Shown here: in pieces, positions 1 through 50,601 of the stretch | How positions within the stretch are numbered: position 1 is the stretch's first letter | Layout: every line of letters begins with the position of its first letter | Assembly: GCA_004293915.1 (NCBI GenBank) | Contig: RDZG01000092.1 | Span: 1 to 50,601 of the forward strand | Direction: 5' to 3' | Length of the DNA: 50,601 nt | From: Bacteroidota bacterium | GTDB taxonomy: Bacteria; Bacteroidota; Bacteroidia; Cytophagales; UBA9547 | The notes under the pieces: model-generated | What the model saw: the letters and a program-made list of their open reading frames with translations, nothing else | What the model was told of the DNA's origin: nothing | Database searches by the model: none | Position numbers and translations under genes: made by a program

Positions 1-40
1 AGTTCAGCAAATGTAAACGGTTTTTAGGATTAAAATTAAA

Positions 41-97
41 GTGTAAATTTGTATCAGGATTAATCAATAAACTGTAAACTTTTTTTAGGACGAGACA
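41..97. repeat. 57-bp inverted repeat, left arm
   Basis: This segment is the exact reverse complement of 500-556, including a run of seven T against seven A. It ends in CGAGACA, immediately before the duplicated purC upstream region at 98. The arms bracket the truncated purC copy. They look like ends of a mobile element, but no transposase is visible beside them and the family is not recognised. Bases 1-40 carry a related motif (TGTAAACGGTTTTTAGGAT), so the window may open inside the same element. Confidence 0.85.
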
Positions 98-455
98 ATG
101 TTTATCAAATAAAAAACATCTATACAATTTATATTATGTTTTTTAAAATTGAAATTATCATTCAAATTTTTATACTAATTTGCCAAAAATTAATGAATTA
201 AATGTTAGGATTAAAGGAAACGAATCTAAAATTCCCAAATCAAACAGGATTTTATAGAGGTAAAGTAAGAGATGTTTATCATTTCGAAGATAAATTAGTA
301 ATTGTTGCTTCTGATAGGCTTTCGGCATTTGATGTGGTTCAACCTAAACCAATTCCTTACAAAGGGCAAGTTTTGAACCAAATTGCAACTGAATTTCTCA
401 AACAAACAGCCGATATTGTCCCAAATTGGCTAACTTCTGCTCCTGATCTAAATGT
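98..455 (+). repeat. Direct repeat copy A: purC upstream region plus 5' end of purC
   Basis: This 358-bp stretch is repeated at 728-1085 with an exact 630-bp offset. It holds about 104 bp of upstream sequence and the first 254 bp of purC. The two coding parts differ at seven positions: six are silent, and one (Leu for Pro) lies next to the break. Identity ends at base 455 in the codon after Asn, where a palindromic GGTCTGTG-containing sequence begins. The upstream part alone also occurs a third time at 558-653. Confidence 0.9.
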
Positions 456-537
456 GCACCGTGGTCTGTGGCACACAGACCACAAAAATATGTTCTGTGT
501 GTCTCGTCCTAAAAAAAGTTTACAGTTTATTGATTAA
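202..537 (+). pseudogene. purC: Truncated N-terminal copy of SAICAR synthase
   Basis: The first 83 codons reproduce the start of the intact purC at 832 almost exactly, with the same upstream region and start. At base 456 homology stops, and the frame runs on through a hairpin sequence and the right inverted-repeat arm to a chance stop at 535-537. About 27 unrelated residues are appended. The ATP-binding and catalytic parts of PurC are mostly missing, so no enzyme activity is expected. Because six of seven substitutions are synonymous, the copy probably derives from a functional, slightly diverged purC allele and has not decayed for long. A translated fragment is possible, since the upstream region is retained. 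Confidence 0.85.
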
Positions 538-556
538 TCCTGATACAAATTTACAC
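500..556. repeat. 57-bp inverted repeat, right arm
   Basis: This is the exact reverse complement of 41-97. It starts with TGTCTCGTCCT directly after a partial hairpin sequence (456-499) and runs to the edge of the third copy of the purC upstream region (558). The TAA stop of the truncated purC reading frame lies inside it. Confidence 0.85.
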
Positions 557-557
557 A

Positions 558-653
558 CATGTTTTTTCAAATAAAAAAACATCTATACAACTTACAATTT
601 ATATTATGTTTTTTAAAATTGAAATTATCATTCAAATTTTTATATTAATTTGC
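558..653 (+). repeat. Copy B of the purC upstream region
   Basis: This is a third copy of the roughly 90 bp that precede purC (compare 97-183 and 728-813). It differs by a 7-bp insertion that duplicates local sequence (ACTTACAA) and ends just before the start codon. The hairpin element at 656 replaces the gene. It therefore carries any purC promoter that lies in the region, but no gene. Confidence 0.8.
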
Positions 654-655
654 TG

Positions 656-716
656 CACCGTGGTCTGTGGCACACAGAACATATTATTTTTGTGTTCTGT
701 GTGCCACAGACCATGG
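656..716. repeat. Long hairpin element with ~24-bp arms
   Basis: Arms at about 658-681 and 693-716 (core CTGTGGCACACAGAAC) are inverted copies with one mismatch around an AT-rich loop of about 11 nt. The left arm is also found at 456-479, at the break point of the truncated purC. The same short palindromic sequence therefore sits at both places where purC copies were interrupted. It resembles a small non-autonomous palindromic element. A terminator role is less likely because no T tract follows. Confidence 0.7.
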
Positions 717-831
717 AGTAGGAGTAGATGTTTATCAAATAAAAAACATCTATACAATTTATATTATGTTTTTTAAAATTGAAATTATCATTCAAATTTT
801 TATATTAATTTGCCAAAAATTAATAAACTAA

Positions 832-1764
832 ATGTTAGGATTAAAGGAAACGAATTTAAAATTTCCAAATCAAACTGGATTTTATAGAGGTAAAGTAAGA
901 GATGTTTATCATTTCGAAGATAAATTAGTAATTGTTGCTTCTGATAGGCTTTCGGCATTTGATGTTGTTCAACCTAAACCAATTCCTTACAAAGGACAGG
1001 TTTTGAACCAAATTGCAACTGAATTTCTCAAACAAACAGCCGATATTGTCCCAAATTGGCTAACTTCTGCTCCTGATCCAAATGTAGCAATCGGTCATAA
1101 GTGTGAAGCTTTCAAAGTCGAAATGGTAATTAGAGGCTATCTTTCTGGACATGCTTGGAGAGAATATAAACTGGGAAAAAGAATCATTTGTGGCGAAAAA
1201 ATGCCCGATGGACTCAAAGAAAGTGATGCTTTTCCAAAACCAATCATCACTCCAACAACCAAAGCAAGTGAGGGGCATGATGAAGATATTTCTAAAGCCG
1301 AGATTTTAGCTCAAAATATTGTTTCAAAACAAGATTATGAGCAATTAGAAGTATATACACACGCATTGTATAAACGAGGACAAGAAATTGCTGCCAAACA
1401 AGGCTTGATATTAGTTGATACAAAATATGAATTTGGTAAAAAAGACGGTAAAATATATTTAATAGACGAAATACATACACCAGATTCTTCACGTTATTTT
1501 TATGCCGATGGATATGCCGAATTGCAAGCAAAAGGCGAATCACAACGCCAACTTTCAAAAGAATTTGTTCGCCAGTGGCTGATAGAAAATGGTTTTCAAG
1601 GCAAAGAAGGACAGAAAGTACCCGAAATGCCACAAGATTTTATCGATACGGTTACAAATAGATATATTGAATTATATGAAAAAATTATTGGTAAAAAATT
1701 TATCAAACAAGATTATACAGAAATAGAAAAACGTATAGAACAAAATATTTTAGTACATTTGTAA
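832..1764 (+). CDS. purC: Phosphoribosylaminoimidazolesuccinocarboxamide synthase
   Basis: PurC joins aspartate to CAIR with ATP to form SAICAR in cytoplasmic purine synthesis. The 310-aa product has the normal length for the Bacteroidota form. It shows the N-terminal GKVRDVY segment (about residues 20-26), the [11 protein letters not shown] block, [16 protein letters not shown], the [13 protein letters not shown] stretch and the C-terminal [13 protein letters not shown] motif that binds nucleotide and substrate. The start at 832 matches the start of the truncated upstream copy. A STAS-domain gene follows after 18 bp and is probably cotranscribed. purN, another purine gene, is in this window at 38383. 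Confidence 0.97.
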
Positions 1765-1782
1765 CAAAAATCTGCAACAAAC

Positions 1783-2151
1783 ATGAAATATGCTATTGAA
1801 AAAACAGAACAATATTCGTTAATTCAAATTATCACGGATAAAATTGATGCCATAAAAACTCCACAATTAAAATCAGATTTAACTGCTTTTAGTGCCGAAG
1901 GTGCAAAAAGTTTAATCTTAGATTTTTCTCAAATTAAATATGTTGATTCTTCGGGTTTAAGTGCCATACTTTTGGCTAATCGTTTGTGCGAAAATGCAGG
2001 TGGACTTTTGGTTTTGTTTGATGTAAATCAGGCAGTTATGAAATTAATTGAAATTACCCAACTTCAAAAAGTAATCACAATTTTACCAACAAAAGAAGAA
2101 GCAATTGATGCAGTATTTTTAAATGCTATTCAGGCGGATTTAGAGGAGTAA
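1783..2151 (+). CDS. STAS-domain protein (anti-sigma factor antagonist-like)
   Basis: This is a 122-aa single-domain protein of the SpoIIAA/STAS type. Such proteins bind or release an anti-sigma or switch partner according to phosphorylation of a conserved serine. The signature VDSSGLSAIL lies at about residues 58-67, after a predicted strand (LILDFSQIKY), as in the family. The C-terminal half has the usual LFDVN strand and a helix ending near EEAIDAV. No cognate kinase or phosphatase gene is adjacent, so the partner is unknown. It lies 18 bp after purC, and 118 bp of AT-rich sequence separates it from the next gene. Confidence 0.88.
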   Translation: MKYAIEKTEQYSLIQIITDKIDAIKTPQLKSDLTAFSAEGAKSLILDFSQIKYVDSSGLSAILLANRLCENAGGLLVLFDVNQAVMKLIEITQLQKVITILPTKEEAIDAVFLNAIQADLEE

Positions 2152-2290
2152 TTATAGTGTTGGAAATTTCTAAGTAATTTACTTTTTAGAATATAATTAA
2201 ACACAGTTAATTTGTTTTTCAGTAATTTATGCAAAAAAATATATAATAAATTAAATTTTATATTTATAATTGTGTTTTAAATGTAATAAT

Positions 2291-5200
2291 TTGAAACACA
2301 TATACATACGTAAGTTATTCTTACTGTTACTTTTAGTTTTTGCTTTTGGAATTAAAGCGCAAAATTCAGGCTTAGTTGGAGCCGACATTAGTTATCAATC
2401 TTTGGGAAATAACAAATATCAGTTTGAAGTTTCGGTTTTAAGAGATTGTGAAAGTGTTTTTCAAGTACAAAATACACAATCGCTCAGTTATATTTCTTCT
2501 TTGTGTGGAATTAGCGGAAGCTTTAATTTGTTTTTAGTCAATTCAGAAGTAATTGCAACTTGCGAAAAAGGAGTTTCAAAATGCGATGGGGGTAATATTC
2601 GTTCTTTTCAGAAAAAAACTTTTCAAGGTGTAGTAACTTTACCACAGGCATGTAGAGATTATAAATTTCGATGGATTGGGTTTAATAGAGCAAATTCTCC
2701 TACAACTTTTGTTAATACAGTTACATCAATGTCGATTGAAGCATTATTAAACACTGTAGATGCACCAAACAATTCTTCGCCAAAATTTGCGAGTAAACCG
2801 CTGAATTTTGTTAGTAAAAACTATCTTACTAACTATTTACCAAGTGTTTCAGATGTGAATAGCGACTTATTGACTTTCAGTTCGATTGCACCTCAAAATT
2901 CGTTAGGGCAAAACATTTCTTATCTACCTGGTTTTTCTGCTTCGCAACCTGTATCTTCTTCAAGTGCTTTTTCTATAAATTCTGGTACAGGAGAAATCAA
3001 TTTTACTCCAACACAAGACGAAACTTCTGCAATTGTAATGAGAGCCACAGAAACCCGAAATGGTAATCTTATTGGCTATGTTACCAGAGAAATGCGAATT
3101 GAAGTTTTAACAAATTCGGCTCCACCACCAACAGTTTCAGGTATTGATGGGCTAAATGTTGCTCTAAGCTTAAATTCATGTGTAGGCAAACCTATTTCTT
3201 TTTTCATAGATGGAAAAAGTTTAGGAAATGCTACAATGAAAATGGAACTGCTAAATCCACCTGCAGGCTCTAGTTTTAGAACAATTGCAAGTGTAGGTGC
3301 TGTAAGAGGTAATTTTTCGTGGACTCCATCAACAGTTGGCATTCAGCAATTACAATTTAAAGTGAGTGATGGTTTGTGTCCGTATGAAGGAACTACAACT
3401 AAAATAATTACCATTGATGTAAAACAAATTCCGCAAATAAGTTTAAATGTACCATTATCTACAACTGTTTCGGATTGTAATGTGCCACTTAATGTTTTAG
3501 TGATTCCAACGGTTAGTAGCGGAAATAATTTCACATGGTTTGATGCATCTGACTTAACACAAAGCATTGCAACCACAAAAAATTATAATGTTACAAAACC
3601 AGCACAATATAAGTTTTTTGTTTCCGATGCTTTTGGATGTGGTAATAATATAACTGTTGAATTTTTAGGCAAATTAGTAGTTGATTTTACCTATGATGAC
3701 TTTAATTCGTGCAAAAACAAAAAGACAAAATTTCAAAATTTTTCTTATACTAATGATTTTACACAACAGACAGTTATTACTGGATTTACTTGGGATTTTG
3801 GCGATGGAAGTCCATTAATAAATACAACTGCCACACAAAGAGATACAGCCCATGTATATGCAACGGATGGAATAAAAAATGTAAAACTTACAGGAAGAAC
3901 AAATAATGGTTGTGTGGTTACTACATCAAAAAATATTAAAGTATATACAAAACCTATCCCAAATGTAATTATTGGACCGAAATATATTTGCGAATCACCT
4001 GGTTTTGTAGAGATAGTAGGCACACTAACAGGCTATAACACTACTTTAGGAGGAATTGAAAATTATAAATTTGTATTTGATAATGGCGCACAAACTTTTA
4101 ACAATCAAGTAGTTAAATATTCAACCACAAATTCTGTTGTGGGAATAAAATTTGTTGGTGGAATTAATAACTGTAAAGATTCAATTACAATTACAAGAAA
4201 TGTAAATAAAAAACCACAATTTATTAACGTAACTCCTAACTTTATTCAAGTTTGTACTATACCAAGTTATCCCAATTTAACATTAGTTGGCTTAGGAACT
4301 CCCGTTTCCAATGCTTTGGCAATTTCAAATATATTAAAGTACAAATGGGTAACTACAAAAGGAATTTTTAATACACCTGAGCAATTACCTATTGTATTAA
4401 ATAATATATCTAAGACATATTTTTTAGATATTGAAGATACCTTAGGTTGCATAAATACTACATCAATTGGCATTAATGCGGGGATTGATGCTAAGTTCAA
4501 GTATGATTCTTATTATTGTAAAGAAGGAGATTTGGTGTCAATATCAGATGTTTCTACCGTTCGAGGAATTCCGGCAAAGTGGAGTTGGGATTTGGTAATT
4601 TTACCATCGGTTTCTGGCACAAATTCCATTCCTACACCGCAAACTTTTACGGGAATACCAAACACACTTACAGGTAAATTTGATGTTACTTTATATTTAG
4701 AAGATCAATATGGTTGCAAAGATACTGCTATTTATCCCATGCTTCGCTATTTACCAAAATTCAATAAGACTGCCATTTCTAAAAACCAACTTTGTTTTAA
4801 AGAACCATTGAATTTATTTGGAACGCCAAGTGCTGGGCTTGATGATGCAAACAACGTAAACTATTGGAAATGGGAATATGGCGATGGAGCAAATAGCAGT
4901 AATACGCTTATTAACCATACAGATTACAGACAAAATAATTCTGCAAATATTATCGAACGAGTAATTGGAGGTTCTAAAAATGTGTATGCGGATACAGCAT
5001 TTTTTATTTCGCATACTTATTCTTTATCTGGAATTTATACAATAAAACATACAGTTGGATATAATGACGGGTCGTTTTTCATTACACCAAATTCTCTATC
5101 ATTAACATTACCACCCGCAGGTTGTATTTATGTTTATACTACAACCTCTGAAGTATACCCAGAATTGAAATATATTTTTGCAGACCCTATAAACAAATGT

Positions 5201-6607
5201 GCGGGAACTCCAACCGAATTTATTGCTAGCAGAGCAAATACGGGAAATACTTTTACTGTAATGCCAGATAAATTCAAATGGGAATTTAATAAGCTGAATG
5301 GGCTAACTCCACCTACAAGTTTTGGAACAATTGTTGGCAATAACAATGGAGATACCACAAAAGTTATTAAAACATTTACAGAAGGAGGAACAGTAAATTT
5401 TGGTTTAAATCCGTATGTAGTGCAATTAACAGTTGAGGATATTAAAGGCTGTAAAGGAATATTTAAAGATTCTATCGATAATGCCGTAATTCCACAACCT
5501 AAATTAATAAATCCCGCTCAAGCATGTCAAAATAGTTTAGTTATATTTAATATTGAAGATGCACTCGAAAACAATATTTTGAGTACTGTAGATAATATTT
5601 GGTATTTTGAAGATTCTGATATTATATACGAAAAAAGAGGTGTTCGTCCAGCTCCAAAATTCAAATCATCTCCATTATCAATCAAAAATTATGCCGTTAC
5701 GTTTGTGGGTGGTGCTGGATTTGAAAAATGTTTTACAACAGTTTCTGGAACATATACAACTAATATTTCGCCTTCAACAACGTTTGAAATTCCTGCAAAC
5801 TGGTGTAGCAATGATGTGCTAACTATTTCGCCTGTTCTAACTTCAAATACATCTGATGTTTCAGTTGAATCTTTGCAAAATTTTTGGACTTTTCCTGATA
5901 AATCTACTCAAAATAATTTAAAATCAACATTTACAAAATCTTTGAAAACAGGCAGAGATACCATAACCGTAATTACCTTAAATCCACTTAACAGTTGTAC
6001 TGATACCACTCGAAAAGTCGTAAATGTATTATTTAGCCCTAAAGCAGATTTTACATTTGCATCTACTGACCCAGCCGACAAACAGTATGTTTTTTCTACT
6101 AGCGATATTAAATTTAGCGATAGAGTTTCTACTGTTGATGGCAGTAACACCACTACAAAAACGTGGGATTGGGCAAATGGAACAATAACTAAAAAAGGTG
6201 GCGAACCTTTCGATACCGTTTTTAGCTATCAAAAATCGGCTATTTTTAATGTAAAATATGTAATTAAAAATACTGATTTATGCACAGATTCGATTACCAA
6301 AAAAGTTGATTTGACTAGCTTTTTGAAAATGCCAAATGCTTTTTATCCTAATCCCGAAGACCCAGAAAATGTAAATAGTTCGTTTGGTGTGTATCAAAAT
6401 GGAATAAAAAATTTGCAAGTTTTTCAAATTTTTAACCGTTGGGGACAAATAGTTTTCGAAACAACATCTACAAACGAAAAATGGAATGGAAAAAACAATA
6501 ATAAAGGTGCTGATTGTCCTGCGGGGGTGTATATGTATCGAGTGAAAGCCACCACAGGATACAACGAAGGGATTGATTATAAGGGACAAGTAACATTGAT
6601 TAGATAA
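2291..6607 (+). CDS. Giant PKD-domain protein with T9SS type-B C-terminal sorting domain
   Basis: This is an extracellular protein of about 1438 aa. A signal peptide ends at GIKAQ. Ig-like and cadherin-like repeats follow, then PKD-type domains recognisable by FTWDFGDGSP (about residue 505), WSWDL, WKWEYGDGA and KWEFN. The last ~90 residues form the gliding-associated type-B CTD (FNRWGQIVFE, then KGADCPAGVYMYRV), which directs export through the type IX system and surface attachment. The best start is TTG at 2291, which puts the signal peptide at the N terminus; a TTG at 2270 is in frame. There is no ATG candidate. It leads a cassette with porP (30 bp downstream) and a porE-like gene. Its role may be adhesion or gliding; the ligand is unknown. 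Confidence 0.9.
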   Translation: MKHIYIRKLFLLLLLVFAFGIKAQNSGLVGADISYQSLGNNKYQFEVSVLRDCESVFQVQNTQSLSYISSLCGISGSFNLFLVNSEVIATCEKGVSKCDGGNIRSFQKKTFQGVVTLPQACRDYKFRWIGFNRANSPTTFVNTVTSMSIEALLNTVDAPNNSSPKFASKPLNFVSKNYLTNYLPSVSDVNSDLLTFSSIAPQNSLGQNISYLPGFSASQPVSSSSAFSINSGTGEINFTPTQDETSAIVMRATETRNGNLIGYVTREMRIEVLTNSAPPPTVSGIDGLNVALSLNSCVGKPISFFIDGKSLGNATMKMELLNPPAGSSFRTIASVGAVRGNFSWTPSTVGIQQLQFKVSDGLCPYEGTTTKIITIDVKQIPQISLNVPLSTTVSDCNVPLNVLVIPTVSSGNNFTWFDASDLTQSIATTKNYNVTKPAQYKFFVSDAFGCGNNITVEFLGKLVVDFTYDDFNSCKNKKTKFQNFSYTNDFTQQTVITGFTWDFGDGSPLINTTATQRDTAHVYATDGIKNVKLTGRTNNGCVVTTSKNIKVYTKPIPNVIIGPKYICESPGFVEIVGTLTGYNTTLGGIENYKFVFDNGAQTFNNQVVKYSTTNSVVGIKFVGGINNCKDSITITRNVNKKPQFINVTPNFIQVCTIPSYPNLTLVGLGTPVSNALAISNILKYKWVTTKGIFNTPEQLPIVLNNISKTYFLDIEDTLGCINTTSIGINAGIDAKFKYDSYYCKEGDLVSISDVSTVRGIPAKWSWDLVILPSVSGTNSIPTPQTFTGIPNTLTGKFDVTLYLEDQYGCKDTAIYPMLRYLPKFNKTAISKNQLCFKEPLNLFGTPSAGLDDANNVNYWKWEYGDGANSSNTLINHTDYRQNNSANIIERVIGGSKNVYADTAFFISHTYSLSGIYTIKHTVGYNDGSFFITPNSLSLTLPPAGCIYVYTTTSEVYPELKYIFADPINKCAGTPTEFIASRANTGNTFTVMPDKFKWEFNKLNGLTPPTSFGTIVGNNNGDTTKVIKTFTEGGTVNFGLNPYVVQLTVEDIKGCKGIFKDSIDNAVIPQPKLINPAQACQNSLVIFNIEDALENNILSTVDNIWYFEDSDIIYEKRGVRPAPKFKSSPLSIKNYAVTFVGGAGFEKCFTTVSGTYTTNISPSTTFEIPANWCSNDVLTISPVLTSNTSDVSVESLQNFWTFPDKSTQNNLKSTFTKSLKTGRDTITVITLNPLNSCTDTTRKVVNVLFSPKADFTFASTDPADKQYVFSTSDIKFSDRVSTVDGSNTTTKTWDWANGTITKKGGEPFDTVFSYQKSAIFNVKYVIKNTDLCTDSITKKVDLTSFLKMPNAFYPNPEDPENVNSSFGVYQNGIKNLQVFQIFNRWGQIVFETTSTNEKWNGKNNNKGADCPAGVYMYRVKATTGYNEGIDYKGQVTLIR

Positions 6608-6637
6608 TAAATTTAGCTATTTTTAATATTTTATATT

Positions 6638-7678
6638 TTGAGTTTTAAGAAAAATATTGTTCTCATTTTAGGGTTATTTTTTGGGTATATACAAGCCCAA
6701 GATTATAATTTTTCGCAGTTTTACAATACGCCTATTGTAGTAAATCCTGCCCAAACAGGCAAGTTTGAAAAAGATTTTCGTATAGGTTTAATCCACAGAA
6801 GTGCTTATTCTACTTACACCAATTCGGCTTTGATGGCTGACATTAATTTTCAAAAGTCAATTCTAAAATCCGATATGTTTGGACTTGGTTTGGTGGTTTA
6901 CAACGACCAACAAGGCAACGGACAATTTAATACTAGTGGATTTTTGCTTTCAGCAGCCAATCATTATGCATTGGATGATATGAAACAACACAAACTTAGT
7001 TTCGGTTTGCAACTAGGCATGAGTTTTGGCAATTTCAATCGTAATAATTTACTTTTTCCAGGTTCGTTTAACACAGCTACTAACGAGCCAACTGAAACAG
7101 TAAATATTCCAACAAATCATAGTAAAATGTCAATTTACACTAATTTTGGTGCTTTTTATGATTTTAATATAAACCGAAAATTAGATTTGTTTTTAGGAGC
7201 ATCTCTTTTTAATATTTCGGGTCCTAAACAAGGGTTTTCTACAAATAATAATGCGGGTGGTACACCTCTAAAAATTGGATTACAAGCAGGATTAAGCTAT
7301 TTTATTTCAGAAAAATTCCAGATTTTACCAGCTGTAAATTTATTTATGCAAGCAGGTTCTAAAGATTTGATTTTAGGTTCAAATTTTTCATATTTTATTA
7401 TTAATAATGCAAAAACTGGCAAAAAAGCTTCGGTTATGTTTGGGCTTTGGCACAGACTTTCAGATTCATTTATTGCCTATTTAGGATTTAAGTATAACAG
7501 TTTTCAACTTGGCTTTTCGTATGATTTCACCGTTTCGGCTTTAGGAAAATCTGGTGGAAATATTCCAAATTTAACTCGTAGTTTTTCGACTGGAGCTTGG
7601 GAAATTTCGCTCATTTATTCAGGATTTTTAAACAGAGCCATTCCCGACAAAACCACTGTACCTTGTAGAACATTTTAA
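6638..7678 (+). CDS. PorP/SprF family type IX secretion outer-membrane protein
   Basis: The 346-aa product has a signal peptide (to GYIQAQ) and then the family's opening segment NFSQFYNTPIVVNPAQTG. The body alternates hydrophobic beta strands, as in an outer-membrane barrel (for example YFISEKFQILPAVNLFMQAG). PorP/SprF proteins partner with type-B-sorted substrates and the PorE machinery, and are commonly encoded next to the surface protein they serve, as here. The start is TTG at 6638, which gives the signal peptide exactly; no ATG is available. The stop is 2 bp from the next start, so translation is probably coupled. Confidence 0.9.
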   Translation: MSFKKNIVLILGLFFGYIQAQDYNFSQFYNTPIVVNPAQTGKFEKDFRIGLIHRSAYSTYTNSALMADINFQKSILKSDMFGLGLVVYNDQQGNGQFNTSGFLLSAANHYALDDMKQHKLSFGLQLGMSFGNFNRNNLLFPGSFNTATNEPTETVNIPTNHSKMSIYTNFGAFYDFNINRKLDLFLGASLFNISGPKQGFSTNNNAGGTPLKIGLQAGLSYFISEKFQILPAVNLFMQAGSKDLILGSNFSYFIINNAKTGKKASVMFGLWHRLSDSFIAYLGFKYNSFQLGFSYDFTVSALGKSGGNIPNLTRSFSTGAWEISLIYSGFLNRAIPDKTTVPCRTF

Positions 7679-7680
7679 GA

Positions 7681-9987
7681 ATGAAATATACTTATTTTAT
7701 AACTCTTTTGTTATTTTTTTCAACAACTGCATTTTCACAATTGCGTGATAACTCTAAACTTTCTGATGAGCAAAAACACAAAGTTGCACACAAATTAATT
7801 GAAATCAATAGTCCATATAATGCTATTCCTATTTTGGAAGAATTAGTAAAAAAGCATCCTGATTCTAAAAAATACATTTTCAAATTAGCCGAAGCTTATT
7901 TTAAATCTCGAAACTATATAAAAGCCGAAGTACTATATCCAAAATTAGAAGAAAATCTTAGCCCCAAAAACAAAGAAACACCTGTTACAATAGCTTCGTT
8001 TCATTATGCCGAATGTTTGAAATATAATGCCAAATACGAAAAAGCTAGAGAAGTTTTTGAGCAATTTAGCAAAAGTAATTATAGAGATATAAAAGGAGCA
8101 AATTTAAAAGTTTTGGCAAAAAACGAAGTCAAAGCCTGTGAATTTGCCATGCAAGGCAAAACCAGCGATATTGATGTTGAATTTTCGCATTTAGGTAATA
8201 ATATCAATTCAAACTATACCGATTTTTCACCAAGTTTAAAAGACGATTCAACACTTATTTTTGCATCGATGCAAGCCGATTCTGTTATTGCAATTCCGTA
8301 TGGCGAACGACACGATGAGCATGTAAAACTTTTTGAAAGTAAATTCGAAAATGGTGCTTGGGCAGAAGCAAAAGTTATTAAAGAACTCAAAAACAAAAAT
8401 GGGCATAGTGCAAATGGCTCATTTTCAGCCGATAGAAAGCGTTTTTATTTTACAAATTGTATCAATAAATCAGATAATAGAGTGGAATGTAAAATCTATT
8501 TATCAAAATTAGACTCGAATGGAAATTTTGGAAAACCTGAAAAATTAGGCTCAGAAATTAATGCACCTGGCTATTCGAGTTCGCAACCCGTAGTTGGAAT
8601 GCGAATTATAAAAAGTAAAACTTCTGAAAAATCGAAAAATAAACCCAAAGAAACCAAAGAAGAAGTGTTGTTTTTTACATCTGATAGAAAAGGTACGTTA
8701 GGCGGAACCGATATTTGGTATTCGTCCATTGCAAGTGATGGCTATATGGGAGATGCCATAAACTGCGGCAGAAATATAAATTCGGTACGAGATGAAATTA
8801 CACCATATTACGATACCGATGCAGGTGTTCTTTATTTTAGTTCTAATTTTCATGCTGGATTTGGCGGTTTTGATGTTTTTAAATCAAAAGGATGGAATAG
8901 CAAATGGCAAAAACCCGAAAATTTGAAAAAACCAATCAATACAAATTATGATGAAACATACTATACCTTGTTGCCTGACAATAAATTAGAAGGTTTTTTA
9001 GTATCAAATAGGGTAGGAGGGTATGGACTTTTGCATCCATCGTGTTGCGATGATATTTGGCAATTTAATTATAAAATACCTTCGATTTTGGTTATAAATA
9101 CCATTGACGAAGCAGGTAATACGATTTCGGATGCGGATATAAAAGTGATTTCGGGAAAATATTCTTCTGTTAATGATAGTTCGAGCTATAATTTGGATGC
9201 CAGTATAGATTTTGATACTGTTTTTGCAAATGAAGACAAGCATTTTTTGAAAGTAATTGGTATAAAAGAACCTTTAGAATCTTACTATATTATCGGTGGA
9301 AACGAAAAAGTAAATATTAATGTAACAAGTACTGGATTTAACGAAACCAGAGCTAATTTTTTAACCGATTCGCTTTCAAAACCTGTTTCGTTTAAAGTTA
9401 ATTTTGGTAATGCAAATGAAGAAATTGAAGCTAATTTAATAAAAGTTACCATTAACATGCAAAAAGGGAATTTGGTGTATCAGCCATTTGTTCCTGCAAC
9501 TATTGAAGAGAAAAAAGATACTGTAAAAATTGCTTCTACCTTGCAACAAGAATATGCAAAAGTTGTAAATGAGCCAAAATCTGAAATCTATTTAGAAGAT
9601 ACTACCAAGAAAAAAGTAGTTGAAGAAATTGATTTTACAATAAATTTAACTTTTGAGTACAAAACCATAGAACTTACTGGAAAAAACAAATTAACTTTAG
9701 ATAGCTTAGTTTCGATTTTGAAAAAAGATCCTAAACTTTCGATAGCCTTTACAACACATACCGATGGAATTGGAAGCGAAAACTACAATTTGGAATTATC
9801 TCAAAAACGAGCGCAGTTTTTGGCAAATTATGTATTGAAATCTGGTGTACCCAAACGCAAAATTTCAGGTGCAAAAGGAGTTGGCGAATCAAAACCTTTA
9901 TTTCCAGAAATACTCCCTGACGGCTCAGACGCCCCAACAGCCAGAGCCAAAAACCGCAGAACAGAAATACGCTTGTTTAAAATGTGA
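7681..9987 (+). CDS. PorE-like OmpA family protein (TPR + PD40 propeller + CRD + OmpA)
   Basis: The 768-aa product starts with a signal peptide (to TAFSQ). TPR-like helices follow at about residues 25-150 (AIPILEELVKKHPDSKKYIF), then PD40/WD40-like propeller blades (DFSPSLKDDSTLIFAS, LFFTSDRKGTLGGTDIW, LYFSSNFHAGFGGFDVFKS) and a carboxypeptidase-regulatory-like domain near residues 460-510. The C-terminal OmpA peptidoglycan-binding domain runs to the end (HTDGIGSENYN, AKNRRTEIRL). This domain order matches PorE of the type IX system, which tethers it to peptidoglycan. The gene sits directly behind porP. Several PorE paralogues usually occur per genome, so this one may serve the local type-B protein. 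Confidence 0.88.
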   Translation: MKYTYFITLLLFFSTTAFSQLRDNSKLSDEQKHKVAHKLIEINSPYNAIPILEELVKKHPDSKKYIFKLAEAYFKSRNYIKAEVLYPKLEENLSPKNKETPVTIASFHYAECLKYNAKYEKAREVFEQFSKSNYRDIKGANLKVLAKNEVKACEFAMQGKTSDIDVEFSHLGNNINSNYTDFSPSLKDDSTLIFASMQADSVIAIPYGERHDEHVKLFESKFENGAWAEAKVIKELKNKNGHSANGSFSADRKRFYFTNCINKSDNRVECKIYLSKLDSNGNFGKPEKLGSEINAPGYSSSQPVVGMRIIKSKTSEKSKNKPKETKEEVLFFTSDRKGTLGGTDIWYSSIASDGYMGDAINCGRNINSVRDEITPYYDTDAGVLYFSSNFHAGFGGFDVFKSKGWNSKWQKPENLKKPINTNYDETYYTLLPDNKLEGFLVSNRVGGYGLLHPSCCDDIWQFNYKIPSILVINTIDEAGNTISDADIKVISGKYSSVNDSSSYNLDASIDFDTVFANEDKHFLKVIGIKEPLESYYIIGGNEKVNINVTSTGFNETRANFLTDSLSKPVSFKVNFGNANEEIEANLIKVTINMQKGNLVYQPFVPATIEEKKDTVKIASTLQQEYAKVVNEPKSEIYLEDTTKKKVVEEIDFTINLTFEYKTIELTGKNKLTLDSLVSILKKDPKLSIAFTTHTDGIGSENYNLELSQKRAQFLANYVLKSGVPKRKISGAKGVGESKPLFPEILPDGSDAPTARAKNRRTEIRLFKM

Positions 9988-10235
9988 GTTTAGAATTTTC
10001 CAGACCTAACTCATTAACCATTCGTTTGAATTTTTTATAGTGGATAAATTTATAATAAGTTTTTAGGAAATTAATTATTTGAATTTTCAGAATTGAAGCA
10101 TAAATGCTTCTCAATGGAATTAACTCTTTTTTAGCTTAAGATAAATAATTGGGCTTATAGTTTATACATTATTTAAAACTCTGTTTTTTATATTGAATCT
10201 AAAATTTAATACTAAAATTGATTCATTGAATATTT

Positions 10236-11524
10236 GTTGTTTTTACCCTGCAAAATCAGAGCAGTCGCAACTTAATAAGTTTTGGTACCGTGAATTGGAA
10301 AGTTGTTTTTACCCTACAAAATCAGAGCAGTCGCAACACAGACCGAAGTGTCTCAACCAGAACTACAGTTGTTTTTACCCTACAAAATCAGAGCAGTCGC
10401 AACCATTAAGCCAACTAATCGAATTACGAAGTTGTTGTTTTTACCCTACAAAATCAGAGCAGTCACAACTTTAATACTGTAATAGATATTTCTTTACTTG
10501 TTGTTTTTACCCTGCAAAATCAGAGCAGTCACAACTAAAACAAAAAACCCTATTGCAAGTCCAGCGTTGTTTTTACCCTGCAAAATCAGAGCAGTCACAA
10601 CCGGCAATTATTACATATTTAATTATTTATTGTTGTTTTTACCCTGCAAAATCAGAGCAGTCACAACTTATAACACGGGATTACAACGAAGATAACGGTT
10701 GTTTTTACCCTGCAAAATCAGAGCAGTCACAACGTTTTTTTGGATAGAAAACCAAACAAACCAGTTGTTTTTACCCTGCAAGATCAGAGCAGTCACAACG
10801 TTTTTTTGGATAGAAAACCAAACAAACCAGTTGTTTTTACCCTGCAAGATCAGAGCAGTCACAACTAATCCTAGAAGTGTTGGTCAGGTTCAGCAGTTGT
10901 TTTTACCCTGCAAAATCAGAGCAGTCTCAACAAAGTTATAATCAAACGCTTTACCTCGTGCGTTGTTTTTACCCTGCAAAATCAGAGCAGTCTCAACAGA
11001 AGTAAAAAAATAAAAGAAATTGATATAGTTGTTTTTACCCTGCAAAATCAGAGCAGTCTCAACGCATGGCTCACGAATATGAATGTCTTGGTGGTTGTTT
11101 TTACCCTTCAAAATCAGAGCAGTCTCAACTTTTAGATACATCTAAAATTTTAGATGAGTGTTGTTTTTACCCTGCAAAATCAGAGCAGTCTCAACAAAAC
11201 CTTTATTAGGTAATCTTGATGGAATGTTGTTTTTACCCTGCAAAATCAGAGCAGTCTCAACAGATGGAATAATTAAACCACAACATATATCGTTGTTTTT
11301 ACCCTGCAAAATCAGAGCAGTCTCAACAACCTATTAAAGGAATTGCTTATAAAGCATGTTGTTTTTACCCTGCAAAATCAGAGCAGTCTCAACAGTAAAA
11401 TGTACAGGTACATAATTTACTAGTTGTTTTTACCCTGCAAAATCAGAGCAGTCTCAACTAATGGGTTTTAATCACAAAGAAGCTGGATGTTGTTTTTACC
11501 CTGCAAAATCAGAGCAGTCTCAAC
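10236..11524 (-). CRISPR. Type VI-B CRISPR array, 20 repeats and 19 spacers
   Basis: Twenty 36-bp repeats begin GTTGTTTTTACCC and end CAAC on the plus strand. Spacers are 30 bp, except 11394-11422, which is 29 bp. Read on the minus strand, the repeat begins GTTGAGACTGCTCTGATTTT and ends AAAACAAC, the form expected for Cas13b direct repeats, in the same direction as cas13b just upstream. Repeats fall in blocks by the base before the terminal CAAC: G in repeats 1-3, A in 4-10, T in 11-20, counting from 10236. Repeats 2-4 share ACCCTACAA, repeats 9-10 have AAGATC, and repeat 14 has CCCTTC. Spacers at 10734-10763 and 10800-10829 are identical. Confidence 0.98.
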
Positions 11525-11584
11525 ATGATTTATACAATCTGTTGTGATGCAATGGTTTGCGAGTAAAAGTATTTTTAAATTTAT

Positions 11585-14500
11585 TTATATTAAGTATTTT
11601 TTAACTTCTTTTTGCCAATATTTATTTATGGCATCTTCTAGCTTCCTTCTCTTTTCGATTTCTGTTTTAGCTTTGTTGTTTCTGTCATAACAATGGTCAA
11701 ACAGCTCCTTTAAAAACATTTTTAATATCGTTTTTTCAATTGGAGGCACAGCATCAAAATTGTCATATTGTTTTGTTTTTATTTTTTCAATAATAAATTT
11801 TTTATGTACATCTTCTAAAAGAAACTTATAAGGCTTACTTGCAATATTAAAGTGAAAAGCATTGTTTCGGTCTGGGTATATTTTTTCTTTTTTAGCATTT
11901 TGGATAAAATAGAAATACTTGTCATAATCAGTTATATCTTTTACATCTATGTTATACGATTTTAGTTTTAAAGTATATTTTTCGATTAAATATCGTTCCA
12001 TTTCTATCCCTATTTCAGTAAATGTAGCTGCTGTATTCATAATATGCATATTTACGGTATTCAAATCTGCATAATCAATGGTTTTAGGATGATTTTGCGT
12101 TTTCCATTTTTGAGCGATGCTTGATTTATTTCCTAACATATACCCATAATTTTCAAGGTAAAGGGGCAACTTTGATAAGAAATGTACATCATATTTTCCT
12201 GTTTCACCTTGGTTTTTTGCATGATTCCATTCCGAAAAAGCATCAATCTTATTAAATGGGATATTTATATAATAGCTAGCACTAAAATTATCTTTCGGTT
12301 TTATTTCAAAATCATACGCACTTGATAATAATATTTTTACACTTTCTATTTTGTTGGCTTTGCTTAGATTTTTACTAATATACCTTTGTCCTATTTCAAA
12401 CAACAAACAGTCTTCTAGCCTATGCGTTCTAAGTTTGTTAAACAAATTGGCATGAGTTTTATACTCTTCTTTTTGTAAAATATCCGTGTAATAATACGGA
12501 GTTCTTAGGTATTTTGCATTGTTTAAACTGGTGTAAACTATTTTAGAATCTGTTAGTTGAAGCCATTTTTTTGATTTTAAAAATTCTATAAAATGTGAGG
12601 TGTTGATATACAATAGGTGCTTATTTGGTTCTTCATAGTTTTTATATTTATGTATTTCAAATAGTTGTTTGGATGACTCAGCCGCTACTTTATTTGTTTC
12701 TAACCAATTAGTATATAATTTTTTTGTGCTTGTGTAATAATCATCAAGAGATTTGCCAATGTCAAAAATATTTTTGAATTCTACATTATTTAAAAATCCT
12801 TTTTGATTTAATAGTTTTTCAAGTTCTAGTTTATAAAAGGGTATTTCTTCAAATGCATACATCCATTTACAAAAATTATCAAACTCATCTTTGGTTATAT
12901 GATAGTGCTTGTGGTGCTTGTTTTTGTTTTCTTCCAATTGAGCTACATACGCATTTTTAAAAAATAATAGGTTCCAGGCTTTTTTTACAAAGCGCAGTTT
13001 GAAATTTTTTCCTTTGTTTCGCTTTAAGAAAAATTCAAGAACATTGTCTTTTTTCGCTTTTTCTACCAAAGCTTGATACCTTATCTCCTGTATAGTTGCT
13101 TGGTCAAGAATCAAGGTATAATTCTCATAATCGGATTTTCGTTCATTAGGTAAGTGCAATTTGTCCTGTATCACTCTAGAAGGTATCAGCTTTCTGAGTT
13201 TGGCTAACTCTATTTTTGAAAACGGTGTATTTGTATTTAAAAGACTAACGCTTTCTTTTTTGTCCATTAAGTTCTGTAAAATATATTCTTGCAAAACCTT
13301 ATGGCATGTTATCTGGGAGCTGTAAAATGCTATTTCAAGCAAATAAACCAACAGATTGCGTTGAATTGAAACTGTATAAAAATCTCCACCAACAGAAAAT
13401 CTAATTTGTGTAGCATTATTTTCTATCACAAAAGGCATATCCCAATCTTGATATTTGTTAATATGTTCTTGATAGGTAGTAAAATGGGTTAATTTGCCCT
13501 CATGATATTTTAGTTTGTCAAATTCCTTTTTGGTAAGGTGTTTTTCTTCTGGTTTCAATCGCTCATCTTCAGGACTAAAATATTTGTACAATCTAAACTG
13601 TGTATATTCGCCAAAGCATTGGTTTTCGGCCAAGTAACGCAAACCCATTTCCATGAATCGGTCTATGTTTCTACCATACGAACGAATAAGTGAATGATTA
13701 GCAATTCGTTTTTGAAGTTTTAGAAGTTTTGTGTTTGGCAGATTTTTTTCCTTGAGTTTTTTTAAGCTGAAATTAGCACTTTTTAAAGCTTTTTCTTTTT
13801 CATAGTCATATTTCTTTTTCAAGTCTGATTCTAGTTTTCTTATTTCTTCTTCAAGTTTTTTTACACTTTCAGGAGTTTGTATTTCATACAAAAAATCTTT
13901 TTCAGTCTTTGCATTTATGCTTGGTTTTGGTCTTTGCCAAAAATAATGCAAAGCATATTCTTTAAAATTTCCGACTGCATACATATCTTCATAACATCGC
14001 TGAATTTCTTCTTCTTTGACATATTCAGTTAATGCTTCGGTCATTTTGGGAACACTAGATGTTAGTTCCAGTTCTTTATTTAATGCTTCGGTCATTTTGG
14101 GAACACTAGATTCAAGTTCTAGTTCTTTATTCCATGCGGTAGGATATTGGTTGAGATATTGTACTATATCTCTAAATTTTACCAAGTGTTTTTCTTCCGC
14201 ATCGGCATCTTGGCTGCTAAATTTTTTGGCAAAAAATGTAAAAATATCGAGTTTGACACGTTCATCTTCTGTTGCATTTTTTTTGAATCCTTTTATTTTT
14301 GAAATCATTGTTCTGGCTTCACCTCTATATAAAAACATAGACAAGCAAAAAAGGGAGCCATAAAAGCTTAAATAAGTGCCTTTGGCGATGGTAAATACTA
14401 CATGGTTTGATTCTTTATAATTTTTCCAATCATAATGTTCGTCTAATTCAATAAAAAGCAAATATTCTAAGGCTTTATCGTAAGAGAGTTTTTTAAAATA

Positions 14501-15037
14501 GGCTCTTTCTTCTATTTGAAATTCATGATTAGGAAAAAATTTATCACTTAAAAAATGCATCAAATTATTGTCTGTTATATCGGAATAAACAAAAGAAGCC
14601 TTTTTTGATGTTTCCAACTTAAGGTATGACATTTTAATAGCCAATGAAAAAGCTTCTATTAGAAAATGTTTTAAAGGTTCAATTTTTTCAATTTTAATTT
14701 TTTCAAAGTCGTGAATGTAATGACTATTAATATTTCTCAAGTCATTAATTAATGTTTTAAATGTATCCTTATTAGGAAAGTTTTCTAGCTGAAGATTTTT
14801 AAAAAATTTCCTTTCTCCTTCGTCTGTTTGACCAAAAACTTGTTTTGTATCTATTTGCTTAAAACTATGACCTATACTAAAATAGTGCAGTCTGCTTTTT
14901 ATAAAATCTTCACTAAGCCCATTAGGATTATTAGATTTTAGCTTGAAATTTATATTTGCTTTTTCAGCAATGGGAGCTATTTTCCCTTTATGCTGGAACA
15001 ATTTATTGATTGAATTTTGTGCAAAAATTGTTTTCAT
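11585..15037 (-). CDS. cas13b: Cas13b, type VI-B CRISPR RNA-guided RNase
   Basis: Cas13b binds crRNA, matures it itself, and cleaves target RNA and bystander RNA with two HEPN domains. The 1150-aa product has the usual length for the family. HEPN1 carries R101-NINS-H106 and HEPN2 carries R1057-NNAF-H1062, both intact RxxxxH motifs at opposite ends, which separates Cas13b from Cas13a, c and d. A Lys/Glu-rich helical segment lies around residues 390-430. A 17-residue tandem repeat (ELTSSVPKMTEAL type) lies at about 302-336. The array follows the stop by 60 bp in the same orientation. Neither csx27 nor csx28, nor cas1/cas2, is adjacent: flanking genes are porE-like and rsmA. The divergent start region 15038-15217 separates it from rsmA. 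Confidence 0.96.
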   Translation of the reverse strand: MKTIFAQNSINKLFQHKGKIAPIAEKANINFKLKSNNPNGLSEDFIKSRLHYFSIGHSFKQIDTKQVFGQTDEGERKFFKNLQLENFPNKDTFKTLINDLRNINSHYIHDFEKIKIEKIEPLKHFLIEAFSLAIKMSYLKLETSKKASFVYSDITDNNLMHFLSDKFFPNHEFQIEERAYFKKLSYDKALEYLLFIELDEHYDWKNYKESNHVVFTIAKGTYLSFYGSLFCLSMFLYRGEARTMISKIKGFKKNATEDERVKLDIFTFFAKKFSSQDADAEEKHLVKFRDIVQYLNQYPTAWNKELELESSVPKMTEALNKELELTSSVPKMTEALTEYVKEEEIQRCYEDMYAVGNFKEYALHYFWQRPKPSINAKTEKDFLYEIQTPESVKKLEEEIRKLESDLKKKYDYEKEKALKSANFSLKKLKEKNLPNTKLLKLQKRIANHSLIRSYGRNIDRFMEMGLRYLAENQCFGEYTQFRLYKYFSPEDERLKPEEKHLTKKEFDKLKYHEGKLTHFTTYQEHINKYQDWDMPFVIENNATQIRFSVGGDFYTVSIQRNLLVYLLEIAFYSSQITCHKVLQEYILQNLMDKKESVSLLNTNTPFSKIELAKLRKLIPSRVIQDKLHLPNERKSDYENYTLILDQATIQEIRYQALVEKAKKDNVLEFFLKRNKGKNFKLRFVKKAWNLLFFKNAYVAQLEENKNKHHKHYHITKDEFDNFCKWMYAFEEIPFYKLELEKLLNQKGFLNNVEFKNIFDIGKSLDDYYTSTKKLYTNWLETNKVAAESSKQLFEIHKYKNYEEPNKHLLYINTSHFIEFLKSKKWLQLTDSKIVYTSLNNAKYLRTPYYYTDILQKEEYKTHANLFNKLRTHRLEDCLLFEIGQRYISKNLSKANKIESVKILLSSAYDFEIKPKDNFSASYYINIPFNKIDAFSEWNHAKNQGETGKYDVHFLSKLPLYLENYGYMLGNKSSIAQKWKTQNHPKTIDYADLNTVNMHIMNTAATFTEIGIEMERYLIEKYTLKLKSYNIDVKDITDYDKYFYFIQNAKKEKIYPDRNNAFHFNIASKPYKFLLEDVHKKFIIEKIKTKQYDNFDAVPPIEKTILKMFLKELFDHCYDRNNKAKTEIEKRRKLEDAINKYWQKEVKKYLI
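14031..14132 (-). repeat. 51-bp tandem duplication inside cas13b
   Basis: Two adjacent copies (14031-14081 and 14082-14132) of a 51-bp unit encode NKELELESSVPKMTEAL-like 17-residue repeats. The period is a multiple of three, so the frame is kept. The copies differ at only a few positions, which suggests a recent slippage or unequal-crossover event in a helical linker rather than an ancient domain feature. Confidence 0.85.
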
Positions 15038-15217
15038 AAAATTTATTGGGTTTATGTGAGTTTGGAATATTTAATATAATAAAGATAATTGATTAGATAC
15101 TTTTTTGTTTTAAAATTTCAGTAATTTATTTCAAAAAAAGTATTAGCAATTCATGCAATTTTTACAAAATAAATACTTGGCAGAAAAAATTTCATCAAAA
15201 AACACTTACTTTACAAC

Positions 15218-15997
15218 ATGTTTCAAAAAGTAAGTCCCAAAAAACATTTAGGTCAGCATTTTTTACTCGACCTCACCATTGCTAAAGATATTGTTGATGC
15301 CATTGAGTTTCATGGTGAATATAATAATTTGGTAGAAATTGGTCCTGGCACAGGTGTTTTGACTGATTTTTTAATCAAAAACGAAAAAATAAATTTTTCG
15401 GCTGTAGAGATTGATACCGAATCTGTAAAATTTTTAAAACAAAAATACCCAAATTTAAAACTTGTAGAAGGCGACTTTTTGCAAATGGATTTATCAAAAA
15501 CGTACAACGAACCGTTTGGAATTATTGGTAATTTCCCATATAATATTTCATCACAAATATTTTTTAAAGTGCTGGATCACAAAGACTTGGTGCAAGAAGT
15601 TGTTTGTATGCTCCAAAAAGAAGTTGCCGAGCGACTTTGTTCTGGACCCGGAAACAGAGATTATGGTATTTTGAGTGTTTTTTTGCAAGCATTTTACAAA
15701 ATGGAATATCTTTTTACGGTTCACGAACATGTTTTTGATCCGCCACCAAAAGTAAAATCAGGCGTGATAAGAGCTACAAGAAACGAAGTAGCTACATTGG
15801 GTTGTGATGAAGTTTTGTTTCGCAAAGTAGTGAAACAAGCTTTTGCCATGCGCAGAAAAACCTTGCGTAATTGCCTCAAGCCAATGGGTTTGCCTGCTGA
15901 ATATTTGCAAAATCCGTTTTTCGACCAACGTGCCGAACAGCTTGGTGTGAAACAATATATTACCTTAACAAACGAAATTCAAGAATTAAGAAAATAA
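15218..15997 (+). CDS. rsmA: 16S rRNA dimethyladenosine transferase RsmA (KsgA)
   Basis: RsmA dimethylates the two adjacent adenosines in helix 45 of 16S rRNA during 30S assembly. The 259-aa product shows the N-terminal KKHLGQHFL segment, the SAM-binding motif EIGPGTGVLT at about residues 41-50, the acidic strand ending FSAVEID, GDFLQMD, and the catalytic motif IV as GNFPYNIS (usual form NLPY). The C-terminal helical domain contains AFAMRRKTLRN. It is transcribed divergently from cas13b across a 180-bp AT-rich gap. It marks the conserved chromosomal backbone on this side of the CRISPR locus. Confidence 0.96.
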   Translation: MFQKVSPKKHLGQHFLLDLTIAKDIVDAIEFHGEYNNLVEIGPGTGVLTDFLIKNEKINFSAVEIDTESVKFLKQKYPNLKLVEGDFLQMDLSKTYNEPFGIIGNFPYNISSQIFFKVLDHKDLVQEVVCMLQKEVAERLCSGPGNRDYGILSVFLQAFYKMEYLFTVHEHVFDPPPKVKSGVIRATRNEVATLGCDEVLFRKVVKQAFAMRRKTLRNCLKPMGLPAEYLQNPFFDQRAEQLGVKQYITLTNEIQELRK

Positions 15998-16214
15998 TCA
16001 AAAACTTAAACAATTTGGAAATTATAATTATAAATATTTTGTAATTTAAACAATTAATTTGTGAAACAGTTAAAATTAAGGTTTAAAAAGATGTTTATTC
16101 TGAATAATAAATTAGAAAGAGTTGAGTAAGTAAACTAAATCCATAAGGTTTTTAAAACTTTCTAGCTTTAAATATTACATATTTAAGTAGATTGTATAGC
16201 TAATTAGAAAAAAT

Positions 16215-17225
16215 ATGACAAAAGAACAGCAGTTTATAAAAGAAACAGATGAGTTAAAACAATTAACAAAACAGGTAGGGAATTCCGGGGTTTTAGCTTG
16301 GACAGCAGGAAATCTTTTAAAGATTGTTAAAGAAAAACAAGATTTCATTATGAAGTATAAAAACTTTGATAATTACACAAAAAAGGTATTGAAATTAAGT
16401 GCTCAAACAGTAAACAACTATATATTTATTAGTGAAAAATTTAGTAAACAAGAAATTGGAAAGTTAATGCTTATTACTCATTTGCAAGTAATTGCAAAAA
16501 TTGAAAATGATAGTATGCGTAGATTTGTCTTAAAATGTTTTAAAGAAGTTGAATTACAGCAAAATAATTCTCAAAAAAATCAAAGTTATAAAACAAAACT
16601 TCAAGATGTTATTGCAACTATTGCAATGATTCAAGAAAGTGATATTAAAGATTTTTCAGAAGGTAACGAAGATAAAATTAAGGAAATAATTTCTATCAAC
16701 ATTGATAAAGGCAAACAAGAAAAAAATAGAATTAAAAATGCCAATAAAGTTATAAAAGGAACAAAAAATAAAGATGTTTTTGGCGATAAATTTAAACCTA
16801 AATTTTTCAAAAGTATTTCACTTTTATTTGAAAACGAACCTATAGATGAAATGGGATTTGTTGCTTTGTTTTGTATGGTTTTTAAAAATTTGAAAGGTAT
16901 TGAATTTGAATGGCAAAATGAATTAATAACTTTTGATTCAATAAAATATGTTAGAGATAGATTTCCTGATGCTAAAATAAGATGTAAAACCATTGGAGAA
17001 AAAAAACGAAATTTTGAATTAGATATTGAATTTGAGTATAACAGTTATAATTATATAACTCATAATCATTTTAAATCTGACAAAAATTGTGATTTAATAA
17101 TATGTTGGATTGATAATACAAAAACAGATTCTAAAATTGGAGGTACTGTATTAGTAAATAAACTTCCTCCAGTTTTAAGTTTAAAAAATAGTTTTGAAAC
17201 CGGGAAAATCGAAATTTTGAAATAA
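16215..17225 (+). CDS. Unrecognised two-part protein, possible nuclease-like C-terminus
   Basis: The 336-aa product is not assigned to a family with certainty. Residues 1-110 are helical and recall DUF3102/KilA-type DNA-associated domains: WTAGNLLKIVKEKQDF, then LSAQTVNNYIFISEKF as a possible helix-turn-helix. A Lys/Asn-rich linker covers about 160-195. The C-terminal part (195-336) has an E-rich strand (LDIEFEYNSYNYITHNHF, about 269-286) followed by CDLIICWIDN (about 292-301). That acidic-strand-then-D-hydrophobic-CW pattern resembles restriction-endonuclease-like proteins I recall, but there is no clear ExK. It stands alone with 217 bp upstream and 401 bp downstream. A defence role is only suggested by content and by its place 1.2 kb from cas13b. 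Confidence 0.55.
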   Translation: MTKEQQFIKETDELKQLTKQVGNSGVLAWTAGNLLKIVKEKQDFIMKYKNFDNYTKKVLKLSAQTVNNYIFISEKFSKQEIGKLMLITHLQVIAKIENDSMRRFVLKCFKEVELQQNNSQKNQSYKTKLQDVIATIAMIQESDIKDFSEGNEDKIKEIISINIDKGKQEKNRIKNANKVIKGTKNKDVFGDKFKPKFFKSISLLFENEPIDEMGFVALFCMVFKNLKGIEFEWQNELITFDSIKYVRDRFPDAKIRCKTIGEKKRNFELDIEFEYNSYNYITHNHFKSDKNCDLIICWIDNTKTDSKIGGTVLVNKLPPVLSLKNSFETGKIEILK

Positions 17226-17626
17226 GGTTTAATTTAAAAAATAAAATACCTTTTTATATATCAAAATATAGATAATTGCTTTGCATGAATTGAAATAATA
17301 TATTTTAATTAAATTCATATTTTACTAATTCTTAATTGAAATATTGTTTTTGGCGTTTAACTTTGTAAAAAATTGAAAATTTTGGCTATATTTTGAAATT
17401 TACAACAAAATATGACTTTAAAATATTGCAATAATGATAGGATGAAATCATTTTAACTAAATATTTGCCACGAATGCACGAAAAAAACACTAAAAATTAG
17501 TGAATTCGTGGCAAAAAAATAATAGTAAAAAAAATTGGATTTGAACTTTTATCTTCAAATCCAATTAGGAATTTAACAAATGTTGATAATTTAGAATATA
17601 GCCAAAATTTTTATTTTTCAAAAAAT
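17226..17626. other. 401-bp intergenic region made of nested inverted repeats
   Basis: No gene is visible here. A 17-bp perfect inverted repeat (core TTTTGGCTATATT) lies at 17376-17392 and 17595-17611. Within it are a 12-bp inverted repeat (TTTGCCACGAAT) at 17464-17475 and 17504-17515, which encloses CACTAA/TTAGTG at 17488-17502, and a 13-bp hairpin (AATTGGATTTGAA) at 17533-17545 and 17554-17566. The outer right arm ends 15 bp before the gatB start, so any gatB transcript beginning upstream would carry these structures. The TTTGCCACGAAT palindrome resembles dispersed intergenic repeats of Bacteroidota. Confidence 0.75.
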
Positions 17627-18991
17627 ATGAGTACACAAAAATATGAAATCGTTATTGGGCTTGAAGTTCATGCACAACTTTCGACTATAAGTAAAGTTTT
17701 TAATGCAGATAGCACCGAGTTTGGCAATTTACCAAACACAAATGTGAGTGTACATACATTGGCACATCCTGGTACTTTGCCACGATTGAATAAAAAAGTG
17801 GTGGAATATGCTATTAAAATGGGATTGGCTTGTGGCTCACAATTATCTCGTTTTCAGTATTTTGACCGTAAAAATTATTTTTATCCCGATCTTCCAAAAG
17901 GGTATCAAACTACACAAGACAAAACACCCATTTGCCGAGGTGGGGGAGTAAGAATCAAAACAAAAGATGGTGTAGAAAAAACCATTGGTTTGACAAAAAT
18001 TCACATGGAGGAAGATGCTGGAAAATCCATGCATTTAGATGGTTCTACCGAATCGCTTGTAGATTTGAATCGTGCAGGTGTGCCTTTGATAGAAATTGTA
18101 ACCGAACCCGAAATTAGAAGAGGTTCGATGCGTTGCGATGTAAATATTTCGCTTCGTCATTTTGGAGCAGCCGAATTTGGCAAAAAAGTAGAGGTTAAAA
18201 ACCTTAATTCGTTTAATAATGTACGAAAAGCGATTGATTTAGAATACGAACGCCAATCAAAAATGCTAGATGCAGGCGAGCAAATTCCATCTGAAACCCG
18301 TACGTTTAACACAGTTGATATGCAAACTTATTCGCTCCGTACAAAAGAAGATTTGAATGATTATCGTTATTTCCCAGAGCCTGATTTACAACCACTTACA
18401 CTTTCTGACGAATGGATAAATGCTGTAAAATTGCAAATGCCACAATTGCCAAACGAGTTATTTGATAAGTTTACAAAGCAATATAAACTTTCTGAATACG
18501 ATGCCAATGTGCTTACAGATACCAAAGAAATAGCTTTATATTTTGACGATTTATGCCAAAAAACAAAAGCATACAAAGCAGCATCAAACTGGATAATGGG
18601 TCCTGTGAAATCCTATCTAAATGAACTTACATTACATATCAAAGATTTTCCTGTTTCTACGGATAAACTAGCAGGAATAATTGAATTGGTAGAATCAAAT
18701 AAAGTGAGTAATTCGATTGCGACACAAAAAATATATCCAGAATTAATCAAAAACCCATCAAAAACGGCACAACAATTGGCAGAAGAAATGAATTTGATTC
18801 AAGAAAGTGGTTCGGATTTTATAAAACCATTGATTGAACAAGTTTTGGCTTCGATGCCCGAAAAAGTAAAGGAATATAAAGCCGGAAAAACAGGTTTGAT
18901 TGGTTTGTTTGTTGGCGAAGTTATGAAAAAAGCACAAGGAAAAGCAGATCCTAAAAAAACCAACCAAATGGTAATGGAAATGTTAAAGTAA
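17627..18991 (+). CDS. gatB: Asp/Glu-tRNA amidotransferase subunit B, internally deleted
   Basis: GatB works with GatA and GatC to convert Asp-tRNA(Asn) or Glu-tRNA(Gln) into the amidated forms. The 454-aa product shows the family landmarks: YEIVIGLEVHAQL at the N terminus, FYPDLPKGYQ, EEDAGKS, NRAGVPLIEIVTEPE, RCDVNISLR, KVEVKNLNS, DYRYFPEPDL and the C-terminal helical/YqeY-like tail with KTGLIGLFVGEVM. Between EPEI (residue 163) and GSMRCD the sequence is only RR, whereas family members have about 29 residues here, ending in DGNMEEGS. Some 27 residues are therefore missing in frame. gatA and gatC are not in the window. The gene is followed after 12 bp by a VF530-type gene. Confidence 0.95.
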   Translation: MSTQKYEIVIGLEVHAQLSTISKVFNADSTEFGNLPNTNVSVHTLAHPGTLPRLNKKVVEYAIKMGLACGSQLSRFQYFDRKNYFYPDLPKGYQTTQDKTPICRGGGVRIKTKDGVEKTIGLTKIHMEEDAGKSMHLDGSTESLVDLNRAGVPLIEIVTEPEIRRGSMRCDVNISLRHFGAAEFGKKVEVKNLNSFNNVRKAIDLEYERQSKMLDAGEQIPSETRTFNTVDMQTYSLRTKEDLNDYRYFPEPDLQPLTLSDEWINAVKLQMPQLPNELFDKFTKQYKLSEYDANVLTDTKEIALYFDDLCQKTKAYKAASNWIMGPVKSYLNELTLHIKDFPVSTDKLAGIIELVESNKVSNSIATQKIYPELIKNPSKTAQQLAEEMNLIQESGSDFIKPLIEQVLASMPEKVKEYKAGKTGLIGLFVGEVMKKAQGKADPKKTNQMVMEMLK

Positions 18992-19003
18992 TTGTAAATT
19001 GCT

Positions 19004-19255
19004 ATGAATCAACCCAATAACCCACTTCATGGAATCACTCTTGAAGCTATGCTTCGCGATTTGGTTATTCATATTGGTTGGGAAAAAATGGCTGAAAAAG
19101 TTTCAATAAATTGCTTTAAACATGAGCCAAGCATAAAATCGAGTTTGGCTTTTTTGCGAAAAACACCTTGGGCAAGACAAAAAGTTGAAATTTTGTACCA
19201 ATTTAATCTCAAAAAAATTACAAAAGCATCCGAAAATAAATCGAATTTGGAGTAA
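19004..19255 (+). CDS. VF530 (DUF2132) family DNA-binding protein
   Basis: The 83-aa protein matches the VF530 family, a compact helical fold reported to bind DNA. Diagnostic segments are [16 protein letters not shown] at the N terminus, [14 protein letters not shown], and [20 protein letters not shown]. Its length is that of the family. It starts 12 bp after gatB and probably shares its transcript. The cellular role is not established. Confidence 0.88.
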
Positions 19256-19374
19256 TGTATTTTTTTATAAACTAAAACGGTAAAAAAATTCGTAATTTGA
19301 TATTTGCTTTCTATTTTTACGCCACTTTTTGATTAATAATAGCATATATTCATTTTAACACATAAAAAACAAAC

Positions 19375-20307
19375 ATGAAAGTAACCGTAGTTGGTGCAGG
19401 AAACGTAGGTGCTACCTGTGCAGATGTGTTGGCATATAGAGAAATAGCCAACGAAGTAGTTTTATTAGATATTAGAGAAGGTTTTTCGGAAGGAAAAGCC
19501 CTTGATATTTCGCAAAAAGCTCCAATAGATTTATACGATACACGTGTGGTTGGTTCTACTAACGATTATTCAAAAACTGCTAATTCGGATGTGGTTGTGA
19601 TTACATCTGGTTTGCCTCGCAAACCTGGTATGACCCGTGATGATTTAATTGCAACAAATGCTGGAATTGTGAAAGCAGTTACCGAAAATGTAATTAAACA
19701 TTCGCCAAATTGTATCATAATAGTGGTTTCAAATCCATTAGATGTGATGACTTATCAAGCACATTTAACTTCAAAAATGCCAAGAAATAAAGTAATTGGT
19801 ATGGCTGGTATTTTGGATACTGCTCGCTATAGAGCATTTATTGCCGAAGAATTAAATGTATCTCCAAAAGATATTCAAGCTGTTTTATTAGGTGGACATG
19901 GCGACACAATGGTTCCATTGCCAAGATATACAACAGTTGGTGGAATTCCAGTTACTGAATTAATCGATGCCGATAAATTGCAAGGTATTTTGGAAAGAAC
20001 AAAACGTGGTGGAGGAGAGTGTGTAAAACTTATGGGAACTTCGGCTTGGTATGCACCAGGTTCGGCAGCTGCTCAAATGGTTGAAGCCATAGTGAAAGAC
20101 CAAAAACGTGTTTTCCCAGTTTGTATGCAACTAAAAGGCGAATTTGGAATTTCTGATTGCTATTTGGGAGTTCCAGTGGTTTTAGGAAAAAATGGTGTAG
20201 AACGAATTCTTGAAATTAAATTGAACGATGCCGAATTGCAATTGTTAAAAGATTCAGAAAAAGCAGTTAAAGTAGTAATGAATGTACTTGATGGACTTCC
20301 AAAATAG
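19375..20307 (+). CDS. mdh: Malate dehydrogenase (lactate/malate dehydrogenase family)
   Basis: This enzyme interconverts malate and oxaloacetate with NAD in the TCA cycle. The 310-aa product has the Rossmann loop GAGNVGATCAD at residues 7-17, ITSGLPRKPGMTRDDL (arginines at the substrate loop point to malate over lactate), VSNPLDVMTY, and the catalytic LGGHGDTMVPL with the proton-relay His. Its form is that of the LDH-like MDH of Bacteroidota. An AT-rich 119-bp upstream region is likely to hold its promoter. A small gene and a terminator follow, which would end this unit. Confidence 0.96.
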   Translation: MKVTVVGAGNVGATCADVLAYREIANEVVLLDIREGFSEGKALDISQKAPIDLYDTRVVGSTNDYSKTANSDVVVITSGLPRKPGMTRDDLIATNAGIVKAVTENVIKHSPNCIIIVVSNPLDVMTYQAHLTSKMPRNKVIGMAGILDTARYRAFIAEELNVSPKDIQAVLLGGHGDTMVPLPRYTTVGGIPVTELIDADKLQGILERTKRGGGECVKLMGTSAWYAPGSAAAQMVEAIVKDQKRVFPVCMQLKGEFGISDCYLGVPVVLGKNGVERILEIKLNDAELQLLKDSEKAVKVVMNVLDGLPK

Positions 20308-20354
20308 TTGGAAGTTTATAATTAGTGTTTTAAATTAAAAATCTAAAAAATAAT

Positions 20355-20540
20355 ATGGAAGATAAAAATTTTGGAATCCCGCAAATAAGCAAATTCATCA
20401 GCAACACAGATTTGTTTGATGGAAAAGAAGAAGTAGCACAAAAATATGCAGAAAAAATCAAAGCAAATAGCTATTCTAATATGGCTGGTTATGATTTGGC
20501 TTCTTACAAAAAAGGAATGGCTAGAGTTATAAAATTTTAG
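20355..20540 (+). CDS. Small protein of unknown function (61 aa)
   Basis: This is a 61-residue hydrophilic protein starting MEDKNFGIPQISKF, with a helical middle (KEEVAQKYAEKIKAN) and a basic tail. No signal peptide, membrane segment or known motif is visible. The ATG follows mdh by 47 bp and the gene ends 20 bp before a strong terminator hairpin, which supports it as a real last gene of the mdh transcript. The family is not recognised. Confidence 0.6.
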   Translation: MEDKNFGIPQISKFISNTDLFDGKEEVAQKYAEKIKANSYSNMAGYDLASYKKGMARVIKF

Positions 20541-20560
20541 TTTAATTTTCTTATTACAGC

Positions 20561-20597
20561 AAAAAAAGACTTTGGTATTTTCCAAAGTCTTTTTTTA
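20561..20597 (+). terminator. Rho-independent terminator after mdh and the small gene
   Basis: The stem AAAAAGACTTTGG pairs with CCAAAGTCTTTTT around a loop of about 7 nt and is followed by a T run. The A tract on the other side means it could also work on the minus strand. It lies 20 bp after the 61-aa gene. Confidence 0.85.
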
Positions 20598-20701
20598 TAC
20601 ATACTATTTTGAATTATAGTAATTGATGGTGTTTGAATTAAAATAATTGCCGATTATAATTATCAAAAAGAATAAATAAGCTTTCAAAAAGGATTTTTAT
20701 T

Positions 20702-21196
20702 GTGAATATGAAATTACAATATTATACAAAAACTACAATTAAAGGGAACGAATTCTATATACATTCCACTCATATTGGAGCTGAGTTGATGAAAAATATT
20801 CCAATTGCTGCGTTTTTAGTAGATAAATATGGAGGGAAACTGTTTTTACTTCCAAATAACATAACTAACAAAATTACCTATAATACACTAATGCCATTAG
20901 GTGTGAAAATTGGCAAACATCCAGACTGTTTTTGGGAAAACGAAATTTGGGAATTTAAAACAAATACAACTGGAAGAAAAGAAACTATCAAACAAGAAAT
21001 AAAAGATGGGCATAAACAATCTGATAATCTTATAATTCGATTTGATTTTGAAAACGATGTTTCAAATAAAGTTTTATACAGAATTATCAAAGGACAAATT
21101 ATTGCTACTAAAACATTAAACAAAGTTTGGGTTTGGAAAAATGGCAAATTAATTAAATTTGAAAGGGGTAACTTAATTAAAAAACCTTGCAAATGA
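20702..21196 (+). CDS. Orphan CdiA-CT-like RNase/toxin domain protein
   Basis: The 164-aa protein has a C-terminal part resembling the tRNase-type toxin domains found at the ends of CdiA and other polymorphic toxins: GKHPDCFWENEIWEFKT, then an amphipathic stretch KQEIKDGHKQSDNLIIRFDF. The order (P-D, an acidic strand WEFKT, a helix, then a hydrophobic strand) fits a BECR or related nuclease fold. There is no secretion signal, no large delivery protein upstream and no obvious immunity gene downstream. The first ATG (20708) is two codons after a GTG at 20702. The gene is flanked by a terminator at 20561 and a hairpin at 21181, so it is probably monocistronic. The fold is recalled, not computed. 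Confidence 0.6.
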   Translation: MNMKLQYYTKTTIKGNEFYIHSTHIGAELMKNIPIAAFLVDKYGGKLFLLPNNITNKITYNTLMPLGVKIGKHPDCFWENEIWEFKTNTTGRKETIKQEIKDGHKQSDNLIIRFDFENDVSNKVLYRIIKGQIIATKTLNKVWVWKNGKLIKFERGNLIKKPCK

Positions 21197-21213
21197 TTAA
21201 TTTTGCAAGGTTT
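21181..21213 (+). terminator. Hairpin overlapping the stop of the toxin-like gene
   Basis: AAAACCTTGCAAA (21181-21193) is followed by its reverse complement, ending in TTTT. The TGA stop of the toxin-like gene lies in the loop. The T run is short, so efficiency is uncertain. Confidence 0.6.
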
Positions 21214-21388
21214 TGGGACAGTGCGGTTGGTTCTTATGATGTCAACCACTCCAATACAAAATTATGAAATATTTTTAAATACTACAAATAAATTTTAATA
21301 TCTACTAAAATCATTCTATCTAAAATTTTCAAATCATAATATAGTAAAATATTTTTTTGTTTTCATTATGTGAACAACTAAACCAATT

Positions 21389-21423
21389 TTGAAAAGCATT
21401 TTTTAATAAAAACTGTATTTTTG
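21389..21423 (+). promoter_or_regulatory. Candidate promoter for mrdA-rodA
   Basis: The box TATTTTTG at 21416-21423 fits the Bacteroidota -7 consensus TAnnTTTG. An upstream TTG at 21389-21391 is a possible -33 element, with a spacing slightly longer than usual. It lies about 50 bp before the mrdA start, in a 276-bp gap. Confidence 0.45.
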
Positions 21424-21472
21424 TAAAAGTAAAATTTATAATATAAACTCATATTTATACGAGTAGTTTACA

Positions 21473-23320
21473 ATGAAAGAAAACAGAGTTATAATTATTC
21501 AGTTTTTATTTTTACTAGTTGGGGCTGTATTTATTTTGAAATTATTTATAATTCAAGTAATTGATAAATCTTACGAGGAAGAAGCCAATCATAATGCAAT
21601 TCAACGTATTATTGAATATCCATATCGTGGAATAATAAAAGACCGAAATGGTAAACTTTTGGTTGCAAACACAGGAGTTTATGATTTGATGGTTATCCCT
21701 AAAAAACTTAAAATAAATGGAAATTTAAGTCAGTTTTGTGCTTTATTAGGAATTGATACTACTGAATTCAGACAAAGATTAAAAATTGCCACAAAATATT
21801 CTTCTGTAAAACCAACCGTGTTTTTTGAGCAAATGTCAGACATCAAATTTGCACGTATTCAAGATTTACTTTCTGATTTTCCTGGTTTTTATGTACAGGC
21901 TCGTACCGTTCGCAATTATCCACAATCTATTGCTGCAAATGCGTTGGGATATATTGGAGAAATTAGTAAAGAAAAAATCGAATTAGTTGGTAGAGATAAC
22001 TATAAATCAGGCGATTATATTGGAATTAGTGGGGTAGAAGCTTTTTATGAAAAAGAACTTAGAGGTGTGCGTGGGGTAAAATATGTAATGGTAAATGTAC
22101 GTGGCGAAGAAAAAGGAAGATTTAAAAATGGCGGTTATGACACAGCATCTGTACCCGGAAGAGATGTAATAGCATCTTTAGATTTGGATTTGCAAGCATA
22201 TGCAGAAAAATTGATGAAAAATAAAGTTGGTAGTGTAGTTGCCATTGAACCTAGTACAGGAGAGGTTTTGGCATTTGTATCAGCACCATTTTATGACCCT
22301 AATTTACTTACAGGTGAGGATTTTTCTTCCAATTATAATAAGCTAGTGAGAGATAGCCTAAAACCGCTTTTTAACAGAGCATTAATGGCACAATATCCAC
22401 CTGGCTCGATTTTTAAAACCATCAATGGACTTTATGCTTTACATAATGACATAATTGATACAACCACTATTTTTCCATGTAATAGAGGCATAATTGCTTG
22501 CCATGGCAAACATTCATCTGCAAATTTTACAACTTCAATACAGTTTTCATGTAATCCATATTATTGGAATGTTTATAAAAAAATATTGAATCAAGGCAAA
22601 GTTGGAAACTATTTCAAAGATGCAAAAATATGTTACGATCACTGGCGTGAGCACGTTGTTAAATTTGGATTAGGAGGCAAAACTGGTATCGATTTACCAA
22701 ACGAAAAAAAAGGAATTTTGCCTTCGAGTAAATATTATGACAAAGTTTATGGAGAAAGTCGTTGGGCTTTTACTACCATTTTTTCGCTTGGCATTGGGCA
22801 AGGCGAGTTGAGCATTACACCCATTCAAATGGCAAATGTGGCTTGCATTTTGGCAAATAAAGGGTATTATTATGCCCCACATTTAGTAAAAGGAATAGGT
22901 CGAAAAGACTCAGTTGCAACATATTATACAGAAAAACACGAAACCAATATTGATAGAATGTATTATAATGCCATTGTAAACGGTATGGAATTAGTTGTTC
23001 GTTCTGGTACAGGTTTTTTAGCTCGTTCAAAAGAATTTATTGGTTGTGGCAAAACGGGTACAGTAGAAAATCCACATGGTGCAGATCATTCGGTTTTTAT
23101 AGGTTTTGCACCAAAAGAAAACCCAAAAATTGCTATTGCCGTAGTAGTTGAAAACTCTGGCTTTGGTGCAGAGTGGGCAGCACCAATTTCTGGCTTGCTT
23201 TTTGCTAAATATTTGAACAAAAAAATAGAAAAAGATTGGGTAGAAAATTATATACTTAAACGCGATTTTATACGTGACCCTGCGAAACCAAAGCCCAAGG
23301 ATAGGAAGCGGAGAGTTTGA
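21473..23320 (+). CDS. mrdA: Penicillin-binding protein 2 (peptidoglycan transpeptidase)
   Basis: PBP2 is the elongation-specific transpeptidase that cross-links new peptidoglycan with RodA. The 615-aa product has a short cytoplasmic N terminus and one membrane anchor (about residues 7-29). The PBP dimer domain shows RGIIKDRNGKLL and the transpeptidase domain has SIFK (Ser312, Lys315), SCN (359-361) and KTGT (527-530). The C-terminal tail is basic ([11 protein letters not shown]). The start is ATG at 21473, just before the anchor. It overlaps rodA by 47 bp. mreC and mreD, which often precede it in Bacteroidota, are not upstream here. Confidence 0.95.
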   Translation: MKENRVIIIQFLFLLVGAVFILKLFIIQVIDKSYEEEANHNAIQRIIEYPYRGIIKDRNGKLLVANTGVYDLMVIPKKLKINGNLSQFCALLGIDTTEFRQRLKIATKYSSVKPTVFFEQMSDIKFARIQDLLSDFPGFYVQARTVRNYPQSIAANALGYIGEISKEKIELVGRDNYKSGDYIGISGVEAFYEKELRGVRGVKYVMVNVRGEEKGRFKNGGYDTASVPGRDVIASLDLDLQAYAEKLMKNKVGSVVAIEPSTGEVLAFVSAPFYDPNLLTGEDFSSNYNKLVRDSLKPLFNRALMAQYPPGSIFKTINGLYALHNDIIDTTTIFPCNRGIIACHGKHSSANFTTSIQFSCNPYYWNVYKKILNQGKVGNYFKDAKICYDHWREHVVKFGLGGKTGIDLPNEKKGILPSSKYYDKVYGESRWAFTTIFSLGIGQGELSITPIQMANVACILANKGYYYAPHLVKGIGRKDSVATYYTEKHETNIDRMYYNAIVNGMELVVRSGTGFLARSKEFIGCGKTGTVENPHGADHSVFIGFAPKENPKIAIAVVVENSGFGAEWAAPISGLLFAKYLNKKIEKDWVENYILKRDFIRDPAKPKPKDRKRRV

Positions 23321-24560
23321 TCTGCCTGCTGTTTTAATGTATTTATTTTTAGTTTTTTTGGGTTGGCTCAATATTTTTGCTGCTGTGTATGACCCTGAAA
23401 TTCAGCAAAGTATATTTGATTTAAGTATAAATTCGGGTAAACAATTGCTTTGGATTGGTACAGCAGCTTTGCTCATTTTTTTTATTAGTTTAATTGATCA
23501 TCGTTTTTTTGAAACCTTTGCTTTTGTAATTTATGGAGCTATTATTTTGCTATTAATTGGAGTTTTGATAGGTGGCAAAGTAGTCGCAGGCTCTAAATCG
23601 TGGATTGAAATTGGCAGTTTTGCACTTCAACCATCGGAGTTTGCCAAATTTTCGACTGCTTTGGCACTTTCTGCTTATCTGTCAAAACAATCTATGAATT
23701 TGTCAAATCTTAAAAGTTTGTTTTTAGCTTATATCATTATTTTTTCTCCAGCCATTCTTATTTTATTACAAAACGATACAGGTTCTACTCTTGTTTTTAG
23801 TTGTTTTATGTTGGTACTTTATCGCGAAGGAATGAATCCAACTATTTTAGTAATTGGAATTGTTGCCGTATTTTTATTCATCTTTGCACTTATTTTTGAT
23901 AAAATTTATTTAAGTATTGCCTATGGCATTTTAGGATTGCTTTTTATATTTTTTAATAGAAGTATCAAACGTAAGTTTTCAAATATTTTAATAGTTTTAG
24001 GATGTACTGTTTTGATGGCAGCATTTACTTATTCAGTTGATTTTTTTGTCAATAACGTGTTGCAACTTCATCAACAAAATCGCATAAAAGCATTAATAAA
24101 TCCTGATGCAGATCCACTAGGTTTTGGTTGGAATGTAACACAATCTAAAATTGCTATTGGTTCGGGTGGATTTTTGGGAAAAGGTTTTTTGGAAGGTACT
24201 CAAACCAAATTTGATTTTGTACCCGAGCAACATACCGATTTTATATTTTGCACAATAGGAGAGGAGTGGGGCTGGATTGGTACATTTGTACTAATAAGTA
24301 TATTCGTAGCTTTATTTTTACGTATTATTTATATGGCAGAACGCCAAAGATCAAATTTTGCACGCATTTACGGCTATTGTGTGGCTAGTATCATGTTTTT
24401 TCACTTTATGGTAAATATTGGAATGACAATCGGATTGTTTCCTGTGATTGGTATTCCTTTGCCATTTTTTAGTTATGGAGGCTCATCACTTTGGTCTTTT
24501 ACAATACTTTTTTGGATATTTTTGAATCTTGATGCCAATCGAAAACAAGTTTTAGGCTAA
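23274..24560 (+). CDS. rodA: RodA, SEDS-family peptidoglycan glycosyltransferase
   Basis: RodA polymerises lipid II during rod elongation and acts with PBP2, encoded directly upstream. The 428-aa product is polytopic (about ten membrane segments) and carries SEDS landmarks: [21 protein letters not shown] (about residues 105-124), LQNDTGST, a long extracellular loop with [16 protein letters not shown], and the C-terminal [13 protein letters not shown]. The GTG start at 23274 lies inside mrdA and gives a short cytoplasmic lead before the first helix. Its stop lies within a few bases of the convergent rlpA-like gene. Confidence 0.95.
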
Positions 24561-25258
24561 ATCAATAACGAACAACAAATCCAGTAAAATAGCGTTTTTT
24601 GAGTGGTTTTATCGCTATACTCACCAGCAATTACTTTATATACAGCTGTTGTTGAGTCTGTTTTGTAACTATCTATTTTAATAACAACTTCTCCAAACCC
24701 TTCCCTAAATACAACATTTGCAAAATACCTTGCATTCAAAAGTTCTTTAAAAGTGGCTAATTGAACTCCATATCCAGTTTGAGTACGCTCTTCTCCTTTA
24801 AAATTATAACATTTTCCTTTTGTAAATGTACCGGGCAATATCATTCCTTGACTCGATAAAACGCCATCTTCTCCAACAACTTCGATTTTTACTGGCACAA
24901 CTCCTCGTTTGATTACACCAATTTTTTTTGCAGCTGAAAGTGTTAAATCAATAATTCTTCCTTCGTACTTATAAGGACCTCTATCGTTTATTCTTACTAC
25001 TATACTTTTGTCGTTGTTTAAATTTGTAACTTTTACCAACGTATTAAAAAGCAATTTTCTATGTGCAGCTGTAAGACTATTTTGATTAAATTTTTCGCCA
25101 CATGCAGTTCTTCTTCCATGAAATTTATCGTGATAATACGAAGCCATCCCTTTTTGTGTATAGCCAACTTGTGCTACACAATATATTGAAATACAAATAG
25201 TTATAGCCGTAAAAAATGTTAGTAGTTTGTTTTTGTTTGAGTTTGTATTATGTTTCAT
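24557..25258 (-). CDS. RlpA-like double-psi beta-barrel protein with SPOR domain, 3' frameshift
   Basis: RlpA-type proteins act on or bind septal peptidoglycan in the periplasm. The 233-aa product has an N-terminal hydrophobic signal (about 12-30). The DPBB domain follows ([55 protein letters not shown]), then a SPOR-like C-terminal domain ([30 protein letters not shown]). The last residues, [12 protein letters not shown], are unlike a SPOR end. Shifting one base at the T6 run 24595-24600 (A6 on the coding strand) gives [10 protein letters not shown] and a stop at 24562, which fits the domain far better. Either a small frameshift or a slippage site is present. It converges on rodA with no room for a terminator. 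Confidence 0.88.
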
Positions 25259-25357
25259 TATTATAAATGTAAATATTTAAGACTATTTCTATGAACAATA
25301 TTATTTTGAAAGTAATACAAAAGTTTTAAATTTGTAAAAAAAAGAAAATATAATAAA

Positions 25358-25687
25358 GTGGAAGATAATAAAGACACTAAATCGGAGATCTACTCGCAAC
25401 GTATAAAAGCTGGAAAAAGAACCTATTTTTTTGATATTAAATCAACTCGTTCAAACGATTATTATCTTACTATTACAGAAAGCAAAAAAAAGTACAAAGA
25501 AGATGGAAGTGGTTTTTTTTACGAAAAACATAAGATTTTTTTGTATAAAGAAGATTTTAACAAATTTTTAGAAGCTCTTGAAACTGTAAAAGATTACATG
25601 AAAAAAGAACTAGTTCCTGATTTTGATTTTGAAAACAGTGCAGAAAATTCGGAAGAAGAATCTGATTCTGATCTAAAATGGGAATAA
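25358..25687 (+). CDS. DUF3276 (PUR-alpha-like) nucleic-acid-binding protein
   Basis: The 109-aa product has the single PUR repeat typical of the Bacteroidota DUF3276 family: IYSQRIKAGKRTYFFDIKST, DYYLTITESKK, and a helix FNKFLEALETVKDYM. A strongly acidic tail follows (about residues 88-109). Related PUR-domain proteins bind single-stranded DNA or RNA, so a regulatory or chaperone role is likely. The start is GTG at 25358. It is followed 87 bp later by ychF. Confidence 0.88.
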   Translation: MEDNKDTKSEIYSQRIKAGKRTYFFDIKSTRSNDYYLTITESKKKYKEDGSGFFYEKHKIFLYKEDFNKFLEALETVKDYMKKELVPDFDFENSAENSEEESDSDLKWE

Positions 25688-25774
25688 AAATAGTTAGGGA
25701 GTAATTTTTGTTGTCTTATTGCTTTTTTTATTTTTTTATATATAGTTACCTTTGAATTAACACCAAATACAAAT

Positions 25775-26866
25775 ATGTCTTTACAATGTGGAATTGTAGG
25801 TTTACCCAATGTTGGAAAATCTACATTATTTAATGCCTTATCGAATGCCAAAGCAGAAGCTGCCAACTATCCTTTTTGCACAATAGATCCAAATGTTGGT
25901 GTAGTAAATGTGCCTGATAAAAGGTTGCAAATTTTGGAAGAAATTGTAAAACCGCAAGCTGTTTTGCCTGCTGTTTTCGAGTTTGTAGATATTGCTGGAT
26001 TGGTAAAAGGAGCTAGCAAAGGCGAAGGTTTAGGAAATAAGTTTTTGGGCAATATACGTGAGGTAAATGCGATTATACATGTTATTCGCTGTTTTGAAGA
26101 CGATAATATTGTGCATGTGCAAGGCAAAGTTGATCCAGTTTCTGATAAAGAAATTATTGATTACGAACTTCAGTTAAAAGATTTAGAATCAGTAGAAAAA
26201 AAGATTCAAAAAGTTGAGCGTGCAGCCAAATCGGGAGATGCAAAAGCAAAAAAAGAATTAGAAATTTTGTTACTTTTTAAAAAATCTTTTGAAGAAGGAA
26301 AAAATGCTCGTCAGGTACAAGTCGATGATTTAGAGCCTGTTGAGGATTTACATTTATTGACGATAAAACCCGTAATTTATGTTGCCAATGTAGATGAAGC
26401 ATCATTAAAATCAGGTAATAAATATTCGGAAAAGCTAAAAGAATTAGTAAAATCAGAAGGTGCAGACGTGCTTTTGATTAATGCTTCGCTTGAATCTGAT
26501 ATTTCACAAATTGAAGATTTAGAAGAACGCAAACTATTTTTAGAAGAATATGGACTAGAAGAAAGTGGCTTGGACAGACTAATTAGAGCATCTTATAGTT
26601 TGCTAAATTTGGGTACATATTTTACAGCTGGTGTAAAAGAAGTTAGAGCTTGGACAATTAAAAAAGGATTTAAAGCACCGCAAGCAGCAGGAGTAATTCA
26701 TACCGATTTTGAAAAAGGTTTTATCAAAGCCGAAGTAATAAAATTAGAAGATTATGTAAAATACAAAACCGAAGCAGCTTGCCGTGAGGCAGGGAAAATA
26801 TCCCTAGAAGGAAAAGAATATGTGGTTCAAGATGGTGATATCATGCATTTTAGATTTAATGTATAG
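25775..26866 (+). CDS. ychF: Redox-regulated ATPase YchF (Obg-like)
   Basis: YchF is a universally conserved ribosome-associated P-loop ATPase. The 363-aa product shows GLPNVGKSTLFNAL (Walker A, residues 8-21), the ANYPFCTIDPN switch region, DIAGLVKGASKGEGLGNKFL (G3), a coiled-coil insert (about 130-200), and the C-terminal TGS domain (YFTAGVKEVRAWTIKKG, AAGVIHTDFEKGFI, YVVQDGDIMHFRFNV). The length and order are normal. It is probably transcribed alone. cas6 begins 106 bp after its stop. Confidence 0.97.
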   Translation: MSLQCGIVGLPNVGKSTLFNALSNAKAEAANYPFCTIDPNVGVVNVPDKRLQILEEIVKPQAVLPAVFEFVDIAGLVKGASKGEGLGNKFLGNIREVNAIIHVIRCFEDDNIVHVQGKVDPVSDKEIIDYELQLKDLESVEKKIQKVERAAKSGDAKAKKELEILLLFKKSFEEGKNARQVQVDDLEPVEDLHLLTIKPVIYVANVDEASLKSGNKYSEKLKELVKSEGADVLLINASLESDISQIEDLEERKLFLEEYGLEESGLDRLIRASYSLLNLGTYFTAGVKEVRAWTIKKGFKAPQAAGVIHTDFEKGFIKAEVIKLEDYVKYKTEAACREAGKISLEGKEYVVQDGDIMHFRFNV

Positions 26867-26972
26867 TTTTATTAATTATATTTTTAAACAAAATGAATAA
26901 CCATAGGTTCTACAATTAAGTTAAACAGTTACATTCACTTACGAGGTATACTAAACTAAATTTTTATTAAAA

Positions 26973-27785
26973 ATGAGAGTACGTATTATTTTTGGGCTTA
27001 AAAACAGAGGGGCTAAAATCCATTTTCATCATCAACACTTGTTGGTAAAATTTTCGCAACAAATTATTTCAAAATGTGAGCCAAAATATAGAGATTACAA
27101 ATACTATAATTTTTCAGGACTAAAAGGTCAGATTAAAGTTGGAAAAGGTGGATTACACTATATGTCATCTAAAGTTACTCTTGTGTTTTCGAGTTTAAAT
27201 ATTGACTTTATAAATCAGTTTTTAAATAGCCTTTTTTCTTTTAAAGATATTCAAATTGGAGAAATGGAACTTTCGCCAGAAAGTATAGAAATGGAAGCCG
27301 AAGTTACTTTTGAAAACAAAACTAAATATGTTTGTATATCGCCTATTTTGGTTTTAGACCCAATTTTGCATACAGAAGACAATAAGTCGTTTTTTGAGCC
27401 AGAAAGCGATGAATTTTCTGATTTTTTGTACGAAAGTACAATGATTAGAATGGAAAAATCGGGCATTTATACTCCTGAACAAATTTCTTCTTTTAGTCAG
27501 TTTCAATTGACGCCAGATAAAGATTATTTAGCCAAAGTGGCACAAGAAGATAAGAAATTTTCGAGAGTTTATACCACATATTTAAACAGTGAAAAATACG
27601 AAGTTAGAGGCTACACATTTCCATTTACTTTGTCAGCAGCAAACGATGTGCATAATTTTATTTTTCACTCTGGACTTGGTGCATTGTCTGAAAACGGTTT
27701 TGGAATGATAGACCTTGCAAATTCGGATCCAACTCAGCGAACAATAAAATATAATTTGGAAAAAGGAAAGGCAGAACCTTCTTAA
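26973..27785 (+). CDS. cas6: Orphan Cas6-family CRISPR repeat endoribonuclease
   Basis: Cas6 cuts pre-crRNA within repeats in type I and III systems. The 270-aa product has the opening MRVRIIFGLKNRGAKIHFHH, in which a His-rich QHLL segment (residues 17-24) matches the Cas6 N-terminal RAMP strand and helix. A second RAMP-like half ends in the glycine-rich HSGLGALSENGFGMIDL (about 231-247). No type I or III effector, cas1, cas2 or second array lies nearby. The Cas13b locus 12 kb away processes its own crRNA. Its partner array is therefore either elsewhere in the genome or absent. The catalytic residue is probably one of the N-terminal histidines, but that is inference. Confidence 0.85.
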   Translation: MRVRIIFGLKNRGAKIHFHHQHLLVKFSQQIISKCEPKYRDYKYYNFSGLKGQIKVGKGGLHYMSSKVTLVFSSLNIDFINQFLNSLFSFKDIQIGEMELSPESIEMEAEVTFENKTKYVCISPILVLDPILHTEDNKSFFEPESDEFSDFLYESTMIRMEKSGIYTPEQISSFSQFQLTPDKDYLAKVAQEDKKFSRVYTTYLNSEKYEVRGYTFPFTLSAANDVHNFIFHSGLGALSENGFGMIDLANSDPTQRTIKYNLEKGKAEPS

Positions 27786-27856
27786 ATATTATTTTTATTG
27801 TCAAAAATTGAATTAAAGTTTTGTATTGCTTGTTAAACATTAAATCAATATAAAAT

Positions 27857-28408
27857 ATGAAACTTAGAAAAGGAATGCAAGCAATAGATTTCACTATAAA
27901 TGATATCTATGGAAAAGAAATAAAACTATTTAATTTTAAAGGTAAAAAAATAATTTTAGGTTTTTTTAGAAATGTTAGTTGTCCTTTTTGCAATTTAAGA
28001 GTACATGAGCTTAAAAAATTAGGCGATACAATTAGAGAAAAAAATATTCAAATGATTTTTTTGTTTGAAAGCAAACCTCAGATTTTAAAAGCCAGTATTT
28101 TTCATTCCGAAGTTTCTCCAGACCCATTAATTGGAGATCCAGAAAAGTTGATTTATAACTTATATGGTGTAGAAAATTCATTTTTAAAAACAACTTTAAC
28201 ATTTTTTAAAGCTGGTACATTTTCTGAGGTTAAAGAAAGTAAGGCTTTAAATTTGCCAGTAGATAAAGATGCAAGTATAAATCTTATTCCTGCAGATTTT
28301 TTGATTGATGAAAATTTTAATATCGTAACAGCACATTACGGTAGCAATTTAAGAGATCATATTCCTATGTCTGAAATCAAAAGTTTTGTTGGGTTGCAAA
28401 ATATTTAA
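27857..28408 (+). CDS. AhpC/TSA-type peroxiredoxin-like protein
   Basis: This is a 183-aa cytoplasmic thioredoxin-fold protein. It opens with MKLRKGMQAIDFTINDIYGK and has the active-site region FFRNVSCPFCNLRVHEL (about residues 34-50), with two cysteines as SCPFC. A later strand, ADFLIDENFNIVTAHYG, is typical of peroxiredoxin-like family proteins. It probably reduces peroxides or disulfides; the substrate is unknown. It converges with ferritin across a hairpin at 28441, and both could relate to oxidative stress, though shared regulation is not visible. Confidence 0.85.
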   Translation: MKLRKGMQAIDFTINDIYGKEIKLFNFKGKKIILGFFRNVSCPFCNLRVHELKKLGDTIREKNIQMIFLFESKPQILKASIFHSEVSPDPLIGDPEKLIYNLYGVENSFLKTTLTFFKAGTFSEVKESKALNLPVDKDASINLIPADFLIDENFNIVTAHYGSNLRDHIPMSEIKSFVGLQNI

Positions 28409-28440
28409 TAATTTATAAAATGTACTTTTATATAAAACAA

Positions 28441-28467
28441 AAAAACTCGCTTTTTGAGAGAGTTTTT
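28441..28467. terminator. Bidirectional terminator between peroxiredoxin-like gene and ferritin
   Basis: AAAAACTC and GAGTTTTT form an 8-bp stem around a loop of about 11 nt, flanked by A and T tracts on either side. It sits between two convergent genes. Confidence 0.65.
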
Positions 28468-28485
28468 TTGTTTCAATTTTAAATT

Positions 28486-29007
28486 TTATGCACCAGCTAA
28501 TTCTCCTATTTGGTGATCAATTTTGAATAATCCATCTAATTCGGTACCAATTAGTTCGTAAATTTCTAATGTTCTACGTGCATTATCTTCTTCTTCGATT
28601 TGTTCATTCAAAAACCACTCGAAAAACTTAACGGTTTGAAAATCATTTACTTTTATACATGCACCAGTCATTTTATTAAATGATTCAGTGATTTTAATTT
28701 CCATTTCCAAATATAATTCTAACAAAGATTTCAAATCTGTAAAATCATTTTGAACATCAGATACCGTTGGCGAAATGGCTCTGCCTCCCATATCAATCAT
28801 ATAATCAAATATGCGTAGCATGTGTTCACGCTCTTCTGCTGATTGTTTTTTGAAATATTCTCCTGTTTTTATCAAACCTTGTTCGTGACACCAAGACGAC
28901 ATGCCCAAATAAACAGCCGAAGAGTGAGCTTCCATTGTCATTTGTTCGTTTAACATATTTTGTACGCTTTCTTGAAGCGAAGTTTTCATTCTCAATAACG
29001 TTTTCAT
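28486..29007 (-). CDS. Ferritin (iron-storage ferroxidase)
   Basis: This is a nonheme ferritin-like four-helix protein that oxidises and stores iron in the cytoplasm. Ferroxidase ligands are visible: the helix A Glu in NEQMTMEAHSSAVYLGM, the helix B pair in SAEEREHMLRIFDY (ExxH), and helix C/D acids in LEMEIKITESF and LNEQIEEEDNARR. The ATG at 29007 gives 173 aa. A rare strong AGGAGG lies 14 bases upstream, so a GTG at 29022 and an ATG at 28989 are less likely starts. It sits convergent to a peroxiredoxin-like gene. Confidence 0.93.
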   Translation of the reverse strand: MKTLLRMKTSLQESVQNMLNEQMTMEAHSSAVYLGMSSWCHEQGLIKTGEYFKKQSAEEREHMLRIFDYMIDMGGRAISPTVSDVQNDFTDLKSLLELYLEMEIKITESFNKMTGACIKVNDFQTVKFFEWFLNEQIEEEDNARRTLEIYELIGTELDGLFKIDHQIGELAGA

Positions 29008-29143
29008 TTTTGTATTTTCCACCTCCTAAATGGTAATTTTAATTCATAACATCGTTTTTTTAAAACTAGTTCTAAACAAAATTAAACATAAAGCTTTTGT
29101 ACATCAAAAAATATCTAAATTTAGAATTGGTATTAGAACAAGT

Positions 29144-29500
29144 CTAAAGAACAACAAAATGCGTTTCTTCAATTGAATCAACCGAAATGCCTGATTTTTC
29201 TAAAATTGTATGCAACTCGAGCATATACATTGCACCATTCAAGAGTTCTTTTAATTGTATCAGCTCAGAGATTGTGATATCAATTACAATAGAACTTTTT
29301 GGTAATGAAAATCTAAAATAATCTACCGAATCAGATAAATCAAAAAGCAATGACTCTATATTTATCGCATTAATTCGGCTACGTTGAAGCAAAAAATCTG
29401 TAATACACATTTTAATTGTTCTGTTTGAGAAATTAAGTTCTAATTTCCTTTCTAAAAAATTTTGAGCCACAAAACCAAAACATGTTGAATATATTTCCAT
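29144..29500 (-). CDS. Hypothetical protein (118 aa)
   Basis: This is a 118-residue protein of unknown family. It alternates predicted helices (LFDLSDSVDYF, LIQLKELLNGAMYMLELHTILEKSG) with short strands (SIVIDITIS) and ends in a hydrophobic FVVL. There is no signal peptide or recognisable motif. It lies between ferritin and a divergently transcribed STAS-like gene, with about 137 bp on the ferritin side. Coding is supported by length and a compositionally ordinary sequence only. Confidence 0.6.
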   Translation of the reverse strand: MEIYSTCFGFVAQNFLERKLELNFSNRTIKMCITDFLLQRSRINAINIESLLFDLSDSVDYFRFSLPKSSIVIDITISELIQLKELLNGAMYMLELHTILEKSGISVDSIEETHFVVL

Positions 29501-29693
29501 TGGTTACAGATAATATTACAAATGTATAACATAATTAGAATTAGTCCAAATAAGATTAGTGTTTTTATTTTTTAAAATACAAAAAATCAGACCAAATATC
29601 TGAAATAACTAAAAATAATAGAATTGTGTATTTAATATTGTAATTATTGTTACTAATTTTACTAAAAATTAGTAACAATAAAATAAATATAAC

Positions 29694-30107
29694 ATGGCCG
29701 CATTTTACAAAGATGAATACATTGAAGCTACATACATTGTAGAAAAAAATGTTATCAAAGTTACTTTTTCAGAAATTGAACCTGATGAGAAACTTTTTGC
29801 TAAATACCTCAAATTCTTAGAAGATACATATGCAAATAAAAATAAAATCATTTTGATTTATGATTCTTCAAAAGCTAAATATCTTGCTTCTGATTTACGT
29901 ATTAAGCTTGGAAATTGGTTTAAGTCAAATGCAGAAGTAGTTAAAAAATATAATCATCACACCGTTTTTATTATTAATTCTATGATGATTCGAATGGTTT
30001 TAAATGGTATTTTTTTAGTAGAAAAACCAGTTTATAAATATGATATTGTTGGCACTTTTGAAGAAGCTCAAAAAATCATGAACGAAAAGTTAAAAACAAT
30101 TTTTTAG
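29694..30107 (+). CDS. Hypothetical SpoIIAA/STAS-like protein (137 aa)
   Basis: The 137-aa product alternates strands and helices like a SpoIIAA-like fold: EATYIVEKNVIKVTFSEIEPD, IILIYDSSKAKYLASDLRIKLGNWF, HHTVFIINSMMIRMVLNGIF, and a C-terminal helix EEAQKIMNEKLKTIF. This layout (a strand ending in the IYDSS segment followed by a helix) is seen in STAS-like proteins of Bacteroidota, but no phosphorylated-serine motif is certain. It is transcribed divergently from the 118-aa gene across an AT-rich 193-bp gap. Confidence 0.6.
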   Translation: MAAFYKDEYIEATYIVEKNVIKVTFSEIEPDEKLFAKYLKFLEDTYANKNKIILIYDSSKAKYLASDLRIKLGNWFKSNAEVVKKYNHHTVFIINSMMIRMVLNGIFLVEKPVYKYDIVGTFEEAQKIMNEKLKTIF

Positions 30108-30193
30108 ATTTCTTTTTCAATTATTTAATATAAAATTCTGCTATTTTTAATCATATTTGCTTTTGAAATCATTAAACGATTTTATTTTAAGCA

Positions 30194-31093
30194 ATGCTAA
30201 ACGACTTTATTCTTCGTGTTATAAATCCGGTACATTTATATAAAATTATATCTTTAAATAGAAACAAAAACAGAGTTAGTCGAACGTATGCTGATGAACA
30301 ATTAAAATTGTATAGTCAAATTACACCAAATGGTTTTTTACATTATGGTTATTTTGATGATGTTTCTATCGACCCAAAAGAGATTTCAGTTGGCATGATT
30401 TATAGAGCTCAAGAACGCTATGCCGAAGTTTTGCTCGAAAAAATCACAAACCAAAATGACGAAATTTTAGATGTAGGTTGCGGAATGGGTGGTTTGATAA
30501 ATATGATGTTAGCAAAAAAATTAAAACCAGTTGCACTTACACCTGACAAAACTCAAATTCAATTTATTAAAGAAAAATACAAAAATACGCCAATTTATGG
30601 ATGCAAGTTTGAAGACACACCTCATTCAGAAAACATAAATAGATTTGGAACTATAATTACCTCAGAATCATTACAATATCTCGATTTAGATAAATCTTTA
30701 CCTTTAATAACAAATTTTTTAAAAAAGGATGGAAAATGGATTGCTTGTGACTATTTTAAAATAAATAATCAGGGTGAAAAATCTGGTCATAATTGGGAAG
30801 TTTTTGAAGAAAAACTTAAAAAGTCAGGTTTTAAAATTATTGAAAAAACTGATATAACTCCACACATTCTGCCAACAATTTCGTATCTTTATTTTATGGC
30901 TGTTCAGATTGGTTTGCCTGTTTTAGAGTTTGCTCTTGATAAACTTAAAGTAAAGAAAAAAGGAATTTATTACGCAATTGAACCATTTGTTGAAAAAATA
31001 TATAAAAAACTAACAAAAAACATACAAACTATTGATCCTGAATTGTTTAAGCATTCAAAAATGTACGTTTTAATGGTAATTGAAAAAGTTTAA
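30194..31093 (+). CDS. SAM-dependent methyltransferase, cyclopropane-synthase-like
   Basis: The 299-aa class I methyltransferase has motif I DEILDVGCGMGG at about residues 91-102, an acidic region before IITSESLQYLDLD, and post-motif KKDGKWIACDYFK. The N-terminal stretch HYGYFDDVSIDPKEISVGM and the general layout resemble cyclopropane-fatty-acid-synthase and sterol/tocopherol-type methyltransferases. Hydrophobic C-terminal helices could contact membranes. The substrate cannot be told. Its stop is 6 bp from argB, so the two are probably cotranscribed although functionally unlinked. Confidence 0.8.
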   Translation: MLNDFILRVINPVHLYKIISLNRNKNRVSRTYADEQLKLYSQITPNGFLHYGYFDDVSIDPKEISVGMIYRAQERYAEVLLEKITNQNDEILDVGCGMGGLINMMLAKKLKPVALTPDKTQIQFIKEKYKNTPIYGCKFEDTPHSENINRFGTIITSESLQYLDLDKSLPLITNFLKKDGKWIACDYFKINNQGEKSGHNWEVFEEKLKKSGFKIIEKTDITPHILPTISYLYFMAVQIGLPVLEFALDKLKVKKKGIYYAIEPFVEKIYKKLTKNIQTIDPELFKHSKMYVLMVIEKV

Positions 31094-31099
31094 AGTAAA

Positions 31100-31882
31100 A
31101 TGATTAAAATTATAAAAGTTGGTGGAAATATCATTGATAATCCATCAAAACTAGACTCTTTTTTAAAAGATTATGCCTCGCTAACAGGTGCAAAAATATT
31201 AGTTCATGGTGGTGGAAAAATCGTTACTGATTTGAGTAAAACTTTAGGAATTGAATCTCAAATGATTGAAGGTAAGCGTGTTACCGATGCTGAAACTTTA
31301 AAAATAGTTACCATGGTTTATGCTGGGCTTATTAATAAAAACATTGTAGCTAAACTTCAATCGCATGGCTGCAATGCTATTGGTTTAACAGGGGCAGATG
31401 CAAATCTAATAGCTGCAAATAAAAGAAAAGACCCAAAAATTGATTGGGGTTTTGTTGGCGATGTTTTATCTACTAATATCAATATTGAAAAATTAGAATT
31501 ATTACTTAACAACGAGTTAAATCCAGTATTTTCTGCCATTACTCATGATGGGAAAGGAAATTTGTTAAATACAAATGCCGATTCGATTGCAGCTGTTTTG
31601 GCATCGGCATTGGCAAAGGCTGGGCATTTGGTTAGTTTGGTCTATTGCTTTGAAAAAAAGGGAGTTATGCTTGATATAGAAGATCAAAATTCAGTTATTA
31701 AAAAAATTACTCCAGGATATTATAATGAATTGAAAGAAAAAAATATCATACATTCGGGTATGATTCCAAAACTCGATAATGCCTTTAAATCGATTGGCGA
31801 AGGTGTTCAAGAAGTCAAAATTTGTATGGCAGAAGATTTAAACGACTTTGATAATGCAGGTACAACGGTAAGAATGCATTAA
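31100..31882 (+). CDS. argB: Acetylglutamate kinase
   Basis: ArgB phosphorylates N-acetylglutamate in arginine synthesis. The 260-aa product has the amino-acid-kinase landmarks IIKVGGNIID (residues 3-12), ILVHGGGKIVTDL (34-46), GIESQMIEGKRVTD (the substrate-binding region), NADSIAAVLASALAKAG and the C-terminal KLDNAFKSIGEGVQEVKI. It starts at ATG 31100. No other arg genes are adjacent; lpxK follows 49 bp later. Confidence 0.94.
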   Translation: MIKIIKVGGNIIDNPSKLDSFLKDYASLTGAKILVHGGGKIVTDLSKTLGIESQMIEGKRVTDAETLKIVTMVYAGLINKNIVAKLQSHGCNAIGLTGADANLIAANKRKDPKIDWGFVGDVLSTNINIEKLELLLNNELNPVFSAITHDGKGNLLNTNADSIAAVLASALAKAGHLVSLVYCFEKKGVMLDIEDQNSVIKKITPGYYNELKEKNIIHSGMIPKLDNAFKSIGEGVQEVKICMAEDLNDFDNAGTTVRMH

Positions 31883-31931
31883 AAAATTGGATTTTGGAAA
31901 GTAAATTAGGCTATTTTGATGCATTTTTTCG

Positions 31932-32999
31932 ATGATAAACCACTTAAAATACGTACGTTTTCTACTTTTTCCTATTTCTTGGATTTATGGAAGTGTAGTT
32001 GTTTTACGTAATTTTTTATTTGATAAACAAATTTCAGTTTTTAAATCAACAAAATTTGATATTCCTACTATTTCAGTTGGAAACATCACGGCTGGTGGAA
32101 CTGGAAAAACTCCATTTATTGAGTATCTAATCCGTTTATTATCAGATAAATATAAAATAACAACAATAAGTAGAGGTTATGGTAGAAAAACAAAAGGAAT
32201 AATTATTGCAAATCCTGAAACTTTAGTAACTGAAATAGGTGATGAGCCAATGCAATTTTTTTCAAAATTTTATCCTAAAATTAATGTGGCAGTAGGAGAG
32301 GAGCGAGCCATTGCTATACCTCATTTGTTGGCTGAAAAACCTGAAACACAGGTAGTTTTGCTCGATGATGCTTTTCAACATCGCTATGTAAAACCTCATT
32401 TTTCGATTTTATTAATAGATTATAATCGTTTGGTTTTCAAAGATTTTTTATTGCCTGTTGGGCTGTTGAGAGAACCCATTTCGGGTTTAAATCGGGCTGA
32501 TGTAATTGTGATTACAAAATGCCCAACAGCCATTGGCTACAAAAAAGAATATATAAAACTAAAATTAGCAAAATATATCAAACAACGCTGGAAACCCATT
32601 TTTTATACTTCGATTGAATATGCAAATCCAGTACAGATTTTTGGACAAAATGAATTAGAAGAAAACTCAAAAGTAGTTTTGATTTGTGGAATTGCTCAAA
32701 ATCAAGTGTTTATAAATTATGTTCGCTCAAAATATGATGTAATTGAAGCTTTTGAATTTAACGACCATCACAATTATTCTGAAAAAGATATGGCTAAAAT
32801 TGCTTCAGTTTTAGAAAATATTTCAGAATCATTTACTGTTTTAACTACCGAAAAAGATGCTGTTAAACTCCAAAATGAGGCTTTTAAACCTGTTTTTGAA
32901 GAATTTGGTTTGCATTTTTTGCCAATCGAAATAAAATTTATTTCAAACGAAGAACAATTTAAACGCTTGGTATTGAAATCGATTACGAATATTTCCTAA
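31932..32999 (+). CDS. lpxK: Tetraacyldisaccharide 4'-kinase
   Basis: LpxK phosphorylates the 4' position of the lipid A disaccharide at the inner membrane. The 355-aa product has an N-terminal membrane-associated helix (about 1-30), the P-loop GNITAGGTGKTPFIEYL (residues 50-66), SRGYGRK, and the LLDDAFQHRYVKP segment that contains the catalytic Asp/His pair of the family. HHNYSEKDM and LTTEKDAVKL lie near the end. It implies an LPS-type outer membrane. A GTG-started porin gene follows after 9 bp. Confidence 0.95.
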   Translation: MINHLKYVRFLLFPISWIYGSVVVLRNFLFDKQISVFKSTKFDIPTISVGNITAGGTGKTPFIEYLIRLLSDKYKITTISRGYGRKTKGIIIANPETLVTEIGDEPMQFFSKFYPKINVAVGEERAIAIPHLLAEKPETQVVLLDDAFQHRYVKPHFSILLIDYNRLVFKDFLLPVGLLREPISGLNRADVIVITKCPTAIGYKKEYIKLKLAKYIKQRWKPIFYTSIEYANPVQIFGQNELEENSKVVLICGIAQNQVFINYVRSKYDVIEAFEFNDHHNYSEKDMAKIASVLENISESFTVLTTEKDAVKLQNEAFKPVFEEFGLHFLPIEIKFISNEEQFKRLVLKSITNIS

Positions 33000-33008
33000 T
33001 TTCGCATC

Positions 33009-35246
33009 GTGAACAAACGCATTTATTCTTTTTATTTACTAGTTTTTTGTACTTTTACAATACAAGCTCAAATTGTAAACGATACTGTAAAGTTTCTTTT
33101 TGGAACAAATACTACTAAACTTTTTACACAAGAAACTGTTTACGGAAGTCGAATTCGGTATTATAATAAAGATACTGTATTTAGACCAAATGCAAGTCAT
33201 TTATTAGCCATAAAAGATTCATTATTAAGCGATTCGCTCTTAAAAATTAAGCGTCAAGTTTATAAATACGATACATTAAATATCAAAAAAAGAGATAGTT
33301 TAGAATTGGCATTTAAAAAACGATTTTACAGAAGCGAATATACTTATACAAAACTCGATACTGGATTAACTAATTTTCATAATTATAATTATTTGTATAT
33401 TAATGATAATATACATCAGAATTTAGGTTTGATAGGAACTGCATCTAAACTCGTATTTTTTGTTCGACCAACAGAATTGGGTTATCAAACGGGGTTTAAT
33501 GCTTTTGACCTATACTTGAAAGAACCAAAAACAATGCCATATTATAATTCTCGGTCTGCGGTTACACGATTTGATTATATGGCAAATTCAGGTGATGAAA
33601 ATAGAATTTATGCCGAACTAAATAGAAATATTACTAAAAACTGGAATGTTGGATTTAGTTATCAACGTATAAATAGCAACAAACAATTTGCCAAAAGTGG
33701 TAGAGATAATAATAATTTGATTGGAAATCAGGACTTTAAGTTATATACTTCTGGAAAATCTAAAAACGAACGCTATCATTTTATGGGTTCGTTTACTTAT
33801 TTTGTAACTAAACAAAACGAGCAAGGAGGAATGATTTCAACAAATCCATTTTCTACTACAAACAATAAAATAAATCAAAATGCACCTCCACAAGATGTTG
33901 GCAGTTGGCAATCCAATTTATTAAGCGAAAAATCTTACTTAGAACCTGCGCGTACACTAGGAAGTATTTACAGTCGGGATAGACGCATAATTTGGCATTT
34001 TTATCAGCAATATGATTTAGTTAAACAAGGGAAACTGTCTTTTTTTCATGAATTCGATCATAGAAATCAGAAAATCAGGTATGCCGATCCAATTAATAGT
34101 TCGAGTAGTAGAAGCAACTTTTATCCTGCAGGAAAAGATACTTCAAAAATATTTTTTAATACTGAATATCTTACTATTTCAAACAAAATTGGCTTAAAAA
34201 CAATGTTTAAAAACTTTGTTGTTTTAGGGTTTATAAAACATAGAAAAGTGCAGCAAGCCAATAATTTGGATATTTTATCTGCATTTGGAAATCCATTCAA
34301 AAACTTTGATGGCTTTTTCCTGTCTGGAAATAGCAAATCTTCAAATTTGGTTGATTTTCATGAAACGTATCTTGGCGGAGAAATAGGTTTTACATTGCCC
34401 GATAGTTTGTCCGAAATTAGAATAAGAGCAGAAAAACTTTTGCTAGTTTCAAATATTGGCACAAAACAATTTAATGCCATTAATAACAATGAATATTTAC
34501 TCGATTTTTATTTTAAATACAAACATTTTGCAGAAATTGGATTTACTAATCTTTTAACCTCACCAAGTTTAAAAAATAGCTACATAAATCACAATAATTT
34601 TTCGTGGATTTATGATCAAAGTAGTGGATTTAAACCTCAAGTTACTTTATCAGCATATATCAAAACCAATTATCGTTTTTCGAGAGTTATATATTCTAAA
34701 TTTAAGTTTTCGAGCGATTTAATTGCAAATTATATGTATTTAGATACTTCAATTGCGCCAAAACAAGCCCAAAATTCAATTTGGTTAAATTCGTTAGATA
34801 TAACTTTAGGAACTGATAGACGAGGATTTAATTTTGACTTTTTCGGGAAACTAAACCTTAAAGTTGATTTAGATAATGTGTATAGACAACCAGTTTTTTA
34901 TGGTTCTGCAAAAGTATTTTATAAAATAGTACCAGCAAAAAAACGTGGAAATCAGCAGTTTATGATTGGATTAGATTTTCATTATCGTACTTCATATTAT
35001 GGAGATGCCTATATGCCAGCCATTGCGGCATTTTATTTACAAAACGATTTTTATTTACAAAACGTACATTTATTAGATGCTTTTGTAAATGTTAAGCTAA
35101 AAAACGCTCGTGTTTTTGCTCGATATAATCAAATAAATACTTTTTTTGGAAATTTAATAGAACCTAATGGATATTATGTAACCCCATTTTATCCTTCAGT
35201 TCGACCATTTTTGAGTTTTGGATTTACTTGGTATTTATTCGAGTAA
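33009..35246 (+). CDS. Putative outer-membrane beta-barrel porin (Porin_10-like)
   Basis: The 745-aa secreted protein has a signal peptide (to FTIQAQ) and a plug-like N-terminal region (KYDTLNIKKRDSLELAFKKRFYRSEY). Many amphipathic strands rich in Tyr, Phe and Asn follow, ending in SFGFTWYLFE, a C-terminal aromatic typical of Bam-inserted barrels. The pattern fits the large uncharacterised porins of Bacteroidota (Porin_10). The start is GTG at 33009. It lies 9 bp after lpxK, so it is probably in the same transcript. The transported substrate is unknown. Confidence 0.82.
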   Translation: MNKRIYSFYLLVFCTFTIQAQIVNDTVKFLFGTNTTKLFTQETVYGSRIRYYNKDTVFRPNASHLLAIKDSLLSDSLLKIKRQVYKYDTLNIKKRDSLELAFKKRFYRSEYTYTKLDTGLTNFHNYNYLYINDNIHQNLGLIGTASKLVFFVRPTELGYQTGFNAFDLYLKEPKTMPYYNSRSAVTRFDYMANSGDENRIYAELNRNITKNWNVGFSYQRINSNKQFAKSGRDNNNLIGNQDFKLYTSGKSKNERYHFMGSFTYFVTKQNEQGGMISTNPFSTTNNKINQNAPPQDVGSWQSNLLSEKSYLEPARTLGSIYSRDRRIIWHFYQQYDLVKQGKLSFFHEFDHRNQKIRYADPINSSSSRSNFYPAGKDTSKIFFNTEYLTISNKIGLKTMFKNFVVLGFIKHRKVQQANNLDILSAFGNPFKNFDGFFLSGNSKSSNLVDFHETYLGGEIGFTLPDSLSEIRIRAEKLLLVSNIGTKQFNAINNNEYLLDFYFKYKHFAEIGFTNLLTSPSLKNSYINHNNFSWIYDQSSGFKPQVTLSAYIKTNYRFSRVIYSKFKFSSDLIANYMYLDTSIAPKQAQNSIWLNSLDITLGTDRRGFNFDFFGKLNLKVDLDNVYRQPVFYGSAKVFYKIVPAKKRGNQQFMIGLDFHYRTSYYGDAYMPAIAAFYLQNDFYLQNVHLLDAFVNVKLKNARVFARYNQINTFFGNLIEPNGYYVTPFYPSVRPFLSFGFTWYLFE

Positions 35247-35362
35247 TATTTTTGTCTTTAAAATTATTTAATTAGCCTAATATAATTACTAATTGATACT
35301 TTTTTAGAATTAATTTCATTTTTTATATTTAATATTGTAAATTATCTAACTAAATATTATTT

Positions 35363-36901
35363 ATGATTTTCAAAAATTATACAAACAAGTTTGCATCCTT
35401 GGGTATGTTATGCTTGGCAAACATTTTTTCATCAGAAGCACAAAATTTAGTACTAAATCCAGATATGGATCCAAAATCGGGTGCAGAAATTAATGGATTT
35501 GGACAAATTTCTAAAGCAGAAAATTGGTCTACGGCTAGTGCTGGAACAGTAGATTATTTTTCTAGCTCGGCAACAAATTCAGAATTAAAAACGCCTTCAA
35601 ATCGTCAAGGAAATCAATCGCCAGCACAAGGTGATCGTTATGCCGGTATTATTGCATATGAAAACAATATTTATTCTGAGTATGTGCAAGTTAAGCTTTC
35701 TCAAAAATTAGAAAAAGGGGTTTCTTATGCTGTAAGTTTCAAAGCTAGTTTATCAGAAAAAAGTGCTAAAGCTGTAAAAGGCTTGGGAGCATTATTAACA
35801 AGTTCTAAAAACTGGTATTTTCATTCTGATTACATGAATAAAATGCCAAGTATACAAAGCATGAATTTTGTATCTGATGTGAATTCTTGGACTGAAATTT
35901 CAGGTACTTATATTGCTCAAGGTGGCGAAGAATTTGTTACTATTGGCTTTTTTGTTCCAAAATCGCAACAAGATTCTACTGCAAAATTATATGTGCAAGA
36001 TGTTGCTACTGGCGATTCTTACCAAAGAGCATATTATTATATAGACGATGTAATTGTAAAAGGAGGTACGGCTTCACCAATGCCAATGCCACAGGCTCCT
36101 GTTGCAAAACCAGTTGCTATAAGTCCCAAAGACAGAGATGGCGATGGCATTTTAGATTCAAAAGATGCTTGTCCAGATGTTGCTGGCGTAGCGAAATTTA
36201 AAGGATGTCCAGATTCTGATAATGATGGAATTGAAGATTCAAAAGATGCTTGTCCGACAGTTTATGGTATTGACAAATTTGTAGGTTGCCCTGATACAGA
36301 TGGCGATGGAATACAAGATTCAAAAGATGCTTGTCCAACAATTCCTGGTGAAGAAAAATTTGCAGGTTGTATTGATTCAGATAAAGATGGTATAGCTGAT
36401 AATTTAGACAAATGTCCGTATGTGGCTGGATTAGAGCCTCTTAAAGGTTGTCCAGATGGTGATGCCGATGGAGTTGCAGATGGCGATGATGTTTGTCCAA
36501 CAATAAAAGGTTTGGCTGAAAACAAAGGTTGTCCTGCAGTAGATGAAAAAACTAAACAAGCATTGAAAAAAGCACTTTCAGGTGTTCAATTTGAAACAGG
36601 AAAAGATGTAATTAAACCAACCTCTTTCCCTATTTTAGATAATGTAGTTTCGATTTTGAAAGAACATCAAGAATACAAATTAGACATTGCAGGACATACA
36701 GACAATGCTGGAGATAGAAAGAAAAATACACTTTTATCGGAAAAACGTGCTGCTGCTGCAAAAAATTACTTAATCAAAAAAGGAATTCAAGCTAATAGAT
36801 TGCGTTCGGAAGGTTATGGACCAGACAAACCAATTGCAGATAACAAAACACCTGCTGGAAAAGCCAAAAACCGTAGAGTAGAATTTACAGTAGAATTTTA
36901 G
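35363..36901 (+). CDS. OmpA family protein with thrombospondin type 3 repeats
   Basis: The 512-aa outer-membrane or periplasmic protein has a signal peptide (to SSEAQ) and an N-terminal jelly-roll-like domain (about 25-240: NLVLNPDMDP, SYAVSFKASLSEKS, YYIDDVIVKGG). Five calcium-binding TSP3 repeats follow (DRDGDGILDSKDACPDVAG and relatives, about 253-395). A C-terminal OmpA peptidoglycan-binding domain contains LDIAGHTDNAG and KAKNRRVEF. It ends 20 bp before a strong terminator. A structural link between outer membrane and wall is likely; the N-terminal ligand is unknown. Confidence 0.9.
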   Translation: MIFKNYTNKFASLGMLCLANIFSSEAQNLVLNPDMDPKSGAEINGFGQISKAENWSTASAGTVDYFSSSATNSELKTPSNRQGNQSPAQGDRYAGIIAYENNIYSEYVQVKLSQKLEKGVSYAVSFKASLSEKSAKAVKGLGALLTSSKNWYFHSDYMNKMPSIQSMNFVSDVNSWTEISGTYIAQGGEEFVTIGFFVPKSQQDSTAKLYVQDVATGDSYQRAYYYIDDVIVKGGTASPMPMPQAPVAKPVAISPKDRDGDGILDSKDACPDVAGVAKFKGCPDSDNDGIEDSKDACPTVYGIDKFVGCPDTDGDGIQDSKDACPTIPGEEKFAGCIDSDKDGIADNLDKCPYVAGLEPLKGCPDGDADGVADGDDVCPTIKGLAENKGCPAVDEKTKQALKKALSGVQFETGKDVIKPTSFPILDNVVSILKEHQEYKLDIAGHTDNAGDRKKNTLLSEKRAAAAKNYLIKKGIQANRLRSEGYGPDKPIADNKTPAGKAKNRRVEFTVEF

Positions 36902-36920
36902 AAATATTAATTGATTCATA

Positions 36921-36954
36921 AAAAAGGGTTCGTTTTTTTAAACGAACCCTTTTT
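36921..36954. terminator. Bidirectional terminator between ompA-like gene and lrp
   Basis: AAAAAGGGTTCGTT and AACGAACCCTTTTT form a 14-bp perfect stem around a 6-nt loop. With T tracts on both strands, it serves both convergent genes. Confidence 0.92.
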
Positions 36955-36960
36955 TGTTAC

Positions 36961-37419
36961 TTAAACTTTTATGATGGCATCTGGTTTATAGTCGGCAAGT
37001 ACAATCATACTCGACATGTTTCCTATTTCTTCGATTTGGCTTAGTTTTTCTAATATTAGTTTATGATAAGAGGCAATATCTTCGGTTAGAATTTTGATTA
37101 AAAAATCGCCATTTCCAGTAACATTATAACAGCCTAAAACCTCGGGTAAAGCAGTGATTTTTTCAACAAAACTACTTATTTGCCCCACTTTATGACTTGA
37201 TAATGTGATAGTTATAAAAATTGTAACTCCTAATCCCAATTGTTTTGTATCGAGTTTTGCATGATAGCTTTTTACAATTCCAGATTGTTCGAGTTTTTTT
37301 ACTCGCTCTAGCGTAGGTGCAGGCGAAAGTCCAATATCTTTTGCTAATTGCGAATTGGTAATATTCCCATTGTTTTGTAAAATTTCAAGTATCTTTTTAT
37401 CTATTGCATCAAGTTTCAT
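36961..37419 (-). CDS. Lrp/AsnC family transcriptional regulator
   Basis: The 152-aa regulator has an N-terminal winged helix (KLDAIDKKILEILQNNGNIT, QLAKDIGLSPAPTLERVKKLEQSGIVKSY, residues 2-54) and a C-terminal RAM/AsnC effector domain (VTIFITITLSSH, GCYNVTGNGDFLIKIL). Members sense amino acids and control their metabolism or transport. The ligand here is unknown. It is transcribed divergently from the ubiA-like gene across a 72-bp gap, which is a plausible site for its operator. Confidence 0.92.
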   Translation of the reverse strand: MKLDAIDKKILEILQNNGNITNSQLAKDIGLSPAPTLERVKKLEQSGIVKSYHAKLDTKQLGLGVTIFITITLSSHKVGQISSFVEKITALPEVLGCYNVTGNGDFLIKILTEDIASYHKLILEKLSQIEEIGNMSSMIVLADYKPDAIIKV

Positions 37420-37491
37420 GGTTGCTGTTGAAGTTAATAATCTTGTTCAAAGCTACATTTTTATTTTTCTTTCAAACAAATATTTTTTAAA

Positions 37492-38379
37492 ATGTATAGA
37501 TTTGTAATAGTGAAACAAATTTGGGACCAATTCTACGCATTTTTACGATTAATTCGCATTCAAAATTTAATTATTTTGTTGCTTTTGCAATATTTTGGTC
37601 GCATTTTTTTGATTGATAATCAATTGTCTTTCATAGCGTTAGTTACCGAAATCCCTATTTTTGTTTTAGCTCTTTCAACAATTTTGGTGGCAGCTTGTGG
37701 TTATATCATCAATGATTATTACGATATCAAAATTGATATGATAAATAAACCAAATCAAGTTGTAATTGGTAAACAAATTAATCGAAGAAATGCTATTATT
37801 TTTCATGTAATTTTGAATTTTTTAGCTGTGTTTCTATCTCTGATTTTACTTTCATGGCGGGTAGCTATATTTATGTCTGTTTGTATTTTTTTACTATGGA
37901 TTTATTCAAATTATTTTAAAAGAACTGCATTTTGGGGTAACTTAATTATCTCATTTTTAGCATTTTCAGCACTTTTTATATTATTTCTTTATTACAAATC
38001 AAACTTGGAGCGAATTTTGTTTTTTTCTACGTTTGCTTTTTTAACTACCCTCATTAGAGAAATTGTAAAAGATATAGAAGATATGCGTGGCGATGAAATT
38101 TTTGATTGTAAAACTTTACCAATCATTTGGGGAGTTCAAAAAACTAAAATTTTAGTGTTTATAATTTTGATTTTGACGCTAAGCTTGATTTTGGGTTCAA
38201 ACTATTTTATTACTGCACAACTTTACATTTATTTGATTTTATTTTGTTTATTGCCTTTGTTATTCGTGAGTTATAAACTAGCCACAGCAGACAAAAAAAC
38301 AGATTACAATTTCATTAATTTTTGTATTAAAATCATAATGATATTTGGGATTAGTGGAATGATAATTTTGAAAATATAA
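37492..38379 (+). CDS. UbiA-family prenyltransferase (geranylgeranylglycerol-phosphate type)
   Basis: The 295-aa polytopic membrane enzyme has the two Asp-rich motifs of UbiA enzymes: NDYYDIKIDMINKP (about residues 74-87) and KDIEDMRGDEIFDCKTLP (about 195-212). It has around eight hydrophobic segments. Bacteroidota homologues are usually annotated as geranylgeranylglycerol-phosphate geranylgeranyltransferase, but the polar acceptor cannot be proved from sequence. A menaquinone or heme role is possible. It is followed by purN with 3 bp between stop and start, so the pair is cotranscribed. Confidence 0.88.
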   Translation: MYRFVIVKQIWDQFYAFLRLIRIQNLIILLLLQYFGRIFLIDNQLSFIALVTEIPIFVLALSTILVAACGYIINDYYDIKIDMINKPNQVVIGKQINRRNAIIFHVILNFLAVFLSLILLSWRVAIFMSVCIFLLWIYSNYFKRTAFWGNLIISFLAFSALFILFLYYKSNLERILFFSTFAFLTTLIREIVKDIEDMRGDEIFDCKTLPIIWGVQKTKILVFIILILTLSLILGSNYFITAQLYIYLILFCLLPLLFVSYKLATADKKTDYNFINFCIKIIMIFGISGMIILKI

Positions 38380-38382
38380 AAA

Positions 38383-38958
38383 ATGATAAAGCCTAAAAAT
38401 ATTGTGTTATTTGCCTCAGGTTCAGGCTCTAATGTTGAAAATATTGTTAATTATTTTTCAAAAACAAAAACAGCAAACATTACGCATTTGTTTTGCAATA
38501 AACCCGATGCATTTGTGCTAGAAAGGGCAAAACGTTTAAAAATTCCAGCTACTGTTTTCTCAAAATTAGATTTTTATGATACTGATTTTGTATTGAATAA
38601 ACTTAAAGAATTAGATACCGATTTGATTGTATTGGCTGGTTTTTTATGGCTTACTCCACCACAAATTATTAAAAAGTATACAAACAAAATTATAAACATC
38701 CACCCTGCACTTTTACCAAAATTTGGCGGCAAAGGTATGTATGGTATGCATGTGCATCAAGCTGTTTTGGCAAACAAAGAAACCGAAACAGGCATTACCA
38801 TACATTTTGTAAATGAAAAATATGACGAAGGTAAAATTTTGTTTCAAGCTAAAGTAAAAGTTGAAGAAACTGATAGCTTAGATGAAATTGCAAATAAAAT
38901 TCATCAATTAGAATATTTACATTTCCCAAAAGAGATAGAAAAAATTTGTTTGAGCTAA
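38383..38958 (+). CDS. purN: Phosphoribosylglycinamide formyltransferase
   Basis: PurN transfers formyl from 10-formyl-THF to GAR in purine synthesis. The 191-aa product has FASGSGSNVENI near the N terminus, LAGFLWLTP, and the catalytic INIHPALLPKFGGKGMYG segment (Asn and His of the active site, about residues 105-122). The late motif TGITIHFVNEKYDEG contains the catalytic Asp. Its last codon overlaps the end of the convergent flippase gene by 4 bp. Confidence 0.95.
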   Translation: MIKPKNIVLFASGSGSNVENIVNYFSKTKTANITHLFCNKPDAFVLERAKRLKIPATVFSKLDFYDTDFVLNKLKELDTDLIVLAGFLWLTPPQIIKKYTNKIINIHPALLPKFGGKGMYGMHVHQAVLANKETETGITIHFVNEKYDEGKILFQAKVKVEETDSLDEIANKIHQLEYLHFPKEIEKICLS

Positions 38959-40259
38959 GTTTGTAATTTATTTTTTAAGTATTTTATTAAATACCAAGTT
39001 GGAAACCAACTACTTACAGCAATATGGCTTATTAAAGTTCCTAATGCAATGCCTCTCAATCCATAATCTTTATATAGAAAAATAGAAAGAAAGATATTAG
39101 CAAAAATTTCTATTATGCTTACTATACTCTGTATTTTTATAATATTTAATCCTCCCATAAACCAAGCCGTTACGCTTGAAAGCGAATGAAAAACAATAAA
39201 AATAGAGAAAATATAGATTAAAACTACATCGTACTCAAACCGATTCCCAAGCCAAATTTCCAGAATTTTTATGCCAAATAAAGATAAAAATATGGCTACT
39301 CCTGTAGATGTTAAAAAAGTAACAATCCAAACTTTCTTATAAATATCAAAAACAGCACTGAAATTATTTTGAGCAATGAATGCTGATACTTTTGGAGTTT
39401 TTACTGTATTAATTACGAAAATAAATTTTTCTGAAATAGTAACAAATCTAAAAATTACTGCATATAAACTAACATAAGCTGCTCCCATAAAATGCGAAAT
39501 CAAAATATTATCTGTGTTCATAATTACCAAAACACTAAGTGTGTAAAGAAAAAAATAAATGCCACTTTTATATAGTGTTTTTAAATAATTGAAATCAAAA
39601 TATTTAAAATTAAGCGAGAAAAATTGGAGTTTTTTTGAGATATAAAAATTGTAAAATATCTGAGATGTATTGCACACAAAATATAAAATGGCAATTGCAA
39701 CTATATCAAAACCAGTTGCAATAAGCAAAATACTTCCTAATCCGTTTACACAAATTTTGACAATTTCTGCTATATTTCGAGTTGTGATTTTATGATTTAT
39801 AAGTAATATTAAATCAAAAAAACCAAATAAAAATACAACTAAAAAAGCTAAAAATGAAAACAAAAAAGTGAATTTGGCTTTAGTTAAAAAATCAGCCGTA
39901 ACTATAAAAAGAGTATCAAAATTATAAATAATGATTCCAAAAAATAGTAAGCTAAAAATCCCAACAAATAAAAATGTAAAAAATACGGTATTAATCAGTT
40001 TTTGAGTTATTGCAAAATCTGCTTTATGTTGATTAAGTTCCAAATAAAAAGCATTTCCCAAACCCAAAGCTCCCATCGAAAAATACATCGAAATATTAGA
40101 AACCAACTGCCAAATTCCATATTGTTCTTTGCCCAAATTTTTGAGCATAAAAGGAGTTAAAAATGCAAAAATGAGTATATTAACAGCAATAGCTCCATAG
40201 CTTGTTGCCATTTGATGTAAAAAATTAAAATGTTTTTTAAAAAACTCTTTAATTTTCAT
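38955..40259 (-). CDS. Wzx-like polysaccharide flippase (MOP superfamily)
   Basis: The 434-aa, highly hydrophobic protein has about 12-14 membrane segments. It begins KHFNFLHQMATSYGAIAVNI and has LVSNISMYFSMGALGLGNAF in the second helix pair, as in O-antigen and polysaccharide exporters. It is the last gene of a minus-strand run and overlaps the upstream glycosyltransferase gene by 11 bp. It would move lipid-linked oligosaccharide across the inner membrane. Confidence 0.85.
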   Translation of the reverse strand: MKIKEFFKKHFNFLHQMATSYGAIAVNILIFAFLTPFMLKNLGKEQYGIWQLVSNISMYFSMGALGLGNAFYLELNQHKADFAITQKLINTVFFTFLFVGIFSLLFFGIIIYNFDTLFIVTADFLTKAKFTFLFSFLAFLVVFLFGFFDLILLINHKITTRNIAEIVKICVNGLGSILLIATGFDIVAIAILYFVCNTSQIFYNFYISKKLQFFSLNFKYFDFNYLKTLYKSGIYFFLYTLSVLVIMNTDNILISHFMGAAYVSLYAVIFRFVTISEKFIFVINTVKTPKVSAFIAQNNFSAVFDIYKKVWIVTFLTSTGVAIFLSLFGIKILEIWLGNRFEYDVVLIYIFSIFIVFHSLSSVTAWFMGGLNIIKIQSIVSIIEIFANIFLSIFLYKDYGLRGIALGTLISHIAVSSWFPTWYLIKYLKNKLQT

Positions 40260-41193
40260 TTTTGAAAACAGAATATATCTTATGGTTTATTCTAAAAATA
40301 TTGAACTTATTAAATACAAATTTCATAAATGATTTCAACAATTTTTTATTTTTCATTTTTATGATTTGTGTTTTAAATTTTGCAACATCAAATGTTAAAA
40401 CATACGATTTAAGTAATAAATATAAAATTTGGTGTTTTAAATAATAGAATTTTTCAGAAATAGGGCTAGGGAAATAATTTTCTAAAGCTACATACATGTT
40501 GTAGATGTTTTTATGTACTTTTTCTAAAGAAGCAGACGACCAATTTGCGGTTGCATGTATCCTGTATTTACCCATTATTTCGTTATGAAAATAATAATTT
40601 CCATGCGATAAGTTTAAAAAATGTAAGGGCCAATCGCCAAGCGATAGCGAATGAAAAATTTGAGGATAGTGATCAAAAGCTACTTTATTTCTGTACATTA
40701 AAGAAGCTGTATAAGCATGATTTTTTCCTAAAAAATCAGAAAAAGTATATGTATTTTTTGTTTTGTTATAGTTAATTGGTTTAAAAGTTGCGTTTTTTGT
40801 TTCCAGCATCACATCCATATTGTGAAAACTACCTATATAACGATTATTTATTTCTAAAAATGTTACTTGTTTTTGCAATTTTAATTCATCCGACCATAAA
40901 TCATCGCCTTCCAAAATTGCAATATATTTTCCTTTTGCAGCTTCTATTACATTAACAAAATTTGCAATCATTCCAATATTTTTTTCATAAAAAAATGGTT
41001 TAATAATATTTGGATGTTTTGTTACAAATTCTGCAACAATATTACGAGTTTTATCTGTAGAACAATCTTCACCAATTAAAACTTCTATTTGAAAATCTAC
41101 TTTTTGCATCAAAATACTTTCAATTGCCTGAGCAATATATAGCTCATGGTTGTAGGTAATCATGCAAATACTTACGAGTGGATTTTCTGTCAT
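40249..41193 (-). CDS. Family 2 glycosyltransferase
   Basis: The 314-aa GT-A enzyme opens with PLVSICMITYNHELYIAQAI and carries EVLIGEDCSTDKTR (nucleotide-binding Asp, about residues 38-51) and AILEGDDLW (the DxD-like metal site, about 92-100). It lies in a surface-sugar cluster and overlaps the flippase. The donor and acceptor sugars cannot be told. Its C-terminal ~80 residues are AT-rich and lysine-rich (KFKTQIIKMKNKKLL), which is common in such clusters. Confidence 0.9.
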   Translation of the reverse strand: MTENPLVSICMITYNHELYIAQAIESILMQKVDFQIEVLIGEDCSTDKTRNIVAEFVTKHPNIIKPFFYEKNIGMIANFVNVIEAAKGKYIAILEGDDLWSDELKLQKQVTFLEINNRYIGSFHNMDVMLETKNATFKPINYNKTKNTYTFSDFLGKNHAYTASLMYRNKVAFDHYPQIFHSLSLGDWPLHFLNLSHGNYYFHNEIMGKYRIHATANWSSASLEKVHKNIYNMYVALENYFPSPISEKFYYLKHQILYLLLKSYVLTFDVAKFKTQIIKMKNKKLLKSFMKFVFNKFNIFRINHKIYSVFKNEN

Positions 41194-41231
41194 TTATTTA
41201 TTTTTTGAACTAAATTAATAGTTAATTCAAA

Positions 41232-42317
41232 CTAATTTTGTTGAATATTATTTAAGATTAAGTTACAGATTTTCAAAATTATTTCGTTTTCAATATCTGG
41301 ATACAATGGCAAACACAAAATCTTTTTAGAAATATTGTCGGCAAACTTGCATTCCATTTTTTCAATATAGTTTAAAGTGGTTAAACTTGGATAAAAGTAC
41401 CTGCGAGGATAAATTTGGTTTTCGTTTAATATTTTTTTAACTGTTAAAAGTATTTCTTCGGATTCAAAAACTATAGGGTAATAAGCGGCATTATAAGTTA
41501 TAAAGTCGGCAATCTCTGGTCTAAATAGCGTTGGATTTTTTTTCAAAATAGAATCATATAATTGAAGTTTTTGCGTTCTATTTTCTATAATCCAATTTAT
41601 TTTTGGAAACAAAGCCAAGCCCATTGCTGCATGAAATTCGCAATTTTTTCCATTTATGCCCAATCCCCAAAATGCTTCTTGTCCATTATGCCCAAAATTT
41701 CGCATATATGAGATTTTATGAGCTAAATCATCATCGTTACAAATAATTGCTCCACCTTCGATGGTATGAAACAATTTTGTGGCATGAAAACTCAAAGTGG
41801 AAATATCTCCAAAATTTAAAATTGATTGTTTTTTGTATTTCACACCAAAAGCATGTGCAGCATCGTAAATTATTTTGAGGTTATTTTTTGTTGCAATTTC
41901 TTGAATTTTTTCTACTTCACAAGGGATTCCAAATACATGTGTTGCTAAAATTGCTTCTGTATTTGATGTTATTTTTTTTTCAATTTCTGCAGATGAAATT
42001 GTAAAATTAGAGGCGTTTATGTCTGCAAAGATGGGTTTACATCCCTCCCAACAAATGCTAGAAGTTGTAGCAACATAAGAAAATGGTGTAGTAATAATTT
42101 CTTTTTTTATTCCAAGTGCTTTAATAGCAATTTGCAATGCAATAGTGCCGTTATTTACGAAAAAAAGATGTTTTACTCCTAAATATTTTTTTAGTTTTTC
42201 TTCTAGTTCTAAAACCAGTGGACCATGATTTGTTAAATGTCCGCTTGCCCAAATTCCTTCAATATATGCAATATATTCTTTAATATCAGGAAGTATTGAT
42301 TTGGTTACTTGTATCAT
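41232..42317 (-). CDS. DegT/DnrJ/EryC1/StrS-family sugar aminotransferase
   Basis: The 361-aa PLP enzyme makes amino sugars on nucleotide carriers for glycans. Visible are NNGTIALQIAIKALG (phosphate-binding region), TTPFSYVATTSS, YDAAHAFG (PLP ring Asp152), and LSFHATKLFHTIEGGAI with the Schiff-base Lys181. Its start overlaps the stop of the preceding methyltransferase gene by 4 bp. The neighbouring transferases and the hexapeptide acyltransferase at 44089 would fit synthesis of an acylated amino sugar, but the pathway's dehydratase is not in view. Confidence 0.92.
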   Translation of the reverse strand: MIQVTKSILPDIKEYIAYIEGIWASGHLTNHGPLVLELEEKLKKYLGVKHLFFVNNGTIALQIAIKALGIKKEIITTPFSYVATTSSICWEGCKPIFADINASNFTISSAEIEKKITSNTEAILATHVFGIPCEVEKIQEIATKNNLKIIYDAAHAFGVKYKKQSILNFGDISTLSFHATKLFHTIEGGAIICNDDDLAHKISYMRNFGHNGQEAFWGLGINGKNCEFHAAMGLALFPKINWIIENRTQKLQLYDSILKKNPTLFRPEIADFITYNAAYYPIVFESEEILLTVKKILNENQIYPRRYFYPSLTTLNYIEKMECKFADNISKKILCLPLYPDIENEIILKICNLILNNIQQN

Positions 42318-43075
42318 TTTGAAACTATGTATAAAACTGATTTTTCAGAAATGCCATTTTTGTTATAATCAGTAATTTGAAGGCTGTTTTTATCTAAAAA
42401 TGTGAGTTTAAAACCTATTGATTTTATTCTATTTATATAATCTTGTTTATTATAAAGCCTTACGTGGTCGTATTGTCCAAATTTTGCCCAACGAATGGCT
42501 TCATTTTTTTCTAATGGGTCTTCAATGGTTTCAGTAACAGAAAGTATAATTGGAACCATTAAAATTCCAATTCCGTTTGGCTTTAAAATACGATACAACT
42601 CCGAAATGGCTTTTCTATCATCAAAAACATGTTCTAAAATATGAGAACAATTAAAAAAGTCTATTGAATCATTTTGATAAGGCAAATCTTGTATATCTAC
42701 TTTATCATCAACATTATTCATAAATAAATCAGCTGAGCGATAATTTAAAATGGGTATGTTTTTAAGATATTTTGATAATGATTGGCTTGGAGCAAAATCT
42801 ATAAAATTATACTTTTGAGTTTGATTCAAATTGCTGATTATATTCTGCCAATATAATTTGTAAAGTCTATCTCTATCGTTTGCGCCACAAGTTGGGCAAG
42901 TATATTGTTTTATATTTAATGTTTCGGCTTGGTTGATATCGTGTTTAAAATTATTTTCAATTAGTTTTTGAGAATAAAATGTTGGTAATTTTATATAACT
43001 AAAAAAACTTGTCAAACAAATTGGACATTTTTTGTTACTTAAAAACGACAATTTCATATTAAGTTTTTTATACAT
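42314..43075 (-). CDS. SAM-dependent methyltransferase with N-terminal zinc-finger-like motif
   Basis: The 253-aa class I methyltransferase begins with two CxxC-type pairs (CPICLTSF near residue 17; CPTCGANDRDR near residue 60), as in methyltransferases of sugar clusters. The SAM part is NFIDFAPSQSLSKYL rather than a glycine-rich loop. Post-motifs FFNCSHILEHVFDD and LKPNGIGILMVPI are typical. It is the first gene of the minus-strand sugar run. The missing glycine-rich motif I suggests altered or weak SAM binding. Confidence 0.8.
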   Translation of the reverse strand: MYKKLNMKLSFLSNKKCPICLTSFFSYIKLPTFYSQKLIENNFKHDINQAETLNIKQYTCPTCGANDRDRLYKLYWQNIISNLNQTQKYNFIDFAPSQSLSKYLKNIPILNYRSADLFMNNVDDKVDIQDLPYQNDSIDFFNCSHILEHVFDDRKAISELYRILKPNGIGILMVPIILSVTETIEDPLEKNEAIRWAKFGQYDHVRLYNKQDYINRIKSIGFKLTFLDKNSLQITDYNKNGISEKSVLYIVSK

Positions 43076-43110
43076 TCAGTTGATGATTTTATATTTTATA
43101 AATACAAAAA

Positions 43111-43929
43111 TTAAACCTGCATTGGCTTAGATGTAAAACTTCGATAGAGTACATAAGAACCAAAAATCACCATCGGAATACTTAATAATTGACCCATATT
43201 TAAGGGTAAACCGTTTTCAAAAGCAACTTGATTTTCTTTTGTAAATTCAGTCAAAATTCGCTGTGTAAATAACAAAACCACAAACCAACCAAAAATTCTG
43301 CCATAAGGAGTTTTTTCTTTTGTTTTTAAATATAAAAAAAGTAGGAATGCAAAAAGAAACACGCAAAAAATGCTTTCATAAAGTTGTGATGGATGTCTTG
43401 CAAAGTTTTCTGGAAATCCTTCAGGAGTAAGATTTTTAACAAAAATAAATCCCCAAGAAACATCAGTAGGTTTACCCACAATTTCTGAGTTCATCAAGTT
43501 GCCTAATCGAATAAATGCTCCACCTAAAGCAATGGTAATCACTAATCTATCTAATAAATATAGCCAAGTATAGCCTTTATATTTTCTTGAAAAAATAAAT
43601 ATTCCTAAAAGTATTCCTGCTGTAGCACCATGACTTGCTAAGCCACCTTCCCAGACTTTAAAAATTGAAATTGGGTTTGCCAAATAATATTCGGGTTCAT
43701 AAAATAGACAATGTCCTAACCGAGCTCCAATTATGGTAGAAAAAACCATATACATCAACAAGTTATCTAAATCTTTTTCGTCTCTACTTTCAAGTTTAAA
43801 AAACCAATGCATCAATTGTTGTCCGATTAAAAAACCACAAGCAAAAAGCAAACCATACCACCGAATAGCAAAACTGCCGATTTGAAATATTTCGGGACTT
43901 ACTTCCCAAGTAATTGAAAGAATAGACAT
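43111..43929 (-). CDS. lgt: Prolipoprotein diacylglyceryl transferase
   Basis: Lgt adds diacylglycerol to the lipobox cysteine of prelipoproteins in the inner membrane. The protein has about seven membrane segments, with SFAIRWYGLLFACGF near the start, GGLASHGATAGI, the Lgt signature GGAFIRLGNLMNSEIVG, and ARHPSQLYES with the essential His. The ATG at 43929 (272 aa) gives MSILSITWEVSPEIF, the usual N terminus; an upstream ATG at 43965 would add 12 residues. lgt and the nearby lipoprotein at 47518 are functionally compatible. Confidence 0.95.
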   Translation of the reverse strand: MSILSITWEVSPEIFQIGSFAIRWYGLLFACGFLIGQQLMHWFFKLESRDEKDLDNLLMYMVFSTIIGARLGHCLFYEPEYYLANPISIFKVWEGGLASHGATAGILLGIFIFSRKYKGYTWLYLLDRLVITIALGGAFIRLGNLMNSEIVGKPTDVSWGFIFVKNLTPEGFPENFARHPSQLYESIFCVFLFAFLLFLYLKTKEKTPYGRIFGWFVVLLFTQRILTEFTKENQVAFENGLPLNMGQLLSIPMVIFGSYVLYRSFTSKPMQV

Positions 43930-44088
43930 AAAATCAAATTGTGGTGCAATATGCAAAAAATACAAATAAATAGTGTTAAAATGTTTTTACAATTTGAATT
44001 TTTAGTTAACTTTTTATAAATGAAGCTTTGGATTTTATACATGGAAATTATTGAATTCTTGTGTATTTTTGTATCAAAAAAAATAATT

Positions 44089-44655
44089 ATGGGATTCTAT
44101 TCTGATGATGAATTAAAATCAATGGGTTTTTTACATATTGGTAGAAATGTAAAATTATCTAAAATGGCACAATTTTATAATACTGGAAATATATCAATTG
44201 ATGATAACTCAAGGATAGATGATTTTTGTATTTTAAGTGCAGGCAAATCTGGAATTAAAATTGGCAAAAACGTACATATTGCATGCTATTGTTCTTTAAT
44301 TGGAGAAGCGTTGATAGAGATGCATGATTTTTCTGGATTATCTTCAAAAGTTGCTGTTTATAGTAGTTCAGATGATTATTCTGGTTTAAGTCTTACTAAT
44401 CCAACAGTTCCATCAAAATATAAAAAAGTTCAAAATGGAAACGTAATTTTACAAAAGCATGTTATTGTTGGAGCTATGTCTGTAATTTTACCAAATGTTA
44501 CGATTGGTACTGGTTCTGCAATTGGTGCGCTGAGTTTAGTTACAAAATCATGTGAAGAATTTGGTATATATATTGGAAATCCAGCAAAATTTTTCAAAAA
44601 ACGTAGTCAAAGATTAATTGAGCTTGAAAAGCAATTTTATACTGAAGAAGCTTAA
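44089..44655 (+). CDS. Hexapeptide-repeat (left-handed beta-helix) acyltransferase
   Basis: The protein of about 188 aa contains hexapeptide-type repeats (ISIDDNSRIDDFCILS, IKIGKNVHIACYCSLIG, VIVGAMSVILPNVTIGTGSAIGALSLV), followed by IYIGNPAKFFKKR. This is the classic end of sugar O- or N-acyltransferases. The ATG at 44089 is preferred because MGFYSDDELKSMGF is the usual family start; an in-frame ATG at 44020 would add 23 hydrophobic residues. A TATTTTTG box at 44064-44071 fits a -7 element. It may acylate the amino sugar made by the cluster at 39-43 kb. Confidence 0.88.
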   Translation: MGFYSDDELKSMGFLHIGRNVKLSKMAQFYNTGNISIDDNSRIDDFCILSAGKSGIKIGKNVHIACYCSLIGEALIEMHDFSGLSSKVAVYSSSDDYSGLSLTNPTVPSKYKKVQNGNVILQKHVIVGAMSVILPNVTIGTGSAIGALSLVTKSCEEFGIYIGNPAKFFKKRSQRLIELEKQFYTEEA

Positions 44656-44734
44656 TTTTTTTATTTCACAACATTTTTTGTTTTTATTAAAAGCAAGCAA
44701 TTATAAAAGTATGCTGTAGTATTAATTTCTTGCT

Positions 44735-44742
44735 TATTTTTG
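44735..44742 (+). promoter_or_regulatory. Candidate -7 box for valS
   Basis: TATTTTTG fits TAnnTTTG and lies 20 bp before the valS ATG at 44763. No clear -33 TTG is seen at the expected distance. If used, transcription would begin near 44749, which rules out an in-frame TTG at 44730 as the start. Confidence 0.4.
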
Positions 44743-44762
44743 CATTTCAAACCAAATATTTA

Positions 44763-47501
44763 ATGTCTGAAATTTCAAAAATATACGACCCCTCAAATAT
44801 CGAAAACAAATGGTATAGCTATTGGCTACAACATAATTTTTTTCATTCAGAACCTAATCCAAATAAAAAGCCATATACCATTGTGATTCCTCCACCAAAT
44901 GTAACTGGAGTGCTTCACATGGGACACATGCTCAACAACACCATTCAAGATGTGTTGATTCGAAGAAAAAGAATGCAAGGATTTGAAGCCTGCTGGGTTC
45001 CTGGTACCGATCATGCTTCTATAGCTACCGAAGCCAAAGTAGTGGCTATGTTGAAAGAAAAAGGCATTAACAAAAAAGACCTTTCAAGAGAAGATTTTTT
45101 GAAATATGCTTGGGAATGGAAAGAAAAATATGGTGGAATTATTCTTGAACAACTCAAAAAGTTAGGTGCAAGTTGCGATTGGGAACGAACTCGCTTCACT
45201 ATGGAAGAACCTCTTTCAGAAGCTGTTATTGATGTTTTTATTGATTTGTATAATAAAGGGCTTATATACAGAGGTGCTAGAATGGTAAACTGGGATCCGC
45301 AAGGACTTACTGCCGTTTCCGATGAAGAAGTAATATATAAGGAAGTTAATTCTAAATTGTATTATATTAAATATTACAGTTCCCCTCCCCAAGGGGAGGG
45401 GTTAGGGGTGGGGCTTAATGGAATCACAATTGCTACTACTCGTCCAGAAACTATCATGGCAGATGTGGCTATATGTGTAAATCCAAATGATGAGCGTTAT
45501 AAAAACTTGATTGGCAAAAAAGTTCTTATTCCTTTAATCAATAAAAAAATACCTGTGATTGCTGATGAATATGTTGATATTGAATTTGGTACAGGATGCC
45601 TTAAAATCACCCCAGCACATGATATAAATGACTACAATATAGGCTTAAAACATAAATTAGAAGTCATTGATATTCTTAATCCAAATGGAACATTAAACGA
45701 AAAAGCACAAATTTATGTAGGCGAAGACCGTTTCGTAGCTCGCAAAAAAATAGCCAAAGAATTGGAAGAAAAAGGCTATTTGATAGAAGCCAAAGACATG
45801 GTAAACAAAGTAGGCACATCTGAACGCACAGGTGCGGTGATTGAACCTCGAATTTCTACTCAATGGTTTTGCTCGATGAAAGAAATGGCAAAACCTGCTT
45901 TGGAAAATGTGCTAAATGGAAATATAAAATTGCATCCTAATAAGTTTATCAATACATACAAACATTGGATGGAAAACGTACAAGATTGGTGTATCTCTCG
46001 CCAATTGTGGTGGGGACAGCAAATTCCAGCTTGGTATTTACCAAATGGAGATTTTGTAGTTGCGAAAACAAAAGATGAAGCATTTAATAAATTGAAAATT
46101 GATAATATAGAATTGAGATTAGAGGATGTTTTACAAGATGAAGATGTTTTAGACACTTGGTTTTCTTCTTGGTTGTGGCCTATTTCGGTGTTCAGCCCCC
46201 TAGCCCCCGAAGGGGGAACTGCTGAACCAGCATCAGGCAAGGGTATTGTAAATGGTAAAATCTCCCCCATCGGGGGTTGGGGGGCATATTATTACCCAAC
46301 ACAAGACCTAGTAACTGCCCCTGAAATTCTTTTTTTCTGGGTGGCACGCATGATTATGGCTGGGTATGAATTTAAAGGCGATTTACCTTTTTCAAATGTA
46401 TATCTTACAGGAATTGTAAGAGACAAGCAAGGCAGAAAAATGAGTAAATCTTTAGGAAATTCGCCAGATCCTATTGAATTAATAGAGAAATTTAGTGCTG
46501 ATGGTGTGCGTGTGGGTATGTTATATGCTTCTCCTGCTGGAAACGATTTGCTTTTTGATGAAAAATATTGCGAACAAGGAAGAAATTTTGCCAATAAACT
46601 TTGGAATGCTTTTAGATTAATTAATGGGTGGGAAGTAGTAAGTTCCCCTCCCCTTGGGGAGGGGCTAGGGGTGGGGTTAAATTCTCCACATTCTAGTATT
46701 TCTGCAGAATGGTTCAATCATAAATTCAACCAAAAACTTGCAGAAATTGAAGATAATTATGATAAATATCGCATTTCGGATGCTTTAAAAGGTGTTTATT
46801 CGTTGGTTTGGGATGATTTTTGTGCTTGGTATCTCGAAATGATAAAACCAGAATTTGGAAAACCCATTGATAAAACAACTTTTGATCAAACGATAGTTTA
46901 CTTTGAAAAAATACTAAAAATTGTTCATCCTTTTATGCCATTTATTACCGAAGAAATTTGGCATGAAATTGCAAACAGAAATCAAAAAGACTGTATAATC
47001 GTAGCCGAATATCCAGTTTTAGAGCCTTATAATCAATCGTTTATAGATTATTCTGATAAGATTTTAGAAATTATTTCGCAAGTTCGGAATTTCAGAAGTA
47101 GCAAAGGACTTTCTCCAAAAGTTGCTTTGAAATTGGTTGCAAAATCAATTCAAACAGATGCACTACTCGATTATGTTTCTCAATTTGAAACTATCATAAA
47201 AAAGTTAGTAAATATTTCTGAAATCACTATTTCAAAAGATGCACTTTCAAATTCAAATTTTATAGTTGGCAGTTTAGAATTTCATATTCCGCTCGAAGGA
47301 AAAGTAGATGCAGAAAAAGAAAAAGCCGAAACGCAAAAGGAAATAGATTATTTGATTGGATTTCTAAAATCGGTTGATGCAAAATTATCTAATGAAAAAT
47401 TTGTGGCAAATGCCAAACCCGAAGTTTTGGCAAACGAACAAAAAAAGAAAGCAGATGCCGAAGCAAAATTGTTATCTTTGCAAAAATTTAATGTTGTTTA
47501 A
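44763..47501 (+). CDS. valS: Valyl-tRNA synthetase with three in-frame palindromic insertions
   Basis: ValRS charges tRNA(Val). The 912-aa product has PPPNVTGVLHMGHML (HIGH motif, residues 39-53), the editing-domain segment ATTRPETIMAD, VQDWCISRQLWWGQQIPAWY, DTWFSSWLWP, GRKMSKSLGNSPDP (KMSKS), the anticodon-binding domain and a C-terminal coiled coil (KAETQKEIDYLIGFLKS). Three stretches are foreign: SSPPQGEGLGVGLN at about 206-219, SPLAPEGGTAEPASG through SPIGGWG at about 478-508, and SSPPLGEGLGVGLN at about 627-640. All lie between conserved blocks, in frame and GC-rich. The start at 44763 (MSEISKIYDPSNIE) is the usual one. Confidence 0.96.
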   Translation: MSEISKIYDPSNIENKWYSYWLQHNFFHSEPNPNKKPYTIVIPPPNVTGVLHMGHMLNNTIQDVLIRRKRMQGFEACWVPGTDHASIATEAKVVAMLKEKGINKKDLSREDFLKYAWEWKEKYGGIILEQLKKLGASCDWERTRFTMEEPLSEAVIDVFIDLYNKGLIYRGARMVNWDPQGLTAVSDEEVIYKEVNSKLYYIKYYSSPPQGEGLGVGLNGITIATTRPETIMADVAICVNPNDERYKNLIGKKVLIPLINKKIPVIADEYVDIEFGTGCLKITPAHDINDYNIGLKHKLEVIDILNPNGTLNEKAQIYVGEDRFVARKKIAKELEEKGYLIEAKDMVNKVGTSERTGAVIEPRISTQWFCSMKEMAKPALENVLNGNIKLHPNKFINTYKHWMENVQDWCISRQLWWGQQIPAWYLPNGDFVVAKTKDEAFNKLKIDNIELRLEDVLQDEDVLDTWFSSWLWPISVFSPLAPEGGTAEPASGKGIVNGKISPIGGWGAYYYPTQDLVTAPEILFFWVARMIMAGYEFKGDLPFSNVYLTGIVRDKQGRKMSKSLGNSPDPIELIEKFSADGVRVGMLYASPAGNDLLFDEKYCEQGRNFANKLWNAFRLINGWEVVSSPPLGEGLGVGLNSPHSSISAEWFNHKFNQKLAEIEDNYDKYRISDALKGVYSLVWDDFCAWYLEMIKPEFGKPIDKTTFDQTIVYFEKILKIVHPFMPFITEEIWHEIANRNQKDCIIVAEYPVLEPYNQSFIDYSDKILEIISQVRNFRSSKGLSPKVALKLVAKSIQTDALLDYVSQFETIIKKLVNISEITISKDALSNSNFIVGSLEFHIPLEGKVDAEKEKAETQKEIDYLIGFLKSVDAKLSNEKFVANAKPEVLANEQKKKADAEAKLLSLQKFNVV
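45381..45416. repeat. GC-rich palindromic element 1 inside valS
   Basis: CCCCTCCCC-AA-GGGGAGGGG is a perfect palindrome (45382-45401), followed by TTAGGGGTGGGG. It is a near-copy of element 3 at 46644-46677 and stands out from the AT-rich gene. It encodes SPPQGEGLGVG in the ValRS frame, just before the editing domain. Confidence 0.9.
46194..46285. repeat. Composite palindromic element 2 inside valS
   Basis: Two inverted copies of a second GC-rich motif, with CCCCCGAAGGGGG at the left (46194-46217) and CCCCCATCGGGGG at the right (46263-46285), flank a 45-bp spacer. The arms match at about 20 of 24 positions. Translation stays in frame as an insertion of about 30 residues between the conserved WPISVF and YYYPT segments of ValRS. 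Confidence 0.85.
46644..46677. repeat. GC-rich palindromic element 3 inside valS
   Basis: CCCCTCCCC-TT-GGGGAGGGG is a perfect palindrome (46645-46664), followed by CTAGGGGTGGGG. It is nearly identical to element 1, has the same orientation and is read in the same frame. It encodes SPPLGEGLGVG between the catalytic and anticodon-binding parts. Confidence 0.9.
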
Positions 47502-47517
47502 ATTAAGAATAAAACAT

Positions 47518-48669
47518 ATGAAATTCAAGAACTCTTTATTTATTTCTGTAGTATTTTTTTTGTTTTTTTCATGTACAAAAAAAAATGACTATTACTTTAA
47601 GAAATTTTTTAAAAATACTATTTCACTAGATCAAAATGCAATAAATACATTAGATGATTCAATAGCTTTTGTAAAAGGAAACTCAATAGGAGATACATTA
47701 AAATCTTATTTTTCTGCAAACCCTAAAGTTGTAATCTTTAATTCTTATTTTAAGACTAAAAATTCACTAGTTGTACATTTTTATGATGTTACTTCTAAGT
47801 TAATCAGTTTAGATTCTAATGGAAAGAAGTTAGATATGATTGATTTAACAGGAATTAAAAATGAAACTGTTTTTGAAAGCGATTCAACAATTGCTTCAAA
47901 TTTAGATTTTTATATTCATATTGATTCTAATATTACATTTTTAAGGTATCATATTGATAAAAATAATCTTGAAAAAGTTTTATTTAGAGAACTATTTAGA
48001 TTCAGGTATTCTAAAGGTAGATTTATTCGGGATTCTGATACATTAATTAATGTTATATCAGAACAAAAAGCATATTTTCGAGAATATTTTAATGAAAAAA
48101 TGAATAAAATAGATACTATTTACAACTTACGATTGCCATTAAATGAGGATTCATTAGTTTTGAAGAAATCAGCTATTGTTACTAATGAAGACTATAAGAT
48201 GTTAAGAATTCACAGTAATTTTATACCTATACCAGATTTTTGTAATTATGACGATATTAAACCTGGTACATTCGATTATTCTAGATCAATAGAAAATAGT
48301 AAAAGAAGAAATGAAACCTATTGTGAAAGTGATTTTGAAACTGCCCCATGGAATTTCTATTTTATTTATAGAGAGCTATATATAAATGAAACATCTAAAT
48401 ATTATATTATGCTTCGTCATGAAGAAAATAACGAAGACCATGCATATTTACTTTTTTCTTTTGATAGCTCATATATTCCTAAAAATATTTTATTATTAGA
48501 AAAATCATTTCGTAAAGATAAATTTTTTAATTTTAATATTGATACAAATGCAGTTGTGAAAATATTAAAATATTCAAATGGTGGAATTGAAAAAAAAGAA
48601 TTTAAAAAATTTCAACTCGGAAAAAATGGTAACATAACCGAAATAATAGAAGATGAAATTTATGAATAA
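47518..48669 (+). CDS. Lipoprotein of unknown function
   Basis: The 383-aa product has a lipoprotein signal peptide: MKFKNSLFISVVFFLFFSC, with the lipobox Cys19 followed by TKKND. The ATG at 47518 is preferred because it places this signal at the N terminus; upstream in-frame starts lie inside valS. The remainder is hydrophilic and strand-rich, with no family recognised (segments such as FRYSKGRFIRDSDTLINVIS and ETAPWNFYFIYRELYIN). It follows valS by 16 bp and ends 43 bp before a terminator, so it may share the valS transcript. Confidence 0.75.
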   Translation: MKFKNSLFISVVFFLFFSCTKKNDYYFKKFFKNTISLDQNAINTLDDSIAFVKGNSIGDTLKSYFSANPKVVIFNSYFKTKNSLVVHFYDVTSKLISLDSNGKKLDMIDLTGIKNETVFESDSTIASNLDFYIHIDSNITFLRYHIDKNNLEKVLFRELFRFRYSKGRFIRDSDTLINVISEQKAYFREYFNEKMNKIDTIYNLRLPLNEDSLVLKKSAIVTNEDYKMLRIHSNFIPIPDFCNYDDIKPGTFDYSRSIENSKRRNETYCESDFETAPWNFYFIYRELYINETSKYYIMLRHEENNEDHAYLLFSFDSSYIPKNILLLEKSFRKDKFFNFNIDTNAVVKILKYSNGGIEKKEFKKFQLGKNGNITEIIEDEIYE

Positions 48670-48712
48670 TTCTGCTTCGATTTATTTTTGTAGTTGACTA
48701 AAGTTAGTAAAT

Positions 48713-48744
48713 AAAAAAAGTCCCTTTTTCAAGGGACTTTTTTT
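48713..48744. terminator. Bidirectional terminator after the lipoprotein gene
   Basis: The stem AAAAAAAGTCCCTT pairs with AAGGGACTTTTTTT around TTTC. It lies just outside the predicted IS110 boundary at about 48755, so it belongs to the host chromosome. Confidence 0.9.
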
Positions 48745-48768
48745 TATTTTGCCTTTGATTTCTATGGT

Positions 48769-49776
48769 TTATGCAACTAATCTTGTATAATTTTTTTCAT
48801 ATTTTCGATTTTGGTTTACACAGGCGAAAATATGTAGTATCAGTTTGTTACGCACCGCATTGATGACAAGCATTTTGTTTTTCTTTTCTTCATTTACTTT
48901 TCGATCATAGTATTTTTTCATATCAGGATTATAAGTTATGGCTGTGAGTGCAGACATATGCAATAATGTTTTTACTTTCTTGTTTGCCATGTGCGAGACT
49001 CGTGCTTTTCCCTTAAACAAACCCGACTCTTTTGTGAAGGGGGCTACCCCTGCATAACAAGCGAATTTTTTAGGGTCTTTAATGTCTTTGAACTCGTTTG
49101 TGGTTATCAGTATTTGTGTGGCAGTTACTGTACCAACTCCATTCACAGAAGTAATGAGACCAAATAATCGCTTGAGTTCTTCATCTGACTCAATGAGTGC
49201 ATCAATGGCATCATTTACTTTTTTCAGATCGGCTTCTATACTATTTAAAGTCCGTTGACAAATCGTTTGGGCTTCGTTGGCAATACTTCTGCTCACAAAG
49301 CCATTACTTTCTTTCAAGGGTGTTTTTAACTGCTTTTGAGCCTCCAATAATCTAGATCGTGTTGCAGCTAGATAAGCCAATTTCTGAATTACTTCTCGCT
49401 TTGGTTGCCATAAACGCAATTCCTCACGGTTTTTATTGGCATATTCAGCAATACGCATAGCATCAACTTTGTCGTTTTTACCTCTGATATTACCCAATGA
49501 GTTTTTGATGTGCGTAGCAGCTTCTAAACAAGAATTAGCCTTCTTTTTATGCAGATACACCAGCAAATGATTGTTGTAGATACCTGTATGCTCCATACAA
49601 AACACCGCTTTCGCTAGATCAAATTCAGGTTGCTTTTTAAGCTCATTAACAAAGTCTTTAATAGCATTTGGTTCATTTGCTATCTCTTTGTGAAATAAGA
49701 ACTCTTTACCTCGCATTACTGCAAAGTCTAATTCGTTTTTTGATACATCGCAACCGATAAAATAAGTAAATTCCAT
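48769..49776 (-). CDS. IS110-family transposase (DEDD RuvC-like, serine C-terminal domain)
   Basis: The 335-aa recombinase is apparently intact. The N-terminal RuvC-like domain has YFIGCDVSKNELDFAV (Asp at residue 9), VFCMEHTGIYN (Glu near residue 63), and NDKVDAMRIAEYA (the final Asp pair near 100-103). A coiled-coil region spans about 130-200. The C-terminal Tnp20 domain has VNGVGTVTATQILI and ACYAGVAPFTKESGLFKGKAR with the catalytic Ser in SGLFKG, then LLHMSALTAI. The family uses a bridge RNA to choose target and donor; a candidate lies directly upstream (49823-49987). The start is ATG at 49776. Confidence 0.96.
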   Translation of the reverse strand: MEFTYFIGCDVSKNELDFAVMRGKEFLFHKEIANEPNAIKDFVNELKKQPEFDLAKAVFCMEHTGIYNNHLLVYLHKKKANSCLEAATHIKNSLGNIRGKNDKVDAMRIAEYANKNREELRLWQPKREVIQKLAYLAATRSRLLEAQKQLKTPLKESNGFVSRSIANEAQTICQRTLNSIEADLKKVNDAIDALIESDEELKRLFGLITSVNGVGTVTATQILITTNEFKDIKDPKKFACYAGVAPFTKESGLFKGKARVSHMANKKVKTLLHMSALTAITYNPDMKKYYDRKVNEEKKNKMLVINAVRNKLILHIFACVNQNRKYEKNYTRLVA

Positions 49777-49822
49777 ATCTTTGCATGGTTTATGAGTGAA
49801 ATTATAAACAAAAAGTTAGCAC

Positions 49823-49987
49823 GTTTTAAACACCATCAATACCTTACTAATGAGCCTATAAACTCTAATTTCTATTTGATGCCATAGTTTAAAACAAACG
49901 GTAAAGGATTAAATCAAAGGATAAGCCATATGCTTAGTTGGTGTTAATACTCGCCTTTACCGTTGCTTACTTTTCCACAATTGTGGA
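49823..49987 (-). ncRNA. Candidate IS110 bridge RNA
   Basis: The non-coding end upstream of the transposase folds, reading in the transposase direction, as a small palindrome (TCCACAATTGTGGA, 49987-49974). Two stem-loops follow: one closed by AACGGTAAAGG/CCTTTACCGTT (49964-49897) and one closed by GTTTTAAAC/GTTTAAAAC (49895-49823). In the first, the 3' inner strand CCTTTGATTT is complementary to the top strand at the transposase-distal junction (48752-48761). In the second, the 5' inner strand ATAGAAAT equals the element end (48758-48765), and the 3' inner strand TATTGAT pairs with the other end (50022-50028). This order and strand use is that of target- and donor-binding loops. Confidence 0.65.
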
Positions 49988-50081
49988 TAATTCTAAAAGA
50001 AAAAAGAAGCAAAAAAGAAAATATTGATAATAATATTAATAGTTTTACTTCTTAGTTTAATACAATGATGTAAACCTAAAG

Positions 50082-50100
50082 GTTGGTGTTCTTCACCAAC
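50082..50100. repeat. REP-like hairpin upstream of RAYT remnant
   Basis: GTTGGTG and CACCAAC close a 5-nt loop (TTCTT). A very similar hairpin occurs 86 bp further on in the same orientation. Such pairs usually accompany REP-associated tyrosine transposases. Confidence 0.65.
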
Positions 50101-50167
50101 AAACCTACTAAACTTAATTCTATAATTTGCTATATTTTTATAACAGATTTCATGTTTTTTGCCTTTA

Positions 50168-50186
50168 TTGGTGTTCATTTCACCAA
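50168..50186. repeat. Second REP-like hairpin
   Basis: TTGGTG and CACCAA close a 7-nt loop beginning TTCA. It shares TTGGTGTTC and CACCAACAAA with the hairpin at 50082 and lies 26 bp before the RAYT remnant. Confidence 0.6.
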
Positions 50187-50211
50187 CAAAACTTTTATAT
50201 CTTTGCAATTA

Positions 50212-50601
50212 GATGCAAATCATTGTAGAATATCCATACTTTTTTACTGCCACTATACTAGAATGGAAGCATTTATTAAGATATTATTGTAAGTAGCTTG
50301 GCATATATGGCAGAGAACAACAGAATGAAAATATTTGCATTTGTTATCATGAGCAATCATATTCATGTTATATGGCAAAATATACCGCCATATAATCAAA
50401 AGGAAAATCAATTATCGTTTATGAAATTTACAGCTCAAATGATATTAAAAGAATTAAGGAATAATCATCAAGAAGTATTGAAGCATTTTTGAAGTAAATC
50501 TTAAAGATAGAAAATATCAAATTTGGGAAAGAAACCCATTAAGTATTGAACTAAGAAGCAAGCATGTAAGTGAACAAAAGCTTACGTATATCCACGAAAA
50601 T
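50212..50601 (+). pseudogene. Frameshifted REP-associated (IS200-like, Y1) transposase, cut by window end
   Basis: Three pieces in different frames make up one RAYT-like protein. The first (from 50212) reads MQIIVEYPYFFTATILEWKH. The second reads SLAYMAENNRMKIF then AFVIMSNHIHVIWQ, which carries the HxH metal site of HUH/Y1 transposases. The third (from 50491) reads EVNLKDRKYQIWERNPLSIE up to the window edge. The first break loses several residues near 50280. The second is one extra T in the T5 run near 50486-50490. The upstream REP-like hairpins fit this family. It is inactive as read; the rest of the gene lies beyond the window. Confidence 0.8.

What the first reader, a model, noticed from the sequence alone, without database searches (positions are those of the whole stretch)
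48752..50037. IS110 element whose bridge RNA guides can be read from the sequence
Two adjacent stem-loops upstream of the transposase contain strands matching both element ends and the right flank. The first-loop 3' strand CCTTTGATTT is complementary over 10 nt to the junction at 48752-48761. The second-loop 5' strand ATAGAAAT equals the element end at 48758-48765. The second-loop 3' strand TATTGAT pairs with the other end at 50022-50028. A weaker fourth match (AGTATTA with 50031-50037, one G-T) fits the left flank. The overlaps put the core inside ATCAA. The agreement in strand, order and position is the notable part, although AT-rich matches of 7-8 nt carry some chance.
Basis: partly seen in the sequence, partly recalled or inferred. 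Interest (0 to 1): 0.75.

Follow-up and report, generated by a model that had tools for sequence, protein, structure and literature searches.

The report
IS110 jumping gene with readable RNA guide

Summary
The window holds an IS110-family element (minus strand, 48758-50081, 1324 bp): a DEDD/Tnp recombinase with an open frame and, upstream, a bridge RNA with a target loop and a donor loop. Its left end (50022-50028), its "ATCAA" core and its other two guides do not: most of TATTGAT is a strand of the conserved donor-loop stem. The target is a REP-like palindrome; uninterrupted copies (AACACCAAC|AAAGGC) occur elsewhere in the same genome. In 27 related elements guides fit their own flanks better than others' (0 of 20,000 permutations, left and right); of 25 further elements 22 could be tested on the left (0 of 20,000) and 9 on the right (1 of 20,000). 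RNA stems covary strongly. Two details differ from IS621: donor and target share one base (C) rather than CT, and the joined ends resemble a Bacteroidota-type promoter. New member of a known kind, with a possible one-base-core variant.

The parts
48758..50081 (-). IS110 element body, LE (CTTTAGG...) to RE (...ATAGAAAT), 1324 bp
   Evidence: Aligned elements read C|CTTTA at the left (26 of 27) and ATRGAAATC at the right (24 of 27); both were located by motif. Boundaries supported independently by multi-copy elements and by flank-guide fit. Length:
48772..49776 (-). Recombinase, 335 aa: PF01548 DEDD_Tnp_IS110 and PF02371 Transposase_20; D10, E62, D102, D105 and S251 line up with IS621 D11, E60, D102, D105, S241
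   Evidence: IS621 residue names; PDB chain numbers run 2 higher, my reading of the alignment
49823..49964 (-). Structured core of the bridge RNA (target loop then donor loop)
   Evidence: A1 covariation; model R1 hit 49822-49972, E 1.2e-27, the only hit at E up to 1 in the genome (the window is one of the model's sequences)
49897..49964 (-). Target-binding loop closed by AACGGTAAAGG / CCTTTACCGTT
   Evidence: helix 1: all 9 pairs have changes on both sides
49823..49895 (-). Donor-binding loop closed by GTTTTAAAC / GTTTAAAAC, with inner helix ATCAA/TTGAT
   Evidence: the outer stem is read in the window and was not counted on the alignment
49937..49945 (-). Left target guide AACACCAAC
   Evidence: equals left flank 50082-50090 exactly
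49915..49920 (-). Right target guide CCTTTG; the following A,U,U (49914-49912) are handshake bases fitting the donor end AAT
   Evidence: pairs with C AAAGG at 48752-48757
49868..49875 (-). Left donor guide ATAGAAAT
   Evidence: equals RE 48758-48765; in L066, L068 and L076 loop and end both read ATGGAAAT
49842..49849 (-). Right donor guide TA-GT-AAGG; pairs with CCTT-TA at LE 50077-50082, two bases flipped out as in IS621
   Evidence: read; IS621 pattern
49841..49841 (-). Handshake guide base (U) in the donor loop, fitting the target base before the core (A at 50083)
   Evidence: pairs in 23 of 26 elements (10 Watson-Crick, 13 G-U) against 13.5 in permutations, 0 of 20,000
50082..50082 (-). 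Core C, left junction
   Evidence: 26 of 26 counted elements have C here (L040 dropped)
48757..48757 (-). Core C, right junction
50082..50100 (-). Left half of the target: REP-like palindrome GTTGGTGAAGAACACCAAC
   Evidence: 25 copies in the genome with up to 3 mismatches against 1 for the reversed pattern
48747..48757 (-). Right half of the target, CAAAGGCAAAA
   Evidence: same tail as uninterrupted REP copies in C153
48774..48776 (-). TTG in RE: possible -33 element of a promoter completed only in the circle
50071..50078 (-). TAGGTTTA in LE: possible -7 element (TAnnTTTG with one mismatch), 20 bp from the TTG once the ends are joined
   Evidence: consensus from PMC7366714 (passage)

Best explanation
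An IS110-group insertion sequence that moves by bridge-RNA-guided recombination. The element excises as a circle, and joining RE to LE is proposed to complete a promoter that transcribes the bridge RNA. The target loop pairs with a REP-like palindrome: AACACCAAC with the bottom strand on the left, CCTTTG with the top strand on the right. The donor loop pairs with the element's joined ends: ATAGAAAT with RE, TA..AAGG with LE. The recombinase cuts and exchanges strands at the shared core, giving ...AACACCAA-C-CTTTAGG...ATAGAAAT-C-AAAGGC.... Shown by sequence: recombinase, RNA structure, guides, ends, target class and uninterrupted targets in the same genome. Inferred: transcription, circle formation, strand exchange and present activity.
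For: Both Pfam domains; IS621 and ISCro4 are the only two solved relatives at E up to 0.001 (E 1.1e-16 and 1.2e-19). RNA covariation over 27 elements: 93.1% of cells paired, 136 double-change cells against 44.8 shuffled, 0 of 500. Own flank fits own guide better than others' flanks: left 7.54/9 vs 5.01 (n=26), right 5.67/7 vs 4.03 (n=24), 0 of 20,000 each. On 25 elements outside that set: left 7.55 vs 5.32 (22 of 25 testable, 0 of 20,000), right 5.56 vs 4.35 (9 of 25, 1 of 20,000). Uninterrupted targets: AACACCAACAAAGGC exactly at three places in the same genome (at up to 2 mismatches, with Y at the ninth base, 78 matches against 24 for the reversed pattern), and look-alikes beside L011 and L043 (exact) and L038, L039, L045 and L064 (one mismatch). 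Four full copies in G381 share CGGGGCCGCC|CTTTAGG and ATC|CGTGCGG, with three kinds of outer left flank and four of outer right flank; seven copies in G343 likewise share short target halves with differing outer flanks.
Against: No RNA-seq, circle or activity data. Single copy in its genome, so there is no second insertion by this very element. No empty allele of this locus: the right-flank side (47400-48751) was searched in nine relatives, which matched only the valS end or the terminator; the left-flank side was not searched this way. Three other REP copies in G000, all on contig C27, also read AACACCAAC-CTTTAGG without an element, so in the window the left junction alone could be REP sequence; relatives decide it. 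The ends of relatives were located by motif, so their sameness is partly by construction. Some relatives fit poorly: L040 lacks CTTTAG, the right flanks of L017 and L061 do not match their guide in register, L186 and L173 score 5 of 9 on the left and L195 3 of 7 on the right.
Confidence: 0.93

Rival explanations
1. One reading: left end near 50022-50030, core inside ATCAA, RDG TATTGAT, LTG AGTATTA.
For: The strings match at the stated places.
Against: A match like TATTGAT arises in 10.6% of shuffles; 5 of its 7 letters are a stem strand. Relatives start at CTTTAG, and the sequence between that point and 50030 takes the place of the relatives' LE. The 9-nt flank match would be unexplained.
Confidence: 0.02
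2. A dead remnant: correct anatomy, but no longer able to move.
For: Single copy in the genome; its promoter-like -7 box ends in A instead of G.
Against: Open recombinase reading frame with the catalytic residues in place; exact guides and both ends intact.
Confidence: 0.25
3. The core is a dinucleotide as in IS621, and a mismatched second base is settled by repair after exchange.
For: IS621 cuts after a two-base core (PMC11208158, passages); repair could favour one strand.
Against: In 13 of the 23 elements with both junctions readable the base before C is T (donor) at the right but not T at the left, and the base after C is C (donor) at the left but not C at the right, so only C is common to the two joints.
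Confidence: 0.4

Closest known systems
IS621 (E. coli), IS110 group; PMC11208160, PMC11208158; PDB 8wt6
   Same: Recombinase domains and catalytic residues, bridge RNA in LE, TBL before DBL, four guides with the same strands, two flipped bases in the RDG, handshake guides, REP target, promoter at the RE-LE joint
   Different: Only a distant relative by sequence (E 1.1e-16). IS621 has a CT core; here only C is shared. Bacteroidota-type promoter motif instead of sigma-70 (hypothesis).
ISCro4; PDB 9t56
   Same: Best-scoring solved relative of the recombinase (E 1.2e-19)
   Different: Its guides and core were not examined here
IS1111 group, e.g. ISPa11 (REP target); PMC11187229
   Same: DEDD recombinase, guide RNA, REP target
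   Different: IS1111 elements carry the RNA downstream of the gene with the strand matches in the opposite order; here it is upstream, as in ISEc21 (IS110) (passages)

Membership tests
IS110 family | DEDD RuvC-like domain (PF01548) plus Transposase_20 (PF02371) with catalytic serine | tested here: met
IS110 group (not IS1111) | Long noncoding LE upstream of the gene holding the bridge RNA | tested here: met
   LE 305 nt against RE 11 nt beyond the stop codon; RNA upstream
Bridge-RNA system | Two internal-loop stem-loops with covarying stems | tested here: met
Bridge-RNA system | Target loop matches flanks, donor loop matches element ends, with IS621's strand rules | tested here: met
   Target loop. 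Donor loop: read in the window and in the alignment, no permutation test because the donor side hardly varies
Bridge-RNA system | Handshake guide covaries with the target base before the core | tested here: met
   23 of 26 paired, permutation mean 13.5, 0 of 20,000; the next position out shows no signal (11 of 26; 2687 of 20,000)
IS621-like core | CT core dinucleotide shared by donor and target | tested here: not met
   Only C shared; the following base is C in the donor and A (1), C (8) or G (15) in 24 right flanks
Bridge-RNA system | Circle intermediate, RNA bound to recombinase, guided recombination | not testable with these tools
   needs experiments

The most novel reading that the evidence does not exclude
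This Bacteroidota branch of IS110 recombines across a single shared base pair (C). The bases on either side are not shared by rule and are read instead by handshake guide bases that pair only after strand exchange, so the guide RNA itself would drive exchange forward. The LE sequence doing this (C|CTTTAG[A/G]TTTG) would at the same time be the -7 box of a promoter that exists only in the circle.
Probability: 0.45. Interest if true: 0.55.

Novelty: new member of a known kind. Interest (0 to 1): 0.4.

Why it matters
Bridge RNAs are programmable tools for inserting, inverting or excising DNA. This branch comes from Bacteroidota and seems to demand only one fixed base between donor and target, which would loosen the core requirement that IS621 imposes. 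It also shows that target and ends can be read from one genome, provided relatives fix the ends: reading AT-rich matches by eye got half of them wrong.

Tried and rejected
Rejected: "guide-only" small elements in G313. Of five copies of one element looked at, four carry LE and bridge RNA but no gene, yet all four are cut at a CTAGCTAGCTAG string that I take for an assembly linker joining contig ends (inference), so I do not count them as satellites. Rejected: further insertions at the three CTTTAGG-tailed REPs on C27; the genome has one recombinase match and one bridge-RNA match, both in the window, and nothing like LE follows there. Rejected: L138, a 1-mismatch match to the right junction; the 80 nt before it do not resemble the RE.

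No result: Rfam matches were all below the families' own thresholds. One scan of viral contigs gave no relative. The predicted target of the same-family element L206 was not enriched in its genome, 42 matches against 34 for the reversed pattern. No empty allele of the window locus was found among nine relatives searched with the right-flank side. No structure prediction was run.

Rows left out: A1 holds 27 bridge RNAs chosen by me from the lists. I left out copies of the same element (L051, L052, L072, L077, L079, a second copy in L066), L046 and L047 (target loop or left end broken), L070 (no normal target loop), and L021 and L073 (found only), and added L045 by hand. L065 (short flank) is missing from the left test, and L031, L050 and L060b (no right end found in the locus) from the right test. 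L040 was dropped from the handshake count. One search was given 33 of the 50 hits; 8 of the 33 were skipped as already in A1 or duplicates. One search misplaced the left ends of L010 and L065 and missed that of L017; one search took the match nearest the RNA instead.

Full report
What is there. On the minus strand, 48772-49776 encodes a 335-aa recombinase with both IS110 domains. Among solved structures only ISCro4 (9t56, E 1.2e-19) and IS621 (8wt6, E 1.1e-16) match at E up to 0.001. D10, E62, D102, D105 and S251 line up with IS621's D11, E60, D102, D105 and S241 (the PDB chain numbers run 2 higher, my reading). Upstream lies a structured RNA region; 49777-50030 folds better than its shuffles (z -2.72, 1 of 200 as good).

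Every string is where it was said to be. The right-end pair is sound. The left-end pair is not. Some 7-mer like TATTGAT finds a complement in 10.6% of shuffled left ends, and 5 of its 7 letters are the 3' strand of the donor-loop stem conserved across relatives (helix 4).

Where the left end really is. Nine loci from other genomes (L038-L043 with 63-70% protein identity; L050-L052, contig-end copies that show only the first 21 residues) share a left end that starts (C)CTTTAG in eight and TTTTAG in one, L040. In the whole A1 set, with loci from other genomes of the order, 25 of 27 have CTTTAG, one CTTTAA and one TTTTAG, mostly 40-111 nt upstream of the aligned RNA segment (leaving out L010 and L017, whose ends it did not place). 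In the window this is CTTTAGG at 50081-50075. The left target guide AACACCAAC then equals the flank over 9 nt; 24 of 20,000 shuffled flanks reach that. Because ends were located by motif, multi-copy elements are the independent check. In G381 four copies share CGGGGCCGCC|CTTTAGG and ATC|CGTGCGG and differ outside them, three kinds of left flank and four of right. Five copies in G313 share the same left half; the right end was found in one of them only.

RNA structure. On 27 sequences (A1) the consensus has 23 pairs; 93.1% of cells pair, 136 cells show changes on both sides (44.8 in shuffles, 0 of 500), and sliding partners by one column drops pairing to 46-49%. All nine pairs of the target-loop stem have changes on both sides. 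A model of it (R1) finds one copy in the window's genome, the window's own, and matches in 59 of 390 genomes sampled from the order, the own genome included.

Guides against flanks. Own left flank scores 7.54 of 9 against 5.01 for other elements' flanks (n=26; own is best or tied in 16), own right flank 5.67 of 7 against 4.03 (n=24; best or tied in 21); no permutation of 20,000 reached either. On 25 elements not in A1, with the same rule and a slightly wider end motif, the left test gave 7.55 against 5.32 (22 of 25 testable, 0 of 20,000) and the right 5.56 against 4.35 (9 of 25, 1 of 20,000). These elements are related and many share REP-like targets, so the permutation counts are not exact probabilities. 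Misfits: L017 and L061 on the right and L040 on the left; L186 and L173 on the left and L195 on the right.

Target. The left flank is a REP-like palindrome with 25 copies in the genome at up to 3 mismatches, 6 of them exact including the window's own (reversed control: 1). Two tandem copies on C153 and one on C97 read AACACCAACAAAGGC without interruption, which is what the window's two flanks give when placed side by side. Relatives show the same next to themselves: exact uninterrupted targets beside L011 and L043, one-mismatch ones beside L038, L039, L045 and L064; most other hits of that search have two or three mismatches and some are the element's own junction. L206, a 5' fragment in a genome of the same family, has the left flank AACACCAAC before CTTTAGC and the same nine letters in its target loop, but its predicted full target is not enriched there (42 against 34).

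Core. Using IS621 numbering, the donor reads A6 T7 C8 C9 and the target N7 C8 N9. C8 was found in 26 of 26 counted left junctions. T7 of the donor stays at the right junction and another base stands there at the left in 24 of 26; the donor's C9 stays at the left, and the base after C8 at the right is A in 1, C in 8 and G in 15 of 24. In 13 of 23 elements with both sides readable the shared stretch is exactly one base. Seven copies in G343 share TC at the joints but also differ at position 9 (read). IS621's core is CT, with T9 the stricter base (PMC11208158, passages). I did not find a one-base core in what I read: of PMC11208160 the abstract, passages, sections 5, 6, 12 and 19 and the first part of section 43; of PMC11208158 passages and section 11; of PMC11187229 passages. 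The listings showed no title on it. That is not a claim of absence from print.

Handshake. The donor-loop base after AAGG pairs with N7 in 23 of 26 elements: 10 Watson-Crick (A-U 4, T-A 2, C-G 4) and 13 G-U; permutation mean 13.5, 0 of 20,000. Watson-Crick alone gives 10 against 4.2, 2 of 20,000. The next position shows nothing (11 of 26; 2687 of 20,000). The idea of handshake guides is from PMC11208158 (section 11).

Promoter. With RE and LE joined, 17 of 23 elements show TTG, 20 bp, TAnnTTT[GAT] (11 with exact TAnnTTTG); letter-shuffled joints do so in 1.6% (0.3%). The window has TAGGTTTA. The Bacteroides consensus (TAnnTTTG at -7, TTTG near -33) is from PMC7366714 (passage), which also notes that the -33 motif was not seen in Flavobacterium johnsoniae. 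The six without the motif include the four relatives with CTTTAGATTAG, and shared ancestry inflates the count, so this stays a hypothesis. A promoter made by joining the ends is known for IS110 elements (PMC11208160; PMC11187229).

Verdict. The possible one-base core and the circle-only Bacteroidota promoter are the parts worth testing.

Noticed in passing
50298-50601 (+), with REP-like repeats at 50082-50100 and about 50161-50187: Part of a REP-associated Y1 transposase (PF01797 E 4.7e-4, below its cut-off) in broken frames at the window edge, beside the REP family that the IS110 element targets.
   Followed up: partly
L082, L083, L103 (G000 contig C27): Three REP copies have the tail CTTTAGG instead of AAAGGC, the same letters as the element's left end, with no element behind them. 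REP variant or scar of a lost insertion; unexplained.
   Followed up: partly
48713-48748 (+): Terminator-like hairpin next to the right flank; this 36-bp stretch is repeated exactly, reversed, on contig C97.
   Followed up: no
L201 (G343), 3529-9676: Five near-identical copies of a more distant IS110 element with bridge RNA within about 6 kb, four in one direction and one opposite.
   Followed up: partly
L187, L188, L190, L191 (G313): In a genome held as one contig, IS copies are cut at CTAGCTAGCTAG, which looks like a linker between joined contigs.
   Followed up: yes
L066, L068, L076: Donor guide and right end both changed from ATAGAAAT to ATGGAAAT: a natural double change in the donor pairing.
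   Followed up: yes
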